Part shown: one piece after another, positions 1 to 58,283 of the stretch
Layout of the letters: every line of letters begins with the position of its first letter
Numbering within the stretch: the stretch's first letter is position 1
Source of the DNA: Caldifarciminota bacterium
GTDB taxonomy: Bacteria; Hydrothermota; UBA3073; JACQXS01; JAGMCI01
DNA length: 58,283 nucleotides
Reading direction: 5' to 3'
Assembly (NCBI GenBank): GCA_023129325.1
Contig: JAGMCI010000003.1
Location: 1-58,283, forward strand
Notes under the pieces: generated by a model
The model's input: the letters and a program-made list of their open reading frames with translations, nothing else
Told to the model about the DNA's origin: nothing
Databases searched by the model: none
Program-made: the position numbers and the translations under genes

Positions 1-27
1 TAAATCAGTTAAATCCGATTACTAACG

Positions 28-414
28 ATGACAAATGGACTAATTTATGAAGACCTCACATATGTAATTAGGGGTTGTTTAATGGAAGTTTATAATAGAC
101 TTGGACCGGGTTTCAAGGAAGAGACTTACAAAAGGGCGGTGGTTGAAGAATTGAGATTAAAGGGTCTATCCTGCTCAAGAGAGCAGATTATTGAGATTAA
201 ATATCGAGATAAGGCGATAAATGAATATCGGTTAGACCTGATAGTTGAGGGAAAAGTAATTTTAGAACTAAAGGCAGTTGGAGAGATGCACTCTAAATTT
301 GAGGCTCAACTTTTAAGTTATCTAAAGGCATCAGAGTTAAAAGTTGGGTTTTTAGTGAATTTTGGTTCAAATGAACTATATATTAAACGGTTGGTTAATC
401 CTCATATTAAGTAA
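28..414 (+). CDS. GxxExxY family small protein (PD-(D/E)XK-like core)
   Basis: This 128-residue protein carries the diagnostic G-x-x-E-x-x-Y motif as GFKEETY (G28, E31, Y34), after the usual N-terminal helix with the LGPG turn. Downstream, D70 and the E80-L81-K82 triplet lie in consecutive predicted strands, the arrangement of a PD-(D/E)XK nuclease-like core. The family is about 120-130 residues long, so the gene looks complete. Its function is not established; relatives are scattered accessory genes often embedded in repeats. No Shine-Dalgarno is seen before ATG 28. A repeat phrase lies just upstream (1-27) and recurs directly after the gene. The family call is firm; nuclease activity is inference. 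Confidence 0.85.
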   Translation: MTNGLIYEDLTYVIRGCLMEVYNRLGPGFKEETYKRAVVEELRLKGLSCSREQIIEIKYRDKAINEYRLDLIVEGKVILELKAVGEMHSKFEAQLLSYLKASELKVGFLVNFGSNELYIKRLVNPHIK

Positions 415-526
415 GCGGATTCAACGGATAAAGCGGATAAATCAGTTAAATCCGCTAAATCCGATTACCAAATATTAAGTAAGCAGATTCAACGGATAAA
501 GCAGATTAAATCAGTTAAATCCGCTA
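404..526. repeat. 68-bp tandem duplication over the end of the GxxExxY gene
   Basis: The unit starting at 404 (ATATTAAGTAAGC, containing the last codon and stop of the upstream gene) is repeated from 472 with few changes. Both copies continue with CAACGGATAAAGC and TCAGTTAAATCCGCT. The same TCAGTTAAATCCG phrase opens the window at 5, so the gene is bracketed by this repeat. Confidence 0.8.
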
Positions 527-620
527 TTTTAGATGTTAGAAAAAGTGAGTTATCTTAACATATCCCGGTTGGGCAGATTTATCTTACTGCAGGCTGGGGT
601 ATTTTTGTAAAGGAGGGATA

Positions 621-3600
621 ATGTTTTGTAAAAATAGTAGTTTTTTGACAGGCAAGATGCCTGTCCTACAATTTGGTATGAGAAAAAGATTAAGCCTGGT
701 TATTATAGCTCTGATAGGGTTAGCATTTTTGTCCGTTCCACAGGCTTATGCGGATTGGGCAACGGCAACTGTTTGGGCTGGAACTGGCCCCTGGGCAATC
801 TGTGTCAACCCCATCACAAATAAGACTTATGTAGCAAATCGGTCCAGTAACGATGTAACGGTAATAGATGGTTCAGATAATTCCACGACCACTGTGGTGG
901 TTGGAACTAACCCTGAGGGCATCTGTGTCAATCCGAACACAAATATGATTTATGTGGCAAATACTGGGAGTAACAATGTGACGGTAATAGATGGTTCAGA
1001 TAATTCCACTGTCTTTGTTCCGGTGGGAAATTACCCCGAGGCTATCTGTGTCAACCCAAACACAAATATGATTTATGTGGCAAATCAGTTCAGTAACGAT
1101 GTGACGGTAATAGATGGTTCAGATAATTCCATCACCGCTACTGTGACAGTTGGAAACTTTCCTGTTGCCATCTGTGTCAACCCGAACACAGACAAGATTT
1201 ATGTGGCAAATAGGAATAGTAACACTGTGACGGTAATAGATGGTTCAGATAATTCCACTGTCTTTGTTCCGGTGGGAAATGACCCCGAGGCTATCTGTGT
1301 CAACCCGAATACAAATAAGATTTATGTGGCAAATGAGAATTGGATCTTTGTAACGGTAATAGATGGTTCAGATAATACCACCGCCGATGTGGGGGTTGGT
1401 GGATTCAATCCTGTTGCCATCTGTGTCAACCCGAACACAAATAAAATTTATACGGCAAATCGGGGCAGTGACAATGTTACGGTGATAGATGGTTCAGATA
1501 ATTCCATGACCACTGTGACGGTTGGAACCGGGCCTAGGGCAATCTGTGTCAACCCGAACACAAATAAAATTTATGTGGCAAATAGGCTTAGTAACGATAT
1601 GACTGTAATAGATGGTGCAACTCATGCCACCACCACTGTGCCAGGTGGAGCCTGGCCTTATGCCATCTGTGTCAACCCCATCACGAATAAGATTTATGTA
1701 GCCAATTGGGGTAGTGACGATGTGACGGTAATTGATGGTTCAGATAATTTCACTGCCACTGTGGCGGTTGGAACTGAGCCTGAGGGCATCTGTGTCAACC
1801 CCCAGACAAATATGATTTATGTGACAAATTGGAATAGTGACGATGTGACGGTGATAGATGGTGCCACTAATGTAGCCATCGCTACTGTTCCAGTTGGAAC
1901 TAACCCTTATGACATCTGTGTCAACCCGAACACAAACATGATTTATGTGGCAAATTATTGGAGTGACGATGTGACGGTGATAGATGGTTCAGATAATTCC
2001 ATCACCGCTACTGTGGCGGTTGGAGCCGGGCCTGGTGCCATCTGTGTCAACCCGAACACCAATAAGATTTATGTAGCCAATGATGGTAGTAACGATGTGA
2101 CGGTAATAGATGGTTCAGATAATACCACCGCCACTGTTCCAGTTGGAACTATACCTATTGGTATCTGTGTCAACCCGAACACAAATAAGATTTATGTAGC
2201 CAATCGGGGTAGTGACGATGTGACGGTGATAGATGGTTCAGATAATACCATCACCGCTACTGTGCCAGTTGGAACCATGCCTTATGGCATCTGTATCAAC
2301 CCGCACACCAACAAGATTTATGTAGCAAATATGGGTAGTGCCGATGTGACGGTAATAGACGGTTCAGATAATTCCATCATCGCCACTGTTCCAGTTGGAA
2401 CCTGGCCTTATGGCATCTGTATCAACCCGAACACAAATAAGATTTATGTAGCCAATTGGGGTAGTGACGATGTGACGGTAATAGATGGTGCCACTGATGT
2501 AGCCATCGCCGTTGTGGCAGCTGGAACTGACCCTGAAGCCATCTGCGTCAACCTGAACACAAACAAGATTTATGTGTCAAATAGGAATAGTGATAATGTG
2601 ACGGTTATAGATGGCGCAACTAATTCAACGGCTACTGTGGCGGCTGGAATTGACCCCTGGGCCATCTGTGTCAATCCAAGCACCAACAAGGTTTATGTGA
2701 CAAATGATGTTAGTGATGATGTAACGGTAATTGAAGAGGTCGGACTTTATAGTCCTCTTCCACTGGTATCATCTATTACGCCTTTCCCGACTCATATTAC
2801 GACTAACCCCCTGCCTGTATTTACCGGAAATACAGTCAACTCACGCAGTCCCACGAACTGTGATATTATGAAGGTAATTTACAAATTTGATAACACCCAG
2901 GAGCCCTGGCAAGAGGCTTTGATTACCTCAGGTAGTGGTACCCCCAGTGTCACCTATCAGGCACAGGCAATGGACTCCCTGGTAATTGGATTCCATTCTA
3001 TTTATGTTGTGGGTTTGGATATGACATCGGCGACTATCAATATGACAGAGAATTTTGCAGGTTCAATTGAGCCCTATTATTTCTTTGTAATGTCATCATC
3101 TGATAGTGAGGGCATTGCAGTGACACCAGATGTAGAGGTGGACAGCGTAAACCACGGGACATTTGTAATGGACAGCTTTAGTGTCAAAAATACGGGAAAT
3201 GTTGATTTGTATGGTATTATTTTTGAGGCGACTACTTTTCAGGATACTCTGGGACATATGATTAGTCCGGATAATATCTATTTTGACCCACCGCAAATAA
3301 CCGAGCTTCTTGCTGGAGATAATACATTTGTTATAAAAAAAATATTTGCACCTGCGGGTACGTATACGGGCTGGTACACGGGCACAATAATAGTGAAGGA
3401 TGACGATGCCTATCCCTCTGATGTGCTTGCCTGCAGCCTGTATGTGAAGCCGGCTTATGACCTGGACATTTCTGACAATACAGGTAACCTGGTAGGCAAC
3501 AAGATGTCAATTGCTGTGGCTCCAGATGATAGTGCTTTTGGCAAATTTCAGCTGATTAACCCCAATACTGGTGACCTTAATGTAGACCCTGATGCGTTTG

Positions 3601-6600
3601 GGAATGCTGACCTTGACTCTCTTTTCTTCGGGTTGCCGGTGCTTTATGATGGTGCTGATACTATAGATTTGTCTTTAACTAATTTATCAGTTGGAGATAC
3701 TTTAGGCTCAGGACTATCTATACTGGTAACTCTTAAGGTGGTTCCAGCTGATAGCCAATATTCTAAGACCTATACTGGCAAGGTATGGGTAGCTGATAAG
3801 AGTGGTAAAGCCGATACCTTTGACTTAGAAGTCACTGTGGGTGCGAATGAGAGCATTAGCGTGATACCCAGTGTGGAGGTAGACAGTATTGAACATGGTG
3901 GAGTTGTGGTTGGTTCTTTCTATGTCAAGAATACAGGTAATGCAGACCTATATAATATAACCTTTGACCCTACCCATCTATATGGTGCCACTTATCCTCA
4001 CTTAATTACTTCCGACAACATAAGCTTTATTCCACCACAGATACCCGAACTTGCAATGGGCGATTCCCTTGAAGTTTATAAGGCAATAAATGTACCAGAG
4101 GGAACATACTCTGAATGGTATTATGGCGAGATATTGATAAAGGATGATGATGGCTATCCATCTACGTCGTTACTCTGCAACCTGTATGTCAACCCGGACT
4201 ATGATGTAGATATTTCTGACAATACAGGTAACCTGGTGGGCAACAAGATGTCAATTGCTGTAGCTCCAGATGATAGTGCTTTTGGCAAATTTCAGCTGAT
4301 TAACCCCAATACTGGTGACCTTAATGTAGACCCTGATGCGTTTGGGAATGCTGACCTTGACTCTCTTTTCTTCGGGTTGCCGGTGCTTTATGATGGTGCT
4401 GATACTATAGATTTGTCTTTAACTAATTTATCAGTTGGAGATACTTTAGGCTCAGGACTATCTATACTGGTAACTCTTAAGGTGGTTCCAGCTGATAGCC
4501 AATATTCTAAAACTTATACGGGTGAGATATGGGTAGCTGATAAGAGTGGTAAAGCCGATACCTTTGACTTAGAAGTCACTGTGGGTGCGAATGAGAGCAT
4601 TAGCGTGATAAATATCGCGCCAGTGGATTCTGTGAATCATGGTACGATTGCCTTTGGCGGTTTCACGGTTGAAAATACCGGCAATGCTGATCTTGATAAC
4701 ATCGTCTTTGAAATCACTGACCTATTTGGATTGACCCTCTTTAATGTTATCCCAAAAGTTAATGTATCCTTTCTCCCAGCGTCTATCAGCCAGCTGCTAA
4801 TGAGTGATACGGAAGGGGCTGGAGTGATTATCGTTGTACCGCCAGGCACTCAAACCGACACCTACAAGGGTTGGCTTACAGTAAAAGATGATGACGGGTA
4901 TCCATTAGATACTACTTTTATAGAAATTTATGTGGAACCATCCTATGATGTAGATATCTCTGATAATGAGCAGAACTTAATTGGCAATACAATGACTCTT
5001 GGCGCTGACCTTGGTGCGGCAACTGAGACAAAGACTTTCCTCACCATTAACCCATCAAGTGAGGCAATGAATGTGGACCCAGATATATTTGGTAATGCAG
5101 GTTATAATGTAACATATCACTCAAGTGATGTCATATTTGGTGTTGATACCATACCACAGGACTCAGTTACGATTACACCTAATACTTCATCACTTGGACT
5201 TGGTGGCTCTGAGGTAATATCACTTTATGTAACAGTACCCAATGATACCACGCTTGATGAAGGTAAGTATACAGGTAAGATATGGGTAATTGCAGATACA
5301 GGTGGTGCTTTGGTATCTTCTGATACATTTGATTTAGAGGTATATGTGGGAACTGCAGAGGCAATAGATGTAGCCAATGCCTCACACGATACGGTATATC
5401 ATAATGAGACAGCTCAAGATACATTTACAGTTGAAAACACAGGTAATACAGACCTTTATAATATCATTTATTCAAGCACTGACTTTGTTGGAGTTACAGA
5501 TAATTCTTATATAATACCCGCTTCAAGCATCACATTTGACCCAGCGACTATAAGTGAGCTCTTGATAGATGATACCACGACAGTTAAAGTTAATGTCCCT
5601 GTACCTTTTGGGATGCTTGCCCAAAATTATCAAGGCACAATTACTGTTAAGGATGATGATGGTTATCCACTTGAGACAATCCAGTTAACAATAACAGTAT
5701 TACCTGATTATGATGTGGACATATCTGATAATGAGCAGAACTTAATTGGCAATACAATGACTCTTGGCGCAAATCTCGGTGAAGTGACTGAGACAAAGAG
5801 ATTCCTTACCATTAACCCATCAAGTGAGGCAATGAATGTGGACCCAGATATATTTGGTAATGCAGGTTATAATGTAACATATCACTCAAGTGATGTCATA
5901 TTTGGTGTTGATACCATACCACAGGACTCAGTTACGATTACACCTAATACTTCATCTCTTGGACTTGGTGGCTCTGAGGTAATATCACTTTATGTAACAG
6001 TACCCAATGATACTACGCTTGATGAAGGTAAATATACAGGTAAGATATGGGTAATTGCAGATACAGGTGGTGCTTTGGTATCTTCTGATACATTTGATTT
6101 AGAGGTATATGTGGGAACTGCAGAGGCAATAGATGTAGCCAATGCCTCACACGATACTGTATATCATAATGAGACAGCTCAAGATACCTTTACAGTTGAA
6201 AACACAGGTAATACAGACCTTTATAATATCATTTATTCAAGCACTGATTTTGTTGGAGTTACGGATAATTCTTATATAATACCCGCTTCAAGCATCACAT
6301 TTGACCCAGCGACTATAAGTGAGCTCTTGATAGATGATACCACGACAGTTAAAGTTAATATACCTGTGCCTTTTGGAATGCTTGCCCAAAATTATCAAGG
6401 CACAATTACTGTTAAGGATGATGATGGTTATCCACTTGAGACAATACAATTAACAATAACAGCATTACCTAAATATGATGTGGACATATCTGACAATGAG
6501 GCTAACTTGGTAAGCAACAAGATGTCACTGTCTGGTGCGGTGAATGAAACTATAAGTGGTAAGTTCAGGCTGATTAACCCAAACAGTAGTGATTTGAATG

Positions 6601-9600
6601 TTGACCCTGATGCATTTGGGAATGCCAATTGGGGTTCAGTTTCTTGGTCTATAGATACTCTTACATATAATGGTTACTTCATACCAACAGACTCAGTCAA
6701 AATGACTCCCCCTGTTCTTGCATCAGGTGGAACTCAAGATGTAGCAATTCAAGTTGCAATACCTTCTAATCAATATGCTGCTACTTATGCGGGTAAAGTG
6801 AGTGTTACTGCTGAAACATCAGGAGTGGCGGTCTCTACTGATACATTCTTACTAAATGTTACTGTGGGAACTGCAGAAGCTATTGCACTTAATAATATAG
6901 CACCTATAGACTCAGCTGACCATGGCACTTATGCTGTTGACAGTATTACAGTTAAAAACATTGGTAATGCCGACCTTGACAATATCGTATTTGAGACTTC
7001 AGATTTAGTGGGCACTTTAGGTGGTATTATACCTGAAGCTAATGTTTCATTTATACCCACTTCTATCTCTCAACTAAATAAGGATGTTACTGACACTATT
7101 GGAGTTAAGATATTTGTGCCTCTTGGGACATTAACTGATACTTATACAGGGCCCATAACTGTAAAGGATGATGATGGTTATCCATTAGAAACTGTAAATA
7201 TAATTATTACAGTTAATCCATCTTATGACCTTGATATTTCTGATAATGGGCAGAACCTTGTGGGCAACATTATGTCGCTCACCGGAGATGTAAACACCAC
7301 TGTAAGTGCGAAGTTCTTGCTCATTAACCCCAACAGTGGTGATTTGAATGTTGACCCAGATTCTTTTGGTAACGCTGGCCTATCTAATATAACTTATGTA
7401 TCTACATACCTTGTCTGTGGAACTGATACTATACCAGCTGACTCAGTTACATTCCCTGGTGCCCCAACATCACTTGCGTCAGGCATAGGTCAGAATGTTA
7501 CTACTCAGGTTGCTATACCTTTTAATCAGCAAACAGGGACTTATACAGGAACTGTGACAGCTAATGATGCTGTTGCCGGTGTGAGTGATAACTTTATTTT
7601 AAATGTAACAGTTGGTGCAGTTGAGGATATTGACATTACTACGATGCCATCAAATTCCGGAAACCACGGAGAAGTAATTAATGCAACATTCACAGTACTC
7701 AATTCAGATGCAGCTACTAATACTGATGCTGATGGGCCTGGCAATACTTCACTTGACAATTTGCAGATTTCATGCACTAATCTAACAGATACCCTTGGAC
7801 TTAATAAGTCTATACTGAACAGCAATATTACTTTTGAACCAAGTGCTATAAGCTATCTTGAATCTGGGGATTCTATTGATGTGACAGCTAAAGTAAATGT
7901 GCCGCTTGGAACTTATGCAACTACTTATAAAGGTCTAATCACTGTAAATGACGATGACGGCTTGCCCAAAGATACTGTCTCAATCCTCATTACAGTTAAC
8001 CCATCTTATGACCTTGATATAAAGGAAGTGGTTGTAGACCTTGGCAAAGGAGCAATGGGTGATACTTTGAAGGGCACATTCAGACTCATTAATCCAAATT
8101 GCGAAGACATGAATGTTGACCCAGACCAGTTTGGAAACACAGACCTTGATAGCATAGTGGTGAGCTATAAATCAAACTTGAGTCATATTGGTATCAAGAT
8201 AGTAGTAGGAGAGATTAACTCTACTTATATTGACATTATACCATTGCCGCTGACACTCGGCTCTGGTGCAGGAATGGATGTGCCTGTATCAGTGCGTATT
8301 CCTGATATTTCTGATACTCTAATTTTATCTGGTATCTATGAAGGACAAATAATAGTAAAGAACCTATTCTCAATTCCAACTGCTCCTGTTGAAGATACAT
8401 TTAAGTTAAGGCTACAAGTAATACCAGCAGAAAAAATTGATATAGCTGAGACTACAATATCTGATAGTGCAAATCATGGAGAAACTGCAACTACTACATT
8501 TAAAGTAGCTAATATAGGAAATATAGATTTGAATAATATAAAATTTGAAGCAACTAACTTAACTTATGGAACTCACATTATTCCTGATAATTATGTAACA
8601 TTTATTCCTACGAGTGTTTCTATAATACCAGTTGATGATACTACTACTGTTACTGTAAATGTAGATATACCGCTTGGCACTTACGCAGGGATTTATACAG
8701 GTATTCTTACGGCAACTGATGATAAAGTATCCGATAGGACAACAATTAATATTACAGTTAATCCATCTTACGACCTTGATATTGCTGATAACTTGTGGCA
8801 AAATATCGCAGGCAATGTTATGGAATACACTGGTGGAGTTGGTGATACTTTAGAAGGCAAGTTCTTCAGAGTTATCAACCCAAATAATCCAGACCTTAAT
8901 GTTGACCCTGATGATTTTGGAAACGCAGACCTAAATGATGTGACCTACAGCGTGGATACTCTTAAGACAACCGAAGGAATAATCTTTAATGGTACAGTTG
9001 AACTCATAGGACTCACTAAAGGCACACTCCTTTCAGGAGAGTCTAAGGACGTGGGTGTTAAAGTCACTATATCTGATGCTCAGCAAACAGGGACCTATGA
9101 AGGAATTGTGAGAGTATGGGATAATACACACAATGAAGCCACAGACCAATTTAAGATTAAAGTCAGGGTTACAGCAAATGAGAATGTTAATATTGTAGAA
9201 GGGGTACTTGCAGATACGGTTAATGCCGGAGCAATTGCAATACTACCATTTAATGTCAAGAATGATGGTAGTAATGTAACACTCTATAATCTTGACTTAA
9301 TACCATTAGGTGACCTTATATCTATCACAGGTGGAAGGATACCAAGAAAGAATATTAACTTCACTAAGCCTGTGATTGATTCGCTGTCAATTAATGCCAC
9401 CACCCTGATTAACCTTGAAGTAAAGGTCCCGAATGGTATGCCTAAGGGGACATATACTGGCTGGATAGAGGTAAGAGACCATATCAAGGGTGTTCCAAAC
9501 GACAGTGCATTTGTCTCACTTAATGTCCTTTCGGAAGAGGGTATCACAGTTGATAATAACCCTGTAACTGCTGCTGCAAAGGAGGCTAATATTAACTTCC

Positions 9601-9824
9601 TTTGCGACAATGACTATACTCCAACATTGACTATCATAAATATGGCTGGCACTAAAGTGATTGAGAAATCATTTACTCCCAAAAGTGGAGCGGTAGATTA
9701 TACTTGGTATCTCAAGAATGAAGCTGGTAAGAATATAGCTTCTGGACTTTATATTGTGATTATCAAGACAAAAACAGATGGTAAAGAAGAAATTTACAGG
9801 AAGAAACTATTAGTAATTAGATAA
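621..9824 (+). CDS. Giant secreted YVTN beta-propeller/Ig-like repeat protein with FlgD/T9SS-like C-terminus
   Basis: This 3067-residue protein is probably cell-surface or secreted. ATG 621 has an excellent Shine-Dalgarno (AGGAGG at 611). The true signal peptide, however, begins at Met20 (MRKRLSLVIIALIGLAF, nt 678), which has no Shine-Dalgarno. Residues 1-19 are encoded partly by an intergenic-type palindrome (647-665), so translation probably starts at 621 with an extended N-region. Residues about 46-705 hold 16 YVTN repeats of about 43 residues (ICVNPNTNKIYVAN then VTVIDGSDN), which suggests one or two beta-propellers. Residues about 830-2960 alternate an Ig/NEW3-like domain (DSVNHGT..VKNTGN) with eight YDxDI..NVDPDxFGN domains. 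Residues about 2979-3067 (NPVTAAAKE.. to KKLLVIR) resemble a FlgD-like or type IX secretion sorting domain. Ligand and role are unknown. Confidence 0.9.
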   Translation: MFCKNSSFLTGKMPVLQFGMRKRLSLVIIALIGLAFLSVPQAYADWATATVWAGTGPWAICVNPITNKTYVANRSSNDVTVIDGSDNSTTTVVVGTNPEGICVNPNTNMIYVANTGSNNVTVIDGSDNSTVFVPVGNYPEAICVNPNTNMIYVANQFSNDVTVIDGSDNSITATVTVGNFPVAICVNPNTDKIYVANRNSNTVTVIDGSDNSTVFVPVGNDPEAICVNPNTNKIYVANENWIFVTVIDGSDNTTADVGVGGFNPVAICVNPNTNKIYTANRGSDNVTVIDGSDNSMTTVTVGTGPRAICVNPNTNKIYVANRLSNDMTVIDGATHATTTVPGGAWPYAICVNPITNKIYVANWGSDDVTVIDGSDNFTATVAVGTEPEGICVNPQTNMIYVTNWNSDDVTVIDGATNVAIATVPVGTNPYDICVNPNTNMIYVANYWSDDVTVIDGSDNSITATVAVGAGPGAICVNPNTNKIYVANDGSNDVTVIDGSDNTTATVPVGTIPIGICVNPNTNKIYVANRGSDDVTVIDGSDNTITATVPVGTMPYGICINPHTNKIYVANMGSADVTVIDGSDNSIIATVPVGTWPYGICINPNTNKIYVANWGSDDVTVIDGATDVAIAVVAAGTDPEAICVNLNTNKIYVSNRNSDNVTVIDGATNSTATVAAGIDPWAICVNPSTNKVYVTNDVSDDVTVIEEVGLYSPLPLVSSITPFPTHITTNPLPVFTGNTVNSRSPTNCDIMKVIYKFDNTQEPWQEALITSGSGTPSVTYQAQAMDSLVIGFHSIYVVGLDMTSATINMTENFAGSIEPYYFFVMSSSDSEGIAVTPDVEVDSVNHGTFVMDSFSVKNTGNVDLYGIIFEATTFQDTLGHMISPDNIYFDPPQITELLAGDNTFVIKKIFAPAGTYTGWYTGTIIVKDDDAYPSDVLACSLYVKPAYDLDISDNTGNLVGNKMSIAVAPDDSAFGKFQLINPNTGDLNVDPDAFGNADLDSLFFGLPVLYDGADTIDLSLTNLSVGDTLGSGLSILVTLKVVPADSQYSKTYTGKVWVADKSGKADTFDLEVTVGANESISVIPSVEVDSIEHGGVVVGSFYVKNTGNADLYNITFDPTHLYGATYPHLITSDNISFIPPQIPELAMGDSLEVYKAINVPEGTYSEWYYGEILIKDDDGYPSTSLLCNLYVNPDYDVDISDNTGNLVGNKMSIAVAPDDSAFGKFQLINPNTGDLNVDPDAFGNADLDSLFFGLPVLYDGADTIDLSLTNLSVGDTLGSGLSILVTLKVVPADSQYSKTYTGEIWVADKSGKADTFDLEVTVGANESISVINIAPVDSVNHGTIAFGGFTVENTGNADLDNIVFEITDLFGLTLFNVIPKVNVSFLPASISQLLMSDTEGAGVIIVVPPGTQTDTYKGWLTVKDDDGYPLDTTFIEIYVEPSYDVDISDNEQNLIGNTMTLGADLGAATETKTFLTINPSSEAMNVDPDIFGNAGYNVTYHSSDVIFGVDTIPQDSVTITPNTSSLGLGGSEVISLYVTVPNDTTLDEGKYTGKIWVIADTGGALVSSDTFDLEVYVGTAEAIDVANASHDTVYHNETAQDTFTVENTGNTDLYNIIYSSTDFVGVTDNSYIIPASSITFDPATISELLIDDTTTVKVNVPVPFGMLAQNYQGTITVKDDDGYPLETIQLTITVLPDYDVDISDNEQNLIGNTMTLGANLGEVTETKRFLTINPSSEAMNVDPDIFGNAGYNVTYHSSDVIFGVDTIPQDSVTITPNTSSLGLGGSEVISLYVTVPNDTTLDEGKYTGKIWVIADTGGALVSSDTFDLEVYVGTAEAIDVANASHDTVYHNETAQDTFTVENTGNTDLYNIIYSSTDFVGVTDNSYIIPASSITFDPATISELLIDDTTTVKVNIPVPFGMLAQNYQGTITVKDDDGYPLETIQLTITALPKYDVDISDNEANLVSNKMSLSGAVNETISGKFRLINPNSSDLNVDPDAFGNANWGSVSWSIDTLTYNGYFIPTDSVKMTPPVLASGGTQDVAIQVAIPSNQYAATYAGKVSVTAETSGVAVSTDTFLLNVTVGTAEAIALNNIAPIDSADHGTYAVDSITVKNIGNADLDNIVFETSDLVGTLGGIIPEANVSFIPTSISQLNKDVTDTIGVKIFVPLGTLTDTYTGPITVKDDDGYPLETVNIIITVNPSYDLDISDNGQNLVGNIMSLTGDVNTTVSAKFLLINPNSGDLNVDPDSFGNAGLSNITYVSTYLVCGTDTIPADSVTFPGAPTSLASGIGQNVTTQVAIPFNQQTGTYTGTVTANDAVAGVSDNFILNVTVGAVEDIDITTMPSNSGNHGEVINATFTVLNSDAATNTDADGPGNTSLDNLQISCTNLTDTLGLNKSILNSNITFEPSAISYLESGDSIDVTAKVNVPLGTYATTYKGLITVNDDDGLPKDTVSILITVNPSYDLDIKEVVVDLGKGAMGDTLKGTFRLINPNCEDMNVDPDQFGNTDLDSIVVSYKSNLSHIGIKIVVGEINSTYIDIIPLPLTLGSGAGMDVPVSVRIPDISDTLILSGIYEGQIIVKNLFSIPTAPVEDTFKLRLQVIPAEKIDIAETTISDSANHGETATTTFKVANIGNIDLNNIKFEATNLTYGTHIIPDNYVTFIPTSVSIIPVDDTTTVTVNVDIPLGTYAGIYTGILTATDDKVSDRTTINITVNPSYDLDIADNLWQNIAGNVMEYTGGVGDTLEGKFFRVINPNNPDLNVDPDDFGNADLNDVTYSVDTLKTTEGIIFNGTVELIGLTKGTLLSGESKDVGVKVTISDAQQTGTYEGIVRVWDNTHNEATDQFKIKVRVTANENVNIVEGVLADTVNAGAIAILPFNVKNDGSNVTLYNLDLIPLGDLISITGGRIPRKNINFTKPVIDSLSINATTLINLEVKVPNGMPKGTYTGWIEVRDHIKGVPNDSAFVSLNVLSEEGITVDNNPVTAAAKEANINFLCDNDYTPTLTIINMAGTKVIEKSFTPKSGAVDYTWYLKNEAGKNIASGLYIVIIKTKTDGKEEIYRKKLLVIR
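647..665. repeat. Palindrome inside the N-terminal coding region of the giant protein
   Basis: The inverted repeat GACAGGC...GCCTGTC lies between the Shine-Dalgarno/ATG at 621 and the hydrophobic signal sequence at 678. It has the look of the dispersed intergenic palindromes of this genome and adds codons that the protein does not seem to need. Confidence 0.7.
760..2735 (+). repeat. 16 tandem coding repeats of about 129 bp (YVTN units)
   Basis: Each unit encodes ICVNPNTNKIYVAN followed by VTVIDG. Fifteen units have VTVIDG and the last ends VTVIEE. Many units are nearly identical at DNA level, so unit number is likely to vary between strains and to be hard to assemble from short reads. Confidence 0.9.
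3471..4610 (+). repeat. Near-identical 396-bp direct repeat, offset 744 bp, within the giant gene
   Basis: Bases 3471-3866 and 4215-4610 are almost identical. Both encode SDNTGNLVGNKMSIAV through TVGANESISVI, and they share synonymous codons. This indicates a recent duplication or gene conversion. Confidence 0.85.
4941..6470 (+). repeat. 765-bp (255-residue) tandem duplication within the giant gene
   Basis: The unit at about 4941-5705 and the unit at about 5706-6470 match nearly base for base, from SYDVDISDNEQNLIGN through to the next YDVDI domain. The module duplicated is one Ig-like plus one NVDPD domain, the protein's structural period. Confidence 0.85.
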
Positions 9825-9837
9825 AACGGATGACCCC

Positions 9838-9913
9838 GTCCCGCACTTATGCATAAGTGCGGGACGAGGTTCTCAATACTCTAAATTCCGACTAAAGTCG
9901 GAAAAGAGCATTG
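9838..9913 (+). promoter_or_regulatory. 5' leader double hairpin (element A) ending at the Shine-Dalgarno
   Basis: A perfect palindrome CGTCCCGCACTTATG and its complement (about 9838-9867) is followed by a second hairpin. Outer arms are CAATACTCT (9874-9882) and AGAGCATTG (9905-9913), with one mismatch. The inner stem is TTCCGAC/GTCGGAA with loop TAAA. The hairpin ends 4 nt before AAGGAGG. Elements B (22729-22796) and C (12860-12916) have the same design. Confidence 0.65.
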
Positions 9914-9928
9914 GAAAAAGGAGGATTT

Positions 9929-11368
9929 ATGAAAAAGCTATTGCTTGGAGGAACAGGGATAGTCCTTTTAATGGGCTCTACTCTCTTTGCAGATATTAGT
10001 GACAAGGCTGGAACAGCTTTTGTTACACCATTTGAGGTCCCATTTACGGCACGGCAGATGGCAATGGGTGAGGTATCAGTGGCAATGAGTGATTTGAACT
10101 CAATGCTTTATAATCCAGCAACCCTTGCTTTTATTGGAAAGCCATTCTTTACAGTATCTCATTTAAGATATTTTCTTGATTGCTATAAGAGTTATGCTGC
10201 ATTTGGAAGTCCAACACAACTTGGCTACTTTAGTGGAGGAATAGTGTATAATAATATGGGAAGAATAGATTTATGGGACCATGGCACACCTACTGGATCG
10301 GGTAGTATTTACGATATGGCATTTATTATGGGTTATGGGGGAAGATTTCATAAATATTTATCTCTTGGAATAAATGCAAAATTTCTGATGTTTGATTATG
10401 CAACTCATACTGCAAGTGCTATTGCCACAGATTTGGGAGTCTTTGTTCCTTACATACCTGTGTTTAATAATAAAGGATTCTTCTCAACAGGATTGACAAT
10501 ACAAAATATTGGAACAAAGATAAAGCTTAGTGGCGGAGAAGAAGATTGTCCTCAGCCGCTAAATACGAGACTCGGACTTTCATTGATGTTGCCTGATGTA
10601 AAAATGTTTGACATTAATCTTGGAATGGATATACAATTTCCGAATGACCAAGACTTTAAATTCAACATAGGAAGCGAACTCTGGATTAATAAACTGCTTG
10701 CTCTACGAATTGGATACAGAGTTGGTGGTTATGACTTTGATGAAGAAAAATTCACTTATGGATTTGGGGCAAGAGTTGGGAATTTTCTGATAGACTATGC
10801 TTATGTTAGCAATGGTGAACTTCTTGAATCTAACCATCGTCTTACTGCATCCGTTGAAATTGGAACCAAGAAGAGACCTGGACCAGCAATAATAGTGAAA
10901 GACCAATGGGATGAGCTTATGAAAAAACTTGATGGGATTAAGAAAGATATAACAGATTTGAAATTGACTATTGAGGAGGTAAAAGATGAGCTCAAAACTG
11001 CAATAAAGACAGTGATAACAGAAATTGAAATAATGCATCTACCTAAGATACATTTTGTATTCAATAAAGCTGCGGTTCCTGCTGACGAGTATGCAAAAGT
11101 AGGTGAAATTGCTGAACTTATCCAAAGACATTATAAAGACAAAGTAATTACACTTGAAGGGCATTGTGATGAGGCAGGAACTCCCAATTACAACATGGAA
11201 CTCTCAAGAAAGAGAGCACAATCAATTAAGAAGGCATTAGTGGAAATGGGTATCTCAGCAGATAACCTTGTTGTTGTGGCAAAAGGAGAGGCAGAAATCC
11301 TTACTCATAAAACGGGTCCAGGAAAGTCAGGAATAGAGAACAGGAGAGTTATAATTATAATCAAATAA
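9929..11368 (+). CDS. PorV/UPF0164-like outer-membrane protein fused to OmpA peptidoglycan-binding domain
   Basis: This 479-residue protein starts at ATG 9929, where AAGGAGG (9918-9924) sits at ideal spacing. An in-frame TTG at 9911 is less likely. A signal peptide (MKKLLLGGTGIVLLMGSTLFA) is followed by a PorV/PorQ-type barrel from about residue 25 to 310 (RQMAMGEVSVAMSD, LYNPATLAF). A predicted coiled coil spans about 320-370 (MKKLDGIKKDITDLK). A C-terminal OmpA domain (about 370-479) shows IHFVFNKAAVPADE, GHCDEAGTPNYNMELS and ENRRVII. The protein should sit in the outer membrane and grip peptidoglycan. It lies 104 bp after the giant secreted gene, so a role in export or anchoring of that protein is a reasonable inference. 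Confidence 0.88.
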   Translation: MKKLLLGGTGIVLLMGSTLFADISDKAGTAFVTPFEVPFTARQMAMGEVSVAMSDLNSMLYNPATLAFIGKPFFTVSHLRYFLDCYKSYAAFGSPTQLGYFSGGIVYNNMGRIDLWDHGTPTGSGSIYDMAFIMGYGGRFHKYLSLGINAKFLMFDYATHTASAIATDLGVFVPYIPVFNNKGFFSTGLTIQNIGTKIKLSGGEEDCPQPLNTRLGLSLMLPDVKMFDINLGMDIQFPNDQDFKFNIGSELWINKLLALRIGYRVGGYDFDEEKFTYGFGARVGNFLIDYAYVSNGELLESNHRLTASVEIGTKKRPGPAIIVKDQWDELMKKLDGIKKDITDLKLTIEEVKDELKTAIKTVITEIEIMHLPKIHFVFNKAAVPADEYAKVGEIAELIQRHYKDKVITLEGHCDEAGTPNYNMELSRKRAQSIKKALVEMGISADNLVVVAKGEAEILTHKTGPGKSGIENRRVIIIIK

Positions 11369-11603
11369 TTTTATCTGAATTTATATCATTTGTAATTCAT
11401 ATTTTTTATTTACAGAGAAATAATAACAAAGAGGTTTAAACTCTTCCACCTATAAAGGGCATAGTCCTTCAAGCAGTTGTATCTTTGAAGTTTCGCTGAA
11501 ATTTATAGGGTAAATCTCAACCGCAGAGTTCGCAGAGAGATTTAGTTGATTAGTCATTAGTTAATTAGTTAATTCACTAATTAACTATGGCTTATTTTTT
11601 TAC

Positions 11604-11631
11604 TTGACATTTACAGATTTAGATATATTTT
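11604..11631 (+). promoter_or_regulatory. Sigma-70-like promoter for the LivK-like gene
   Basis: TTGACA at 11604-11609, a 16-bp spacer and TATTTT at 11626-11631. A GGGGG-rich Shine-Dalgarno and ATG 11651 follow. The rest of the gap (11369-11603) is AT-rich and holds TTAATTAG simple repeats and a GCAGAGTTCGCAGAGAG phrase, with no gene. Confidence 0.6.
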
Positions 11632-11650
11632 AAAAGTAAAAGGGGGTAAG

Positions 11651-12751
11651 ATGAATAAATTTTTATTTTCTTTATTTTTCTTTATAAGCACAATTGGAAG
11701 TGCATCCGCCTTAGGCGGAGAGGTAAAGGTTGGGGCAATTCTTCCCCTAAACGGGACTATATCAAGTTATGGCAGGGACTGTTTATTAGGTATTAAGATG
11801 GCTATAGATGAGGTAAATGCGAAGGAGGAGAAGATTTCATTTATTGTGAAGGATAATTACGGGGAGGAGAACGAGACGATATCTAAATTTAAAGAGTTAG
11901 TAGACGAAGGGGTAAATTTAATTATTGGGCCTATAATCAGTTCAAATGTAATTGCTATTGCTCCTTATACAGAGAGATTCAATATTCCAATGATTGTTCC
12001 ATCTGCAACATCACCTGTTGTAACGAAAGCTTCAAAGTTAATATTCAGGCTTTGCTATACGGATGAGTTTCAAGGTGAGGCTATAGCGAGGTTTATACAT
12101 CATATTATTGGCAAGAGGATGCCTGCTATTCTGATTGATGAATCTCAAATATATTCAATAGGACTTGCAAAGTCATTCAAGAAATATGTAGAAAAGTTAG
12201 GCTTACAGGTTGTGGCTGAGGAGTATTATAATTCTACAGTTTTCGACTTTAAGCCACAGTTATTAGCAATAATGGAAAAGAAGCCCGATTGCATATTTGT
12301 TCCTGGGTATTATCAAGAAGCCAGTGTAATAATTAATCAGGCAAGGGGACTTGGAATTGATATTCCATTTTTGGGTGGCGATGGCTGGGATTCACCAAGA
12401 TTACTCAATTATACTGGCAGAGTGACTGGGACAAACTTTTACTGTGTACATTTCTATAGTAAAGACCCTGGTGTAGCGACATTTAGGAATAATTATATAG
12501 ACAGATTTGTTCTTGAGCCCACATCATTTAGTGCACTTGGGTATGATGGCATAAAACTTATTGATTATTTAGAATTAAAGGACACTACCCCAACAGCTAT
12601 TATCCAGGCATTGAGTGAAGTAAGCAACTTTAAAGGGATAACCGGCATTTTAGATTTTACCAAAGGAAGGGACCCCCGTAAAAATGTTCTGATAGTGCGA
12701 ATGGAAGATGGAATACTATCTTTAGAACAAAAAATAGACCCTGGTATTTAG
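11651..12751 (+). CDS. Branched-chain amino acid-type (LivK) ABC substrate-binding protein
   Basis: This 366-residue periplasmic binding protein is of the Leu/Ile/Val family (type I fold, Peripla_BP_6). It has a signal peptide (MNKFLFSLFFFISTIGSASA) and the family hallmarks VGAILPLNGTISSYGRD and LIIGPIISSNVIAIAPY. It also has a mid-domain VVAEEYYNSTVFDFKPQL and the hinge region FLGGDGWDSP. Length fits the family. No permease or ATPase gene is adjacent, so it may be an orphan receptor or act with distant components. The ligand cannot be read from sequence. A palindrome TCCGCCTTAGGCGGA (11705-11719) is embedded at the predicted signal-peptidase site and encodes SALGGE. Confidence 0.88.
   Translation: MNKFLFSLFFFISTIGSASALGGEVKVGAILPLNGTISSYGRDCLLGIKMAIDEVNAKEEKISFIVKDNYGEENETISKFKELVDEGVNLIIGPIISSNVIAIAPYTERFNIPMIVPSATSPVVTKASKLIFRLCYTDEFQGEAIARFIHHIIGKRMPAILIDESQIYSIGLAKSFKKYVEKLGLQVVAEEYYNSTVFDFKPQLLAIMEKKPDCIFVPGYYQEASVIINQARGLGIDIPFLGGDGWDSPRLLNYTGRVTGTNFYCVHFYSKDPGVATFRNNYIDRFVLEPTSFSALGYDGIKLIDYLELKDTTPTAIIQALSEVSNFKGITGILDFTKGRDPRKNVLIVRMEDGILSLEQKIDPGI
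11705..11719. repeat. In-frame palindrome at the signal-peptide junction
   Basis: TCCGCCTTAGGCGGA is identical to the intergenic palindromes at 28571-28585 and 31601-31615. Here it is part of the reading frame of the LivK-like protein. Confidence 0.8.
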
Positions 12752-12859
12752 AGGGTGTTTAGAAACAAGAAATCACAGAAACATCCCAATAATATCGGGA
12801 TAAACTCCATGACAGAAACACAGAATCTGTATTTAATTCAAAAACAAGGATTGTAGCTC

Positions 12860-12916
12860 TCCCGATAAATCGGGATTCTCGCTGTTCTAATTCCACCTGT
12901 AGCGGAAAGAACAGCG
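12860..12916 (+). promoter_or_regulatory. 5' leader double hairpin (element C) ending at the Shine-Dalgarno
   Basis: TCCCGATAAATCGGGA (about 12860-12875) is followed by the outer arms CGCTGTTCT (12880-12888) and AGAACAGCG (12908-12916), a perfect 9-bp stem. An inner TTCC/GGAA stem follows, then GGAAAAGGAGG. Compared with element B, the arms change together (CAATG/CATTG to CGCTG/CAGCG), which is compensatory pairing. Confidence 0.7.
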
Positions 12917-12930
12917 GAAAAGGAGGGGAT

Positions 12931-13179
12931 ATGCTTTTTATGACAACGCTTGACATCATCCCGGGCAAGGCTGAAGATATGTTTTATTTGATTAAAAAGA
13001 CCAAGCCACCCGAGGAGATAAAGGTAAGGGAATTTTTACAGCTCTTTGGAAAGCCTGATTTTGTGATTATATACGATGCACCAACTGAAAATGAGGCTAT
13101 GAATTTTGTGTTAAAATTTTCTTCTTGTTCAACACCAAAGACATCACTCTGTAATCCTGTAGAGAACTATGAGAAATAG
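12931..13179 (+). CDS. GYD-domain-like small protein
   Basis: This 82-residue protein has the beta-alpha-beta pattern of GYD or dimeric alpha-beta barrel proteins: MTTLDIIPGKAEDMFYLIK, then LFGKPDFVIIYDAPTENEAMNFVL. The GKPDFVIIYDAP stretch corresponds to the conserved G-x-Y/F-D-x-V..AP core. The start is set by AAAAGGAGGGG just upstream of ATG 12931. The gene overlaps polX by 11 bp (13169-13179), so the two are probably co-translated. Function is unknown. The family call is moderate because the protein is short and cysteine-containing at its C-terminus. Confidence 0.55.
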   Translation: MLFMTTLDIIPGKAEDMFYLIKKTKPPEEIKVREFLQLFGKPDFVIIYDAPTENEAMNFVLKFSSCSTPKTSLCNPVENYEK

Positions 13180-14872
13180 GGAATTGGCTATCATATTTAG
13201 TAAAATCGCTGATGCCTTTGAACTCAAGGGTGAACTTCCATTTAAAATCTTAGCTTATCGTAAAGTGGCACGGATTTTAGAAGATTTAACTGAAGATATA
13301 GAGATTATCTGGAAAAAAGGAGACCTTCGTAAAATCCCAGGTGTCGGTGAGGGTATTGCTAAAAAGATTGATGAATATCTGCATACAGGTGAGATGAGAA
13401 AATATGAAGAGACTATGCGGGATATTCCTGAAGGATTATTAAGTTTACTTTCAATTCAAGGGGTAGGGGCAAAGACTTTAAAATTAGCACATAGGGAACT
13501 TAAAGTAAATAATAAGGCTGACCTTGCGAGAGTCTTAAATGATGGCTCTCTGTCAATGCTTCCCGGGATGGGAGACAAGAAAGTAGAGAACATTAAGAAG
13601 GGGCTTGAGATTTTCAGCATTGAGGAGAAGCGTATTTCAATTGGTGTTGCCCTTCCCCTGGTTGAAGAAATAATTAACTGGATGGGGAAAAGTGAGATAT
13701 CAAATATCTCACCAGCTGGCTCTTTGAGGAGGATGAAGGAAACTATCGGGGATATAGATATTTTAGTAGCTGGTGAAAGGGGGGTTGAGGTAATTGAACA
13801 CTTTACTAAATTCCCACGGGTGGAGAGAATTCTTGCCAAGGGTTCAACAAAAGGCTCAATTATGGTTCGTGAGGGGCATCAAATTGATTTAAGAGTTGTG
13901 CCTCTTGATTGCTATGGAGCGGCTTTACAATATTTTACAGGTTCAAAGGCTCATAATATTAAACTTAGAGCTATTGCAAGAAAACGAGGATTAAAACTAT
14001 CAGAATACGGAGTATTTAGGGGAGGTAAAAAGATTGCAGGAGCTAAAGAAGAAGATGTTTATGCAAGTTTAGGAATTCCCTGGATACCACCAGAATTGCG
14101 CGAGGATAGGGGAGAAATTGAATTCGTCTCAGACGGAAAGGAATTACCAGATATTATAAATTATGATGAATTAAAGGGAGACTTACATATTCATTCAAAC
14201 TATTCTGATGGTTCTAATTCAATTCGTGAATTAGCAAAGTATGCTAAAAAAATGGGTTATGAGTATATAGCCATCACCGACCATTCAAGGTCTGATAGCT
14301 ATGCCGGAGGGATTGGTAAAAAGAAGCTTTTGGAGCAAGCTAAAGAAATAGAAAAAGTTGAGAATGAAGTTGGAATAAAGATTTTAAAGGGCATAGAACT
14401 TAAGATTAAAAAAGATGGTGAGCTTGATTTCCCAGATTCTGTTTTAAAGAACCTTGATATAGTGATAGGTGCCATTCACACTTTTCCAAAGGAAATAGAT
14501 ATGACCCCAGCTTTAATTTCAGCTTGCAAAAATCCCTGGGTTGATGTAATTGCTCATCCAACTGGCAGGCTTATTTCAAGGCGTGCAGGTTATAAAGTAA
14601 ACATTGAAAAGCTAATAAAAGCCGCAAAAGACACTCACACTTTTTTAGAAATAAACTGCTATCCCGACAGGCTTGACCTTTCTGACATAAATGCCACCCG
14701 AGCCAAAGAATCTGGTGTAAAGCTCACACTTGGTTCTGATGCTCATAACATTGGGATGCTAAACTCAATTAGGTTTGGTATTGGTGTAGCTCGTAGAGCC
14801 TGGTGTTCCAAAGATGATATAATTAACACTTCCAAAGAGCCTTGGAAACTCCTGAAACATAGTAAAAAATAG
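13169..14872 (+). CDS. polX: DNA polymerase/3'-5' exonuclease PolX
   Basis: This 567-residue family X DNA polymerase with a C-terminal PHP domain acts in base-excision and gap-filling repair. The 8-kDa/HhH region holds IPGVGEGIAKKI (about 56-67), IQGVGAKTL (about 96-104) and LPGMGDKKV (about 131-139). The polymerase active site is GSLRRMKETIGDIDIL (184-199), with D195 and D197, and a third Asp in HQIDLRVV (D240). The PHP nuclease domain starts with GDLHIHSNYSDG (H340, H342), then AITDHS (D371, H372), IAHPTGRL and SDAHNIG. Length and order match bacterial PolX. It is translationally coupled to the GYD-like gene upstream. Confidence 0.97.
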   Translation: MRNRELAIIFSKIADAFELKGELPFKILAYRKVARILEDLTEDIEIIWKKGDLRKIPGVGEGIAKKIDEYLHTGEMRKYEETMRDIPEGLLSLLSIQGVGAKTLKLAHRELKVNNKADLARVLNDGSLSMLPGMGDKKVENIKKGLEIFSIEEKRISIGVALPLVEEIINWMGKSEISNISPAGSLRRMKETIGDIDILVAGERGVEVIEHFTKFPRVERILAKGSTKGSIMVREGHQIDLRVVPLDCYGAALQYFTGSKAHNIKLRAIARKRGLKLSEYGVFRGGKKIAGAKEEDVYASLGIPWIPPELREDRGEIEFVSDGKELPDIINYDELKGDLHIHSNYSDGSNSIRELAKYAKKMGYEYIAITDHSRSDSYAGGIGKKKLLEQAKEIEKVENEVGIKILKGIELKIKKDGELDFPDSVLKNLDIVIGAIHTFPKEIDMTPALISACKNPWVDVIAHPTGRLISRRAGYKVNIEKLIKAAKDTHTFLEINCYPDRLDLSDINATRAKESGVKLTLGSDAHNIGMLNSIRFGIGVARRAWCSKDDIINTSKEPWKLLKHSKK

Positions 14873-15198
14873 CCACAGAATTACACAGAAAAAACACAGA
14901 AATAACAGAAAATAACAGGGATTGCCCCGATAAATCGGGACAGGAAAGAGAATATAAGAGATAAAAATAAATTACATTTCAAAGCACTACCGAGGTTTCG
15001 CCCTTGAGGGCTCAAGCCCGAAGGGTTATTATTTAGGCAATTCGTGTAATTTATAATTAAATTAGAAAATAAGCAAAAGAAGGGTCCCCGCAGAATAAAG
15101 CGGATTAAGCCTTCAGACAGGAGTTCCAGAAGATAATAAAATCACAAATTTTGTTTTGAAGCCTTCTTTTAATATCTTCTTAAGTATTCCAATACAAA
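14873..15198. repeat. Gene-free gap of A-rich repeat text and palindromes
   Basis: This 326-bp gap holds ACACAGAAAAAACACAG simple text, the common palindrome CCCCGATAAATCGGGAC (about 14924-14940), and a GGGCTCAAGCCC hairpin near 15009. It separates the plus-strand polX from minus-strand genes and contains no credible ORF. Confidence 0.7.
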
Positions 15199-15528
15199 TT
15201 AATCTTTTGAATCTTGCTTTCTCAACCTATGAAGCTCGCGCTTTTTAATATAGACCCTTCGAGCAAATTCTCCTATAAGAAAAGTTACCATAAACCACAT
15301 ACCACTCATAGATTCATTTTTAGATAGAAAATAGACCAAAAAATAAACTAATATGCTTATAACAAACTGTAAAATAACCAGAAAAGGATGCTTCTTTACC
15401 ATAGCAAGATTTTTTCGAGGGGGAATAAACTTAAAATAATTGATTTTAAATACTCTTTTCCCCAGTATGTGCAACAGTACCGCAACTATAATAACGACAA
15501 CAATAGATATTTCTTGCCCCTTGCTCAT
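15199..15528 (-). CDS. Small membrane protein of unknown function
   Basis: This 109-residue protein has a predicted N-terminal membrane segment (ISIVVVIIVAVLLHILG) and a second (FLVILQFVISILVYFLVYFL). A third hydrophobic stretch (MWFMVTFLIGEF) precedes a basic tail (KKRELHRLRKQ). No family is recognised. Its start overlaps the stop of the upstream lipoprotein gene in an ATGA junction (15525-15528), so the two genes form an operon and are likely to be coupled in translation. A membrane partner for the lipoprotein is a guess from position only. Confidence 0.65.
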   Translation of the reverse strand: MSKGQEISIVVVIIVAVLLHILGKRVFKINYFKFIPPRKNLAMVKKHPFLVILQFVISILVYFLVYFLSKNESMSGMWFMVTFLIGEFARRVYIKKRELHRLRKQDSKD

Positions 15529-16454
15529 TCGGCTGGAGTTGGTGTTATAAACAACTCAGAAACAATATGAGCTCCTATAGTGACTAATATACTTCCTGTT
15601 AAGTCGGTAAGAGATGCACCTATATGGTCAAGAAGATCGCCTAACCAAAAAAGCTCTATAGGAGTTGTGGGGTCTGAAATTTGCCTACTGTACGAAACCA
15701 ATTCTTCGAGGGATTCTAATGCAGCATATGTTAATTCGTTGTAAAAGAGCGCCTCATTTAGGGGGATAATTACTTGCGGTTCCTTATCGGCGGCTTCCAC
15801 AATTGCAAAATAATTTGGAAGTAATGTAGGGTCTATATCAACTATTGATACCCACCCAGTAACACTCTGATTATTAAATTCTATTGTCACATCAAATTTT
15901 TTAGCAAAGCATAAAGGAATACTTGGATCAGGGTCTTCTACTTCTATTTTCACATTGTATGATTCATCTGGAAAGTATTTTAAGAGGAATACCATTCTCT
16001 CGTGTGGGCGTTTATAATAATGCCCATAGATGCCAAACATTCTTTTATTGTTATGGTAGAATATTTCCTTGACAAACTTATGATACCGGCTCTCATTCTG
16101 TACAATATATTCAACTCTCACAGGCTCTTCACTTGATGTAACTCCAGAAACGATAAACAATTCGTTTTCTGAGACCCAAGAAGCTGTAACATTTGTTATG
16201 GGCTCTTGTATATTAGGTAAATATAAATTTGCTGAAATAATGGGATTATGATACCAAGCAAAGAGTTCTTCCAATAAGGATGTAAATTCTTCGTAAATGG
16301 AAGTATCAGCAGATGAAGATGTAAGAAGAGGAATAGGAATAGGAGATTTCTGCAGCTCTGCACTTGTTGGGGCAGTGCTCTCTTTTCCACAGCCCCAAGC
16401 CACGAGGAGAAGCAATGCCGTGCCTCCCCACCTTAATTTAGAAAAATACTTCAT
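15525..16454 (-). CDS. Predicted lipoprotein of unknown function
   Basis: This 309-residue exported protein has a basic N-terminus, a hydrophobic stretch and LLLVAWGCGKES, a lipoprotein-type signal with Cys22 as the likely lipidated residue (the Trp at -2 is not ideal). The mature part is rich in acidic and aromatic residues (HERMVFLLKYFPDESYNVKI) and predicted beta strands, ending in a hydrophobic segment. No family is recognised. On the minus strand AGGAGGTG precedes the ATG, so the start is well supported. It is operonic with the downstream membrane protein. Confidence 0.75.
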   Translation of the reverse strand: MKYFSKLRWGGTALLLLVAWGCGKESTAPTSAELQKSPIPIPLLTSSSADTSIYEEFTSLLEELFAWYHNPIISANLYLPNIQEPITNVTASWVSENELFIVSGVTSSEEPVRVEYIVQNESRYHKFVKEIFYHNNKRMFGIYGHYYKRPHERMVFLLKYFPDESYNVKIEVEDPDPSIPLCFAKKFDVTIEFNNQSVTGWVSIVDIDPTLLPNYFAIVEAADKEPQVIIPLNEALFYNELTYAALESLEELVSYSRQISDPTTPIELFWLGDLLDHIGASLTDLTGSILVTIGAHIVSELFITPTPAE

Positions 16455-16526
16455 AATAGCACCTCCTGTTAAGAGGATAAAAGAAATCTTTTAAAAGTCA
16501 AGGAATTGTTTTTTTTTTTATGGTTA

Positions 16527-16844
16527 TTAACAAGAAAACTTGCTTCTATACTTTCTCATATATTCTTGCATATATTTATTATATCTTTCTCTATTTTTGC
16601 TATGCCACTCTTTATGATATTCGTGTCTTTTCTTTTCTCTATTCTTGTAATAATCTGGATTTCTCTTTACCCACTCCTTAAAGTAATTTCTGTGTATTTC
16701 TCTCCATCTTTTAAAGTAATCCAGATGCTCTTCACGCCAGTTTTTAAAATAATTAGGATGATTGTTGAGCCATCTCTCTTGCTGATTTAAAATTTTTATG
16801 TTACCATTCCTATAGTCACGGCGGTATTCCTTTCTGTTATTCAT
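16527..16844 (-). CDS. Short charged/aromatic helical repeat protein
   Basis: This 105-residue protein is built almost wholly of a 13-14-residue repeat of the form HPNYFKNWREE, HLDYFKRWREI, HRNYFKEWVKR, NPDYYKNREKK, HEYHKEWHSK. That is five to six units with regularly spaced Tyr/Phe, Lys and Trp. A minus-strand TTGACA (16882-16877), a 16-bp spacer and AATAAT (16860-16855) lie upstream, with the ATG only about 10 nt past the -10 box. This favours this strand over the hydrophobic plus-strand ORF that overlaps it. The repeat resembles Lys/Tyr-rich stretches before HNH nuclease domains, but no nuclease follows. A nucleic-acid-binding role is a guess. Confidence 0.55.
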   Translation of the reverse strand: MNNRKEYRRDYRNGNIKILNQQERWLNNHPNYFKNWREEHLDYFKRWREIHRNYFKEWVKRNPDYYKNREKKRHEYHKEWHSKNRERYNKYMQEYMRKYRSKFSC

Positions 16845-16854
16845 TTACATTACA

Positions 16855-16882
16855 ATTATTACAACTTTTTTCAAAATGTCAA
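16855..16882 (-). promoter_or_regulatory. Minus-strand promoter for the helical repeat gene
   Basis: On the minus strand TTGACA (16882-16877), a 16-bp spacer and AATAAT (16860-16855) lie just before ATG 16844, with no Shine-Dalgarno. This is consistent with a leaderless or near-leaderless message. Confidence 0.5.
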
Positions 16883-16899
16883 GTTTTTTTGACAGGGAA

Positions 16900-17190
16900 A
16901 TGGATTTAGGTTAGCGGGGCATAAAGCCCCGCACTACATATATTACGAGGGCTAAAGCCCTCGGCTACAAACTCTTATTGGATAGGAATAAGCTCTGTCC
17001 CTATATTCTATGAGATTCTTCGGCTTCGCCTTCCCGACCCGCTCCCGCTTGTCGGGACGGGCAGAATGACAATTTTTGTGCTAATCTGTGAAATCTGTGG
17101 TTGTTTTTCTTGACCCCGCAAAAACGGGATTAAGCAAACTCTAAGCATAAGCCCCGCACCTATACACAGGTGCGGGGCATTAGCAAGATT
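16900..17190. repeat. Cluster of dispersed palindromes
   Basis: This gene-free stretch carries at least four hairpins of the genome-wide sets: GCGGGGC...GCCCCGC then ACTAC, CGAGGGC...GCCCTCG then GCTAC, CCCGCTTGTCGGGACGGG, and CCCCGCACC...GGTGCGGGG. The last lies just upstream of the promoter at 17195. Confidence 0.75.
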
Positions 17191-17194
17191 TTCC

Positions 17195-17223
17195 TTGACA
17201 GAAGATTAAATTTTAGTTATAAT
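17195..17223 (+). promoter_or_regulatory. Consensus sigma-70 promoter
   Basis: TTGACA (17195-17200), exactly 17 bp, then TATAAT (17218-17223): a perfect consensus. It drives the barrel gene at 17256, which also has a Shine-Dalgarno-like AGGGGG. The box and its flank (TTTTCCTTGACAGAAGA) recur upstream of valS. Confidence 0.85.
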
Positions 17224-17255
17224 AAATTAGTGATTATAAAACATAGGGGGATAAA

Positions 17256-18749
17256 ATGAGAAGATTGCCATTTTTATGTCTTTTAGTTATAAGCACAGTG
17301 ATTTCTTTTGGAGTTAATGCTTGGAATGGTTATTATGGGCCACCTAAAGTTAGCGCTGAAACCTCATTAAGAATTGCAAGTATGGGAAAACAACTTAGTG
17401 GAATTGTTGCTGACCCTGTCACTGATATGCTCTGGAACCCAGCAAGACTTTCTCCGGAGAGTTTTTTGCTTTTCCAACTCCCAAATAAGTTATTTACAAC
17501 ATTTCCAGGTCCCAAGAATACCAGATGGGGGCTTTTTCTTAAAGGTGATTACAGCAGTTCAACCTCTGAGTCTGAAGATACTGGCCTCCCTAACCCAGAT
17601 TACACCTCCTATATCAACAGGAGTAAATCCGAAAATTCATCCAAGATATACAAGGGCATTCTTTTGGGGTCCAGTAAAGTATCCTCAAATACTTGTATAG
17701 GAATGAGGTTTAAATATGAGTCCAGACCTTCTCAACATATAAGCGACTACTACCACCAGTCCACCTATGAATATGAGTATGATGATGGCTCATACAGGCG
17801 TCTTCAAACACACGAGAGCACTAATAAAAATAGGAGGGGCAATACCTTTTCTTCTTATTCCTTAAGATTAGGTTCCTTTTCTGAACTTGGGAATACTGAT
17901 TTAGAATTCTTTCTGAAATTTGATTCGCAAGGAGATACAAGTTACAATTTTAGCTCTTACTCTTCAGGAAACTACCGTGAATATGAGCGTACCTATGATA
18001 GCACAACACATATAAACATTGATGATGATGCATACGAGAGATTAACGGATGAGGGAAATGGTTCAAAGCCAAGAATATTTGGCTGTGGCATAAAACTCTC
18101 AAGGCATTTTTCTCCAAGTTCAGTCTTAAGGGCAATTGGGACATTTCATATTGGGAGTGGAAATGCAAAAGTAGATAGAAGAGATAGAAACTACTATTTA
18201 CATGAATACTCCCATAGTTATTCAAGCCCGGATACTTCTTATATAATAGCTGATACTTCTGAAAGCATAGACGAGGAACAAGATTTACTTGACGGTTCCG
18301 AAAGACTTATAGAAGGTTCATTTATATTAGGACAGGAACTTCTTATTACGCCTCAACTGTTGGTTGGAGTTGGTGCCAAGGTTTATTACTATAATAGTGA
18401 ACTCAGGGTTGAGGGAACCAGAGACGAAATAGAAGATACATCCAGTTCACATACTAATATTAAAGAGAAAGATATACACACCGATATTGATATATATCTA
18501 CCTTTGGGCATAGAATACAAACCTATTAAGCCATTTTCAATTAGGTTTGGGGTGACCATTTACGGCAAATATGATTTTTCAGACAGAAAAACAGATGGGC
18601 ATTATCATTCATCAAAGTCCACATCAGGTCCTGATTACACCCTTAATTTTGGACTGGGCTATAATTGGCGAAGATTCAACATTAGTATCTATACCTACGA
18701 TATTACTAATATTTACTCCTGGAATACGGAAGCAAGCTATGATTTCTAA
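17256..18749 (+). CDS. Outer-membrane beta-barrel protein of unknown function
   Basis: This 497-residue protein has a signal peptide (MRRLPFLCLLVISTVISFGVNA) followed by a DPVTDMLWNPAR segment like the N-terminal region of PorV/OMPP1-type barrels. It then shows many short alternating strands with Ser/Tyr-rich turns (SYSSGNYREYERTYDSTTH). The pattern of aromatic-ended strands and the closing phenylalanine (YDF) fit an outer-membrane barrel. No specific family or substrate is recognised. It is preceded by a perfect promoter and stands alone, with an MNT-HEPN pair after it under a separate promoter. Confidence 0.75.
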   Translation: MRRLPFLCLLVISTVISFGVNAWNGYYGPPKVSAETSLRIASMGKQLSGIVADPVTDMLWNPARLSPESFLLFQLPNKLFTTFPGPKNTRWGLFLKGDYSSSTSESEDTGLPNPDYTSYINRSKSENSSKIYKGILLGSSKVSSNTCIGMRFKYESRPSQHISDYYHQSTYEYEYDDGSYRRLQTHESTNKNRRGNTFSSYSLRLGSFSELGNTDLEFFLKFDSQGDTSYNFSSYSSGNYREYERTYDSTTHINIDDDAYERLTDEGNGSKPRIFGCGIKLSRHFSPSSVLRAIGTFHIGSGNAKVDRRDRNYYLHEYSHSYSSPDTSYIIADTSESIDEEQDLLDGSERLIEGSFILGQELLITPQLLVGVGAKVYYYNSELRVEGTRDEIEDTSSSHTNIKEKDIHTDIDIYLPLGIEYKPIKPFSIRFGVTIYGKYDFSDRKTDGHYHSSKSTSGPDYTLNFGLGYNWRRFNISIYTYDITNIYSWNTEASYDF

Positions 18750-18821
18750 TCCTTTCCAACTTAGAAGAGAATTATAGAAATTTCTAAAATACAACGAAAG
18801 GGAATAAATTCCATTTTTTAT

Positions 18822-18849
18822 TTGACTTTTAACAACTATATGTTATCAT
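18822..18849 (+). promoter_or_regulatory. Promoter of the MNT-HEPN pair
   Basis: TTGACT (18822-18827), a 16-bp spacer and TATCAT (18844-18849). The ATG at 18859 is only 9 nt beyond, so the transcript is leaderless or nearly so. Confidence 0.55.
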
Positions 18850-18858
18850 AGAGGAACT

Positions 18859-19176
18859 ATGAGACAAATTACAGAGAGTCTAATTCAAGAAATAAGAGAC
18901 AAAATAGTTAAGAATGTATCACCTTTAAAGATAATTCTCTTCGGTTCGTATGCCTATGGTGGACCACGCAAAGGTAGCGACATTGACTTACTTATAGTAA
19001 AGCACTCAAATCTCCCAAGGCGAAAAAGGACAAAGGAGATAAGACATTTATTCAGGGATTATTTTATTTCCATGGATATAATCGTCTATACACCTGAGGA
19101 AATAGAAAGATTTAAAGATGTAAAAAGTGCCTTTGTTCGGACAGTTTTAAAAAAGGGCAGGGTTCTTTATGGATAA
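18859..19176 (+). CDS. MNT-type nucleotidyltransferase (antitoxin-like)
   Basis: This 105-residue minimal nucleotidyltransferase has the signature IILFGSYAYGG..KGSDIDLLIV (residues about 28-50), with the GS..DxD catalytic motif, and a third Asp in SMDIIVYTPEE. It is the usual partner of HEPN proteins. In characterised MNT-HEPN pairs it acts as the antitoxin, neutralising the HEPN RNase, in some cases by AMPylating it. The HEPN gene overlaps its last 8 bp, as expected for a toxin-antitoxin operon. Confidence 0.88.
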   Translation: MRQITESLIQEIRDKIVKNVSPLKIILFGSYAYGGPRKGSDIDLLIVKHSNLPRRKRTKEIRHLFRDYFISMDIIVYTPEEIERFKDVKSAFVRTVLKKGRVLYG

Positions 19177-19564
19177 AAATACTCTATCAAAAGGATGGTT
19201 TAAAAAAGCAGAAAACGACCTCAGAGCAGCTGAGCATCTCATTACTATTGACAACCCTCCCACCGATACCGTTTGTTTTCACTGTGAGCAGTGCGCTGAA
19301 AAGTATTTAAAAGGTTACCTTACACTTAAAGAAGTTGAGTTTGAGAAAAGTCACGACCTTGACTACCTTCTTGATGAGTGCAAGAAATTTGACCCTCAAT
19401 TTGAACGATTAAGGGATATAGCCGAAGATTTGTCCCCCTATGCAGTGGAAATAAGGTATCCAGACGATTTTGTCTCTATACCAATCAACGAAGCTCAAGG
19501 AGCAATCAATAAAGCAAAAGCAGTAAAAGACCTGGTCCTGGGCAAAAGTCATAGTGAGAAGTAA
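19169..19564 (+). CDS. HEPN domain protein (MNT partner, toxin-like)
   Basis: This 131-residue helical HEPN protein has the family blocks WFKKAENDLRAAEHL, HCEQCAEKYLKGYL, KSHDLDYLLDECK and AVEIRYPDDF. The C-terminal RYPDD box is typical of HEPN proteins paired with minimal nucleotidyltransferases. A clear R-x(4-6)-H ribonuclease motif is not obvious after RYPDD, so catalytic competence is uncertain. The start ATG 19169 overlaps the nucleotidyltransferase stop. Confidence 0.87.
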   Translation: MDKNTLSKGWFKKAENDLRAAEHLITIDNPPTDTVCFHCEQCAEKYLKGYLTLKEVEFEKSHDLDYLLDECKKFDPQFERLRDIAEDLSPYAVEIRYPDDFVSIPINEAQGAINKAKAVKDLVLGKSHSEK

Positions 19565-19766
19565 AAATAGCCACAGAATTACACAGAAAAATAGGCAACC
19601 CCTGAAGCCTCATTATAGAGCAGGATGCTCTACCTGTTTCTCTATATTGATTTGCAATTTTAACGAACCCTGAAGGGTTCGGCTACAAGTTTATGGCAGA
19701 GTTTACTCTGCCACTACAATTATATACTCTACGAACTCTGTGTTCTCTGTGGTTGCAAGATTTTCC

Positions 19767-19795
19767 TTGACAGAAGAGTAAATTTAAGCTATAAT
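19767..19795 (+). promoter_or_regulatory. Consensus promoter of valS
   Basis: TTGACA (19767-19772), 17 bp, TATAAT (19790-19795). The GTG start of valS is at 19802, about where transcription should begin. The gap before it (19565-19766) holds repeat text including a GAACCCTGAAGGGTTCGGC hairpin and no gene. Confidence 0.85.
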
Positions 19796-19801
19796 AAAGT
19801 T

Positions 19802-22534
19802 GTGGAAATTTCTAAAACATATAATCCAAAGTCGACAGAGGCTAAGTGGTATAAATTTTGGCTTGAGAATGGCTATTTTAAAGCTTCACCTAATGAAGCC
19901 CGTAAGCCATTTACTATTGTTATTCCGCTTCCAAATGTAACTGATGTTTTGCATATGGGACATGCTTTAAATGCTACAATTCAAGATATATTTACGCGTT
20001 GGAGAAGAATGCAGGGTTTTGAAGCAGAGTGGCTACCCGGAACAGACCATGCTGGCATTGCCACACAGGTAATCGTTGAAAGAGAATTGTTAAAAGATAT
20101 ACCTAAAGAGGAACTTGGGCGTGAAAAATTCGTTGAGTTGGTCTGGGAATGGGTTGGTGAAAAGAAAAATACTATTTTAGAGCAACTCAAAGAGCTTGGC
20201 TGTTCATGTGACTGGGACCGCACAAGATTTACTCTTGACCCAAACTTATCTCAAGCGGTAAATGAAGCTTTTATCAGACTATATAAAAAGGGTCTTATTT
20301 ATAAAGGCGATTACATTGTAAATTGGTGTCCGAGGTGTGAGACGGCGATTGCTGATGAAGAAGTAGAACACGAGGAACTTAATGGCAAGCTTTATTATAT
20401 TAAATACCCAATAAAGACCAAAGACTACAGACCAAAGACTAAAAACTATGTTGTTGTGGCAACAACGAGACCAGAGACTATGCTTGGTGATACTGCTTGT
20501 GCAATAAATCCAAAGGATAAAAAGAATGCTAAATTTATTGGGGAGACAGCAATTCTTCCTCTTATAGAGCGAGAGATTCCTATCATCCCTGATTCTGCGG
20601 TTGACCCTAATTTTGGGACAGGAATAGTTAAAGTCACGCCAGCTCATGACCCAGCTGATTTTGAGATTGCAGAGAGACACGATTTGCCCAAAATCCTGAT
20701 TATGGATACTCATGGTGTGATTAACGAGAGCGGAGGCGACTATAGTGGATTATCAAGGTTTGAGGCACGGGAAAAAATTATCCTTGACCTCAAGAAATTA
20801 GGCTTATTTGTGAAGACTACATCTCATCGTTATTCTGTTGGTCATTGTTACAGATGCAAGACATTAGTTGAGCCCCTTCTTTCCAAACAATGGTTTGTAA
20901 AGCAAAAGGAACTTGCAAAGCCAGCCATAGAGGCTGTTGAGCGAGGGGAGATTAAATTTTATCCCGACAGGTGGAAAGGTGTTTATTTGAACTGGATGTA
21001 TAATATTAAGGATTGGTGCATTTCAAGACAAATATGGTGGGGACATCGCATTCCAGTGTGGTATTGCAAAGAAATGCGAAATGCAAAATGCAAAAGGCGA
21101 GATGGTAGTGTTGTTTCTATTGAGAAGCCTGAAATCTGTCCTTACTGCAATTCAAAAGTCTTATTTCAAGACCCAGATGTTCTTGACACCTGGTTTTCGT
21201 CCTGGCTCTGGCCATTTTCTGTATTTGGATGGCCCAAGGAGACAGAAGACAGAGGTCAGAAGTCAGAAATCAGTCCGTCAGCTGACGGACAGAAATCAGA
21301 TTTGGATTACTTTTATCCCACTTCTCTTTTGACCACAGCATCAGAGATAATATTTTTCTGGGTTGCCAGAATGATTATGGCTGGCTATGAATTTATGGGC
21401 AAAGCGCCATTTAAGGATGTTTATATACATGGAACAGTCCGTGATTCTCGGGGTGTAAAGATGTCCAAATCCTTGGGTAATGGTATAGACCCAAGAGAAA
21501 TTATCAAGGACTACGGGACTGATGCTTTAAGATTTTCATTAATAACAACGGCTGGAGAGGGGCAAGACCCACGCATTGCCCCTAACACCTTTGAATCTGG
21601 AAGGAATTTTACAAACAAAATTTGGAATGCTTATAGACTTATAACATCTTTATCTGTCGGGAGGGAACTCCCGACAGCACAGAGTAGGGAACTCCCAACA
21701 GCACAGAATCCTAAATCACTTGATTTTGGTGATAGGTGGATTTTAGCACGTCAGCAAAGACTCATAAAAGAAGTAACTAAATCACTCAGTAAGTATAGAC
21801 TTCAAGGACCACTGATGCAGATTTATGACTTTTTCTGGCATGAATTTTGTGATTGGTATCTTGAGATCATTAAGTTAAAGAAGACTCAAGGAGTGGCAAT
21901 TGAGATTTTGCATAATACTTTAAAGCTTTTACATCCTTTTATGCCATTTATAACTGAAGAGATATGGCAAAAGATACCTCATCAAGAGACATCAATTATG
22001 ATTAGCCACTGGCCTTCTCCAGATATGAACTTGTTTGACGAGACTGTAGAATCTGAATTTGAGCTTATTAAAAGTATTATTGTGAACTGCAGAAATACAA
22101 GAGCCGATTTAGGAATTCCAAAAACGAAGCTAATTAAAGTTCTAATAAGATGTACGCCTCGTGAACGCTTAGTTATTGAAGAAAACGAATTATACATTCA
22201 GAGATTAGGGAAGACTGAATCTCCAGAATTTACAAAGACTATTCCCAAAGGTTGTGGGGTTAAACTTACGCGTGGGGTAGAGATATTTTTTCCAATGTCT
22301 GGCATTGTAGACCTTGCCCCAGAGCTTAAGAAACTGGAATCTGAATACATTAAAGTCAGCTTACTTTTAAAGAACATTGAAATCAGGCTTGCTTCTTCTG
22401 ATTTCCTTTCCAAAGCTCCATCTGATGTAATAAGAGCTACAAGAGACAAGGCGGCTCTATATGAGCAAAAACTGACCAGTCTCAAATCAAGCATCAACTT
22501 AATCAAGCACCAGCTATCGAGTGATAGTGTTTAG
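19802..22534 (+). CDS. valS: Valyl-tRNA synthetase (with in-frame repeat insertions)
   Basis: This 910-residue class I aminoacyl-tRNA synthetase charges tRNA-Val. Key blocks are PNVTDVLHMGHALN (HIGH motif at about 51-54), WLPGTDHAGIATQ, the editing domain TTRPETMLGDTA and DPNFGTGIVKVTPAHD, RQIWWGHRIPVWYC, and VKMSKSLGN (KMSKS at about 554-558). A C-terminal tRNA-binding coiled coil follows from about 845. GTG 19802 is at the expected transcript start and lacks a Shine-Dalgarno, so translation is probably leaderless. Four segments look like intergenic repeats read in frame: about 20407-20452, 21067-21100, 21238-21300 and 21654-21713. Confidence 0.97.
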   Translation: MEISKTYNPKSTEAKWYKFWLENGYFKASPNEARKPFTIVIPLPNVTDVLHMGHALNATIQDIFTRWRRMQGFEAEWLPGTDHAGIATQVIVERELLKDIPKEELGREKFVELVWEWVGEKKNTILEQLKELGCSCDWDRTRFTLDPNLSQAVNEAFIRLYKKGLIYKGDYIVNWCPRCETAIADEEVEHEELNGKLYYIKYPIKTKDYRPKTKNYVVVATTRPETMLGDTACAINPKDKKNAKFIGETAILPLIEREIPIIPDSAVDPNFGTGIVKVTPAHDPADFEIAERHDLPKILIMDTHGVINESGGDYSGLSRFEAREKIILDLKKLGLFVKTTSHRYSVGHCYRCKTLVEPLLSKQWFVKQKELAKPAIEAVERGEIKFYPDRWKGVYLNWMYNIKDWCISRQIWWGHRIPVWYCKEMRNAKCKRRDGSVVSIEKPEICPYCNSKVLFQDPDVLDTWFSSWLWPFSVFGWPKETEDRGQKSEISPSADGQKSDLDYFYPTSLLTTASEIIFFWVARMIMAGYEFMGKAPFKDVYIHGTVRDSRGVKMSKSLGNGIDPREIIKDYGTDALRFSLITTAGEGQDPRIAPNTFESGRNFTNKIWNAYRLITSLSVGRELPTAQSRELPTAQNPKSLDFGDRWILARQQRLIKEVTKSLSKYRLQGPLMQIYDFFWHEFCDWYLEIIKLKKTQGVAIEILHNTLKLLHPFMPFITEEIWQKIPHQETSIMISHWPSPDMNLFDETVESEFELIKSIIVNCRNTRADLGIPKTKLIKVLIRCTPRERLVIEENELYIQRLGKTESPEFTKTIPKGCGVKLTRGVEIFFPMSGIVDLAPELKKLESEYIKVSLLLKNIEIRLASSDFLSKAPSDVIRATRDKAALYEQKLTSLKSSINLIKHQLSSDSV
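21238..21300. repeat. Intergenic-type repeat inserted in frame in valS
   Basis: GACAGAAGACAGAGGTCAG-type simple text flanks the palindrome TCCGTCAGCTGACGGA (21274-21289). The same palindrome lies between genes at about 41854-41869 and 42507-42522. The insert encodes ETEDRGQKSEISPSADGQ between the conserved VFGWP and DLDYFYP regions of ValRS. Confidence 0.8.
21654..21701. repeat. Palindrome pair inserted in frame in valS
   Basis: CTGTCGGGAGGGAACTCCC-GACAG (21654-21677) is followed by a decayed copy (AGTAGGGAACTCCCAACAG, 21683-21701). Both are followed by CACAGA. They encode two copies of RELPTAQ. A close relative closes the miaA gene at 51986-52009. Confidence 0.8.
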
Positions 22535-22552
22535 AGATATGTTACGAAGAAA

Positions 22553-22712
22553 TTCCAAATACCAAGCACCAAATAACAAACAATATCCAAATTCCAATGT
22601 TCTAAATTCAAAACTCTATTAGAATCCATGGTTCCAGTGAAGTTGGATATGTTTGGGATTTTGGAAATTGGGATTTATTTGGGATTTGGTGCTTGGAATT
22701 TAGGATTTTATT
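22553..22712. repeat. Long imperfect inverted repeat after valS
   Basis: The left arm (CCAAATACCAAGCACCAAA, near 22556) is mirrored by the right arm (GGGATTTGGTGCTTGGAATT, near 22680) across about 150 bp. The arms are made of the AAATCCCAAGCACCAAATCC text also found at 40968-41133 and 54241-54300. It could form a large hairpin in RNA and act as a weak terminator. Confidence 0.6.
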
Positions 22713-22728
22713 GTAAAAAGAAGCCATC

Positions 22729-22796
22729 CCGCACTTATGCATAAGTGCGGGATTCTCAATGTTCTAGTCCCCGACTACGTCAGGGAAAGAACATTG
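22729..22796 (+). promoter_or_regulatory. 5' leader double hairpin (element B) ending at the Shine-Dalgarno
   Basis: ATCCCGCACTTATG with its complement (22729-22753) is followed by the perfect arms CAATGTTCT (22757-22765) and AGAACATTG (22788-22796). Inside is a TCCC/GGGA plus GAC/GTC stem. GGAAAGGGGGTGAAATG follows, placing the hairpin directly against the Shine-Dalgarno. Confidence 0.7.
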
Positions 22797-22809
22797 GAAA
22801 GGGGGTGAA

Positions 22810-24762
22810 ATGATTAGTTTATTTATTTTCATTTCTATTTTATCTATTTCGTCACAAATTGAAGAAAAGCTCAAGACACAAGATTTTGTAATTCTGCCGA
22901 CCAAAGAAAAGAATATTTATGACATCTATGAAGGTTGTAAAAAATCAGGTGAGCCAATTCTTGTGACTCAAGATGTTGTTTTACATACTACTCATATTTT
23001 ATTTGACTACACGCTCAGGGTTCTTGAAATTGAAGACCTGCTTCCTAATCTTGAGACACTTACCATCAGGATGTTGGAGGCAAGCATATCTCAAGCCAAG
23101 GATGCCCGGGATAAAGTCATTAAAGAGGCGTTGTTTGATAATATTGGTTTCTTTGGTGTAGCGGCAAAATTGCTCTGCCGAGGACAAGCCTCGGCGCTAC
23201 TTGATGCTATTAACAAAATTCCTGAAACCATAAGGCAGAAGATTGGGAATGAGCTTAAGTTAATTGAAGCTCATCAAGGAATAACTCCTTCGCCAATTTT
23301 TGGCTATTATGAGGACTATACTCAGTATATACCTCGTGGTCATTATACAAGGAATAAGGATTTTGAAAGATATTTTAAGGCTATGATGTGGTATGGGAGG
23401 ATAGGTTTTTATCTTAGACCTAATCCAACTATGTATCCTGACAAGATAGACCCTATCAAGGAAGGGATAAGATTAACACGCCGTGCTATTCTGATTACGA
23501 AAATTATTACGAGCGCCCCAGACTTAACTGAACTATGGGACGAAATATATAAGCCAACTACCTTTTTTGTTGGGAAAGCTGAAGACTTTACCATTCAGGA
23601 TTACGCACCCTTAATTAAGGGAATCAATCCTTCTTTAAATTCATTAGTTCTCTCATTTATAGAGAAAGCGTGCCAGCTCCCAAAACCTAAAATTATATCA
23701 ACTCCAACAGCTGATACTCTTGGGCTAATGGGGTTTAGATTTATGGGGCAGAGGTTTATTCCGGATTCTTATATCTTCCAAAATTTAGTTTATCCGTATG
23801 TTAAGAAATATACGGGCAAATCGCATCCCTTTACTCTTGAAAACACCATACTTGGGCCCCTAAGATGTTTTCCGCGGGGGCTTGATGTAATGTATGTTTT
23901 TGGAAGCGAAGCAGCTGGAGATATATTAAAGGAAGAAGGGGATACAGATTATGAAGATTATTTTAAACAAGTTAAAAAGCTTAAAGAAGAGTTTGCAGGA
24001 CTTCCTCAAACTCAATGGAATGAAAATCTTTACTGGCGGTGGTTGTGTGCGCTTAAGAGCTTGATAACTCATACTCACCAGAATTATCCTAAGTTTATGC
24101 AATCAAGGGACTGGCTATTAAAAGAGCTTAACACTGCCCTGGGTTCTTGGGCAGAACTAAGGCATGACACCATTCTTTATGCCAAACAAAGTTATACAAT
24201 GGTGACATTAGCTGCGCCAAGACCTATAGAGTTAACCAAGGGATTTGTTGAGCCATATCCAGAAATTTATAATCAGCTAAGTGAACTGATAAAAGAATTA
24301 TTAAAAGTTAGCGAATATCCGACTGAAGTCAAAAACAAATTAACAGATTTTTCCAAACTTTTAGTCAAATTGAGCGATATATCAACTAAAGAACTTGAAT
24401 TGCAAGAACTTTCTAATGAAGATTACAATCTTATCTGGAATATCGGGGCTACTCTTAAGAGCTTGACTTATTTTTCTCCTGAACTTATGTCCAAAATAAC
24501 TTCTGGCACAGACGAGGAGATGGCAATTATTGCAGATGTTCACACAGACCCAAATTCCCAAAAAGTGCTTGAAGAAGCTGTTGGCTATCCATCAATCATT
24601 TATGTTAAGCTTTCTAATTCTCGGATAGTAAAGGGAGCTATTTTTTCATATTATGAATTCAAATCTCCTATGGCGAGTCGTCTTACAGATGAACAGTGGC
24701 AAGCCAAACTCAAAGAGAAGCCCCCAGAATTACAATCCTGGTTCCTTCCTCTTTTAAAGTGA
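22810..24762 (+). CDS. DUF3160 domain protein
   Basis: This 650-residue protein is probably exported: it has a short hydrophobic N-terminus (MISLFIFISILSISSQ). The body matches the DUF3160 family: PILVTQDVVLHTTHILFDYTLR, RGHYTRNKDFERYFKAMMWYGR, LGSWAELRHDTILYAKQSY and a C-terminal ADVHTDPNSQKVLEEAVGYP. The His/Glu/Asp residues in these blocks suggest a metal or active site, but no activity is established for the family. ATG 22810 follows a GGGGGTG Shine-Dalgarno. A palindrome GCCGAGG...CCTCGGC (23177-23195) is inserted in frame and encodes CRGQASAL. Confidence 0.88.
   Translation: MISLFIFISILSISSQIEEKLKTQDFVILPTKEKNIYDIYEGCKKSGEPILVTQDVVLHTTHILFDYTLRVLEIEDLLPNLETLTIRMLEASISQAKDARDKVIKEALFDNIGFFGVAAKLLCRGQASALLDAINKIPETIRQKIGNELKLIEAHQGITPSPIFGYYEDYTQYIPRGHYTRNKDFERYFKAMMWYGRIGFYLRPNPTMYPDKIDPIKEGIRLTRRAILITKIITSAPDLTELWDEIYKPTTFFVGKAEDFTIQDYAPLIKGINPSLNSLVLSFIEKACQLPKPKIISTPTADTLGLMGFRFMGQRFIPDSYIFQNLVYPYVKKYTGKSHPFTLENTILGPLRCFPRGLDVMYVFGSEAAGDILKEEGDTDYEDYFKQVKKLKEEFAGLPQTQWNENLYWRWLCALKSLITHTHQNYPKFMQSRDWLLKELNTALGSWAELRHDTILYAKQSYTMVTLAAPRPIELTKGFVEPYPEIYNQLSELIKELLKVSEYPTEVKNKLTDFSKLLVKLSDISTKELELQELSNEDYNLIWNIGATLKSLTYFSPELMSKITSGTDEEMAIIADVHTDPNSQKVLEEAVGYPSIIYVKLSNSRIVKGAIFSYYEFKSPMASRLTDEQWQAKLKEKPPELQSWFLPLLK
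23177..23195. repeat. In-frame palindrome in the DUF3160 gene
   Basis: GCCGAGGACAAGCCTCGGC followed by GCTAC matches the GAGGGCT...CTCGGCTAC class of intergenic palindromes (for example near 16950 and 42810), but here it is read as LCRGQASALL. Confidence 0.75.
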
Positions 24763-25279
24763 AACCACAGATTAGACGGATTAAACGGATTATGTGAAAA
24801 AGGTGGTAAGAATTAATCACGAAAACACGAAAGTATGAAAACACCCCGATAATATCGGGATAAACTCCATGACGGAAGCACGAAAATTAAAGATAATAAA
24901 GCCACAGAATCACATTCACCCCGTTAGATAGTAAACATCTAACGGGGCAGGGAAACAACAGAAAATAACAGGGATTGCCCCGATAAATCGGGACAGGAAA
25001 GAGAATCAAAGAGATAAAAATAAAAAGCAATGACGGACAAGATTAACAGGATTAAAGAATATAAGAAATTAAATAAAAATCCTGTAAATCCTGTCAAATT
25101 AAATCAACAGGGATTGGAAGAGACCTTAAGAGATAAAAAATAAGACACAGAATATCAATACAAAATGTAAAATTAGCAATTAGCAATGCAAAATTAAGCC
25201 ATAGAACTAATGAGTCGCCGAAGGCAACTTCACGGGAAAACAGGCGGATAAAAGATTATCAGGAGAAAATTTAAAAAAC
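24763..25279. repeat. Gene-free gap of dispersed repeats
   Basis: The first part (to about 24830) repeats the GACGGATTAAACGGATTA and AAAAAGGTGGTAAGAATTAA text found after pepF and after abiEii. Then come the palindromes CCCCGATAATATCGGG-type, CCCCGTTAGA...TCTAACGGGG (about 24919-24946) and CCCCGATAAATCGGGAC, A-rich text, and a GAGTCGCCGAAGGCAACTTC phrase shared with 45150. No ORF is credible. Confidence 0.7.
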
Positions 25280-25307
25280 TTGACATCTTTAACTTATTCA
25301 TTATAAT
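25280..25307 (+). promoter_or_regulatory. Consensus promoter of the restriction-modification operon
   Basis: TTGACA (25280-25285), a 16-bp spacer and TATAAT (25302-25307). The TTG start codon at 25313 is where transcription should begin. Confidence 0.8.
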
Positions 25308-25312
25308 ATTTA

Positions 25313-26587
25313 TTGAAGAGTATTTTTGAATTTAGGCAAGGTTACCGATATAAGCTTATGTGCTATTTAGATAAAATTTTAAAAATAAGCGAGCCCTACT
25401 TATTAAAAACTTTTTCCAAGAGTCGTTTAGACGAATTTTTAAAAGAAATTGCGTATTTACGTAGATTAAAAAATCGTGATGAAATAATTAAATTATTTTC
25501 TGAAACACACATACGATTTATCAAAGAAGATTTTCAAAGACAATACCAATATGTTAATAATAAATTGTCAAAATTTATAGAGAAACCAGATGGTGGAGTA
25601 AAAATAATTTGGGGGGATTGTTTGAAGGTTTTAAAAGGAATGAAATCAGAATCGATCCATGTTATGGTTACTTCTCCACCATATTATAATGCTCGTAAGT
25701 ATTCTCAATGGAAGAATCTCAATGAATATTTAGAAGATATGCATAAAATCATTCATGAGTCTTATCGAGTATTAGATAATCATAGAGTATTTGTTTTTAA
25801 TGTTGGCGATATTTTTGACAATGATAATTTGACAACTAAATCTGTTTGGGGTAAAAGAAGGTTACCTCTTAGTGCATATTTTATAAAAATTTTTGAAGAA
25901 GAAGGATTTACATTTGTAGATGATTTTATTTGGGACAAGGGCGAAGTTCAAAGTGAGAGATATAAAAATGGAAACCGTCCTTATCCATTTTATCAATATC
26001 CTATCAATTGTTATGAACATATTTTAGTATTTCACAAACATAGGTTGGATAATACTCGCTATCCATGTCCTATCTGTGGGACGCTAAAAGTTAATAGCAA
26101 TACACAATCAGAAATTGGCTTAATGAGTTGGGAATGTAAAAATTTAGAATGTTTTCAAAGGAGTAAAAGTAATAGAGGAAAAAGATTTTCTTTAAAAACA
26201 TTAATGACGCAATCTCATCACTCTAAAGAACATGAAATCCCAAAGGATTTTATTAAAAAATGGCGTAGAGATGTTTTAAAATTTCCTCCTGTTATTAAAA
26301 TAAATAGTAAAGGTAAAAATGTTCTTGGGCACACAGCCCCTTTTCCAGAAGATATACCTGAATTTGCAGTAAGAATGTTCACTTATAAAGGAGAAAAAGT
26401 TTTAGACCCTTTTGCAGGAAGTTTTACTTCTGTAATAGTGGCAAAAAAGTTAAATAGAATTGGTATAGGTATTGAAATTAACAAAGAAATGTTTCGTGAA
26501 ATAAGTTTAAAAAATATTAAAAGGCATTTTGAACTTGGCTTGTTTGATAAGACACCGTTAAATATCTCAGAGTTTGAGTATGAGTAA
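25313..26587 (+). CDS. DNA methyltransferase (beta-class, SPPY) with zinc-ribbon insert
   Basis: This 424-residue SAM-dependent DNA methyltransferase has motif IV first (VTSPPYYNARKYSQW, SPPY at 121-124) and the SAM-binding motif I near the C-terminus (VLDPFAGSFTSVIVAKK, about 363-379, then GIGIEINKEMF). This order is that of beta-class enzymes, and SPPY points to N4-cytosine methylation. A four-cysteine zinc ribbon (CPICG..CKNLEC, about 253-282) sits between them. The likely start is TTG 25313, at the predicted transcription start; ATG 25358 (MCYLDKILK) is the alternative. The gene overlaps the downstream nuclease gene by 8 bp. Confidence 0.9.
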   Translation: MKSIFEFRQGYRYKLMCYLDKILKISEPYLLKTFSKSRLDEFLKEIAYLRRLKNRDEIIKLFSETHIRFIKEDFQRQYQYVNNKLSKFIEKPDGGVKIIWGDCLKVLKGMKSESIHVMVTSPPYYNARKYSQWKNLNEYLEDMHKIIHESYRVLDNHRVFVFNVGDIFDNDNLTTKSVWGKRRLPLSAYFIKIFEEEGFTFVDDFIWDKGEVQSERYKNGNRPYPFYQYPINCYEHILVFHKHRLDNTRYPCPICGTLKVNSNTQSEIGLMSWECKNLECFQRSKSNRGKRFSLKTLMTQSHHSKEHEIPKDFIKKWRRDVLKFPPVIKINSKGKNVLGHTAPFPEDIPEFAVRMFTYKGEKVLDPFAGSFTSVIVAKKLNRIGIGIEINKEMFREISLKNIKRHFELGLFDKTPLNISEFEYE

Positions 26588-27305
26588 GAAAAAAACAACA
26601 ACAGATTTGAGCACAAAGCATTTTTCTCGTTATGGAGAGTTCTTGGTATCTTTTGAATTATCCAAGCATGGATGGAATGTATATAACCCTGTTTATGATG
26701 AATATATAGACCTTATAATCCATAAACATGTTTGTAAAGATTGTGGAAGAAATTGGAATTTAACTCCTGCTTTGGTATGTAAAAAATGTGGTAAAGATTT
26801 TCCCAAAACTCAGAAAAATAAAATCATTGCTAAAAAGATATGTAATGATTGTAAACATGAGATGATTGGCAACAAAACCAAATGCGAAAAATGTGGAAGT
26901 AAAAATTTGATTAATAGACCTACTTGTGATAAATGTGGTGGAGAAGTAGAAATGATTGCTCACTCTTGTGATTGTGGAAGTAAAAATTACACGACTAAAT
27001 TTTGCAGTATACAGGTGAAAAGTTCAAGAATTGAATATAAGAATGAAAAATCAAAGAATACTTATGCGGTGGATATGAAACCGCGAGATTTAATCAAAGA
27101 TAAATACCATTTTTATATTTGGTGTTTAATTGATAGTAATGACAAGCCTCATTTCTTAGTTATGTCTGTAAATGATTTTAAAAGAGTTATGGGTAATTCT
27201 TTAAAAGGCATTTCTTTTTTTAAAGATCAAGACAGGCAACATTTTAGTGCAAAAGATTTTGGTAAGTGGAAGGAATTTATAAATAAATTTGATAAGTTAG
27301 AGTGA
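26580..27305 (+). CDS. Predicted type II restriction endonuclease with three zinc ribbons inside a PD-(D/E)XK core
   Basis: This 241-residue protein is encoded just after, and overlapping, a DNA methyltransferase. An N-terminal RYGEFLVSFELSKHGWNVY segment, D44 in YIDLIIHKH and the C-terminal CSIQVKSSR (Q145, K147) match the spaced E..D..QxK elements of PD-(D/E)XK nucleases. Between D44 and QVK lies an unusual run of about 90 residues with six Cys pairs: C52/C55, C67/C70, C88/C91, C102/C105, C116/C119 and C130/C132, that is three zinc ribbons. The ATG 26580 lies in an ATGAGTAA overlap. Restriction of DNA lacking the neighbour's methyl mark is inferred from fold and position. Confidence 0.72.
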   Translation: MSKKKTTTDLSTKHFSRYGEFLVSFELSKHGWNVYNPVYDEYIDLIIHKHVCKDCGRNWNLTPALVCKKCGKDFPKTQKNKIIAKKICNDCKHEMIGNKTKCEKCGSKNLINRPTCDKCGGEVEMIAHSCDCGSKNYTTKFCSIQVKSSRIEYKNEKSKNTYAVDMKPRDLIKDKYHFYIWCLIDSNDKPHFLVMSVNDFKRVMGNSLKGISFFKDQDRQHFSAKDFGKWKEFINKFDKLE

Positions 27306-27464
27306 TTTTTTCACCTCATTGTTAGATACAATTAATAGGAAATTAGCGTCAATTCTTGTAAGTTCTTATATTTCATAAAATCAGGGACGGACTACTAATT
27401 ATTTTACCATAGAGGACACAGAGTAGTTAAAAATAAAATAGAAAATGAAGCCGCAGATTAAAAA

Positions 27465-28286
27465 ATGAGGGAAGAGGAGTTTTGGGATAATTTAGCTCAA
27501 ACGCTGACTGAGATTTCTTTTGAGCCGGGTGTTTATGAAAAAACAGGTATTTCTGCACTTGGAAATATAAATGATAAACTTATTCTTGATTGCGGTATAG
27601 GAACCGGGAAAAGCAGTTATCTCCTTTCCAAAAGAGGTGCAAATGTAGTTGGGTTTGATATTTCGTTATCTATGCTGAAGTTAGCAAAAACTAAAATAAA
27701 GGGTGTAAGCCCTGCACCTAAGTGGTGCAGGGTAAATTTTTTAAAAATGAGCAGTGACAGGATTGGCTTTAAAAAGGAGAAATTTGATATAGTATTTGGT
27801 GCTTATTTTCTTCATCACACCAGGATAAAAGATTCTATACTTGAAATCAAAAGGGTATTAAAAAAGGGAGGCAAGGGAGTTTTTGTTGAAACTTTTGGAG
27901 TCAATCCTTTGCTTAATTTTTGTCGGTCTCATATTGCTGGTAAATTTGGTATTCCTAAATATGGGAGTCCAGAAGAACATCCTTTAACTGGAAAGGATTT
28001 AATAGATATAAAATCACATTTTAAGACAGTGAAAATATTGGTTCCTGATGTGCTTTTTATGAAACTATTGGCTCGTCAGGTATTTCATTTTAAGAGCAGG
28101 TTAATAAACTTTTTGTGCTCTTTTTTTGACAGGTGGATTTATAAAGGATTTCCTGGGTTAAGGAAATATTCTTATGCTCAGGTAATTATAGTTGAAAATG
28201 AAGTTCAAAACAGCACACACCCGCTTCGCCAGAGCTTCAGCGAGGCGAGGATTCACACAGATGAAAAAGATAAACACAGAATGTAA
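27465..28286 (+). CDS. Class I SAM-dependent methyltransferase
   Basis: This 273-residue protein has motif I LDCGIGTGKSSYLLSKRG (about 39-56), motif II VVGFDISLSML and a post-motif region FDIVFGAYFLHH, followed by a Methyltransf_11-like LKKGGKGVFVETFG. The acceptor is unknown. The frame contains CCCTGCACC...GGTGCAGGG (27710-27732), an intergenic-type palindrome encoding GVSPAPKWCRV. The C-terminal 25 or so residues (STHPLRQSFSEARIH) are read from repeat text, so the natural stop was probably earlier. The 27306-27464 gap before it holds nothing recognisable. Confidence 0.82.
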   Translation: MREEEFWDNLAQTLTEISFEPGVYEKTGISALGNINDKLILDCGIGTGKSSYLLSKRGANVVGFDISLSMLKLAKTKIKGVSPAPKWCRVNFLKMSSDRIGFKKEKFDIVFGAYFLHHTRIKDSILEIKRVLKKGGKGVFVETFGVNPLLNFCRSHIAGKFGIPKYGSPEEHPLTGKDLIDIKSHFKTVKILVPDVLFMKLLARQVFHFKSRLINFLCSFFDRWIYKGFPGLRKYSYAQVIIVENEVQNSTHPLRQSFSEARIHTDEKDKHRM

Positions 28287-28780
28287 TGAGTATATCAGGT
28301 GACCAGAGTATCAGCAAGAAGAATATCAGGACATCGGAATACAGATTTGTGTAAATAAGGGAAAATGGAAAAATTGGGAAAAGGGGAAGGAATAAACAAT
28401 TGCATTAACCGCGGATGGACACAGATAGACGCAGAAGAGCATTGCAAAATTAAACCACAAAGGACACAAAGAAAAGAATCAATCACGAAACCACGAAAGG
28501 ACGAAATCACGAAACTCTATGAAACCACAGATGAACACAGATAGACACAGAATGTTAATGCAAAAATCAATCCGCCTTAGGCGGATCAAAAATCAAAATG
28601 ACAAATAAAAAATTTAAAAGTTTAACACCAATTACACAAAATATTTTGAACTACATAAACAAAGCTTTAAGCTACTTTTTATTCGTGTTTATATTTTTGC
28701 TTTTTGATATGTAATTTTAATATTTGATTTTTAATCTTTGATATTCTATGTGGTATCTGTGGTTTTAAAAATTAACGCAT
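28287..28780. repeat. Gene-free gap of repeat text
   Basis: About 500 bp of CCACAGATGAACACAGATAG-type A-rich phrases, the palindrome TCCGCCTTAGGCGGA (28571-28585) in a TCAA...TCAAAAATC context, and AT-rich simple sequence. No ORF is credible. A TATAAA box at 28781 may serve the next gene. Confidence 0.7.
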
Positions 28781-28794
28781 TATAAAAGAAATCT

Positions 28795-29604
28795 ATGGTT
28801 CGTATTTTTATACTAGTAGCGGGTTTGGTATTTTTATGGTTTTTTATAAAATACTTTGAACAAAAAAGTGTCTACTTTCCAACAAAAGGGATTGAAGCGA
28901 CTCCAGAAGATATTGGATTAGAATATGAAGATGTCTTTTTTAAAACTACAGATGGTGTAAGACTTAATGGCTGGTTTATTTCAAATCCAAAAGCTAAAGC
29001 CACTCTTATTTTCTGTCATGGAAATGGGGGCAATATAAGTCATCGGCTTGAGAGCATTAGCGGATTTCACAAAATAGGGCTTAATATATTTATCTTTGAT
29101 TACAGAGGCTATGGTAGAAGCGGGGGCAGAATTTCAGAAGAGGGGACTTACTTAGATGCTGTAGCGGCTTATAATTATATTATATCAAGAGAGGATGTAA
29201 ATAAAGATGCCATTATTGCTTTTGGAAGGTCACTTGGTTGTCCAATTGTTATTGAGTTAGCTAACAGGGTAAAAGTGGCGGCACTCATATGTGAGAGTTC
29301 TTTTACATCTATAATGGATATGACAAAGAAGATATACAAAGTGCGTATCCCAAGATATTTCCTATTTTACAAGTATGATGCTTTATCTAAGATTAAGAGC
29401 GTGGATGTGCCAAAATTGATAATTCACAGCAAGGATGATGAAATGATACCATTTTATCACGGTGAGCAATTATTTCAGGCATCCAAAGAGCCAAAAGAGT
29501 TGTATGCACTAACAGGTAGCCACAATGAAGGTTTTCTAATAGCAAGTTATGAGTATTTAGAGAATATAAAAGCATTTATAGAGAGGATAATTAAGGGGAA
29601 ATGA
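28795..29604 (+). CDS. Alpha/beta hydrolase (BEM46-like), membrane-anchored
   Basis: This 269-residue protein has one N-terminal membrane segment (ILVAGLVFLWFFIKYF) followed by an alpha/beta hydrolase domain. The oxyanion region is FCHGNGGN, then the strand-loop FDYRGYGRSGG. The nucleophile elbow is GRSLG (about 143-147), the acid is in HSKDDEMIPF and the histidine in GSHNEGF. This complete Ser-Asp-His set matches BEM46/FrsA-like serine hydrolases. The substrate is unknown. TATAAA at 28781 lies 8 nt before the ATG and there is no Shine-Dalgarno, so the start could be leaderless. Confidence 0.88.
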   Translation: MVRIFILVAGLVFLWFFIKYFEQKSVYFPTKGIEATPEDIGLEYEDVFFKTTDGVRLNGWFISNPKAKATLIFCHGNGGNISHRLESISGFHKIGLNIFIFDYRGYGRSGGRISEEGTYLDAVAAYNYIISREDVNKDAIIAFGRSLGCPIVIELANRVKVAALICESSFTSIMDMTKKIYKVRIPRYFLFYKYDALSKIKSVDVPKLIIHSKDDEMIPFYHGEQLFQASKEPKELYALTGSHNEGFLIASYEYLENIKAFIERIIKGK

Positions 29605-29676
29605 AGCCACAGATTACACGGATTAACACATTGAGGTAAACAGAGGGAAATTGATTTAGACAGAGTTTTTAGGAGA

Positions 29677-29706
29677 TGCTGAAACGAGTTCAGCATGACA
29701 TTTTTT
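29677..29706 (+). terminator. Possible rho-independent terminator after the hydrolase
   Basis: TGCTGAA (29677-29683), loop ACGAG, TTCAGCA (29689-29695), then ATGACATTTTTT. The stem is perfect but the T run starts a few bases late. The hairpin also resembles dispersed repeats ending in ATGACA. Confidence 0.45.
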
Positions 29707-29760
29707 CAGTTTACATCAATGCTGTAAATCTGTGAAATCAGTGGCTAAAGAGGAGGGGGT

Positions 29761-31554
29761 ATGAGAGAAGAGGAACTTAAAGCAAAAGGTGTAAAGTGGG
29801 ATTTGTCCTGCTTTTATTCTTCTGCTAAGGATAGTGCAATTCAAAAGACTATCAAGGACGCAGAAAAGAGGACTGATGATTTTGTAAAGAAATTTAAGAC
29901 AAAGATTGAGAGCAAGACACTTACTGCAGGATTTTTAAAAGAGGCGGTTGAGACTTATGAGGGTTTGTATAACACAATTCTTAAACCTATGTTTTATTCA
30001 AGTCTTTTATTTGCAGGAGACTGTTTGAATCAGGAGTATCAAGATTTTTATCAAAGGATGCAAACAATTTTGGCCAACTTTTCAGCAAAAACCACATTCT
30101 TTGAGCTTGAGATAACCGGCATACAGGATGGGTTATTTAAAAAGCTACTAAAAGATGATAGTCTTTCTTCTTATCGGCACTGGCTTGAGAAGGTGCGTGT
30201 TTTTAAGCCCTATCTCTTGTCTGAGAAGGAAGAGCAAGTTATTATAAAGAAAGATTTGGCTGGTAAGGAAGCATTTGTGAGGCTTTTTGATGAGTATACT
30301 TCTTCTTTTAGTTTTGATTTAGAGGTAGCTGGGAAGAAGAAAACGCTTACAGGACCTGAGATAAGGAGTCTTTTTCAAAGTCCTGATAGAAAGACAAGAA
30401 AAAAGGCAGTAATGATATATTATGCGAAATACAAAGAGAATTCACTTGTTTTGAAAGCCATATTGAATGACATAATCAAGGACCATTCCATAGATTGCGA
30501 AATGAGGAAGTATCCTGACCCAATTTTGCCAACACATTTATCCAATGAAGTTACTCGTGAGATTATAGATACTATGATGGATGTTGTTCAAAAGAATTAC
30601 GGTATAGTCAAGGAATATTATAAAGTAAAGGCAAAGCTTCTTAAGCTTAATAAACTTGCTGGCTATGACTTAAGGGCTCCTGTTGGAAAGACTCCCAAGA
30701 GACGCACCTGGGGTGAGGCGAAGAAAATGATAATAGAGACCTTTAGTTCATTTGATAAAGAATTTGGGGAATCAGCCAGGCTCTTTTTTGACAAAAAATG
30801 GATAGATGCTGAAGTAAGGAAGGGCAAACGGGGTGGTGCTTTTTGTGCCGGCACATCTCCAGACCTTCATCCCTTTATTCTTGCATCGTATATGGGAAAT
30901 ATGAGTGATATTTATACTGTAACTCATGAACTCGGGCATGGCATTCATGATTTATTTGCAGGGAGGGAACAATCTTTATTAAACTATCATCCGCCTCTTG
31001 TGATGGCAGAGACTGCATCTGTATTTGCAGAGATGATTTTGACAGATAGGCTATTAAAGGAGCTTACTTCCAAGGACGAGAAAATATTTGTTTTGACACA
31101 TAGTTTGGAGGACATTTTTGGCACAGCTTTCAGGCAGACGATGTATACATTATTTGAGCTTGATATTCATAAAATGGGAAAAGAGAAACAGATGTCAGCA
31201 AATGAGTTTTCAAAGCTCTGGATTAAAAGAAGGGATGAGATGTATGGGGATAGTGTTGATTTTACTGAGGAGCAAGAGTATTTCTGGTCTATAGTGCCAC
31301 ATTTTATTCACACCAGATTTTACTGTTATGCCTATTCATTTGCCGAGCTTTTTGTATTAGCACTTTATCAAGAATACAGGAAAGGTAGGTCTGCATTTAT
31401 TCCGAAATACAAAAACCTCTTATTCAAGGGAGGCTCAGACAAAGTAACGGATGTAGCAAAAGAGCTTGGATTTGATATAACGAGGCGAGATTTTTGGCAA
31501 GGGGGATTTGATTTTATAAGTTCTCTATTAAATGAGTTAAAGGGAATTGTGTAA
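29761..31554 (+). CDS. pepF: Oligoendopeptidase F (M3 family metallopeptidase)
   Basis: This 597-residue cytosolic zinc metallopeptidase cleaves short peptides. The zinc motif is THELGHGIHDLF (HExxH), with the downstream glutamate in PPLVMAETASVFAEM. The N-terminal helical domain (WDLSCFYSS) and the C-terminal HTRFYCYAYSFAELF are typical of PepF. Length matches the family. ATG 29761 follows GAGGAGGGGG. The last codons and about 240 bp of downstream DNA are duplicated 1991 bp away, at the end of abiEii. Confidence 0.95.
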   Translation: MREEELKAKGVKWDLSCFYSSAKDSAIQKTIKDAEKRTDDFVKKFKTKIESKTLTAGFLKEAVETYEGLYNTILKPMFYSSLLFAGDCLNQEYQDFYQRMQTILANFSAKTTFFELEITGIQDGLFKKLLKDDSLSSYRHWLEKVRVFKPYLLSEKEEQVIIKKDLAGKEAFVRLFDEYTSSFSFDLEVAGKKKTLTGPEIRSLFQSPDRKTRKKAVMIYYAKYKENSLVLKAILNDIIKDHSIDCEMRKYPDPILPTHLSNEVTREIIDTMMDVVQKNYGIVKEYYKVKAKLLKLNKLAGYDLRAPVGKTPKRRTWGEAKKMIIETFSSFDKEFGESARLFFDKKWIDAEVRKGKRGGAFCAGTSPDLHPFILASYMGNMSDIYTVTHELGHGIHDLFAGREQSLLNYHPPLVMAETASVFAEMILTDRLLKELTSKDEKIFVLTHSLEDIFGTAFRQTMYTLFELDIHKMGKEKQMSANEFSKLWIKRRDEMYGDSVDFTEEQEYFWSIVPHFIHTRFYCYAYSFAELFVLALYQEYRKGRSAFIPKYKNLLFKGGSDKVTDVAKELGFDITRRDFWQGGFDFISSLLNELKGIV

Positions 31555-31794
31555 AATAAGCCACAGATTACACGGAACAAATTGCAAAATGACAAATCAA
31601 TCCGCCTTAGGCGGATCAAAAATGGAATACGAATTTTACGAATTAAGAACATAGGAACCGCAGATGAACGCCCGCCTTGACTGGCGAGGCAGGCAGATAG
31701 ACGCAGAATTTCAGGGTAAAAGGAAACCACGGATTAGACGGATTAAACGGATTATGTGAAAAAGGTGGTAAGAATTAATCACGAAAACACGGAA
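31504..31794 (+). repeat. Left direct repeat flanking the AbiE cassette (pepF 3' end)
   Basis: It starts inside pepF (GGATTTGATTTTATAAG) and runs through the stop into non-coding text, ending at ACGAAAACACGGAA. It matches 33495-33760 nearly throughout. Differences are mainly palindrome content: this copy carries TCCGCCTTAGGCGGA (31601-31615) and a CGCCCGCCTTGAC...GGCAG insert (31669-31696). Confidence 0.88.
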
Positions 31795-31952
31795 TCTGTA
31801 AAACATGAAAGAAAGATAACAGAACCATCCGTCTCGCCTTGCCTGTCTCGCCGAGCCAAGGCGGGCGAGTCAAGGCAGGCGGGTTAGAAAAAACCGACAC
31901 CAATTATCCCAATCCGTGCGATTCGTGTTCATCTATGGTTACAAGATTTTGC

Positions 31953-31980
31953 TTGACAAATTTAATTTTATAGCTATAGT
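31953..31980 (+). promoter_or_regulatory. Promoter of the abiE operon
   Basis: TTGACA (31953-31958), a 16-bp spacer and TATAGT (31975-31980). The region between the left repeat and this promoter (31795-31952) holds GGCGGGCGAG-type inverted repeats and an ATTCGTGTTCATCTATGG phrase, with no gene. Confidence 0.7.
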
Positions 31981-32017
31981 TATTTCTATAAATAATAATT
32001 TTTTATAACTTACGGAA

Positions 32018-32653
32018 ATGAAATATTTAGAATTTAAGGATGCTGTTAGGGAGTTTCCGCTCATTTCATCAACTCATATCTCTAATGTTAGTAAGAAACC
32101 TCAAACTCTTAAAGTTCAGTTGAGTGGATGGCAGAAGAAGGGATTGGTTATTAAGTTAAAACGGGGACTGTATATTTTAAATGAGAGCGATAGGAAAATT
32201 GAGCCATCCAGAATCTTCTTATCTAATGCACTATATTCACCATCTTATGTGAGCACTGAATACGCTTTTGGCCACTATGATTTAATCCCTGAAAAGGTAG
32301 CGGATGTCACATCTATTACTACAAAAAAGACTGCTAAATTTACAAATCCTTTTGGCACTTTTCTTTATCAACATCTGAAAACTAATTTATTTTTTGGCTT
32401 CAAAGAGATAGAAGATGAGAATGGATTTCCCGTATTTATTGCAGAACCAGAAAAGGCGGTGCTTGATTTTATTTACTTGAACTTAGGAGATTTTAAAGGC
32501 AAAAAGAAAGATGTCTTTAGTCTCTCATACAGGTTTCAAAATTTAGACATACTAAAAAAGAAAAAACTTACGGATTTTGCCAAAAAATACGAAAATAAAG
32601 GAGTTATTGATGTGGTGAAGAATTTATTAAGTTTTATGAAAGGAGAAAGGTAA
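32018..32653 (+). CDS. abiEi: AbiEi-type antitoxin/transcriptional regulator
   Basis: This 211-residue protein has an N-terminal winged-helix region (LKVQLSGWQKKGLVIKLKRGLYIL) and the AbiEi core motifs SPSYVSTEYAFGHYDLIPE and AEPEKAVLDFIYLNL. In characterised AbiE systems this protein represses its own promoter and counters the AbiEii nucleotidyltransferase (type IV toxin-antitoxin with phage abortive infection). ATG 32018 has no clear Shine-Dalgarno. It is followed by abiEii after a 74-bp hairpin-rich gap. Confidence 0.88.
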   Translation: MKYLEFKDAVREFPLISSTHISNVSKKPQTLKVQLSGWQKKGLVIKLKRGLYILNESDRKIEPSRIFLSNALYSPSYVSTEYAFGHYDLIPEKVADVTSITTKKTAKFTNPFGTFLYQHLKTNLFFGFKEIEDENGFPVFIAEPEKAVLDFIYLNLGDFKGKKKDVFSLSYRFQNLDILKKKKLTDFAKKYENKGVIDVVKNLLSFMKGER

Positions 32654-32727
32654 CTCCCGCACCAATTCTGGTACGGGATGCACGCCATTCTGATATCCCG
32701 ATAAATCGGGATAAGAATAGTCGGCAC
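32654..32727 (+). repeat. Palindromes inserted between abiEi and abiEii
   Basis: Two hairpins occupy the intra-operon gap: CCCGCACC...GGTACGGG (from about 32656) and a nested ATTCT...AGAAT hairpin around ATCCCGATAAATCGGGAT. The second recalls the leader elements A-C. No Shine-Dalgarno is visible before ATG 32728, so the hairpins may affect the toxin:antitoxin ratio. Confidence 0.65.
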
Positions 32728-33522
32728 ATGTTGGATTTAATTAAGAAAAACATTTCGGGCATCTCGGGTCGTGAAGCAAAGACTCACATAACAAGGGAGT
32801 TTTTGCAATTACTTATATTAAAAATTCTTTATGATAAGGGCTATTTTAAAAATCTTGCCTTTGTTGGGGGGACAGCATTAAGATTTCTATATGGCTTACG
32901 GAGGTTTTCAGAGAACCTTGATTTTTCACTTATTAGTGGAAAGGGTTATAAGTTTGATATTTTTTTAGAAAGAGTTGCTTATGAATTAGGAAAGGCGGGC
33001 TTTTCTTTAGAAGTTAAGAAAAGCATGGAGAGACCTGTTCAATCAGCTATGTTTAAATTTAAGGACATTCTATATCTCTTAGGGTTATCTAATCAAAGGG
33101 GTCAAAAACTCTTCATTAAGCTTGAGGTGGATTCAAATCCACCAAAGGGTTGGAATACGGAGCTCTCTTTAGTGAGTAAACATTTTGTTTTTACCGTAAC
33201 ACATTTTGACATTTCTTCTCTTTATGCCACGAAACTCCATGCTTGTTTTTTTAGAAAATACATCAAGGGAAGAGACTTTTACGACCTCATCTGGTATTTT
33301 GGGAAAAAGTCCATTCCCAATTTTGAGCTTCTCAATAATGCCATAGAACAGACAGAGCACAGAAGAATAAATTTAAATGCAGAGAACTTCAATAACTTTT
33401 TAAAAGAAAAGTTAGCCAGCGTTGATTTTGTAAAAGTCAGGAAAGATGTGGAAAGATTTATAGAGGACAAGAATGAACTCAAACTATTGGATAAGGATTT
33501 GATTTTGAAAGTTCTCTCTTAA
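32728..33522 (+). CDS. abiEii: AbiEii-type nucleotidyltransferase toxin
   Basis: This 264-residue protein of the nucleotidyl transferase AbiEii/AbiGii family has GGTALR (47-52), RFSENLDFSL (59-68) with the catalytic Asp, KLEVDSNPP, and the late block GRDFYDLIWYF. Members are toxins that block growth or phage by modifying RNA. The last codons (LILKVLS) are encoded by sequence matching the pepF 3' end, so the C-terminus may have been altered at integration. Partnered with abiEi. Confidence 0.9.
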   Translation: MLDLIKKNISGISGREAKTHITREFLQLLILKILYDKGYFKNLAFVGGTALRFLYGLRRFSENLDFSLISGKGYKFDIFLERVAYELGKAGFSLEVKKSMERPVQSAMFKFKDILYLLGLSNQRGQKLFIKLEVDSNPPKGWNTELSLVSKHFVFTVTHFDISSLYATKLHACFFRKYIKGRDFYDLIWYFGKKSIPNFELLNNAIEQTEHRRINLNAENFNNFLKEKLASVDFVKVRKDVERFIEDKNELKLLDKDLILKVLS

Positions 33523-33760
33523 ATGAGTTAAGGGGAATTGTGTAAAATAAGCCACAGATTACACGGAACAAATTGCAAAATGACAAATCAAAATTCAAAA
33601 ATGGAATACGAATTTTACGAATTAAGAACATAGGAACCGCAGATGAATCCGCCTGAGGCGGAATAGACGCAGAATTTCAGGGTAAAAGGAAACCACGGAT
33701 TAGACGGATTAAACGGATTATGTGAAAAAGGTGGTAAGAATTAATCACGAAAACACGGAA
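33495..33760 (+). repeat. Right direct repeat flanking the AbiE cassette
   Basis: It begins in the last codons of abiEii (GGATTTGATTTTGAAAG) and matches 31504-31794. The site filled by TCCGCCTTAGGCGGA in the left copy reads AAT here. The second palindrome site holds a different filling (TCCGCCTGAGGCGGA, 33648-33662). The remaining gap to 33928 is A-rich CACAGA text shared with 45100-45250. Confidence 0.88.
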
Positions 33761-33928
33761 GTATGAAAACACGGAATTTTAACCACGGATTGCACGAATA
33801 GACACGAATTAGTTATTGAGTTATTTTATAAATAGGACGCAGATTGGCGCAGAAAAACACAGAAAACTTTAACCACAGAGTTCACAGAGGAGACAGAGGG
33901 TGTGAGAAAGCTGAAAATTTAAAAAAAC

Positions 33929-33957
33929 TTGACATCGGATAAATTTTGTGATACTTT
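33929..33957 (+). promoter_or_regulatory. Promoter of the small antitoxin-like gene
   Basis: TTGACA (33929-33934), 17 bp, TACTTT (33952-33957). The preceding block (from about 33830) is shared with the block ending at the TTGACA at 45252. Confidence 0.65.
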
Positions 33958-33992
33958 TTATTGTATAAATGAAAATCAGGAGGTGATAAATT

Positions 33993-34199
33993 ATGAGTGC
34001 AACTAAAGCAGAATTAAAAAATACCCTAAAAGGGCTCTCTGGTGAGAGCACAAGGATAGTGCTTAAGTTTGCGAGGTGGTTGGCTGAACAGGAAGATGAA
34101 CTCACAAAAGAAGAGCTATCTCTACTTATGAAAGGTGAAAAGGAATTTGAGAAGGGAGAATATGTCTGGTGGAGAGATGTCAAACGAACGGAAATTTAG
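33993..34199 (+). CDS. Small antitoxin-like protein
   Basis: This 68-residue protein begins with a helix-rich LKNTLKGLSGESTRIVLKFARWL and has an acidic middle (EQEDELTKEELSLL) and a C-terminal EKGEYVWWRDVK. Size, charge and the overlapping RelE-like fragment that follows point to an antitoxin of a type II pair. The start is well supported by AGGAGGTG before ATG 33988-33995. No precise family is claimed. Confidence 0.65.
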   Translation: MSATKAELKNTLKGLSGESTRIVLKFARWLAEQEDELTKEELSLLMKGEKEFEKGEYVWWRDVKRTEI

Positions 34200-34263
34200 A
34201 GTTGCATTATCCAATGGAGCATTCAAATATTATCAAAAAGTTGACCTCAGCCAAAGGAGATAA
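34177..34263 (+). pseudogene. Truncated RelE/ParE-like toxin remnant
   Basis: A 28-codon frame starts at ATG 34177 inside the end of the antitoxin-like gene, after GGAGAG. It reads MSNERKFRVALSNGAFKYYQ then KVDLSQRR, stopping at TAA 34261. This is the N-terminal strand-helix of RelE/ParE-fold toxins (a KFRV..LS..AFKYYQKVD pattern), and the remaining 50 or more residues are missing. A new promoter begins 8 bp later, suggesting that the toxin was cut off by a rearrangement. Confidence 0.55.
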
Positions 34264-34270
34264 AAAATAA

Positions 34271-34299
34271 TTGACAAAGATGCAATTTACTCTTAATAT
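34271..34299 (+). promoter_or_regulatory. Promoter of the HEPN-like gene
   Basis: TTGACA (34271-34276), 17 bp, TAATAT (34294-34299). ATG 34314 lies 15 nt further on with no Shine-Dalgarno, so the leader is only a few nucleotides long. Confidence 0.65.
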
Positions 34300-34313
34300 T
34301 AAAATTAAAGATT

Positions 34314-34730
34314 ATGAAGACAAAGGGGTTTAATAGAACCCATTTCTTAGATTACTATAAACGGGCTGATGAATTCTTTAAGGCAATGAGTGATGAAGTA
34401 AACTTCGGAAGGTATAATGCGTCAGCTCTTCTTGGTATCCATGCTTCAATTGCGCTTACAGACTCGCTGACAATCTATGAAAGTGAGAAACGAGCTTCTG
34501 ATGAACAACACATGGATGCAGTGAAACTCCTCAAGAGCGTTTGTAATACAAAAGGTATTAGCAAAGATGGTCCCAATAGATTAGGAAAAATTTTATCAAA
34601 GAAGAGTTTTATTGCTTATGGGGAACGCTTTAGAGCAATGGATACAGAAAAATTGAAAAGTATTCGTTTAAATGTGGAACGTTTTTTTACATGGGCATAT
34701 AGAAACTTTGAATATTTAAAGGGAGGGTGA
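34314..34730 (+). CDS. HEPN-like helical protein
   Basis: This 138-residue all-helical protein has a HEPN-like shape: FLDYYKRADEFFKAMSDEV, then NASALLGIHASIALTDSLTI, a short linker, HMDAVKLLKSVC, and a last helix NVERFFTWAYRNFEYL. The ALLGIHASIALTDSLTI helix resembles the core of HEPN/SAV-like families. No R-x(4-6)-H motif is evident, so it may be a non-catalytic partner. It is followed at once by the gene at 34733, whose Shine-Dalgarno GGAGGG lies in its last codons. Confidence 0.5.
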   Translation: MKTKGFNRTHFLDYYKRADEFFKAMSDEVNFGRYNASALLGIHASIALTDSLTIYESEKRASDEQHMDAVKLLKSVCNTKGISKDGPNRLGKILSKKSFIAYGERFRAMDTEKLKSIRLNVERFFTWAYRNFEYLKGG

Positions 34731-34732
34731 AA

Positions 34733-35272
34733 ATGGAAGATAAAGATTCTAAAATTATAAATCAGCGGAGGAATGTACCAATGCGTGAGGAGAGGTGCTA
34801 TGAACCTGTTGCGAGGTGCCTAATTCGTGCTCTCATAGTTCCTAAGATTTACTTTGAACGAGTTTGGCCCAAGTCAGACCATTCACGAATTGATATAGTT
34901 GTTGTAGACCGCGCTGGGACCGGGGATATTCATGTAGTAGAAGTATGCAGAACACTGAATGAAGCACTCACTAAAGGTGTTCGTGCCATCTGTAATGTTC
35001 CGACTCATTATCGTTGGGTAGCATTTCAAGGAGAAGGGATTCTTCCACATAATGAAGAGGCAGAACTGAAATTGCTCTCTGAAGAGCCGCTTCTTCCCGA
35101 ATCAGGAATGGGACGAATTGGAGTGATTGAGGTGATTCGGACAGGATTGGCAGGAAATGACCTGGGAGCAAATATTAAAGTAGGGGCTGAGCGCTTTAGA
35201 GTAGGAGATATTTCTACGCTGGTTGAAGAATTCGTGAACCATGAGAAAGCAGACATTGAATTCAAGGAATAA
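34733..35272 (+). CDS. Unknown protein with a possible PD-(D/E)XK-like fold
   Basis: This protein of about 180 residues probably starts at ATG 34733, placed by GGAGGG at 34722; GTG 34727 is less likely. The segment VWPKSDHSRIDIVVVDRAG then HVVEVCRTLNEAL has the spaced D..E-x-(K) of endonuclease-like folds, but Cys replaces the lysine. The C-terminal half (VGAERFRVGDISTLVEEF) is unassigned. It is coupled to the HEPN-like gene and 69 bp upstream of the ABC importer operon. Its relation to either is unknown. Confidence 0.55.
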   Translation: MEDKDSKIINQRRNVPMREERCYEPVARCLIRALIVPKIYFERVWPKSDHSRIDIVVVDRAGTGDIHVVEVCRTLNEALTKGVRAICNVPTHYRWVAFQGEGILPHNEEAELKLLSEEPLLPESGMGRIGVIEVIRTGLAGNDLGANIKVGAERFRVGDISTLVEEFVNHEKADIEFKE

Positions 35273-35315
35273 AGTTGTGGACAGTCTAACAACTAACAAC
35301 CAAAAACTAACGACT

Positions 35316-35327
35316 GCCCTTCGGGGC
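35316..35327 (+). promoter_or_regulatory. UUCG-capped mini-hairpin next to a Shine-Dalgarno
   Basis: GCCC-TTCG-GGGC forms a 4-bp stem with a stable UUCG tetraloop, followed by AAAGGAGGTG and ATG 35342. It may shape access to the ribosome-binding site of the binding-protein gene. Confidence 0.5.
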
Positions 35328-35341
35328 AAAGGAGGTGTCAG

Positions 35342-36289
35342 ATGAAACGCTTTATTAGCATATTTGTAACTATGACCTTAGTCTTCACTGTCCTATCCCT
35401 TGGCTGTGCAAGAAAACCTGAGAAAGTGAGAATAGGATACTTACCCATCACCCTAACTTTACCATTCTTTGTGGCAATGGAAAAAGGGTACTTCACTGAA
35501 GCTGGTATTGAAGTAGAAGCTACTAAATATATGACTGCTGATCAACTTACTAATGCTCTTCTTGCTGGTAATCTCGAAATTACTGCTAATACTTCTATGT
35601 CTACTTTCATGACTACTGTCGAAGAGTCTCCAGATTTTGCCAAGATCTATATGGTCAGTATACACGATCCTGAAAACTATTTGGATGCCTTGTTAGCAAA
35701 AAAGGGCTCAGGAATAGAAAGTATAGAGGACCTGAAAGGCAAGAAAATAGGTATGTTTCCAGGTTCTACAAATATTATTTACCTTTCGATTGCTTTGAGT
35801 AATTATCTGGACCCCAAAGAGGATGTAGAGATGCTACAATTACCACCTCAGACGCACATTGAGGCATTTGCTTCAGGTCAAGTGGATGCTCTCTATACCT
35901 TAGAGCCTTTAGTAACAGTGGCGTTAATGAAAGGAATAGGAGAAATGCTAATTCAAGGCTCAAATTCGACATACATCGTAAATCCTTTTCCTGGAGGAAC
36001 CTACATTGTATCCACCGAGTTTTACAGAAAACATCCCAAGACTGCAAGAAAGGTTATAAGTGCACTCTATAAGGGAGTGGAGTTTATAAGAAAAAATGAA
36101 GAAGAGTCTCGGAAGTATTATGAGAAGTACACTCCTATTAAAGGTGAAGTAGCTATACAAACACATATCGGCGCTTGGTGGAAATTAGAGGAAGTAGAGA
36201 AGGATAAGGTTCAGGAACTCGCTGATATTCTCTATGAGAATAAAATCTTGAAAAAACATGCAGAAACAGAAAATTACTATTTAAGATAA
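35342..36289 (+). CDS. NitT/TauT-like ABC substrate-binding lipoprotein
   Basis: This 315-residue protein is of the SsuA/THI5/NMT1-like class. Its lipoprotein signal ends in VLSLGC (Cys22). Conserved blocks are VRIGYLPITLTLPFFVAMEKGYFTEAGIEVE, DQLTNALLAGNLEI, GKKIGMFPGSTNIIYLSIAL, EAFASGQVDALYTLEPL and FPGGTYIVSTEFYRKHP. It would deliver a small nutrient (nitrate, sulfonate, pyrimidine or similar) to the permease encoded downstream. AGGAGGTG sets the start. First gene of a six-gene operon. Confidence 0.9.
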   Translation: MKRFISIFVTMTLVFTVLSLGCARKPEKVRIGYLPITLTLPFFVAMEKGYFTEAGIEVEATKYMTADQLTNALLAGNLEITANTSMSTFMTTVEESPDFAKIYMVSIHDPENYLDALLAKKGSGIESIEDLKGKKIGMFPGSTNIIYLSIALSNYLDPKEDVEMLQLPPQTHIEAFASGQVDALYTLEPLVTVALMKGIGEMLIQGSNSTYIVNPFPGGTYIVSTEFYRKHPKTARKVISALYKGVEFIRKNEEESRKYYEKYTPIKGEVAIQTHIGAWWKLEEVEKDKVQELADILYENKILKKHAETENYYLR

Positions 36290-36308
36290 TGATTAAAGGA
36301 GACCTATA

Positions 36309-36932
36309 ATGGAAGAAAGAATTTTAAATTATCTCGCTGGAAAGGTTATGGATGATCTAAGAATAGGTATAGAGTTCAGCGATGAACTCATTCAAGGCCT
36401 GAATAAATATCCATTTATTGACTACATTCGCAAGCAAGTGACCAAAGAGGATATACATATAATTAAGAAAATGGCACAATCTGAGAAGCTAACTACCCGC
36501 CGGTTTGGCATAAGTCTGACTCGTAAATTACTCAGAGACCGAGAAATTCAAAAAAACCTTTTTAATATGTGGAAATCTATGGATGAATACGAAATATTAC
36601 GAGCGCTGATGTTTCAGCTTCTCAGCTTAGATGATTTGCCTTTTGAGATGCACAACGAAATTTATAATTTTGTACGAAAGAACTGGACCCGTTGGAGAAT
36701 AGATGCCGCTAACTGGTATGGCGGTAAAGAAAGAATATTCTCTGCTTGCCTTAACAGACTTAAAGATCCTTCTCAGTGCCCGGAATCCAAATCGTGGGTG
36801 TATTTATGTATGGCTACTTTGTCTCCAGAAAAGGATAAGGTAAAAGAACTTATCTCACGATATTTATTCTCTAAGGAATCGATCAATGCAAAGGTGGCAG
36901 CGGATTTAGTTAAAGAGTTGGAAGACAAATAA
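36309..36932 (+). CDS. HEAT-like helical protein inside the ABC operon
   Basis: This 207-residue, fully helical protein has repeated pairs of amphipathic helices (KLTTRRFGISLTRKLLRD, YEILRALMFQLLSLDDLP, NAKVAADLVKELED) suggesting HEAT-like repeats. The MW-rich YNFVRKNWTRWRIDAANWYG segment is distinctive. No enzyme motif is seen and no family is recognised. It has a clear AAAGGAG Shine-Dalgarno and lies between the binding protein and the ATPase. Such a protein is not a normal importer part, so a regulatory or scaffold role is possible. Confidence 0.6.
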   Translation: MEERILNYLAGKVMDDLRIGIEFSDELIQGLNKYPFIDYIRKQVTKEDIHIIKKMAQSEKLTTRRFGISLTRKLLRDREIQKNLFNMWKSMDEYEILRALMFQLLSLDDLPFEMHNEIYNFVRKNWTRWRIDAANWYGGKERIFSACLNRLKDPSQCPESKSWVYLCMATLSPEKDKVKELISRYLFSKESINAKVAADLVKELEDK

Positions 36933-36940
36933 AAAGGCTA

Positions 36941-37702
36941 ATGAAGATAGAAATCTATAGTAAGAAATTCATGCAAGAAAATGCTGAAATAGAAGTGCTA
37001 AAGAATATCAATTTAGAAATTCAAGAAGGTGAGTTTTTCTGTATTTACGGACCCAACGCCTGTGGCAAGACAACACTGTTGAAGATTATTGTTGGTCTGG
37101 ATAATGAGTTTGTCGGTGAGTCAAATCACACAAAAGACATTAGTGATGTTGGCTTTATCTTTCAAAATTACAAAGAGTCTCTTTTCCCTTGGATGGATAA
37201 CTTGGATAATATTTCCTATTTCTTTATGTTAAACGGGCTGCGGAAAGAAGAACGACTTAAGAAAGTCAACTCTTTTTTGGAAGAATACGGTCTGGGAATA
37301 GATTTGAAAGCATATCCTTATCAGCAAAGCGGTGGGCAACAGCAACTTGTTTCCACACTCAGGGCGATGGTCTATAAGCCAAAACTCTTGATTATGGATG
37401 AGCCTTTTGGTTCATTGGATCAACGCTTGAGGCTCAAGATGTCTGATATTATTCAACAATATTGGAAGGATGTTGGGGGAACGATTTTATTTATATCTCA
37501 CGATTTGGATGAATCACTCTTACTGGCAGAAAGGATTATGGTAATGAGAAAATTGAACGAAGTCAATAAGGATAGTATCTTGGGAATTTTCAAGGTAGAG
37601 TTTGCGAGACCCAGACAGGTTGAATTGGTCGAATCTTTGGACCTTTTCAATCTAAAATCGAAAATCCTTACTTTAATGCGGAAGGATTTAGAAAATGAAT
37701 AA
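36941..37702 (+). CDS. NitT/TauT-family ABC transporter ATPase
   Basis: This 253-residue ATPase has Walker A YGPNACGKTTL (about 36-46), the Q-loop FIFQNYKESLFPW, signature QSGGQQQLVSTLRAM, Walker B LLIMDEPFGSLD and the H-loop FISHDLDESLLLAERIMVM. It powers the importer formed with the next gene. Asn-Ala in the Walker A loop and the QQQ signature are mild variants. Its stop overlaps the permease start by 8 bp (ATGAATAA). Confidence 0.93.
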   Translation: MKIEIYSKKFMQENAEIEVLKNINLEIQEGEFFCIYGPNACGKTTLLKIIVGLDNEFVGESNHTKDISDVGFIFQNYKESLFPWMDNLDNISYFFMLNGLRKEERLKKVNSFLEEYGLGIDLKAYPYQQSGGQQQLVSTLRAMVYKPKLLIMDEPFGSLDQRLRLKMSDIIQQYWKDVGGTILFISHDLDESLLLAERIMVMRKLNEVNKDSILGIFKVEFARPRQVELVESLDLFNLKSKILTLMRKDLENE

Positions 37703-38453
37703 ACGGCTTGGACATGGAATCATACTCATTGGACCCTTAATTATAGTAGCTCTCTGGTATATCTTGCCAAGACTTGGGGTGATAAAAGAATTCTTTCTTC
37801 CCACTCCGATAAGGGTGGGTAAAGAAGTCTTGAATCTTTTTGGGACAAAGAATGTTTTGACAGATATTGGTTATACCTTATACCGAACAGTAGTGGGCTT
37901 TTTTCTTGCAGGTCTATGGGGTATTCCTGCTGGCTTAGTCTTGGGGTACTATGCAAAGTTATACAGAATGTTTGAAGTAGTAATAGACTTTTTCCGATCA
38001 CTGCCAGCTACTGCTTTGATTCCATTGGCGTTGATTGTATTCGCGATAGGCGAGACTGCAAGGATTTTTATTGTCCTTTTTTCCTGCGGCTTAGTGCTCA
38101 TAATAAATTCAGCCTATGGTGTAAAAAGTTGTAATATTACAAGACTACAGGTAGCTGAAATAACAGGGGCAAGCACCAGACAAAAATTCTCTACAGTTAT
38201 TTTCAGAGAAGCTTTGCCCGAAATATTTGCTGGGCTACGGATAAGTCTATCTCTATCCTTAATTTTGGTTGTGGTAAGTGAAATGTTTATTGGAACAACA
38301 GTCGGCTTGGGGCAGAAAATATTTGACGCTCAATTGATGAATCATATTGCAGAAATGTATGGGTTAATACTTATTACTGGGCTATTAGGTTATGGTCTAA
38401 ATAAGTTGTTCGTTCTATTTGAAAGACATATTATCCACTGGGGAGGAAAATGA
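37695..38453 (+). CDS. ABC transporter permease (NitT/TauT type)
   Basis: This 252-residue inner-membrane permease has about six predicted membrane segments (GIILIGPLIIVALWYIL, VVGFFLAGLWGIPAGLVLGYY and others). The cytoplasmic EAA loop is EITGASTRQKFSTVIFREALPEIFAGLRISL, the contact site for the ATPase. It matches SsuC/TauC-like BPD_transp_1 permeases. Overlaps its neighbours by 8 and 4 bp. Confidence 0.93.
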   Translation: MNKRLGHGIILIGPLIIVALWYILPRLGVIKEFFLPTPIRVGKEVLNLFGTKNVLTDIGYTLYRTVVGFFLAGLWGIPAGLVLGYYAKLYRMFEVVIDFFRSLPATALIPLALIVFAIGETARIFIVLFSCGLVLIINSAYGVKSCNITRLQVAEITGASTRQKFSTVIFREALPEIFAGLRISLSLSLILVVVSEMFIGTTVGLGQKIFDAQLMNHIAEMYGLILITGLLGYGLNKLFVLFERHIIHWGGK

Positions 38454-39232
38454 ACAGACTGCCCAAAATAATCGGTTATAGAATTAAGAGGTTTCTGGAC
38501 TATAAGACTAATGCTGTTACACAGGTTTTAAGTGTTGCCTTTTTGTCTTTTTGTGCCATTATTCTGGTTATTTATATAGGGTATCATTACAACTTTCTCA
38601 CTACAATTGATAATCAGTTTAAGATATCTGTGATATTTACATTCGTTCTAGGTATATTTTCGATGTTAGCATTCTACTTTGTAAGGAAGCTTGAAAAGTC
38701 GATTAGAGAAAGAATTGAATCTTTCGCAGAATTTATCGAGAAGGCTAATAAAGTATTCTCTGATTACTCTACCTCTTATCAAATAATGGTAATTTATCCA
38801 TATTTTGGACTTATAAAAAGTGTGAAGAATAAAATAAGTCAGGGAGCGAGAAAAAGAGGCGAGATTGATATTCATAATAAGGTAGCTAAATATTTAGAAG
38901 ATAATATTAAAATCACTTTCATTATTCCGAATGAAACATCAAGGAGTGACTTTCTCAACAAAATAAAATCTCATCCAGATAGAGATGAAACAGAAATTAG
39001 GACTAATGTAGAAAATACTAATTGGGTAGATGAGTGGGAAAAAAGAGGGGCGATAGTTCATCAACTAGGACACGATAATCCCCTTCACATGGTTATATCA
39101 GATAGGTCTGTAGTATGGGGAAGTGTGGGAAATCCAGGTGAATGTACCGGTTTTTACAGCAGTGATATAGAAGTGGTATCCTCATTTGGGAAGCTATTCA
39201 ATTGCTTTTTGCCTTCTGATAAAAAAGATTGA
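38450..39232 (+). CDS. Membrane protein with degenerate PLD-like C-terminal domain
   Basis: This 260-residue protein has two predicted membrane helices (VLSVAFLSFCAIILVIYI and SVIFTFVLGIFSMLAFYFV), a helical linker (LEKSIRERIESFAEFIEKA) and a C-terminal domain ending HMVISDRSVVWGSVGNPGE then TGFYSSDIEVVSSFGKLF. That ending is the layout of a phospholipase D HKD repeat (..IDD..VV.GS.N..TGF...E..V). However, the expected His and Lys positions are occupied by Asn and Leu, so catalysis by this half is doubtful. A GGAGG Shine-Dalgarno precedes the ATG, which overlaps the permease stop by 4 bp. Function unknown. Confidence 0.6.
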   Translation: MNRLPKIIGYRIKRFLDYKTNAVTQVLSVAFLSFCAIILVIYIGYHYNFLTTIDNQFKISVIFTFVLGIFSMLAFYFVRKLEKSIRERIESFAEFIEKANKVFSDYSTSYQIMVIYPYFGLIKSVKNKISQGARKRGEIDIHNKVAKYLEDNIKITFIIPNETSRSDFLNKIKSHPDRDETEIRTNVENTNWVDEWEKRGAIVHQLGHDNPLHMVISDRSVVWGSVGNPGECTGFYSSDIEVVSSFGKLFNCFLPSDKKD

Positions 39233-39828
39233 TGCTTATGAAGTTCAGTCTTCTGATTATTGACATGCAAAATGATTTCGTTTCTCCAAGAGGTACTTTT
39301 GCACAAATGGGATTTGAGGTTAAAAATTTACAGAAAGTTATACCAGCAATTAGGAAGTTTAAAGAATCGCTTAAAAATATAGGTATTCCAGCTATTTATG
39401 TGGTTTCCCATTATGACAAAATCTATCTTACAAACTCTATAAAGGAGCGCTATAAAAGAAATGGTTATAATATTCCTTTCTGCATAAGTGGAACTTGGGG
39501 AGCTCAAATAGTGGATGAATTAAAGCCTGAAAAGAGTGATATAACAGTTATAAAGCATAGATATAATGGTTTCTTAGGAACAAATTTAGAGCTTATACTT
39601 AAAGGTACGAACATTGATACCCTAATTTTCACAGGAGTGGAAACGCATGTATGCGTTCAGCAAACCGCAATATATGGATATATGTTAGGATATAATGTAA
39701 TTCTCGTTGAAGATTGCACTGCCTCAATAAATGAAACCGATAAAAGATATGCTCTTGAATATTGCAGAAAATACTATGGACTTGTCAAACCTTCAATAGA
39801 AGTTTTGCCGATTATGAAGGAAAAATAA
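39232..39828 (+). CDS. Isochorismatase-family cysteine hydrolase
   Basis: This protein of about 198 residues has the isochorismatase/nicotinamidase fold. The catalytic triad candidates are the Asp in LLIIDMQNDF, the Lys in VIKHRYNGF and the Cys in GVETHVCVQQTA. The family hydrolyses amide or enol-ether bonds of small molecules such as nicotinamide, N-carbamoyl compounds or biuret. ATG 39232 sits in a TGATG overlap with the preceding stop; ATG 39238 is an alternative. As the last gene of the importer operon it may process the imported compound. The substrate is unknown. Confidence 0.88.
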   Translation: MLMKFSLLIIDMQNDFVSPRGTFAQMGFEVKNLQKVIPAIRKFKESLKNIGIPAIYVVSHYDKIYLTNSIKERYKRNGYNIPFCISGTWGAQIVDELKPEKSDITVIKHRYNGFLGTNLELILKGTNIDTLIFTGVETHVCVQQTAIYGYMLGYNVILVEDCTASINETDKRYALEYCRKYYGLVKPSIEVLPIMKEK

Positions 39829-40173
39829 ACGAGCAAGGCTAAAGGTTTGCCCTATATTGCCAAGCAAATCCCAAAAACATTAGCACGCAGATTCAATGGA
39901 TTTACGCAGAAAAATTAAAGGGGCAAGGCGACCTCGCTCCTACAAATTGCAAAAACATCGTTTCCCGAAATAAATTCGGGACAAGTTTTGCACCCCAAAT
40001 GGTTGGTCTAAATTTAACGGACAGGGGGCAATCCGTTAGCTAACGGGTTGCACTCCAAAATAGTGAATATCAACCCTAAAGGGTTGAGTTACAGATTTGG
40101 GTTAAGAAAGCGGGGCATAAAGCCCCGCGCTACATATATTTGCAAAATCACCGATTTTGCACTCCAAATATAT
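39829..40173. repeat. Gene-free gap with mobile-looking palindromes
   Basis: It contains a hairpin site filled with TCCCGAAATAAATTCGGGA (about 39963-39981) in the same AACATCGTT..TTGCACYCCAAATGG context as 42541 and 48911. It also holds ATCCGTTAGCTAACGGAT-type and GCGGGGC...GCCCCGC palindromes and GCAAAATCACCGATTTTGC. No ORF. Confidence 0.7.
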
Positions 40174-40953
40174 TTAAACTGAATTTGTGAATCTTTTGTT
40201 TGTGGTGGGGGAGTAGCCGGAGGGTTCGTTTTTAAAGAATAAAAATACTACTCCGTATTTTGGGTCAAGGTTTTTTGATATAAAGATATGTGCTTCACCG
40301 TCGCCTCTTTTGGCTACCGGATTTATGGCATCGCCCCAATATTTCATTGTTTTATATAGTTTTGGTTTTTGTTCATTGGGTTCTGGCATTTTCCAATGTA
40401 TGGCAAAGATGTAAGTGTTGTCTTCGGGGTGTCCATTAAAAAAGCATTTTTTGTCCCATTTTATAGTAAGTTTTCCATTTTTTCTATTATATGAAGCATT
40501 TAATATATTAGCAGGTTCCAGGTCTCCTTCTGTTAAATATAATTGTGTAAGGTCGGGCATATTAATAGGTGAGAAGATTTTATCTTTATTGGGTATTGAT
40601 TTATACAGGATTCGTGCATTATATTTCATAAATAGGTTTTGGGGCATCATTTTATATTTTCTTTTGGTACATATTTTGTTCCATGCCGGGAGTATCAGGT
40701 TTTCATAATTTTCTTTTGCAAAGTAAACGAGGGGTGCGAATATTGCATATCTTATGTGTATGCTTTTTATTGAGACTGTTCCTTTTTCTACTTCACCTCT
40801 TTTTTCTTTTTCAAAGTAATAGATAGTTCCTCTATCAATTTTTTTCTTTGCGACATAAGCTCTTAAGATTTTTTTGCCGTGCTGGACATATCCGACGCCT
40901 TCTCCGACTTTGCCGCGTATTTCACCCCAAACTGAATTTGTATAAATAGCCAT
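40174..40953 (-). CDS. DUF6266-like protein (copy 1)
   Basis: This 259-residue protein's N-terminus (MAIYTNSVWGEIRGKVGEGVGYVQHGKKIL) resembles DUF6266 proteins, with the G-x-x-x-GKVG-x-x-VG signature and an alternating beta region later (KLTIKWDKKCFF, YIFAIHWKMPEP, GVVFLFFKNEP). The family is secreted or repeat-associated in Bacteroidetes-like genomes and has no known activity. No signal peptide is seen. It shares the WGEIRGK motif with the gene at 41148-41819, so the two are divergent paralogues. The Shine-Dalgarno is weak (AAAGGGATATTATG on the minus strand). Confidence 0.6.
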   Translation of the reverse strand: MAIYTNSVWGEIRGKVGEGVGYVQHGKKILRAYVAKKKIDRGTIYYFEKEKRGEVEKGTVSIKSIHIRYAIFAPLVYFAKENYENLILPAWNKICTKRKYKMMPQNLFMKYNARILYKSIPNKDKIFSPINMPDLTQLYLTEGDLEPANILNASYNRKNGKLTIKWDKKCFFNGHPEDNTYIFAIHWKMPEPNEQKPKLYKTMKYWGDAINPVAKRGDGEAHIFISKNLDPKYGVVFLFFKNEPSGYSPTTNKRFTNSV

Positions 40954-40967
40954 AATATCCCTTTACA

Positions 40968-41133
40968 GGGAAATCCCAAATCTCAAGCACCAAATCCCAA
41001 ATAAATATCAAATTCCAAATTCAAAACAATTTGGCGCAATAACACCGTTAGGGAAATCCCAAATCTCAAGCACCAAATCCCAAATAAATATCAAATTCCA
41101 AATTCAAAACAATTTGGCGCAATAACACCGTTA
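40968..41133. repeat. Perfect 83-bp tandem duplication
   Basis: Bases 40968-41050 and 41051-41133 are identical: GGGAAATCCCAAATCTCAAG through GCGCAATAACACCGTTA. It lies between the two DUF6266-like genes, in the upstream region of the first. Confidence 0.9.
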
Positions 41134-41147
41134 TTGCACTCCATATA

Positions 41148-41819
41148 TTAATCTGTGGCTTCATTTCTAAATACTTTTGGTACTCTTGGGATAGAGTTTG
41201 AATATATATTACCCACTTTTGTATAAATAAAGGCTACTGGGCTTTTGGGTGCTTTTTCAAGTTTTATTTTTATTTGTTTTTGTTTATATATTCTTGGATT
41301 TATGTTAAATACTTCTTTTGTTTTTCGGTCAAGTATTATAACTCCTATAGGTATGGTATGTATTTTTCTTAATTTTATAGATATTATATTGTCTTTAATT
41401 ATTGTTCCTTTTTTACAAATTCTTGGTATTTTTCCAGGACCGATGGTCATTTGCATTTTTTTCCAGTCGGGTGGCAATTTTATTTTTGAAGCATTAATAG
41501 ATATAAAGTAATGGTAACCTGAGTATTTTTCATAAGGTGCGGCGGGGTTCCAGCAATCTTTGATTAGGTCTTTAATTTGTTTAACGATTATCTGGATGTC
41601 TATTATTCTTTTATGTATTCTTTTTAATTTTTTTGTTTCGGTGGGTTTGCAGGGCATAAGGTTACGGACGATAATTCGCCCTCCTTTTTTATTTCTTTGA
41701 AGGATTACACCTTTTGCGTTTTTTTTCATTTTAAAGCCAAGCATTTTTTGAGCTTGTGAGGGGGTGAGTGATAGTTTACCTCTTATTTCGCCCCAGGGGA
41801 GTGATTTATTGAGAAACAT
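41148..41819 (-). CDS. DUF6266-like protein (copy 2)
   Basis: From ATG at 41819 the protein is 223 residues. It begins MFLNKSLPWGEIRGKLSLTP, sharing WGEIRGK with copy 1 at the same distance from the N-terminus. The frame stays open upstream to 41906, but those 29 codons are read from CCCAAATCCC and CCGTCAGCTGACGG repeat text and were not chosen. The middle is lysine-rich and the C-terminal half is predicted beta (IHTIPIGVIILDRKTKEVF). Function unknown. Seven phased heptamers lie about 160-225 bp upstream. Confidence 0.5.
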   Translation of the reverse strand: MFLNKSLPWGEIRGKLSLTPSQAQKMLGFKMKKNAKGVILQRNKKGGRIIVRNLMPCKPTETKKLKRIHKRIIDIQIIVKQIKDLIKDCWNPAAPYEKYSGYHYFISINASKIKLPPDWKKMQMTIGPGKIPRICKKGTIIKDNIISIKLRKIHTIPIGVIILDRKTKEVFNINPRIYKQKQIKIKLEKAPKSPVAFIYTKVGNIYSNSIPRVPKVFRNEATD

Positions 41820-41977
41820 ATCCTTTAAAATCCCAAATCCCAATCCGTCAGCTGACGGACCAAATCTCAAACAAATCCCAAATTCCAAATCCAAAAACAT
41901 TAGCACACAGATACAATTAAAAAATCAAATATTGAAATTCCATATTAAAATGCAAAATTATCTATATAATATATACT

Positions 41978-42044
41978 TTTGACAGTTTTTGACTGCAATT
42001 GTAATCTTTTGTAATCGTTTGACAGTCTTTGACAAGCTTTGACA
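41978..42044. repeat. Seven heptamers at exact 10-bp spacing
   Basis: Heptamers start at 41978 (TTTGACA), 41988 (TTTGACT), 41998 (ATTGTAA), 42008 (TTTGTAA), 42018, 42028 and 42038 (TTTGACA each). The spacing places all copies on one helical face, as expected for cooperative protein binding. It is upstream of the minus-strand DUF6266-like gene. Confidence 0.7.
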
Positions 42045-42540
42045 AACAATTTTATAGATTCAAGTCAGTAACTAATTCAGGGAGATTAAGAGGGTATGAA
42101 TACGAATTTTAAATTTTAAATTGCAGATTGCAAATTGAGAAATAAAACAAAAATAGCCACAGAAGGACACAGAAAGGCACAGAGAATAACAGGGATTGAA
42201 AGAGAATTAAAGAGATAAAAAATAGATACAGAATATCAATGCAAAATGCAAAATTAACAATTAGCAATGCAAAATGGGAACACGAATTTCACGAATTAGG
42301 CGAAAAAATTAAGCCACAGAAAGACACAGAATACGCAAAATATCAATGCAAAATGGGAACACGAATTACAAATAATAACCACAAAAGACACAAAATATAG
42401 AGTTAATTAAGTTAATTAGTTAATTGGTTAATTAGCAAGGCAAAATTAAACATTAAAAATCAAAAATCAAAATGACAAATTAAAAATCAAAAATATGGAA
42501 CTACTCCGTCAGCTGACGGACTGTCCCTACCGTATATTTG
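42045..42540. repeat. Gene-free A-rich repeat region
   Basis: It contains ACAGAAAGGCACAGAG-type text, GTTAATTAAGTTAATTAG simple repeats (shared with the leader of miaA), AATCAAAAATCAAAATGAC text and the palindrome CCGTCAGCTGACGG (about 42508-42521). Nothing coding is credible. Confidence 0.65.
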
Positions 42541-42880
42541 CAATAACACCGTTATTGCACTCCAAATGGTTGGTCTAAATTTGACGAACAGGGGCCCCGC
42601 CGAGTCCCCGATTGAATCGGGACAGGCGGGATTTCGCCCCGACATATCGGGATTTCCACTTCGTTCCAACAGGCTCAACAAGCCCTGTCCCTACATTTTG
42701 GCATATTGAGTGCGGAATGAGAGCACCCGCCTACCGGATGTCGGGCAGGGAGGCTCTTATCTACCCGGTATTTGGTGCTATCTTTATACATCTGTAATAA
42801 ATAAACGAGGGCTAAAGCCCTCGGCTACAAACATGGGTTTAGATGAGAAGGAGGAAATCAATAAGGTAAAAGACTTGACA
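42541..42880 (+). repeat. Composite repeat, copy 1, ending at a -35 box
   Basis: This 340-bp composite of palindromes (AATAACACCGTTATT, GGCCCCGCC, CCCGATTGAATCGGG, CCCGACATATCGGG, GAGGGCT...GCCCTCGGC) ends AAAGACTTGACA. It matches 48911-49275 almost throughout; a shortened third copy is at 49317-49446. Its short ORFs (MNRDRRDFAPTYRDFHF) are by-products of the repeat. Confidence 0.88.
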
Positions 42881-42903
42881 TTTAAGATAATTTAGGATAA
42901 AAT
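42875..42903 (+). promoter_or_regulatory. Promoter of the ABC-2 exporter operon
   Basis: TTGACA (42875-42880), the last bases of the composite repeat, then 17 bp and TAAAAT (42898-42903). ATG 42921 follows. Confidence 0.75.
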
Positions 42904-42920
42904 TAAGAGAAACAGAGAGA

Positions 42921-43631
42921 ATGGAAAATGCAATAGAAGTTAAGGACTTAGAGAAATACTATGGCACTCTCAAAGCTATTAATGGTGTATCTTTTAATGT
43001 AAATGAGGGCGAGATATTCGGATTAATTGGGCCTAACGGAGCGGGAAAGACAACCATATTACGCATTATTTCTACTTTACTTCAGATAACTTCAGGGAGT
43101 ATAAAAGTATTTAAGCACGATGTGACTAAAGAAGCTCCTTATATTAGAAAGTTAATAAGTTATTTACCTGAAGAGGCGGGTGCGTATAAGAATCTATCAG
43201 GGAAAGGATATTTGGAATTCATAGCTGGATTTTACTCGGATAATGAAGAGATGGTAAATAAAGGCGTAGAAATAGCACAATTAGGAGAAAGGATAACTGA
43301 TAAAGTGAGTAGTTATAGCAAAGGGATGACAAGGAGATTATTAGTTGCAAGGGCTTTAATGGTGGCTCCAAGGTTAGCCATTTTAGACGAGCCAACTGTT
43401 GGATTAGATGTTATAAATTCACAGGAAATAAGAAGAATAATAAAAGATTTTGTCAAGAAGGGGACAACTGTTTTATTATCTTCTCACAATATGTTAGAAG
43501 TAGAGTTCTTATGTGATAGAATTGCATTGCTAAATGAGGGAGTGATAATAGAGAGGGGGACTCCACAGGAGTTAAAGGAAAAATACAAGGCAAAAAATGT
43601 AGAGGAAGTTTTTATTGAGGCAGTGAAATGA
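42921..43631 (+). CDS. ABC-2 type exporter ATPase (NatA-like)
   Basis: This 236-residue ATPase has Walker A GLIGPNGAGKTT (about 34-45), the Q-loop ISYLPEEAGAYKN, signature SYSKGMTRRLLVARAL, Walker B LAILDEPTVGLD and the H-loop LLSSHNMLEVEFLCDRI. It is of the NatA/CcmA type. It pairs with the membrane protein whose start overlaps its stop (ATGA, 43628-43631). The substrate cannot be predicted. Confidence 0.94.
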   Translation: MENAIEVKDLEKYYGTLKAINGVSFNVNEGEIFGLIGPNGAGKTTILRIISTLLQITSGSIKVFKHDVTKEAPYIRKLISYLPEEAGAYKNLSGKGYLEFIAGFYSDNEEMVNKGVEIAQLGERITDKVSSYSKGMTRRLLVARALMVAPRLAILDEPTVGLDVINSQEIRRIIKDFVKKGTTVLLSSHNMLEVEFLCDRIALLNEGVIIERGTPQELKEKYKAKNVEEVFIEAVK

Positions 43632-44896
43632 GACATTTCTATAATTTAGTCAAAAAAGAGGTAAAGGAGCTATTAACTCGAGAGGTGATAGTTTCTATGG
43701 TATTCATGCTTGTATTTTTTGTATTTATGGGCAGAATAATAAAGGGAGCGGAAGAAGAGGCAAAGGAGATAAACATTAGCATATTAGATTTGGACCGCAC
43801 CCCATATTTACAGAATATATTAAACATAGTCAGCAAGCAAGGGATTGAGATAAATTCAATAGAAGCCGAAGATATTGAGAATGCGATAAAAGAGGCTAAG
43901 GAGAAGAATGCAACCGTGCTTTTGGTAATACCTCCTGGATTTGGAGTTAAGATACAAGAGATGGAGAAAGCAGAGTTAGAAATGTATTCAATAATGAAGG
44001 GGTTAAGCATAAAAGAAACAATCTCGAGCGAGATTATTAAATCAATAATTGGAGCTTTAAACAAGAGCATAGCCACAAGTTTTATTCAAAAAGCCGTACC
44101 TGATAAAGACCCTGAGGATATATTAAGTCCTATACATACAAAAGATTTTGTAGTAATAAAAGAGAGGACTATTCCTGGAACTCCTGGTGTGCTCTTTGCT
44201 CTTATAACTTCGCAATCTATAATGATTCCACTTATCTTAGTGATGGTCATTATGTATACTGGCATGATGGTTATGACGAGTATGGGTTCAGAAAAGGAGA
44301 GCAAGACATTAGAAACACTTTTAAGTTTACCTATAGGGAGGGGGCACATTATTGCCGGGAAGATGGCGGGTTCTGCCATCATAGGATTTATGATGACAAT
44401 CGTATATATGGGAGGCGTTAGGTATTATATGTCACCAATGATGGGGGCTCCGGAAATTTCCATACATCTTAAAGATTTAGGCTTATCAATGACTTCTTTA
44501 GGCTATCTACTTTTAGGGACTTCATTATTTTTGGCAATTCTTGCTGCCTTATCAGGATGTATAATCTTAGGTGTATTTGCCCAGGATACGAAAAGTGCTC
44601 AGACAATGAGTTACCCTATTATGTTGCTGGCTTTTATTCCTTTCTTTTTATCAATGTTCAAAGACATAGAGACACTTCCTTTGAGTCTCAAAATTATTGT
44701 ATATGCTATACCCTTCTCACATCCAATGATTGCATCAAAATCTCTTATTTTTCACGATTACTCCACAGTGCTTTGGGGCATAGGATATATGGCTATCTTC
44801 ATTGCTATAACAATGTGGATTGGGGTGCGAATATTCAATACCGATAAGGTGCTTACTGCAAGATTTGCAATAAGACGGAAGAAGATTGGGAGATAA
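43628..44896 (+). CDS. ABC-2 type exporter permease (NatB-like)
   Basis: This 422-residue protein has the ABC-2 layout: a first membrane helix (REVIVSMVFMLVFFVFMG) and a large extracytoplasmic loop (EINISILDLDRTPYLQN to TIPGTPGVLF). A five- or six-helix block follows (MIPLILVMVIMYTGMMV, LGYLLLGTSLFLAILAAL, MLLAFIPFFLSMF). The cytoplasmic GSEKESKTLETLLSLPIGR box is the typical ATPase-contact motif. Forms an exporter with the upstream ATPase. Confidence 0.92.
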   Translation: MRHFYNLVKKEVKELLTREVIVSMVFMLVFFVFMGRIIKGAEEEAKEINISILDLDRTPYLQNILNIVSKQGIEINSIEAEDIENAIKEAKEKNATVLLVIPPGFGVKIQEMEKAELEMYSIMKGLSIKETISSEIIKSIIGALNKSIATSFIQKAVPDKDPEDILSPIHTKDFVVIKERTIPGTPGVLFALITSQSIMIPLILVMVIMYTGMMVMTSMGSEKESKTLETLLSLPIGRGHIIAGKMAGSAIIGFMMTIVYMGGVRYYMSPMMGAPEISIHLKDLGLSMTSLGYLLLGTSLFLAILAALSGCIILGVFAQDTKSAQTMSYPIMLLAFIPFFLSMFKDIETLPLSLKIIVYAIPFSHPMIASKSLIFHDYSTVLWGIGYMAIFIAITMWIGVRIFNTDKVLTARFAIRRKKIGR

Positions 44897-45251
44897 TTTT
44901 AAGTATTTTGTTATTCGTAATAAAATAAATTAGCTACTAACTTATCCCGAAAACACGGAATTTAGAAAGTGTGAAAAAAAACAAAACCAAGCCACAGAAT
45001 ACACAGAAAAAATAAAATCAACAGGGATTGCCCCGATAAATCGGGACAGGAAAGAGAATATAAGAGATAAAAAATTAATCACGAAAACACGAAAGAAACC
45101 AAAATAGGACGCAGATTGGCGCAGATTGAAAAGGATTAGCCACAGAACTAATGAGTCGCCGAAAGCAACTTCGCAGAAAAACACAGAAAACTTTAACCAC
45201 AGAGTTCACAGAGGAGATAGAGGGTGTGAGAAAGCTGAAAATTTAAAAATC
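44897..45251. repeat. Gene-free repeat gap
   Basis: A-rich CACAGAA text, CCCCGATAAATCGGGAC (about 45032-45048) and a block from about 45105 (AGGACGCAGATTGGCGCAGA through GTGAGAAAGCTGAAAATTTA) that also precedes the promoter at 33929. No gene. Confidence 0.7.
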
Positions 45252-45279
45252 TTGACATTGAATAAAATAATAGTAAAAT
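45252..45279 (+). promoter_or_regulatory. Promoter of the small gene at 45307
   Basis: TTGACA (45252-45257), a 16-bp spacer and TAAAAT (45274-45279); then GGGAGGTAAG as Shine-Dalgarno for ATG 45307. Confidence 0.7.
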
Positions 45280-45306
45280 AAAGAAGATTAAGGGAGGTAA
45301 GAGAAA

Positions 45307-45513
45307 ATGGATAAGACAGCAGTGAAGGTTCCCGTGAAGGACCTCAATAAGATTTTAAAGGCATATCGCACTATTGGCGATTTCTTGGAGCACTATATTA
45401 GTCCAAAATCACTTTACAAAGAAGAGTTTATTAAGGGAATAGATATTGCACTCACTGAAGTATCTCGCAAGAAAACCAAGAAGGTGAAAGACTTTAGCGA
45501 TTTTGTCTCTTGA
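45307..45513 (+). CDS. Small antitoxin-like protein of unknown family
   Basis: This 68-residue protein reads MDKTAVKVPVKDLNKILKAY, a helical middle (IGDFLEHYISPKSLYKEEFI) and a basic C-terminus (EVSRKKTKKVKDF). Size, charge and lone position under its own promoter recall orphan antitoxins. The upstream block is shared with the other 68-residue antitoxin-like gene at 33993. AGGGAGGTAAG supports the start. No toxin partner is visible before the terminator at 45528. Confidence 0.55.
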   Translation: MDKTAVKVPVKDLNKILKAYRTIGDFLEHYISPKSLYKEEFIKGIDIALTEVSRKKTKKVKDFSDFVS

Positions 45514-45527
45514 GTGAATTTGGAAAG

Positions 45528-45560
45528 AACTGACACCAATTCTTTTCAGCTCTATTTTTT
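45528..45560 (+). terminator. Probable rho-independent terminator
   Basis: GAACTGA (45528-45534) pairs with TCAGCTC (45546-45552) with one mismatch, followed by TATTTTTT. It separates the antitoxin-like gene from the next operon's promoter. Confidence 0.5.
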
Positions 45561-45569
45561 AACAAATAC

Positions 45570-45598
45570 TTGACAAAATTGCAAAAGTTGATTATAGT
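45570..45598 (+). promoter_or_regulatory. Promoter of the PAPS-reductase/DUF262/kinase operon
   Basis: TTGACA (45570-45575), 17 bp, TATAGT (45593-45598). ATG 45608 follows after 9 nt with no Shine-Dalgarno, so the message is probably leaderless. Confidence 0.75.
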
Positions 45599-45607
45599 AA
45601 TCGTATT

Positions 45608-46489
45608 ATGAGGTCTGATAATATAGATTCTTTCAAGAAAAAGCTACATTATTCTAAAGCATTGATACGTGAAGCCCTGAAAAAATTTAAAAATCCTGTT
45701 ATTGCGTGTTCCTTTGGTAAGGATAGCATGGTTGTTCTTGATATGTTAAAAAAATATTCGAGAAACTTTACGGTATTGTGGAATAACACACTTGTCGAAT
45801 ACCCGGATACTTACAAGTTTGCAAGAGAAATAATTAAAGATTGGGAATTAGATTGTGTCGAAGCAAGACCTAAAGTAACTTTTTGGGAAATAGTTGAAAA
45901 ATATGGTTTTCCAATATACTCAAGAAATAGCAAAGGGCATAAGCAATACGCGACTTATAAATGCTGCGAGGAACTTAAGAAAAAACCAACCACTATTGCT
46001 TTAAGAAATATGAATTGTGATTTGTATTTTACGGGGCTAACAAGGCATGAAAGTAGATTAAGAGAATTCTCTGCCAGGTTATATGGAGATTCCTTTTATT
46101 CCAAAACATGGAAACATTGGAAATGTCATCCAATATTAAATTGGACACGTGAAGATGTATGGGAATATATTAGAGTATTTAATATTCCATATAATCCTCT
46201 TTATGATAAAAATGAAATACCTATAGACGGTGGTATTAGAACTGGATGTTGGCCTTGCACACAAGCGATAAAATATGGAAAATTAGAACATTTACGCACA
46301 TACTACCCAGAACTTTTCAATTTATTAGTTGTAAAAAAGAAGTTCGGAGAAGTAATGCTTGACTTAAGAATAGAAAAATATAAAGATATAAAATCTCGTA
46401 ATACGGATTATATGAGAAACCGGGCTTATAAACAATTAGGATTAGAAAAAACATTAACTGCACATCCCTGTTTTTTCGATAGATTGTAA
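45608..46489 (+). CDS. PAPS-reductase-fold (DndC/SspD/IbrA-like) protein
   Basis: This 293-residue protein is an ATP-pyrophosphatase of the phosphoadenosine phosphosulfate reductase family. The PP-loop is CSFGKDSMVVLDML (SFGKDS at 35-40). Cys119-Cys120 (YKCCEELKKKP) with C214-x-x-C217 (TGCWPC) form the CC/CxxC set that binds a [4Fe-4S] cluster in APS reductases and DndC-like proteins. YFTGLTRHESRLRE is the conserved G-x-R-x-x-E/S-x-x-R region. In Dnd and Ssp systems such proteins put sulfur on the DNA backbone. Here no cysteine desulfurase is adjacent; instead a DUF262 protein and a kinase follow. Confidence 0.85.
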   Translation: MRSDNIDSFKKKLHYSKALIREALKKFKNPVIACSFGKDSMVVLDMLKKYSRNFTVLWNNTLVEYPDTYKFAREIIKDWELDCVEARPKVTFWEIVEKYGFPIYSRNSKGHKQYATYKCCEELKKKPTTIALRNMNCDLYFTGLTRHESRLREFSARLYGDSFYSKTWKHWKCHPILNWTREDVWEYIRVFNIPYNPLYDKNEIPIDGGIRTGCWPCTQAIKYGKLEHLRTYYPELFNLLVVKKKFGEVMLDLRIEKYKDIKSRNTDYMRNRAYKQLGLEKTLTAHPCFFDRL

Positions 46490-46514
46490 ATTATATTTTT
46501 AAAAGGAAAGTTTG

Positions 46515-47606
46515 ATGAAATACAAACTAGAAACTGACTTTACAATAAAAACATTAATTGAGCTTTATGAGAAAGATGAAGTAAATTTAAATCCACCTTA
46601 TCAAAGAAATGAAATTTGGTCCCTAAAAGATAAAAAACTTTTAATAAATTCAATAGAAAGAGGTTGGCCAATTCAAAATTTTTACTTACAAAAGAAATCC
46701 AATGGGTATGATATGGTTGATGGACAACAAAGAACAAGGGCTATTCTTGGATATTATAGAAATCTTTTCCCTTCTGAGCAAGGAATATTTTTCAAGGATA
46801 TGGAAGATAAAGACATATTTTTAAATTATAAACTTATGATTATAATAATAACGAATGTTGATAAAAATGAATCTATTGAAGATTTCTATTCAAGAATTAA
46901 TAAAACAGGAAGGAAACTAAATAGACCAGAGTTAAAAAAAGCGGAATACTTTGATACAGAATTTTATAATTTAATTCAAAAAATATCAGATTTAGATGAG
47001 TTTAAAGCATTAAATCTTTTTTCTGGGAGCGTTTTGAAAAGAATGATTGACCAAGATTTTGTTGGAGAGCTTTTAGCACAACTTAAAAGTGGAATTACGG
47101 AAAAAAAGTTGGAAGTAGATAAACTGTTTGAAAAGGATATATTAGAAGATGAGAGTAAATCTCTTTTAGATGAATTTCAAAAAATATTACTTCATTTTAA
47201 AAGATTTAACGACAAAATTTATCCCATTAACAAAACAAGATATAGTCAGAGAAATGATTTTTACACTTTGTTTGGATTTATAAAAAACAATCCAAAATTG
47301 AAAAATGAAACGTTTGATGCTGTTTATTCTATATTAGTTTTAATTGATAATGACTTAGTACCTTCTAATGAAGACTGTGAACCGTTTTATAATTATACTT
47401 TAAATTGCGTGTCTCAATCTAATTCAAAAAATGCAAGAGGAAAAAGAGAAGATTTTCTAAACGAACTATTCCTAAATACTAGTAAAGAACCTAATATTAC
47501 TCAAAAAGCAATATTACAATTTTATGACTTGAAACCTCCTTTATCTAGGATAGAAAACTATTTTACATTGGATTTTAAAAAATTAAAAGAAAAAATAAAA
47601 TTATGA
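46515..47606 (+). CDS. DUF262 (DGQQR, ParB/GmrSD-like) protein
   Basis: This 363-residue protein has the DUF262 N-terminal signature LNPPYQRNEIWSLKDKKLL, SIERGWPIQNFYLQKK and DMVDGQQRTRAIL, followed by a long helical region. DUF262 is a ParB/Srx-fold NTP-dependent nuclease or sensor module found in GmrS, SspE and BrxU-like effectors. No C-terminal DUF1524 HNH motif is evident, so only the NTP-binding half may be present. The start is ATG 46515, supported by AAAAGGAAAG; TTG 46512 is possible. It lies 25 bp after the PAPS-reductase gene and its stop overlaps the kinase start (ATGA). Confidence 0.87.
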   Translation: MKYKLETDFTIKTLIELYEKDEVNLNPPYQRNEIWSLKDKKLLINSIERGWPIQNFYLQKKSNGYDMVDGQQRTRAILGYYRNLFPSEQGIFFKDMEDKDIFLNYKLMIIIITNVDKNESIEDFYSRINKTGRKLNRPELKKAEYFDTEFYNLIQKISDLDEFKALNLFSGSVLKRMIDQDFVGELLAQLKSGITEKKLEVDKLFEKDILEDESKSLLDEFQKILLHFKRFNDKIYPINKTRYSQRNDFYTLFGFIKNNPKLKNETFDAVYSILVLIDNDLVPSNEDCEPFYNYTLNCVSQSNSKNARGKREDFLNELFLNTSKEPNITQKAILQFYDLKPPLSRIENYFTLDFKKLKEKIKL

Positions 47607-48562
47607 TTATCTATGACAGTATTCACCACACAATTGACTTAAGAGGAGCAAAAAATTATATTCAGTTCAAGTCAAAAGATTACGAGTTGAGAAAGCTTTG
47701 GGATAGAAAAGATAGGAAAGGTGGCAACTCTTTTGTATTTGACTTAATTGACCCCAATGAAGAAAACAGTGAAATAAATCAGGTTATTAAAATATGTAAA
47801 TTCTATATCAATCCTGGGGGAACGAATAAAAGAATCGAACGTATCGAACGTTTTAAAAGAGAGATAAAAGCATTAAAGATAGCCAAGAGTAAAAAATGTC
47901 AAAATGTTATTGAATACTTTGATGACGCAGAGATAAAAATAAAAGATAAAAACGGGACCCCTTATTCTTTTTTATGTTATATTATGGAAAAAGCTGAAAA
48001 CGATTTATGCGAATATATTTTGGAAAATTATTCCGAAATTGATGCGCAAGAAAAATTTAATTATTGCGTTGACATTTTAAATGCAATAAAAGAATTACAT
48101 CTATTAGGTATCTATCATCGGGATATAAAACCAGATAATGTTTTTCGTATTGGCAAGACTCCTAAAATAGGAGATTTAGGTCTTATTAGTTTTCGTGATG
48201 AGGATTCTAACATAGATAAAGAACATGAAAGAATTGGTTCTTTTGGATGGATATCACCTGAAGTGATGAATAAGACATTAACAGAAGGTATAGACTACTT
48301 TCAATATGATTGCAGAATAGATGAAAAATCAGATATATTTCAATTAGGAAAATTATTTTGGTTTATATTCAAAGGAAATGTTCCTATTGGACAAATAACA
48401 AAGGGAGACTTTTCTGACAATCTCTTAGGTTCTCCCCTCCCGTGCAACAAAGATATTTTTGGCATAATAAACGAGATGATACAGTATTCTAAAGATAGAA
48501 GAATAGATTTAGATTACATTAAAGAATTATTTAAGTCATTATATAAGGATTTTGGAATGTGA
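47603..48562 (+). CDS. Ser/Thr protein kinase (Hanks type)
   Basis: This 319-residue kinase domain has no membrane segment. Catalytic elements are intact: VIKICKF (Lys63), FKREIKAL (Glu87), YHRDIKPDNVF (HRD 172-174), IGDLGL (DLG 191-193 in place of DFG) and GSFGWISPEV as the APE-like element. The N-loop is unusual (RKLWDRKDRKGGNSFVFDLI) with no clear GxGxxG. The predicted soluble location and tight coupling to DUF262 suggest that it regulates or triggers the neighbouring proteins. Confidence 0.88.
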   Translation: MIIYDSIHHTIDLRGAKNYIQFKSKDYELRKLWDRKDRKGGNSFVFDLIDPNEENSEINQVIKICKFYINPGGTNKRIERIERFKREIKALKIAKSKKCQNVIEYFDDAEIKIKDKNGTPYSFLCYIMEKAENDLCEYILENYSEIDAQEKFNYCVDILNAIKELHLLGIYHRDIKPDNVFRIGKTPKIGDLGLISFRDEDSNIDKEHERIGSFGWISPEVMNKTLTEGIDYFQYDCRIDEKSDIFQLGKLFWFIFKGNVPIGQITKGDFSDNLLGSPLPCNKDIFGIINEMIQYSKDRRIDLDYIKELFKSLYKDFGM

Positions 48563-48910
48563 AAGAAACAGAATAGGGTCAGGTCTTCAAATAACATTTT
48601 TTACCTGCAGGATTCGAGACACATAACTTTCATTCAAACCCAAAAACTCATCCTCCTGCGATAACTTTCTTTTCCCCTTTGTGCCTTTTGTGGTTGCAAT
48701 CTGCGTGTATCTGTGTTAATCTGTGGTTCCATTTTATATGTTAATTCGTAAAATTTGTAGGGACTGATGGGGACGGTTCTCTTTTCCCCCTCTAATCCTT
48801 TTTAATTTCCATTTGTCTCCAAGCCACACTTGACACGGAGATACACGGATGTAAACACTGAAAGACACGGAAAAATTAAAGGGGCGGGACGACCTCGCCC
48901 CTACAAATTA
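48563..48910. other. Gene-free gap, possible decayed insertion-sequence ends
   Basis: The first part has GGGTCAGGTCTTCAAATAAC and the middle GGGGACGGTTCTCTTTTCCC. Both phrases recall, from memory only, the flanks of REP-associated (Y1) transposase genes, but no transposase frame remains. The rest is ACACGGA-type repeat text. Confidence 0.3.
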
Positions 48911-49275
48911 CAATAACATCGTTATCCCGACCCGTTCCGTGTCGGGACGGGTTGCACTCCAAATGGTTTAAATTTGACGGACAGGGGGCCCCGCCAAGTC
49001 CCCGATTGAATCGGGACAGGCGGGATTTCGCCCCGACATATCGGGATTTCCACTTCGTTCCAACAGGCTCAACAAGCCCTGTCCCTACATTTTGGCATAT
49101 TGAGTGCGGAATGAGAGCACCCGCCTACCGGATGTCGGGCAGGGAGGCTCTCATCTACCCGGTATTTGGTGCTATCTTTATACATCTGTAATAAATAAAC
49201 GAGGGCTAAAGCCCTCGGCTACAAACATGGGTTTAGATGAGAAGAAGGAAATCAATAAAGGTAAAAGACTTGACA
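48911..49275 (+). repeat. Composite repeat, copy 2, with an extra palindrome and ending at a -35 box
   Basis: Matches 42541-42880. At the site where copy 1 reads AACACCGTTATTGCACTCC, this copy has a CCCGACCCGTT...GGGACGGG palindrome (about 48926-48951) between GTTAT and TTGCACTCC. It ends AAAAGACTTGACA, giving the next promoter its -35 box. Confidence 0.88.
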
Positions 49276-49298
49276 AGATGTAAATTCTGGGGTATGGT
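49270..49298 (+). promoter_or_regulatory. Promoter upstream of miaB
   Basis: TTGACA (49270-49275), 17 bp, TATGGT (49293-49298). The transcript would run through repeat copy 3 before reaching miaB. Confidence 0.6.
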
Positions 49299-49316
49299 TG
49301 TATTAGAGGTATCGGA

Positions 49317-49446
49317 CAGGGACCCCGCCAAGTCCCCGATTGAATCGGGACAGGCGGGATTTCGCCCCGACATATCGGGATTTCCACTTCGTTCCAACAG
49401 GCTCAACAAGCCCTACATTTTGGCATATTGAGTCATCTACCCGGTG
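49317..49446 (+). repeat. Composite repeat, shortened copy 3, between promoter and miaB
   Basis: GGACAGGGACCCCGCCAAGT through GGCATATTGAG then CATCTACCCGG. Relative to copies 1 and 2 it lacks TGTCCC near the middle and the segment between TTGAGT and CATCTACC. It stops a few bases before ATG 49451. Confidence 0.85.
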
Positions 49447-49450
49447 TCAG

Positions 49451-50776
49451 ATGAGAAGAGGAAAGCTTGTATATATTATAACTTACGGGTGTCAGATGAA
49501 TGTTTATGATTCGGGGGTTGTGGGTGAGATTTTGGGGCGAGAGGGATATAAAGAAGTAAATGAGATTAATAAAGCAGATGTCATTCTTGTTAATACTTGT
49601 AGTGTTAGGGAGCATGCTGAGCGGAGGGCACTTGGTAGAATTAGTGAGTTGCAGGGACTAAAGAAAGAAAACCCGGGGCTTCTTATTGGGGTTATTGGTT
49701 GTATGGCACAGAATTTGGGCAATTCTATTAAGGGGGCGGATTTTGTTGTCGGACCTTTGGGTTATAGGAAGTTGCCGGAAATCATAGATACAGGATACAG
49801 GATACAAGATACAAGATACAAGATACAAGATACAAAACTGGTATGTATTGAGGAGAGTTTGGAGCTTTATTCTGATATTTTTCCGAAGCCTGATGAGGGA
49901 GTTAGTGCCTTTGTGCCTGTGATGAGGGGGTGTGATAATTTTTGCACATATTGTATTGTTCCTTATGTCAGGGGCAGGGCAAGGTCAAGACCACATCTTG
50001 ATATTTTAAGAGAGATTGAATTACTTCTGGATAAAGGGATAAAGGAAATAACTTTATTGGGGCAATCCGTAAATGAATATTACGATGGTGAGGTTGGTTT
50101 GGCTGGGCTTTTAGGAATTATAGATAAAACTGGGCTTCCGAGATTGAAATTTTTAACTTCACATCCTAAGAATTTAACTCGGGAGCTTATTGAAGTGATG
50201 GAAAATAGTAAAAGTATTTGCAAGTATTTGCATCTTCCTTTACAATCAGGGTCAACGAGAGTTTTAAACAAGATGGGCAGGGGGTATACGAGAGAAGAAT
50301 ATATTGATTGGATTTACAAGTTAAGGGAAGCTATGCAGGATATTTCAATAACCACTGATATTATGGTAGGGTTCCCTGGCGAGACAGGTAAAGATTTTAA
50401 TGAGACTTTAGATTTAGTTAAAACTACAAGATTTGACTTTGCATATATGTTTAAATATTCTGACAGGAAGGGGACAAAGGCACAGGGGATGAGCCTGAAA
50501 GTAAATGAGGAGGTAAAGAAAGAAAGATTAAAGGAGTTAATAGAGGTTCAAAATAAAATCACTCGTGAGAAGCATAAAGAGTTAGTAGGCAAGACTGTAG
50601 AGATTTTAGTAGAAGGCAGGAGCAGGCGGGGTAATAATTTATATGGTCGGACTTCTCAGAATAAAGTTATTGTCTTTAGTGATAAGGCTCGGGCAGGCGA
50701 TTTTATTAAAGTAAAGGTAATGGAACTACGGGGGTGGACACCGTATGGAAAAATTCAATGCAAAATGCAAAATTAA
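49451..50776 (+). CDS. miaB: tRNA-2-methylthio-N6-dimethylallyladenosine synthase
   Basis: This 441-residue radical SAM methylthiotransferase modifies A37 of tRNAs reading UNN codons, after MiaA. The N-terminal UPF0004 domain begins RGKLVYIITYGCQMNVYDSG, with further cluster cysteines in VNTCSVREHAERR and GCMAQ. The radical SAM CxxxCxxC is RGCDNFCTYCIVPYVRG. A TRAM domain closes the protein. The frame is open to ATG 49340, but the extra 37 residues come from repeat copy 3, so ATG 49451 is preferred. An ATACARG microsatellite (about 49787-49838) is read in frame as QDTRYKIQDTK. Confidence 0.95.
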   Translation: MRRGKLVYIITYGCQMNVYDSGVVGEILGREGYKEVNEINKADVILVNTCSVREHAERRALGRISELQGLKKENPGLLIGVIGCMAQNLGNSIKGADFVVGPLGYRKLPEIIDTGYRIQDTRYKIQDTKLVCIEESLELYSDIFPKPDEGVSAFVPVMRGCDNFCTYCIVPYVRGRARSRPHLDILREIELLLDKGIKEITLLGQSVNEYYDGEVGLAGLLGIIDKTGLPRLKFLTSHPKNLTRELIEVMENSKSICKYLHLPLQSGSTRVLNKMGRGYTREEYIDWIYKLREAMQDISITTDIMVGFPGETGKDFNETLDLVKTTRFDFAYMFKYSDRKGTKAQGMSLKVNEEVKKERLKELIEVQNKITREKHKELVGKTVEILVEGRSRRGNNLYGRTSQNKVIVFSDKARAGDFIKVKVMELRGWTPYGKIQCKMQN

Positions 50777-51076
50777 CAATTAGCAATGCAAAATTAAGAC
50801 ATGAATTACACGAATTACACTAAAAAAGTGGGTTAAACCACGAAGGACACAAAGGTGATATTAAATATCAAAATGCAAAATTAAGCCACAGAATACACAG
50901 AAATAACAGAAAATACAATGCAGTTATGCCGTGTTGCAGTTAAATAAAATGACAGGGATTGGAAGAGAATTAAAGAGATAAAAAACAAGACACAGAAGGA
51001 CACAAAATATAGAGTTAATTAAGTTAATTGGTTAATTAGTTGATTAGCAAGGCAAAATTAAACATTAAATATCAAA
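50777..51076. repeat. Repeat-filled gap between miaB and miaA
   Basis: ATGCAAAATTAACAATTAGC, CACAGAATACACAG and TTAATTAAGTTAATTGG text. The last 80 bp match about 42395-42480, so the leader and first codons of miaA are made of repeat sequence. No gene. Confidence 0.7.
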
Positions 51077-52006
51077 ATGAAAAATGAAAAATTAAAATTA
51101 CCTGTTATTTTAGGGGCTACTGGGGTTGGGAAGACGGAGATTGCAATTCAGGTGGCAATTAAAATTGGTGCTGAGATAATATCTTGTGATTCAAGGCAGG
51201 TTTATAAATATATGAATATTGGGACTGCTAAACCGACAAAAGAGCAGTTAAAAAGAGTTCCTCACCATATGATTGATATTATAACGCCGGATGTAGATTT
51301 TAATGCCTGGGATTATGCTAAACTTGCCAGGAAGGAAATAGAGGGTATCGTAAAAGAGGGCAAATTGCCGCTTGTAGTGGGTGGTTCGGGGCTTTATCTC
51401 CGGGCTCTTATTGATGGTTTTTTCTCTATACCGAAGCCATCTAAAGATATAAGGGAGAGATTGGAAAAGGAGTCACTTGAAGCTCTTTATCAAAAGCTTT
51501 ATAAGATAGACAAACCGACAGCTTTAAAACTTCATCCAAATGACAGGCAGAGGATAATGAGGGCAATTGAAGTTTATGAAATAACTAAAATACCAGTCTC
51601 TAAGTTAAAGTCAAATAGGGTTGGGTTGAATTGTAAGCCAGTATATGTGGGATTAAATATGGAAAGGGATGAGTTATATAGGAGGATAGAAAAAAGAGTT
51701 GATAAGATGCTTAAAAATGGATTTTTGGATGAGGTGAAAGGACTTATTTATAAAGGTTATTCACCGGAACTCAATTCGCTTCAGACAATCGGATATAAAG
51801 AACTAATATCAGTTCTTGGGGGTAAAATAAGTTTAAGTTCTGCTGCTCAGTTAATAAAAAGGAACACTAAAAGGTATGTCAAGCGACAATTTACCTGGTT
51901 TAAGGGAATGAAAGACATTCACTGGATAGAATTACCGGATAAAGAAGCAGCGAGAAAGTGTGTTGAAAAGCTATTTGGAAAGCCTCTGTCAGGAGGTAAC
52001 TCCTGA
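51077..52006 (+). CDS. miaA: tRNA dimethylallyltransferase
   Basis: This 309-residue enzyme transfers dimethylallyl to N6 of A37 in tRNA, the substrate step for MiaB. The P-loop is GATGVGKTEIAIQVA (about 13-27), then ISCDSRQVYKYMNIGTAKP, VPHHMIDI, LVVGGSGLYLRALIDG, NDRQRIMRAIEVYE and a C-terminal TKRYVKRQFTWFK. The start ATG 51077 has no Shine-Dalgarno and lies in ATCAAAATGAAAAATG repeat text. The stop codon falls inside the palindrome CTGTCAGGAGG...CTCCTGACAG (51986-52009), which supplies the final SGGNS. Same strand as miaB, a logical pathway pair. Confidence 0.96.
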   Translation: MKNEKLKLPVILGATGVGKTEIAIQVAIKIGAEIISCDSRQVYKYMNIGTAKPTKEQLKRVPHHMIDIITPDVDFNAWDYAKLARKEIEGIVKEGKLPLVVGGSGLYLRALIDGFFSIPKPSKDIRERLEKESLEALYQKLYKIDKPTALKLHPNDRQRIMRAIEVYEITKIPVSKLKSNRVGLNCKPVYVGLNMERDELYRRIEKRVDKMLKNGFLDEVKGLIYKGYSPELNSLQTIGYKELISVLGGKISLSSAAQLIKRNTKRYVKRQFTWFKGMKDIHWIELPDKEAARKCVEKLFGKPLSGGNS

Positions 52007-52009
52007 CAG
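51986..52009. repeat. Palindrome providing the stop codon of miaA
   Basis: CTGTCAGGAGGTAACTCC-TGACAG followed by CACAAG. It is the same class as the in-frame insert of valS at 21654-21677 and spans the last five codons and the stop. Confidence 0.8.
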
Positions 52010-52050
52010 CACAAGACAAGATTAACAGGATAAATAAAAAGTTTGCTGTG

Positions 52051-53481
52051 TTATCTTAATTTTATGACCTTTACTGGCTTGTATCCCTTAACTTTCAAGA
52101 AATAGATGCCAGATTTAACTTCTTTGCCATCTTTGTCTTTGCCATCCCAATAAATAGCAGTGGTTAGGGGTAAGTGATTAGTGGCAAGTGTTTTTACCAG
52201 CCTTCCACTCAAATCATAAACTTTTAAACTAACTTTTTGCCCTTCACTAATCCCTGACCACTTAACACTTACCACTGCAGTAAATGGGTTTGGATAAACT
52301 TCTAATTTTTGATTTTTAATATTTGATTTTTGATGTTCTTCAACCCCGGTAAGCTTGCCTATGGCAAGTGAATGACAACTTCCTCCTGCAATTGCAATAA
52401 CATCTCCTATATTATGTGTCTGGACAGGCTCAAGCCGGGTAGTATGAGTGCTATCTCCAAGCTGTCCGCACCCATTGCTTCCCCAAGCCCAGACAGTGCC
52501 GTCAGACTTTAAGGCAAGCGAATGAGACCCTCCTGCTGAAATTGCAATAACATCTGTTAAATTATAAGTCTGAACAGGCTCCCAGCGGTCGGTAGTAGTA
52601 CTATCTCCAAGCTGTCCGTCCCCGTTCACTCCCCAAGCCCAGACAGTGCCATCAGACTTTAAAGCAAGCGAATGCCCACATCCTGCTGAAATTGCAATAG
52701 CATCTGTTAAATTATGTGTCTGAACAGGCTCCCAACGATTAGTATGAGTGCTATCTCCAAGCTGTCCGTAGTCGTTCCATCCCCAAGCCCAGACAGTGCT
52801 GTCAGACTTTAAAGCAAGTGAATGCCATCCTCCTGCTGAAATTGCAATGACACCTGTTAAATTATGGGTCTGAATAGGCTCAAGACGAGTAATATCAGTG
52901 TTATCTCCAAGTTGTCCATCCCAGTTCCATCCCCAAGCCCAGACAGTGCCATCTGACTTTAAGGTAAGTGAATAATACCCTCCTCCTGCAATTACAATGA
53001 CATCTCCTATATTATGAGTCTGAACAGGCTCACAGCAGTCGATAGTAGTGCTATCTCCAATCTGTCCGTAGCAGTTGTATCCCCAAGCCCAGACAGTGGA
53101 ATCAGACTTTAAAACAAGTGAATGAATATCTCCTGTTGAAATTGCAATAACATCTGTTAAATTATGAGTCTGGACTGGCTCCCAACGGCCGATATTAGTG
53201 CTATCTCCAAGCTGTCCCCACCCGTTGTCTCCCCAAGCCCAGACAGTAGAGTCAGACTTTAAAGCAAGTGAATGATACCTTCCTGCTGAAATTGCAATAA
53301 TATCTGTTATATGAGTCTGAACTGGCTCCCAGCGGTCGATAGTAGCGCTATCTCCAAGCTGTCCATACCAGTTGTCTCCCCAAGCCAAAACCTCTGCATC
53401 TGCGTGAAGTCTTCCTGCACCTGCCAATAAGCACATCCCAATAAAAAGCGGGATAATAAATACACCACTAAATCTATTCAT
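52051..53481 (-). CDS. Secreted RCC1-repeat (seven-bladed propeller) protein with FlgD/T9SS-like C-terminus
   Basis: This 476-residue exported protein has a signal peptide (VFIIPLFIGMCLLAGAGRLHA). Seven RCC1-like repeats follow (VWAWGDNGWGQLGDST, ISAGGSHSLALKSDGT), which fits one seven-bladed propeller. From about residue 390 (KNQKLEVYPNPFTAVVSVKW) a FlgD-like/T9SS type A sorting domain ends in YKPVKVIKLR. The TLATNHLPLTTAIYW part looks like a repeat read in frame. AAGGAGG precedes the ATG on the minus strand. Convergent with miaA. Ligand unknown. Confidence 0.93.
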   Translation of the reverse strand: MNRFSGVFIIPLFIGMCLLAGAGRLHADAEVLAWGDNWYGQLGDSATIDRWEPVQTHITDIIAISAGRYHSLALKSDSTVWAWGDNGWGQLGDSTNIGRWEPVQTHNLTDVIAISTGDIHSLVLKSDSTVWAWGYNCYGQIGDSTTIDCCEPVQTHNIGDVIVIAGGGYYSLTLKSDGTVWAWGWNWDGQLGDNTDITRLEPIQTHNLTGVIAISAGGWHSLALKSDSTVWAWGWNDYGQLGDSTHTNRWEPVQTHNLTDAIAISAGCGHSLALKSDGTVWAWGVNGDGQLGDSTTTDRWEPVQTYNLTDVIAISAGGSHSLALKSDGTVWAWGSNGCGQLGDSTHTTRLEPVQTHNIGDVIAIAGGSCHSLAIGKLTGVEEHQKSNIKNQKLEVYPNPFTAVVSVKWSGISEGQKVSLKVYDLSGRLVKTLATNHLPLTTAIYWDGKDKDGKEVKSGIYFLKVKGYKPVKVIKLR

Positions 53482-53715
53482 AATACCTCCTTATATAAAA
53501 TCAAATTTCAAGAATCAAAAAGCAAAAATCTCTCTGCTACTTAAATATTTGAATTTTGATATTTAATTTTTGATATTTATTTTTATAATGATATACTTGA
53601 ATTTGAAGTTGTCAAGAAAAAAAGTGTAGACAAGATTAACAGGATGGTGGAGAGAGGATTAACAGGATAAATAATTTTAAGTTAACAACTGACAGTCTAC
53701 AGCTTACAGATTTTC

Positions 53716-53740
53716 GGAGGTGAGGGGATTTGAACCCCTG
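53716..53740 (-). pseudogene. tRNA 3'-half fragment (tail 1)
   Basis: On the minus strand an intact T arm (AGGGG-TTCAAAT-CCCCT) and acceptor 3' strand CACCTCC, without the 5' half. It is nearly identical to tail 2 and to the outer 3' half of the split tRNA-Ala-like gene at 54075-54104. Confidence 0.75.
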
Positions 53741-54074
53741 TTCAAAAATCACAAATTACAAGCACCAAATCCCAAACAAATCTCAAATTACAAATTCAAA
53801 TACCAAAACAAGGTTCGTTACAATCTTTACGAAGGCTAAAGCCTTCGGCTACAAACTATTTCTATTCCGATAAATTTTAATTGGAGGTGAGGGGATTTGA
53901 ACCCCTGTTCAAAAATCACAAAAGTTTAGGATTTGAAGAATTAGAATTTAGGTATTGTTTAGGATTTAGAAATTAGGATTTCGGATTTATAGTTACAATC
54001 TTTACGAAGGCTATCCCGCACATAATTTATGTGCGGGACGGCTACAAACTATTTCTATTCCGATAAATTTTAAT
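53741..54074. repeat. Tandem units carrying tRNA tails and swapped palindromes
   Basis: Two units share GTTACAATCTTTACGAAGGCT and CTACAAACTATTTCTATTCC before each tRNA tail. In one (about 53830) the middle hairpin is GAAGGCTAAAGCCTTC. In the other (about 54000-54045) it is TATCCCGCACATAA with its complement. Tail-to-tail distances are 167 and 193 bp. No ORF. Confidence 0.75.
53882..53908 (-). pseudogene. tRNA 3'-half fragment (tail 2)
   Basis: The same T arm and acceptor strand as tail 1, with discriminator A (CACCTCCA on the minus strand). The 5' half is absent; TTTTTGAACA precedes the T arm. Confidence 0.75.
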
Positions 54075-54233
54075 TGGAGGTGAGGGGATTTGAACCTTGA
54101 CTTTCCCGCACTAATTTTTATGGAGCCGACGGGACTCGAACCCGTGACCTCCTGCGTGCAAGGCAGGCGTTCTCCCAACTGAACTACGGCCCCCTTTTTA
54201 GTGCGGGACGCTCTCCCACTGAGCTACACCCCC
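54075..54233 (-). pseudogene. Split tRNA-Ala-like gene whose anticodon arm is replaced by a palindrome carrying a whole tRNA-Ala
   Basis: Minus strand: the 5' half (54233-54209) is acceptor GGGGGTG, TA, D arm GCTC-AGTGGGA-GAGC and G. The 3' half (54104-54075) is a 5-nt variable loop, T arm and CACCTCCA. Acceptor strands pair throughout with a G3:U70 wobble, the alanine identity element. In place of the 17-nt anticodon arm stand the 11-bp inverted repeats TCCCGCACTAA/TTAGTGCGGGA, with tRNA-Ala(TGC) in the loop. The 5' side of the T stem (CAAGG) no longer pairs, so the outer gene is decaying. Confidence 0.8.
54121..54193 (-). tRNA. tRNA-Ala (TGC)
   Basis: A full 73-nt cloverleaf on the minus strand: acceptor GGGGCCG/CGGCTCC with G3:U70, D arm GTTC/GAAC, anticodon arm CCTGC-CTTGCAC-GCAGG (anticodon TGC), variable AGGTC, T arm ACGGG-TTCGAGT-CCCGT, discriminator A. 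CCA is not encoded. It lies inside the split outer tRNA. Confidence 0.96.
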
Positions 54234-54362
54234 ATGTTTAAATCACAAATTACAAGCACCAAATTACAAACAAATTCCAAATTACAAATCACAAACACCT
54301 GCCCGCCCATACGGGTCGCATGACCGCTTTGCTCTGGCAGGCAGGAATCACAAATTCAAAAC

Positions 54363-54752
54363 TTACTCACTTTTTATCAAAATAGAGTTAAAAATCTTAA
54401 TGAATTCTGAAGATTCTTGAATAAGAAATTTGCCCTCGCTGTCATCTGTTAATTTATTAGTCTCCACAATCAATCTAAGCCAATAACGACTTTCCTTTGA
54501 TTCTTTACGGCATATTTTAATCCTCATTTTAAAATCCTTCTTGCTCAATGACTCGTTTGCTTCAATGTAGTTTGCACCCACAGAACCACTTGCTCTCACT
54601 TCCTGACTAATCAGTTCTCTATTTTCTATAGTTCTTGGCAGTTTCTTGCAAAACTCTATTACTCGCTTAGTAAACTGAAATGTCCTCTCCTCTAAATCAT
54701 AGATTTTGTTTGGAATTTCTTCATAATCTGTGTGCTGTTTAGAATTTTTCAA
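54363..54752 (-). CDS. Four-helix bundle protein (23S rRNA intervening-sequence protein family)
   Basis: This 129-residue protein of the S23/IVS four-helix family has YDLEERTFQFTKRVIEFCKKLP, ISQEVRASGSVGANYIEAN and FKMRIKICRKESKESRYWLRL. These proteins are often encoded inside 23S rRNA insertions or near rRNA genes. Here it lies beside tRNA-Ala in a cluster with 16S but no 23S. The start is a TTG whose TGA overlap joins it to the barrel gene upstream. The 54234-54362 gap holds AAATTACAAGCACC repeats and an inverted repeat. Confidence 0.9.
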   Translation of the reverse strand: MKNSKQHTDYEEIPNKIYDLEERTFQFTKRVIEFCKKLPRTIENRELISQEVRASGSVGANYIEANESLSKKDFKMRIKICRKESKESRYWLRLIVETNKLTDDSEGKFLIQESSEFIKIFNSILIKSE

Positions 54753-55891
54753 AATTTATAAGTAGCTGATAGGCTGAGAGATGGAGTTGCGAATGGTAGC
54801 TCATCAGCCATTACATCAAGTTCAAAATTATTTATCTTAATGCCCCAGCCGAAAGTTAAATTAAAAGGAGATTCATTAAACTCTATAATTTGAGGCTCCG
54901 AAAGTTCGGATTGGGGTATTATTTTGGTTTCTATTTTATTAAAAGATTTAGTAGCCCCGAGCCGTAACAGGAGCCAATTATTTAATTTACTTTCAATGGC
55001 TATGATGATTTTAGGGAAAGTGCGGACTATATTCTCCAGTTCAGGGTCTGTGGTATCAGCTGGCATAGTATCACCTTTTGCGACTCCTCCTGAGATGCCT
55101 AATATAAGAGTAGTATTAGGAGATGGTGCAAGATTGAGTCCTGCGTATCCTTCTAAAAGCTCTGAGGTTAAGTTTTCTTTGGTCGTGTCTGAACTCCAGT
55201 GCATCCAGCTGGCGTCAACTTTTTCAAAATTAGCTCCTAAAATAAGGGATGTAGTTTGAGAGATAGGGGACAAAAGTCTTGCCCTGGCGTGGTATGAAAA
55301 TTTGTTCTGGTCTTTAAAAGCTCTTGGTTCACCGGTACCTGGTGACTCACTACTACTTTCAAAATTAAATTTAGAAATCCCTGCACTAATATCTACAAAG
55401 TTATTCTCCATAGGGGCAGCCCTGACCCCGATTGAGCTATTCCATACTTTAAGAGATTGGGAAAGGGGTGTTTCAGGGTTTTTATAATAGTCATTTGAGT
55501 AATTTAGTTTGAGTCCCAACGAAAGAGAAGGAGCGATATATTTTCCATAAAATAGGGTAAGTTGGGGTTCCTGTGTAAAAAGGAAATCAGTAAGTCCTGT
55601 GGGGCGGTGTTTAATTGCCTGGGACACAATTTTTGGTATAGAGTCGGTATTTATTCCAATTCCGAAGACGCCGTAATCATTGAACTTAATGAAAAAGGAG
55701 AGGGCTGGGTTTTTAAGTTCGGCTGTAATCTGGTCTGGATAGTTTGTTATGAGAGCTGGGTATAATTTGACATTAGAATCATCAATAAGGAGGCTTGACA
55801 CGCCACCAAGTGTAGCCACTCGTGTTTCTGATGCAATTCCATAGTGGGTTAGACCACAAAGGGCACAGAGAATACAGAGCAATTTATACAT
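54749..55891 (-). CDS. Outer-membrane barrel protein, paralogue 1
   Basis: This 380-residue protein has a signal peptide (LLCILCALCGLTHYGIA), then SETRVATLGGVSSLLIDDSNVKLYP, which parallels DTRVKTMGGIGDFLIDDSN in the gene at 56117-57328. The rest is alternating strands (LTLFYGKYIAPSLSLGLKLN), ending in LSLSATYKF with the terminal Phe of outer-membrane barrels. The function is unknown. A minus-strand TTGACA-N17-TATAAA ends 6 nt before the ATG, so this message is likely leaderless. Confidence 0.82.
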   Translation of the reverse strand: MYKLLCILCALCGLTHYGIASETRVATLGGVSSLLIDDSNVKLYPALITNYPDQITAELKNPALSFFIKFNDYGVFGIGINTDSIPKIVSQAIKHRPTGLTDFLFTQEPQLTLFYGKYIAPSLSLGLKLNYSNDYYKNPETPLSQSLKVWNSSIGVRAAPMENNFVDISAGISKFNFESSSESPGTGEPRAFKDQNKFSYHARARLLSPISQTTSLILGANFEKVDASWMHWSSDTTKENLTSELLEGYAGLNLAPSPNTTLILGISGGVAKGDTMPADTTDPELENIVRTFPKIIIAIESKLNNWLLLRLGATKSFNKIETKIIPQSELSEPQIIEFNESPFNLTFGWGIKINNFELDVMADELPFATPSLSLSATYKF

Positions 55892-55897
55892 ATTTTA

Positions 55898-55926
55898 TTT
55901 ATACTTTAAAAACTATGAATTGTCAA
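55898..55926 (-). promoter_or_regulatory. Promoter of barrel paralogue 1
   Basis: Minus strand TTGACA (55926-55921), 17 bp, TATAAA (55903-55898), then ATG at 55891, with no room for a Shine-Dalgarno. Confidence 0.75.
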
Positions 55927-56066
55927 GAAAAAAAGAAACCACAGAGGACACAGATTTTTAACCACGGATTTGACGGATTTAACAGATTTAAAACAAGTTC
56001 ATATATTTCCAATCCGTCTAATCTATTCAATCCGTGGTTACAGTGTTTATCTGTGGTTTTATAAAA

Positions 56067-56102
56067 CAAAACTGGGTGACCCGTGAGAGCCGCCCAGTTT
56101 TT
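56067..56102 (-). terminator. Rho-independent terminator after barrel paralogue 2
   Basis: On the minus strand AAAACTGGG...CCCAGTTTT with a GC-rich loop region, followed by GTTTTAT. It lies directly after the stop of the 56117-57328 gene. Confidence 0.75.
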
Positions 56103-56116
56103 AATTCCGTATTAAG

Positions 56117-57328
56117 TTATTTCCCGAAGTGGTAAGTTGCACTTACCTGAGTAGCATTATTTGCGTTGCCGCTGAAGAACCAAGGTCCATCAAAGAAGAA
56201 ACCATTTGGAACCCAAACATCAAAAGTAAAGTTGCCTACTTCAGCAGAAGCACCAACAGCAAAGGCAAAATCAGTCCAGAAATCTTTCACGATAGTTTCC
56301 TTGTCTTTATATACCCCCATCTGGTCAATAGTCTTAGTCTTGCGTGAATAGAGGTATTTATGGAAGCTAACTCTTCCAGTAAGCCAGTTCCAAATTTGAG
56401 CCTCAGCTCCAAATACTATTCCGGGCAGTGTAGTAATAGCCATTTCAGTTTTGTCAAAGAGAGTATCCGCGGGTGTTTTGCTTTCATTATACATTGCGAT
56501 GACAGTTCCAAAGATGACAGTAGCATTTTCGACAGGATTACAAGAGAAACCAACACCAGTTCTCAAATTTGTTGATTTTAGCTCTTCAGAGGTAGTATCT
56601 CCAGGAGTTCCTGCCACAGCTTTTTCCCAGCTGGCATCTCCCATATTGTAGCTAAGTATAGGGATAAGAGTTACATCACCAAATGGGATAAAAGCTCTGG
56701 TGCGAACATTGATGAAGAACTTGCCCTGGTCATTCCAGGTTGACTTGACTGCGTTCCAACCGTAATGCTCGCAAGACCAGGTATTCTTTGAAACATTAAG
56801 AGCAAAATCAACCCAACTTCCTTCGCCAAGAGTATACTTGACTCCGGTATTTACACCAAGAATGCCCATAGATTCAGTTACTTTTAAAGTATCCCCTCTT
56901 GGATACTCCTTACTATAGGCATCGCCAGCGAATTCTAAACCAATTCCAAAATCAAGAGTTCCAAAAGTATTTCCATAAATGAACTCTAACTTGGGCTGTA
57001 GGAGCATTGACCAATCAAAAAAGGCACCTGAATTTATAATCGCTGTAGTCACAAGTGGAGGGAATTCACTCTTTTGCAGAGCCAAACCAAGATTTCCAAA
57101 TCTGGTATTAAAGAAAGCACCTAATGTTGGTGCTGCGCCTGGGTTGACATCAAGCTCGCCAAAAGCATATCCTGTATAACCATTCACCCATGCTGGGTAG
57201 GCATAAATATTGGAGTCATCAATCAAGAAATCGCCTATACCACCCATAGTTTTCACTCTTGTATCTGTAGCAAATCCAGCACTGGCAATAAAAAGTGCTG
57301 CTACTGAAAGTAATAATACTTTCTTCAC
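56117..57328 (-). CDS. Outer-membrane barrel protein, paralogue 2
   Basis: This 403-residue protein has a signal peptide (MKKVLLLSVAALFIASAGFA), then TDTRVKTMGGIGDFLIDDSNIYAYPAW, a beta-rich body and a closing ATQVSATYHFGK. It is a clear paralogue of the gene at 54749-55891. The start is GTG 57328, supported by minus-strand GGAGGAG at good spacing. It lies between tRNA-Ile and the other barrel gene in what would normally be the 16S-23S spacer. Transport role unknown. Confidence 0.85.
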   Translation of the reverse strand: MKKVLLLSVAALFIASAGFATDTRVKTMGGIGDFLIDDSNIYAYPAWVNGYTGYAFGELDVNPGAAPTLGAFFNTRFGNLGLALQKSEFPPLVTTAIINSGAFFDWSMLLQPKLEFIYGNTFGTLDFGIGLEFAGDAYSKEYPRGDTLKVTESMGILGVNTGVKYTLGEGSWVDFALNVSKNTWSCEHYGWNAVKSTWNDQGKFFINVRTRAFIPFGDVTLIPILSYNMGDASWEKAVAGTPGDTTSEELKSTNLRTGVGFSCNPVENATVIFGTVIAMYNESKTPADTLFDKTEMAITTLPGIVFGAEAQIWNWLTGRVSFHKYLYSRKTKTIDQMGVYKDKETIVKDFWTDFAFAVGASAEVGNFTFDVWVPNGFFFDGPWFFSGNANNATQVSATYHFGK

Positions 57329-57409
57329 TTCTCCTCCTTTTTTTCGGTCAGACAGTTAAATGGTTCTGCATTTCTCCACTTAACTATCTACCATTCAACT
57401 AATCTCTCC

Positions 57410-57563
57410 TGGGCCTGGGTGAAATTGAACCGCTCACCTTCCCGATGTTCGACACTGGGCCTGGGTGGACTCGAACCACCCACCTTACGGTTATCAGCCG
57501 TACGCTCTAACCACCTGAGCTACAGGCCCATCGGGACGCTCTAACCAACTGAGCTATAGGCCC
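57410..57563 (-). pseudogene. Split tRNA-Ile-like gene whose anticodon arm is replaced by a palindrome carrying a whole tRNA-Ile
   Basis: Minus strand: the 5' half (57563-57537) is acceptor GGGCCTA, TA, D arm GCTC-AGTTGGTTA-GAGC and G. The 3' half (57439-57410) is a 5-nt variable loop, T arm and CAGGCCCA. Exactly positions 27-43 are replaced by the inverted repeats TCCCGAT (57536-57530) and ATCGGGA (57446-57440), enclosing tRNA-Ile(GAT) and a 9-nt spacer. The outer T stem has mismatches, so it looks decayed. It has the same design as the tRNA-Ala locus. Confidence 0.82.
57456..57529 (-). tRNA. tRNA-Ile (GAT)
   Basis: A full 74-nt cloverleaf on the minus strand: acceptor GGGCCTG/CAGGCCC, D arm GCTC/GAGC, anticodon arm TACGG-CTGATAA-CCGTA (anticodon GAT), variable AGGTG, T arm GGTGG-TTCGAGT-CCACC, discriminator A, no encoded CCA. 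It follows 16S rRNA, the usual spacer position, but inside a split outer copy. Confidence 0.96.
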
Positions 57564-57680
57564 AAATTGTTTGTAAAAAAGCGTGCACCGCTCTCTTGGT
57601 CAAAAAATATCTTCTTCTTAATAGTATCCGCCTAAAGCGGATTGCACTTCAAACAAACTAAATAGAAAATTTGATATTAG

Positions 57681-58283
<603 letters not shown>

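Follow-up and report, generated by a model that had tools for sequence, protein, structure and literature searches.

How does an essential tRNA gene come to enclose a second, complete tRNA gene of its own isotype? The question is raised by the minus strand of the window (the whole stretch of 58,283 nucleotides of Caldifarciminota DNA analysed here) at 57563..57410, where 154 nt, read base by base, comprise an intact tRNA-Ile(GAT) enclosed by the two halves of an outer tRNA-Ile (Table 1). Nucleotides 27-43 of the outer gene are replaced by two palindrome arms and the insert between them, and the arrangement, including the TCCCGAT/ATCGGGA repeats, is base for base what the first-pass annotation of this DNA had described. 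The acceptor stem of the outer copy (GGGCCTA/CAGGCCC) is paired at six of seven positions and its T-stem has two mismatches, as judged by eye, so that the outer copy appears to be decayed. At this locus, ARAGORN and Rfam called the inner tRNA alone and left the outer one uncalled. The surrounding segment (56117-57681) holds a 16S rRNA gene, then the tRNA-Ile and then genes for outer-membrane-like proteins; Rfam found no 23S gene within the window.

A second locus of the same design had been claimed as well, and it is indeed present at 54233..54075 on the minus strand, where the plan of the Ile nest is repeated with 11-bp arms and a tRNA-Ala(TGC) inside. The outer tRNA-Ala is without nt 27-43, as is the outer tRNA-Ile, and the G3:U70 pair is found in outer and inner tRNA-Ala alike. 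Downstream of this nest, two more tRNA-Ala 3' ends (53867-53903 and 53716-53736, minus strand) lie in a repeated unit. About 130 bp upstream of it there is a gene (54363-54752, minus strand) for a 23S rRNA-intervening-sequence protein (PF05635; TIGR02436, four helix bundle), a further protein family whose name comes from insertions in RNA genes.

Table 1. Positions of the parts of the tRNA-Ile and tRNA-Ala nests and of a neighbouring hairpin in the window.
Feature	Position	Strand	Basis or remark
Outer tRNA-Ile, 5' half	57537..57563	-	27 bases: nt 1-26 plus one extra D-loop base; direct reading, D-arm motif, acceptor closure
Left palindrome arm TCCCGAT	57530..57536	-	Stands for outer tRNA-Ile from nt 27 onward; kin of the dispersed TCCCG..CGGGA hairpins
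Inner intact tRNA-Ile(GAT)	57456..57529	-	ARAGORN call; RF00005, 69.7 bits
Spacer GTGTCGAAC between inner tRNA-Ile and right arm	57447..57455	-	Direct reading
Right palindrome arm ATCGGGA, reaching nt 43 of outer tRNA-Ile	57440..57446	-	Direct reading
Outer tRNA-Ile, 3' half (nt 44-73), T-stem decayed	57410..57439	-	Direct reading
Outer tRNA-Ala, 5' half	54209..54233	-	Uninterrupted ortholog: tRNA-Ala(TGC) of G001 behind the same outer-membrane protein gene
Left arm TCCCGCACTAA	54198..54208	-	Direct reading
Inner intact tRNA-Ala(TGC)	54121..54193	-	ARAGORN and Rfam calls; acceptor stem unlike that of outer tRNA-Ala
Right arm TTAGTGCGGGA	54104..54114	-	Direct reading
Outer tRNA-Ala, 3' half	54075..54103	-	Acceptor closure 7/7 including one G-U pair
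Cargo-free dispersed hairpin, 12-bp arms, same family as nest arms	54014..54038	.	Sits within the hairpin of another repeat

Which of the two copies is used by the cell? Of the 41 tRNAs detected in this genome, which is 89% complete, one has the GAT and one the TGC anticodon, in both cases the inner copy, so the inner Ile and Ala genes are presumably the functional ones that do the decoding work. The opposite reading is a functional split tRNA, in which the outer tRNA would serve the cell once inner tRNA and hairpin had been cut from the transcript as an intron. It would suit those outer tRNAs that are complete apart from the insert, such as L201 and L211 of the loci described below. In the Ile and Ala nests of the window, the Ile nest of the nearest genome and L163 (where a second hairpin sits in the T-arm), however, the anticodon arm is missing or the T-arm is broken, and we regard splicing of the outer tRNA as highly improbable.

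The nearest genome to that of the window, G001, belongs to the same family and to a different genus. An orthologous Ile nest is found there between the 16S gene and the same outer-membrane gene, with an outer copy that is more decayed. At the Ala locus, G001 has an uninterrupted tRNA-Ala directly behind that gene. In its acceptor stem this tRNA equals the outer tRNA-Ala of the window, where two extra ORFs intervene. The reverse situation is found at tRNA-Thr(GGT), which is nested in G001; its outer acceptor (GCCCATG/CATGGGC) recurs in the tRNA-Thr that the window's genome has in uninterrupted form, and a tRNA-Trp and the next genes stand in matching order in both genomes. With such reciprocal empty sites at Ala and Thr, the older gene seems, in both directions, to be the outer tRNA, and the inner one looks like the newcomer. 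The first-pass annotation had proposed a comparison with relatives lacking the insertion, and that comparison recovered the outer tRNA whole at two syntenic loci, Ala in G001 and Thr in the window's genome. At both, the insertion interrupts its target and a relative keeps the uninterrupted allele, and both nests are without a nuclease gene. A cross-phylum origin of the inner tRNA-Thr, based on the comparison of G001 with L183 of Omnitrophota, was considered and dropped, the same type being present, apparently un-nested, within the phylum (L141).

Nests were found well beyond these loci. The DNA around each of the 41 tRNAs detected in the window's genome, and around 35 distinct tRNAs (45 matches) in G001, was read. 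The first genome has three full nests (Ile, Ala and Gly-TCC) and a Gly-CCC/Val pair between arms, accompanied by an outer Gly 5' half; the second has full nests at Thr-GGT and Arg-CCG, the decayed Ile nest, and half nests at Gly-TCC and Thr-TGT. A nest pattern, defined as an outer D-arm shortly before an intact tRNA, had nine matches in eight of the 147 genomes of the window's phylum, five of which proved real on reading, against three control matches. In Patescibacteria there were 46 matches in 42 of 379 genomes, against a single match for the reversed-pattern control; 20 of these, from 18 genomes, belong to our strict set of 40 nests, and several others were plainly spurious. The TCCCG form of the pattern, searched in the GTDB contig collection, retrieved 38 loci, with a tRNA at the match in 22, and half of the latter (11) are in the strict set: nine with names of the Patescibacteria type, one from Omnitrophota and one unassigned by name. 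Other families of the window's class, and Omnitrophota, have strict nests as well, and there are looser cases in Ignavibacteria (L184, with 12-bp arms). Two other approaches were abandoned: T-loop to T-loop spacing was too noisy as a nest detector, with matches in 131 of the 147 genomes, and a first nest list of 73 entries, many of them AT-rich false arms, was excluded from the counts.

The two loci of the window had been said to share their break points. This holds for Ile and Ala themselves, both interrupted at 27-43, but not for nests at large, in which the breaks are not always at 26/27 and 43/44 and several fall at nt 21-24 or in the anticodon loop. It had also been allowed that these might be the only two cases and might vanish on better assembly. 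As to number, nests in other families and phyla contradict this. Most of the genomes used here are fragmented draft assemblies, a circumstance that favours an assembly or binning artefact, yet the Ile nest has an ortholog in an independent genome and nests recur in many genomes with different arms. The architecture is real and recurrent; given this recurrence in independently assembled genomes, an artefact is very unlikely, with a chance close to nil.

The nests are not chance arrangements. Across all loci, the outer acceptor is closed by seven of seven Watson-Crick pairs in 31 of 89 distinct candidate nests, compared with a mean of 1.8 and a maximum of 8 in 500 shuffles with swapped 3' flanks. 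The 58 candidates short of full closure include some that are older or cut off and some that are spurious. In the strict set, nt 34-43 of the inner tRNA outscored the fragments of every other isotype as a match to the outer 3' part in 12 of the 40 nests and ranked within the top 5% in 18; in the remaining 22, many of which are without that outer part, the inner anticodon fragment fell outside the top 5%. When the insert was left out of four hand-chosen cases, L211 gave a tRNA-Val(CAC) and L201 a tRNA-Arg(TCT), both with the anticodon of the inner copy, and in L193 and L299 the rebuilt loop was one base off. An automated attempt to rebuild 36 outer tRNAs from computed arms yielded no dependable call.

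The isotypes of outer and inner tRNA agree wherever the outer identity can be judged, with no clear mismatch seen; this agreement and the nest counts include related sequences, uncorrected for phylogeny, and not every outer isotype was classed. The statement that the cargo has the isotype of its host is therefore borne out where it is readable, since retained outer anticodons equal the inner ones. In the same cases, the nest would carry a complementing tRNA of the kind known from tRNA-dependent lysogeny. Some nests are also layered. L224 and L225 are orthologous elongator-Met nests, the first with a further 5' layer, and L223, judged by arrangement alone, is another nest at apparently the same Met locus; in L170, two arm pairs surround one Thr tRNA.

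From these comparisons of sequence, we consider it very probable that nests arise when an insertion strikes an essential tRNA gene and restores its isotype. Hairpin-bounded DNA with a complete tRNA gene of the same anticodon would enter the D-arm/anticodon region of the resident gene, which would be destroyed; the inner copy would take over and the outer halves would decay as relics. We infer, accordingly in the conditional, a foreign origin of the inner tRNA and a loss of function of the outer one. The idea of a mechanism that targets the anticodon hairpin and supplies a replacement tRNA keeping the cell viable, put forward in the first-pass annotation, gains support from the reciprocal empty sites, the nests in other families and phyla, the anticodon match and the single-copy inner tRNAs.

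The accompanying analogy with integrases fits less well than one with homing endonucleases, there being no core direct repeat at the junctions read and no integrase gene in the nests of the window. Related to it is the possibility that nests are prophage relics of the tRNA-dependent lysogeny type, left when an integrase put a phage with a same-isotype tRNA into the tRNA gene and the rest was deleted. That principle is experimentally established in actinobacteriophages (PMC10865867, excerpts). The inserts of the nests are short, however (116-147 bp in the three measured), their arms are inverted, and between the halves of the window nests lie just the tRNA, the arms and the spacer, with no integrase or phage genes. 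At the junctions of L211, L201 and the window nests, reading by eye revealed no repeated att core. Viral contigs gave 34 matches to a nest pattern, with a tRNA at the match in eight and, by eye, paired arms in none. The inner Ile and Ala tRNAs have 83-87% identity to phage records among the matches listed, on which a phage origin by BLAST was rejected; for Ala, three further records lie at 95-99%. A prophage relic thus seems quite improbable to us.

What, then, are the arms? It had been claimed that both loci share a palindrome class. Both do carry it, but the class is not specific to tRNA genes: the genome contains 178 copies of TCCCG..CGGGA with at most 30 nt between the arms, compared with 30 of the reversed-pattern control, and the palindrome exceeds the control in all nine genomes of the order (22 against 13 in the lowest). 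It is a dispersed hairpin family, and in being short palindromes in high copy it resembles REPIN/RAYT systems. In the tRNA-Asp relic of the window's genome, one such hairpin stands exactly in place of nt 27-43, with no tRNA inside. Nest arms vary by lineage (TCCCGCAC, CCTGCCCGCC, CCCCGCACC, CCCCACACC). Dispersed hairpins were also seen at the tips of other hairpins (L017, L006 and window 54014-54038), as if one hairpin had inserted into another. The outer tRNA-Phe 3' halves in L155, L168 and L182, from three genomes, have a second hairpin with a common start (CGAAAAT or TGAAAAT, then TTTACCCCG). The TCCCG hairpins of the 16S gene were considered as insertions and rejected, a relative having native TTCCGACTCGTCGGAA at the first site and a diverged hairpin at the second.

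These hairpins could by themselves be the mobile unit. A RAYT-type Y1 transposase would move REP/REPIN-like palindromes, which have no protein of their own, in the form of single-stranded DNA; the loop would at times contain a tRNA, and in tRNA genes only the restoring cassettes would survive. The membership of the nest arms in the dispersed family agrees with this, as do the five hairpins seen with loops over 20 nt and no tRNA, and 13 of the 16 genomes tested from the window's class have a Y1 transposase. Outside the window's phylum, however, PF01797 was missing in 14 of 27 nest-pattern genomes (mostly Patescibacteria) versus 7 of 12 pattern-free ones, that is, with no association, absence being a soft observation in drafts; RAYT was on this ground rejected as a required enzyme. 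Moreover, pure selection predicts some arm pairs around tRNAs elsewhere, whereas by eye every pair of at least 11 bp around a tRNA comes with at least an outer tRNA 5' half, among loci partly chosen for nests. We therefore consider a cassette of this kind unlikely. Three hairpins with non-tRNA loops of 55-97 nt (L161:1505, L200:2288 and L206:2516) have a flanking 4-nt direct repeat (TGAA or TTCA) and are possibly mobile alone; a repeat of this type was absent at the tRNA nests read and at the own-genome hairpins examined.

A candidate for the driver of the insertions stands at the tRNA-Asp locus of the window's genome, which consists, in this order, of a 5' half, a hairpin replacing nt 27-43, a T-arm stub, a GIY-YIG ORF (PF01541, E 2e-15) and a whole tRNA-Asp. 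Relic and intact copy share their 5' half. A relic beside such a copy is also what would be left by local duplication or acquisition of a second same-anticodon tRNA through illegitimate recombination, with chance hairpins arising later in the redundant copy and no dedicated mechanism, and the repeated tRNA-Ala 3' ends downstream of the Ala nest point the same way. Duplication leaves unexplained, however, the full nesting between paired arms, the layering and the recurrence in many lineages, and we hold it to be rather unlikely.

Because a GIY-YIG ORF adjoins this relic, 26 genomes were searched for PF01541; all 26 were positive, UvrC included, with 175 matches. We read 90 loci around matches (30 that came with the search, plus 60 picked by score order and frame size), apart from two matches beside tRNA genes already known and some 20 further small ones. 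Among the 86 small GIY-YIG ORFs in these loci, a whole tRNA gene lies no more than 150 bp away in 36 cases and no more than 50 bp away in 27, where the tRNA density (41 in 2.0 Mb) leads to an estimated expectation below 2%; the other 50 have no whole tRNA within 150 bp. ORF and tRNA are on the same strand in all 36 cases, with the tRNA downstream in 25 and upstream in 11. A frequent layout, judged by eye, is a tRNA 5' fragment with a D- or anticodon-arm hairpin, then the GIY-YIG ORF, then a whole copy of that same tRNA, and the mirror order was also seen. For 21 of the 41 pairs of ORF and tRNA, the corresponding end of the partner tRNA was found beyond the ORF with a score above every control; in the other 20 it was not.

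GIY-YIG domain proteins are encoded at the Asp and Ser loci of the window's genome and at L299 and L339 (PF01541, E 2e-15 to 1e-17). L299 has the order outer Leu, GIY-YIG, Leu(CAA), outer Leu, so that nuclease ORF and whole tRNA-Leu(CAA) are both inside, and its outer tRNA-Leu bears hairpins close to the D arm and within both the anticodon and the T arm. At L211 a GIY-YIG ORF stands just before the Val nest, and five nest loci with such a gene within about 300 bp were noticed in all (L158, L198, L211, L237, L299). No GIY-YIG gene is found at the Ile or Ala nest of the window. G001 has several nests, yet only two PF01541 matches, one of them in a UvrC-like frame of 575 residues.

We infer from this proximity a driver of the homing type. 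The most likely candidate, at about even chances, is a small homing endonuclease of the GIY-YIG family that would cleave tRNA genes and be inserted along with a tRNA that is whole or restores function. The nuclease would cut the uninterrupted tRNA gene, and repair would copy in the nuclease gene together with enough tRNA, supplied from one side or complete, to restore function; what was left of the old gene would then gain hairpins and decay. Nests free of a nuclease, as in the window, may be later states in which its gene was lost or is supplied in trans. The hairpins at the break points may be repair scars or insertions of dispersed hairpins into the hairpins of the tRNA. Simple homing does not predict arms equal to the dispersed hairpins of the genome, which counts against it, as do the lack of a nuclease gene at the window nests, the paucity of such genes in G001 and near nests in general, the 50 small GIY-YIG ORFs with no whole tRNA close by and the 20 pairs that do not surpass every control. 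Insertion and GIY-YIG homing taken together, our best explanation, might equally well prove right or wrong. The wider proposition, that cellular tRNA genes of several phyla undergo recurrent selfish replacement by a nuclease of about 90-110 residues with its cognate-anticodon tRNA, bare nests being the fixed end state, we advance tentatively, at slightly less than even chances.

Insertions would be expected to be tolerated least of all in tRNA genes, which are essential and, in these small genomes, mostly present as one copy. If our reading is correct, an invading copy replaces an essential RNA gene in place, at some loci repeatedly, and the anticodon is the trait that is kept. tRNA genes would then be built like Russian dolls, with turnover of acceptors and arms under a preserved anticodon, and the cell would depend on the tRNA of its invader. 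This would also explain tRNA pseudo-halves, mis-called fragments and sudden changes of the tRNA body in uncultured bacteria, and would give many small GIY-YIG genes of these genomes a testable biological role.

The principle has known relatives; the form, with a tRNA inside a tRNA, paired hairpin arms, layering and cellular GIY-YIG genes inside tRNA genes, was not encountered in searches of the open-licence PMC literature. In that literature (preprints lay outside its scope) we found no earlier report of bacterial tRNA-in-tRNA nests, and to our knowledge there is none. DHE and RPE, like RHE, are palindromes inserted in or near structured RNA genes, and we know of no replacement gene in RHE, DHE or RPE insertions. 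The sources cited below are represented by excerpts, to which our comparisons extend. The nests resemble the RHE palindromic insertions of mitochondrial and bacterial RNA genes in their location in or near structured RNA genes (PMC2800124). With REP/REPIN sequences and RAYT they share short dispersed palindromes in many copies, and they differ in having a tRNA as loop cargo, seen only inside tRNA genes, and no association with Y1 transposases (PMC3116915, PMC8266576).

Closer in arrangement is the disrupted tRNA-Thr of Caldiarchaeum, where an element separates a 5' fragment of a tRNA from an entire tRNA with an identical anticodon; that case is archaeal, involves a 1.8-kb recombinase element and is tied to spliceable introns, and the excerpts of its description do not mention nesting or palindrome arms (PMC3293823). 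In the tRNA-dependent lysogeny of actinobacteriophages, a tRNA of the same isotype makes up for the destroyed tRNA gene, as has been proven for some prophages. There, a whole prophage enters with a tyrosine integrase and attP, whereas the nests have a short insert and inverted hairpin arms, and those of the window no integrase (PMC10865867).

SegB, a GIY-YIG enzyme of phages, makes its cuts within tRNA genes, close to which segB is found in a range of phages (PMC13096335); the enzyme drives inheritance or copy-number change of the tRNA region (PMC2988022, PMC13096335). Our loci are like those of T4/T6 SegB and free-standing GIY-YIG enzymes in that a small GIY-YIG gene stands beside tRNA genes of a wide range of isotypes (PMC2988022, PMC13096335). 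In these excerpts, SegB is described from phages and between tRNA genes, whereas the genes reported here belong to cellular genomes, many lie inside partly duplicated, hairpin-bearing tRNA genes, and they are joined by nests of one tRNA within another.
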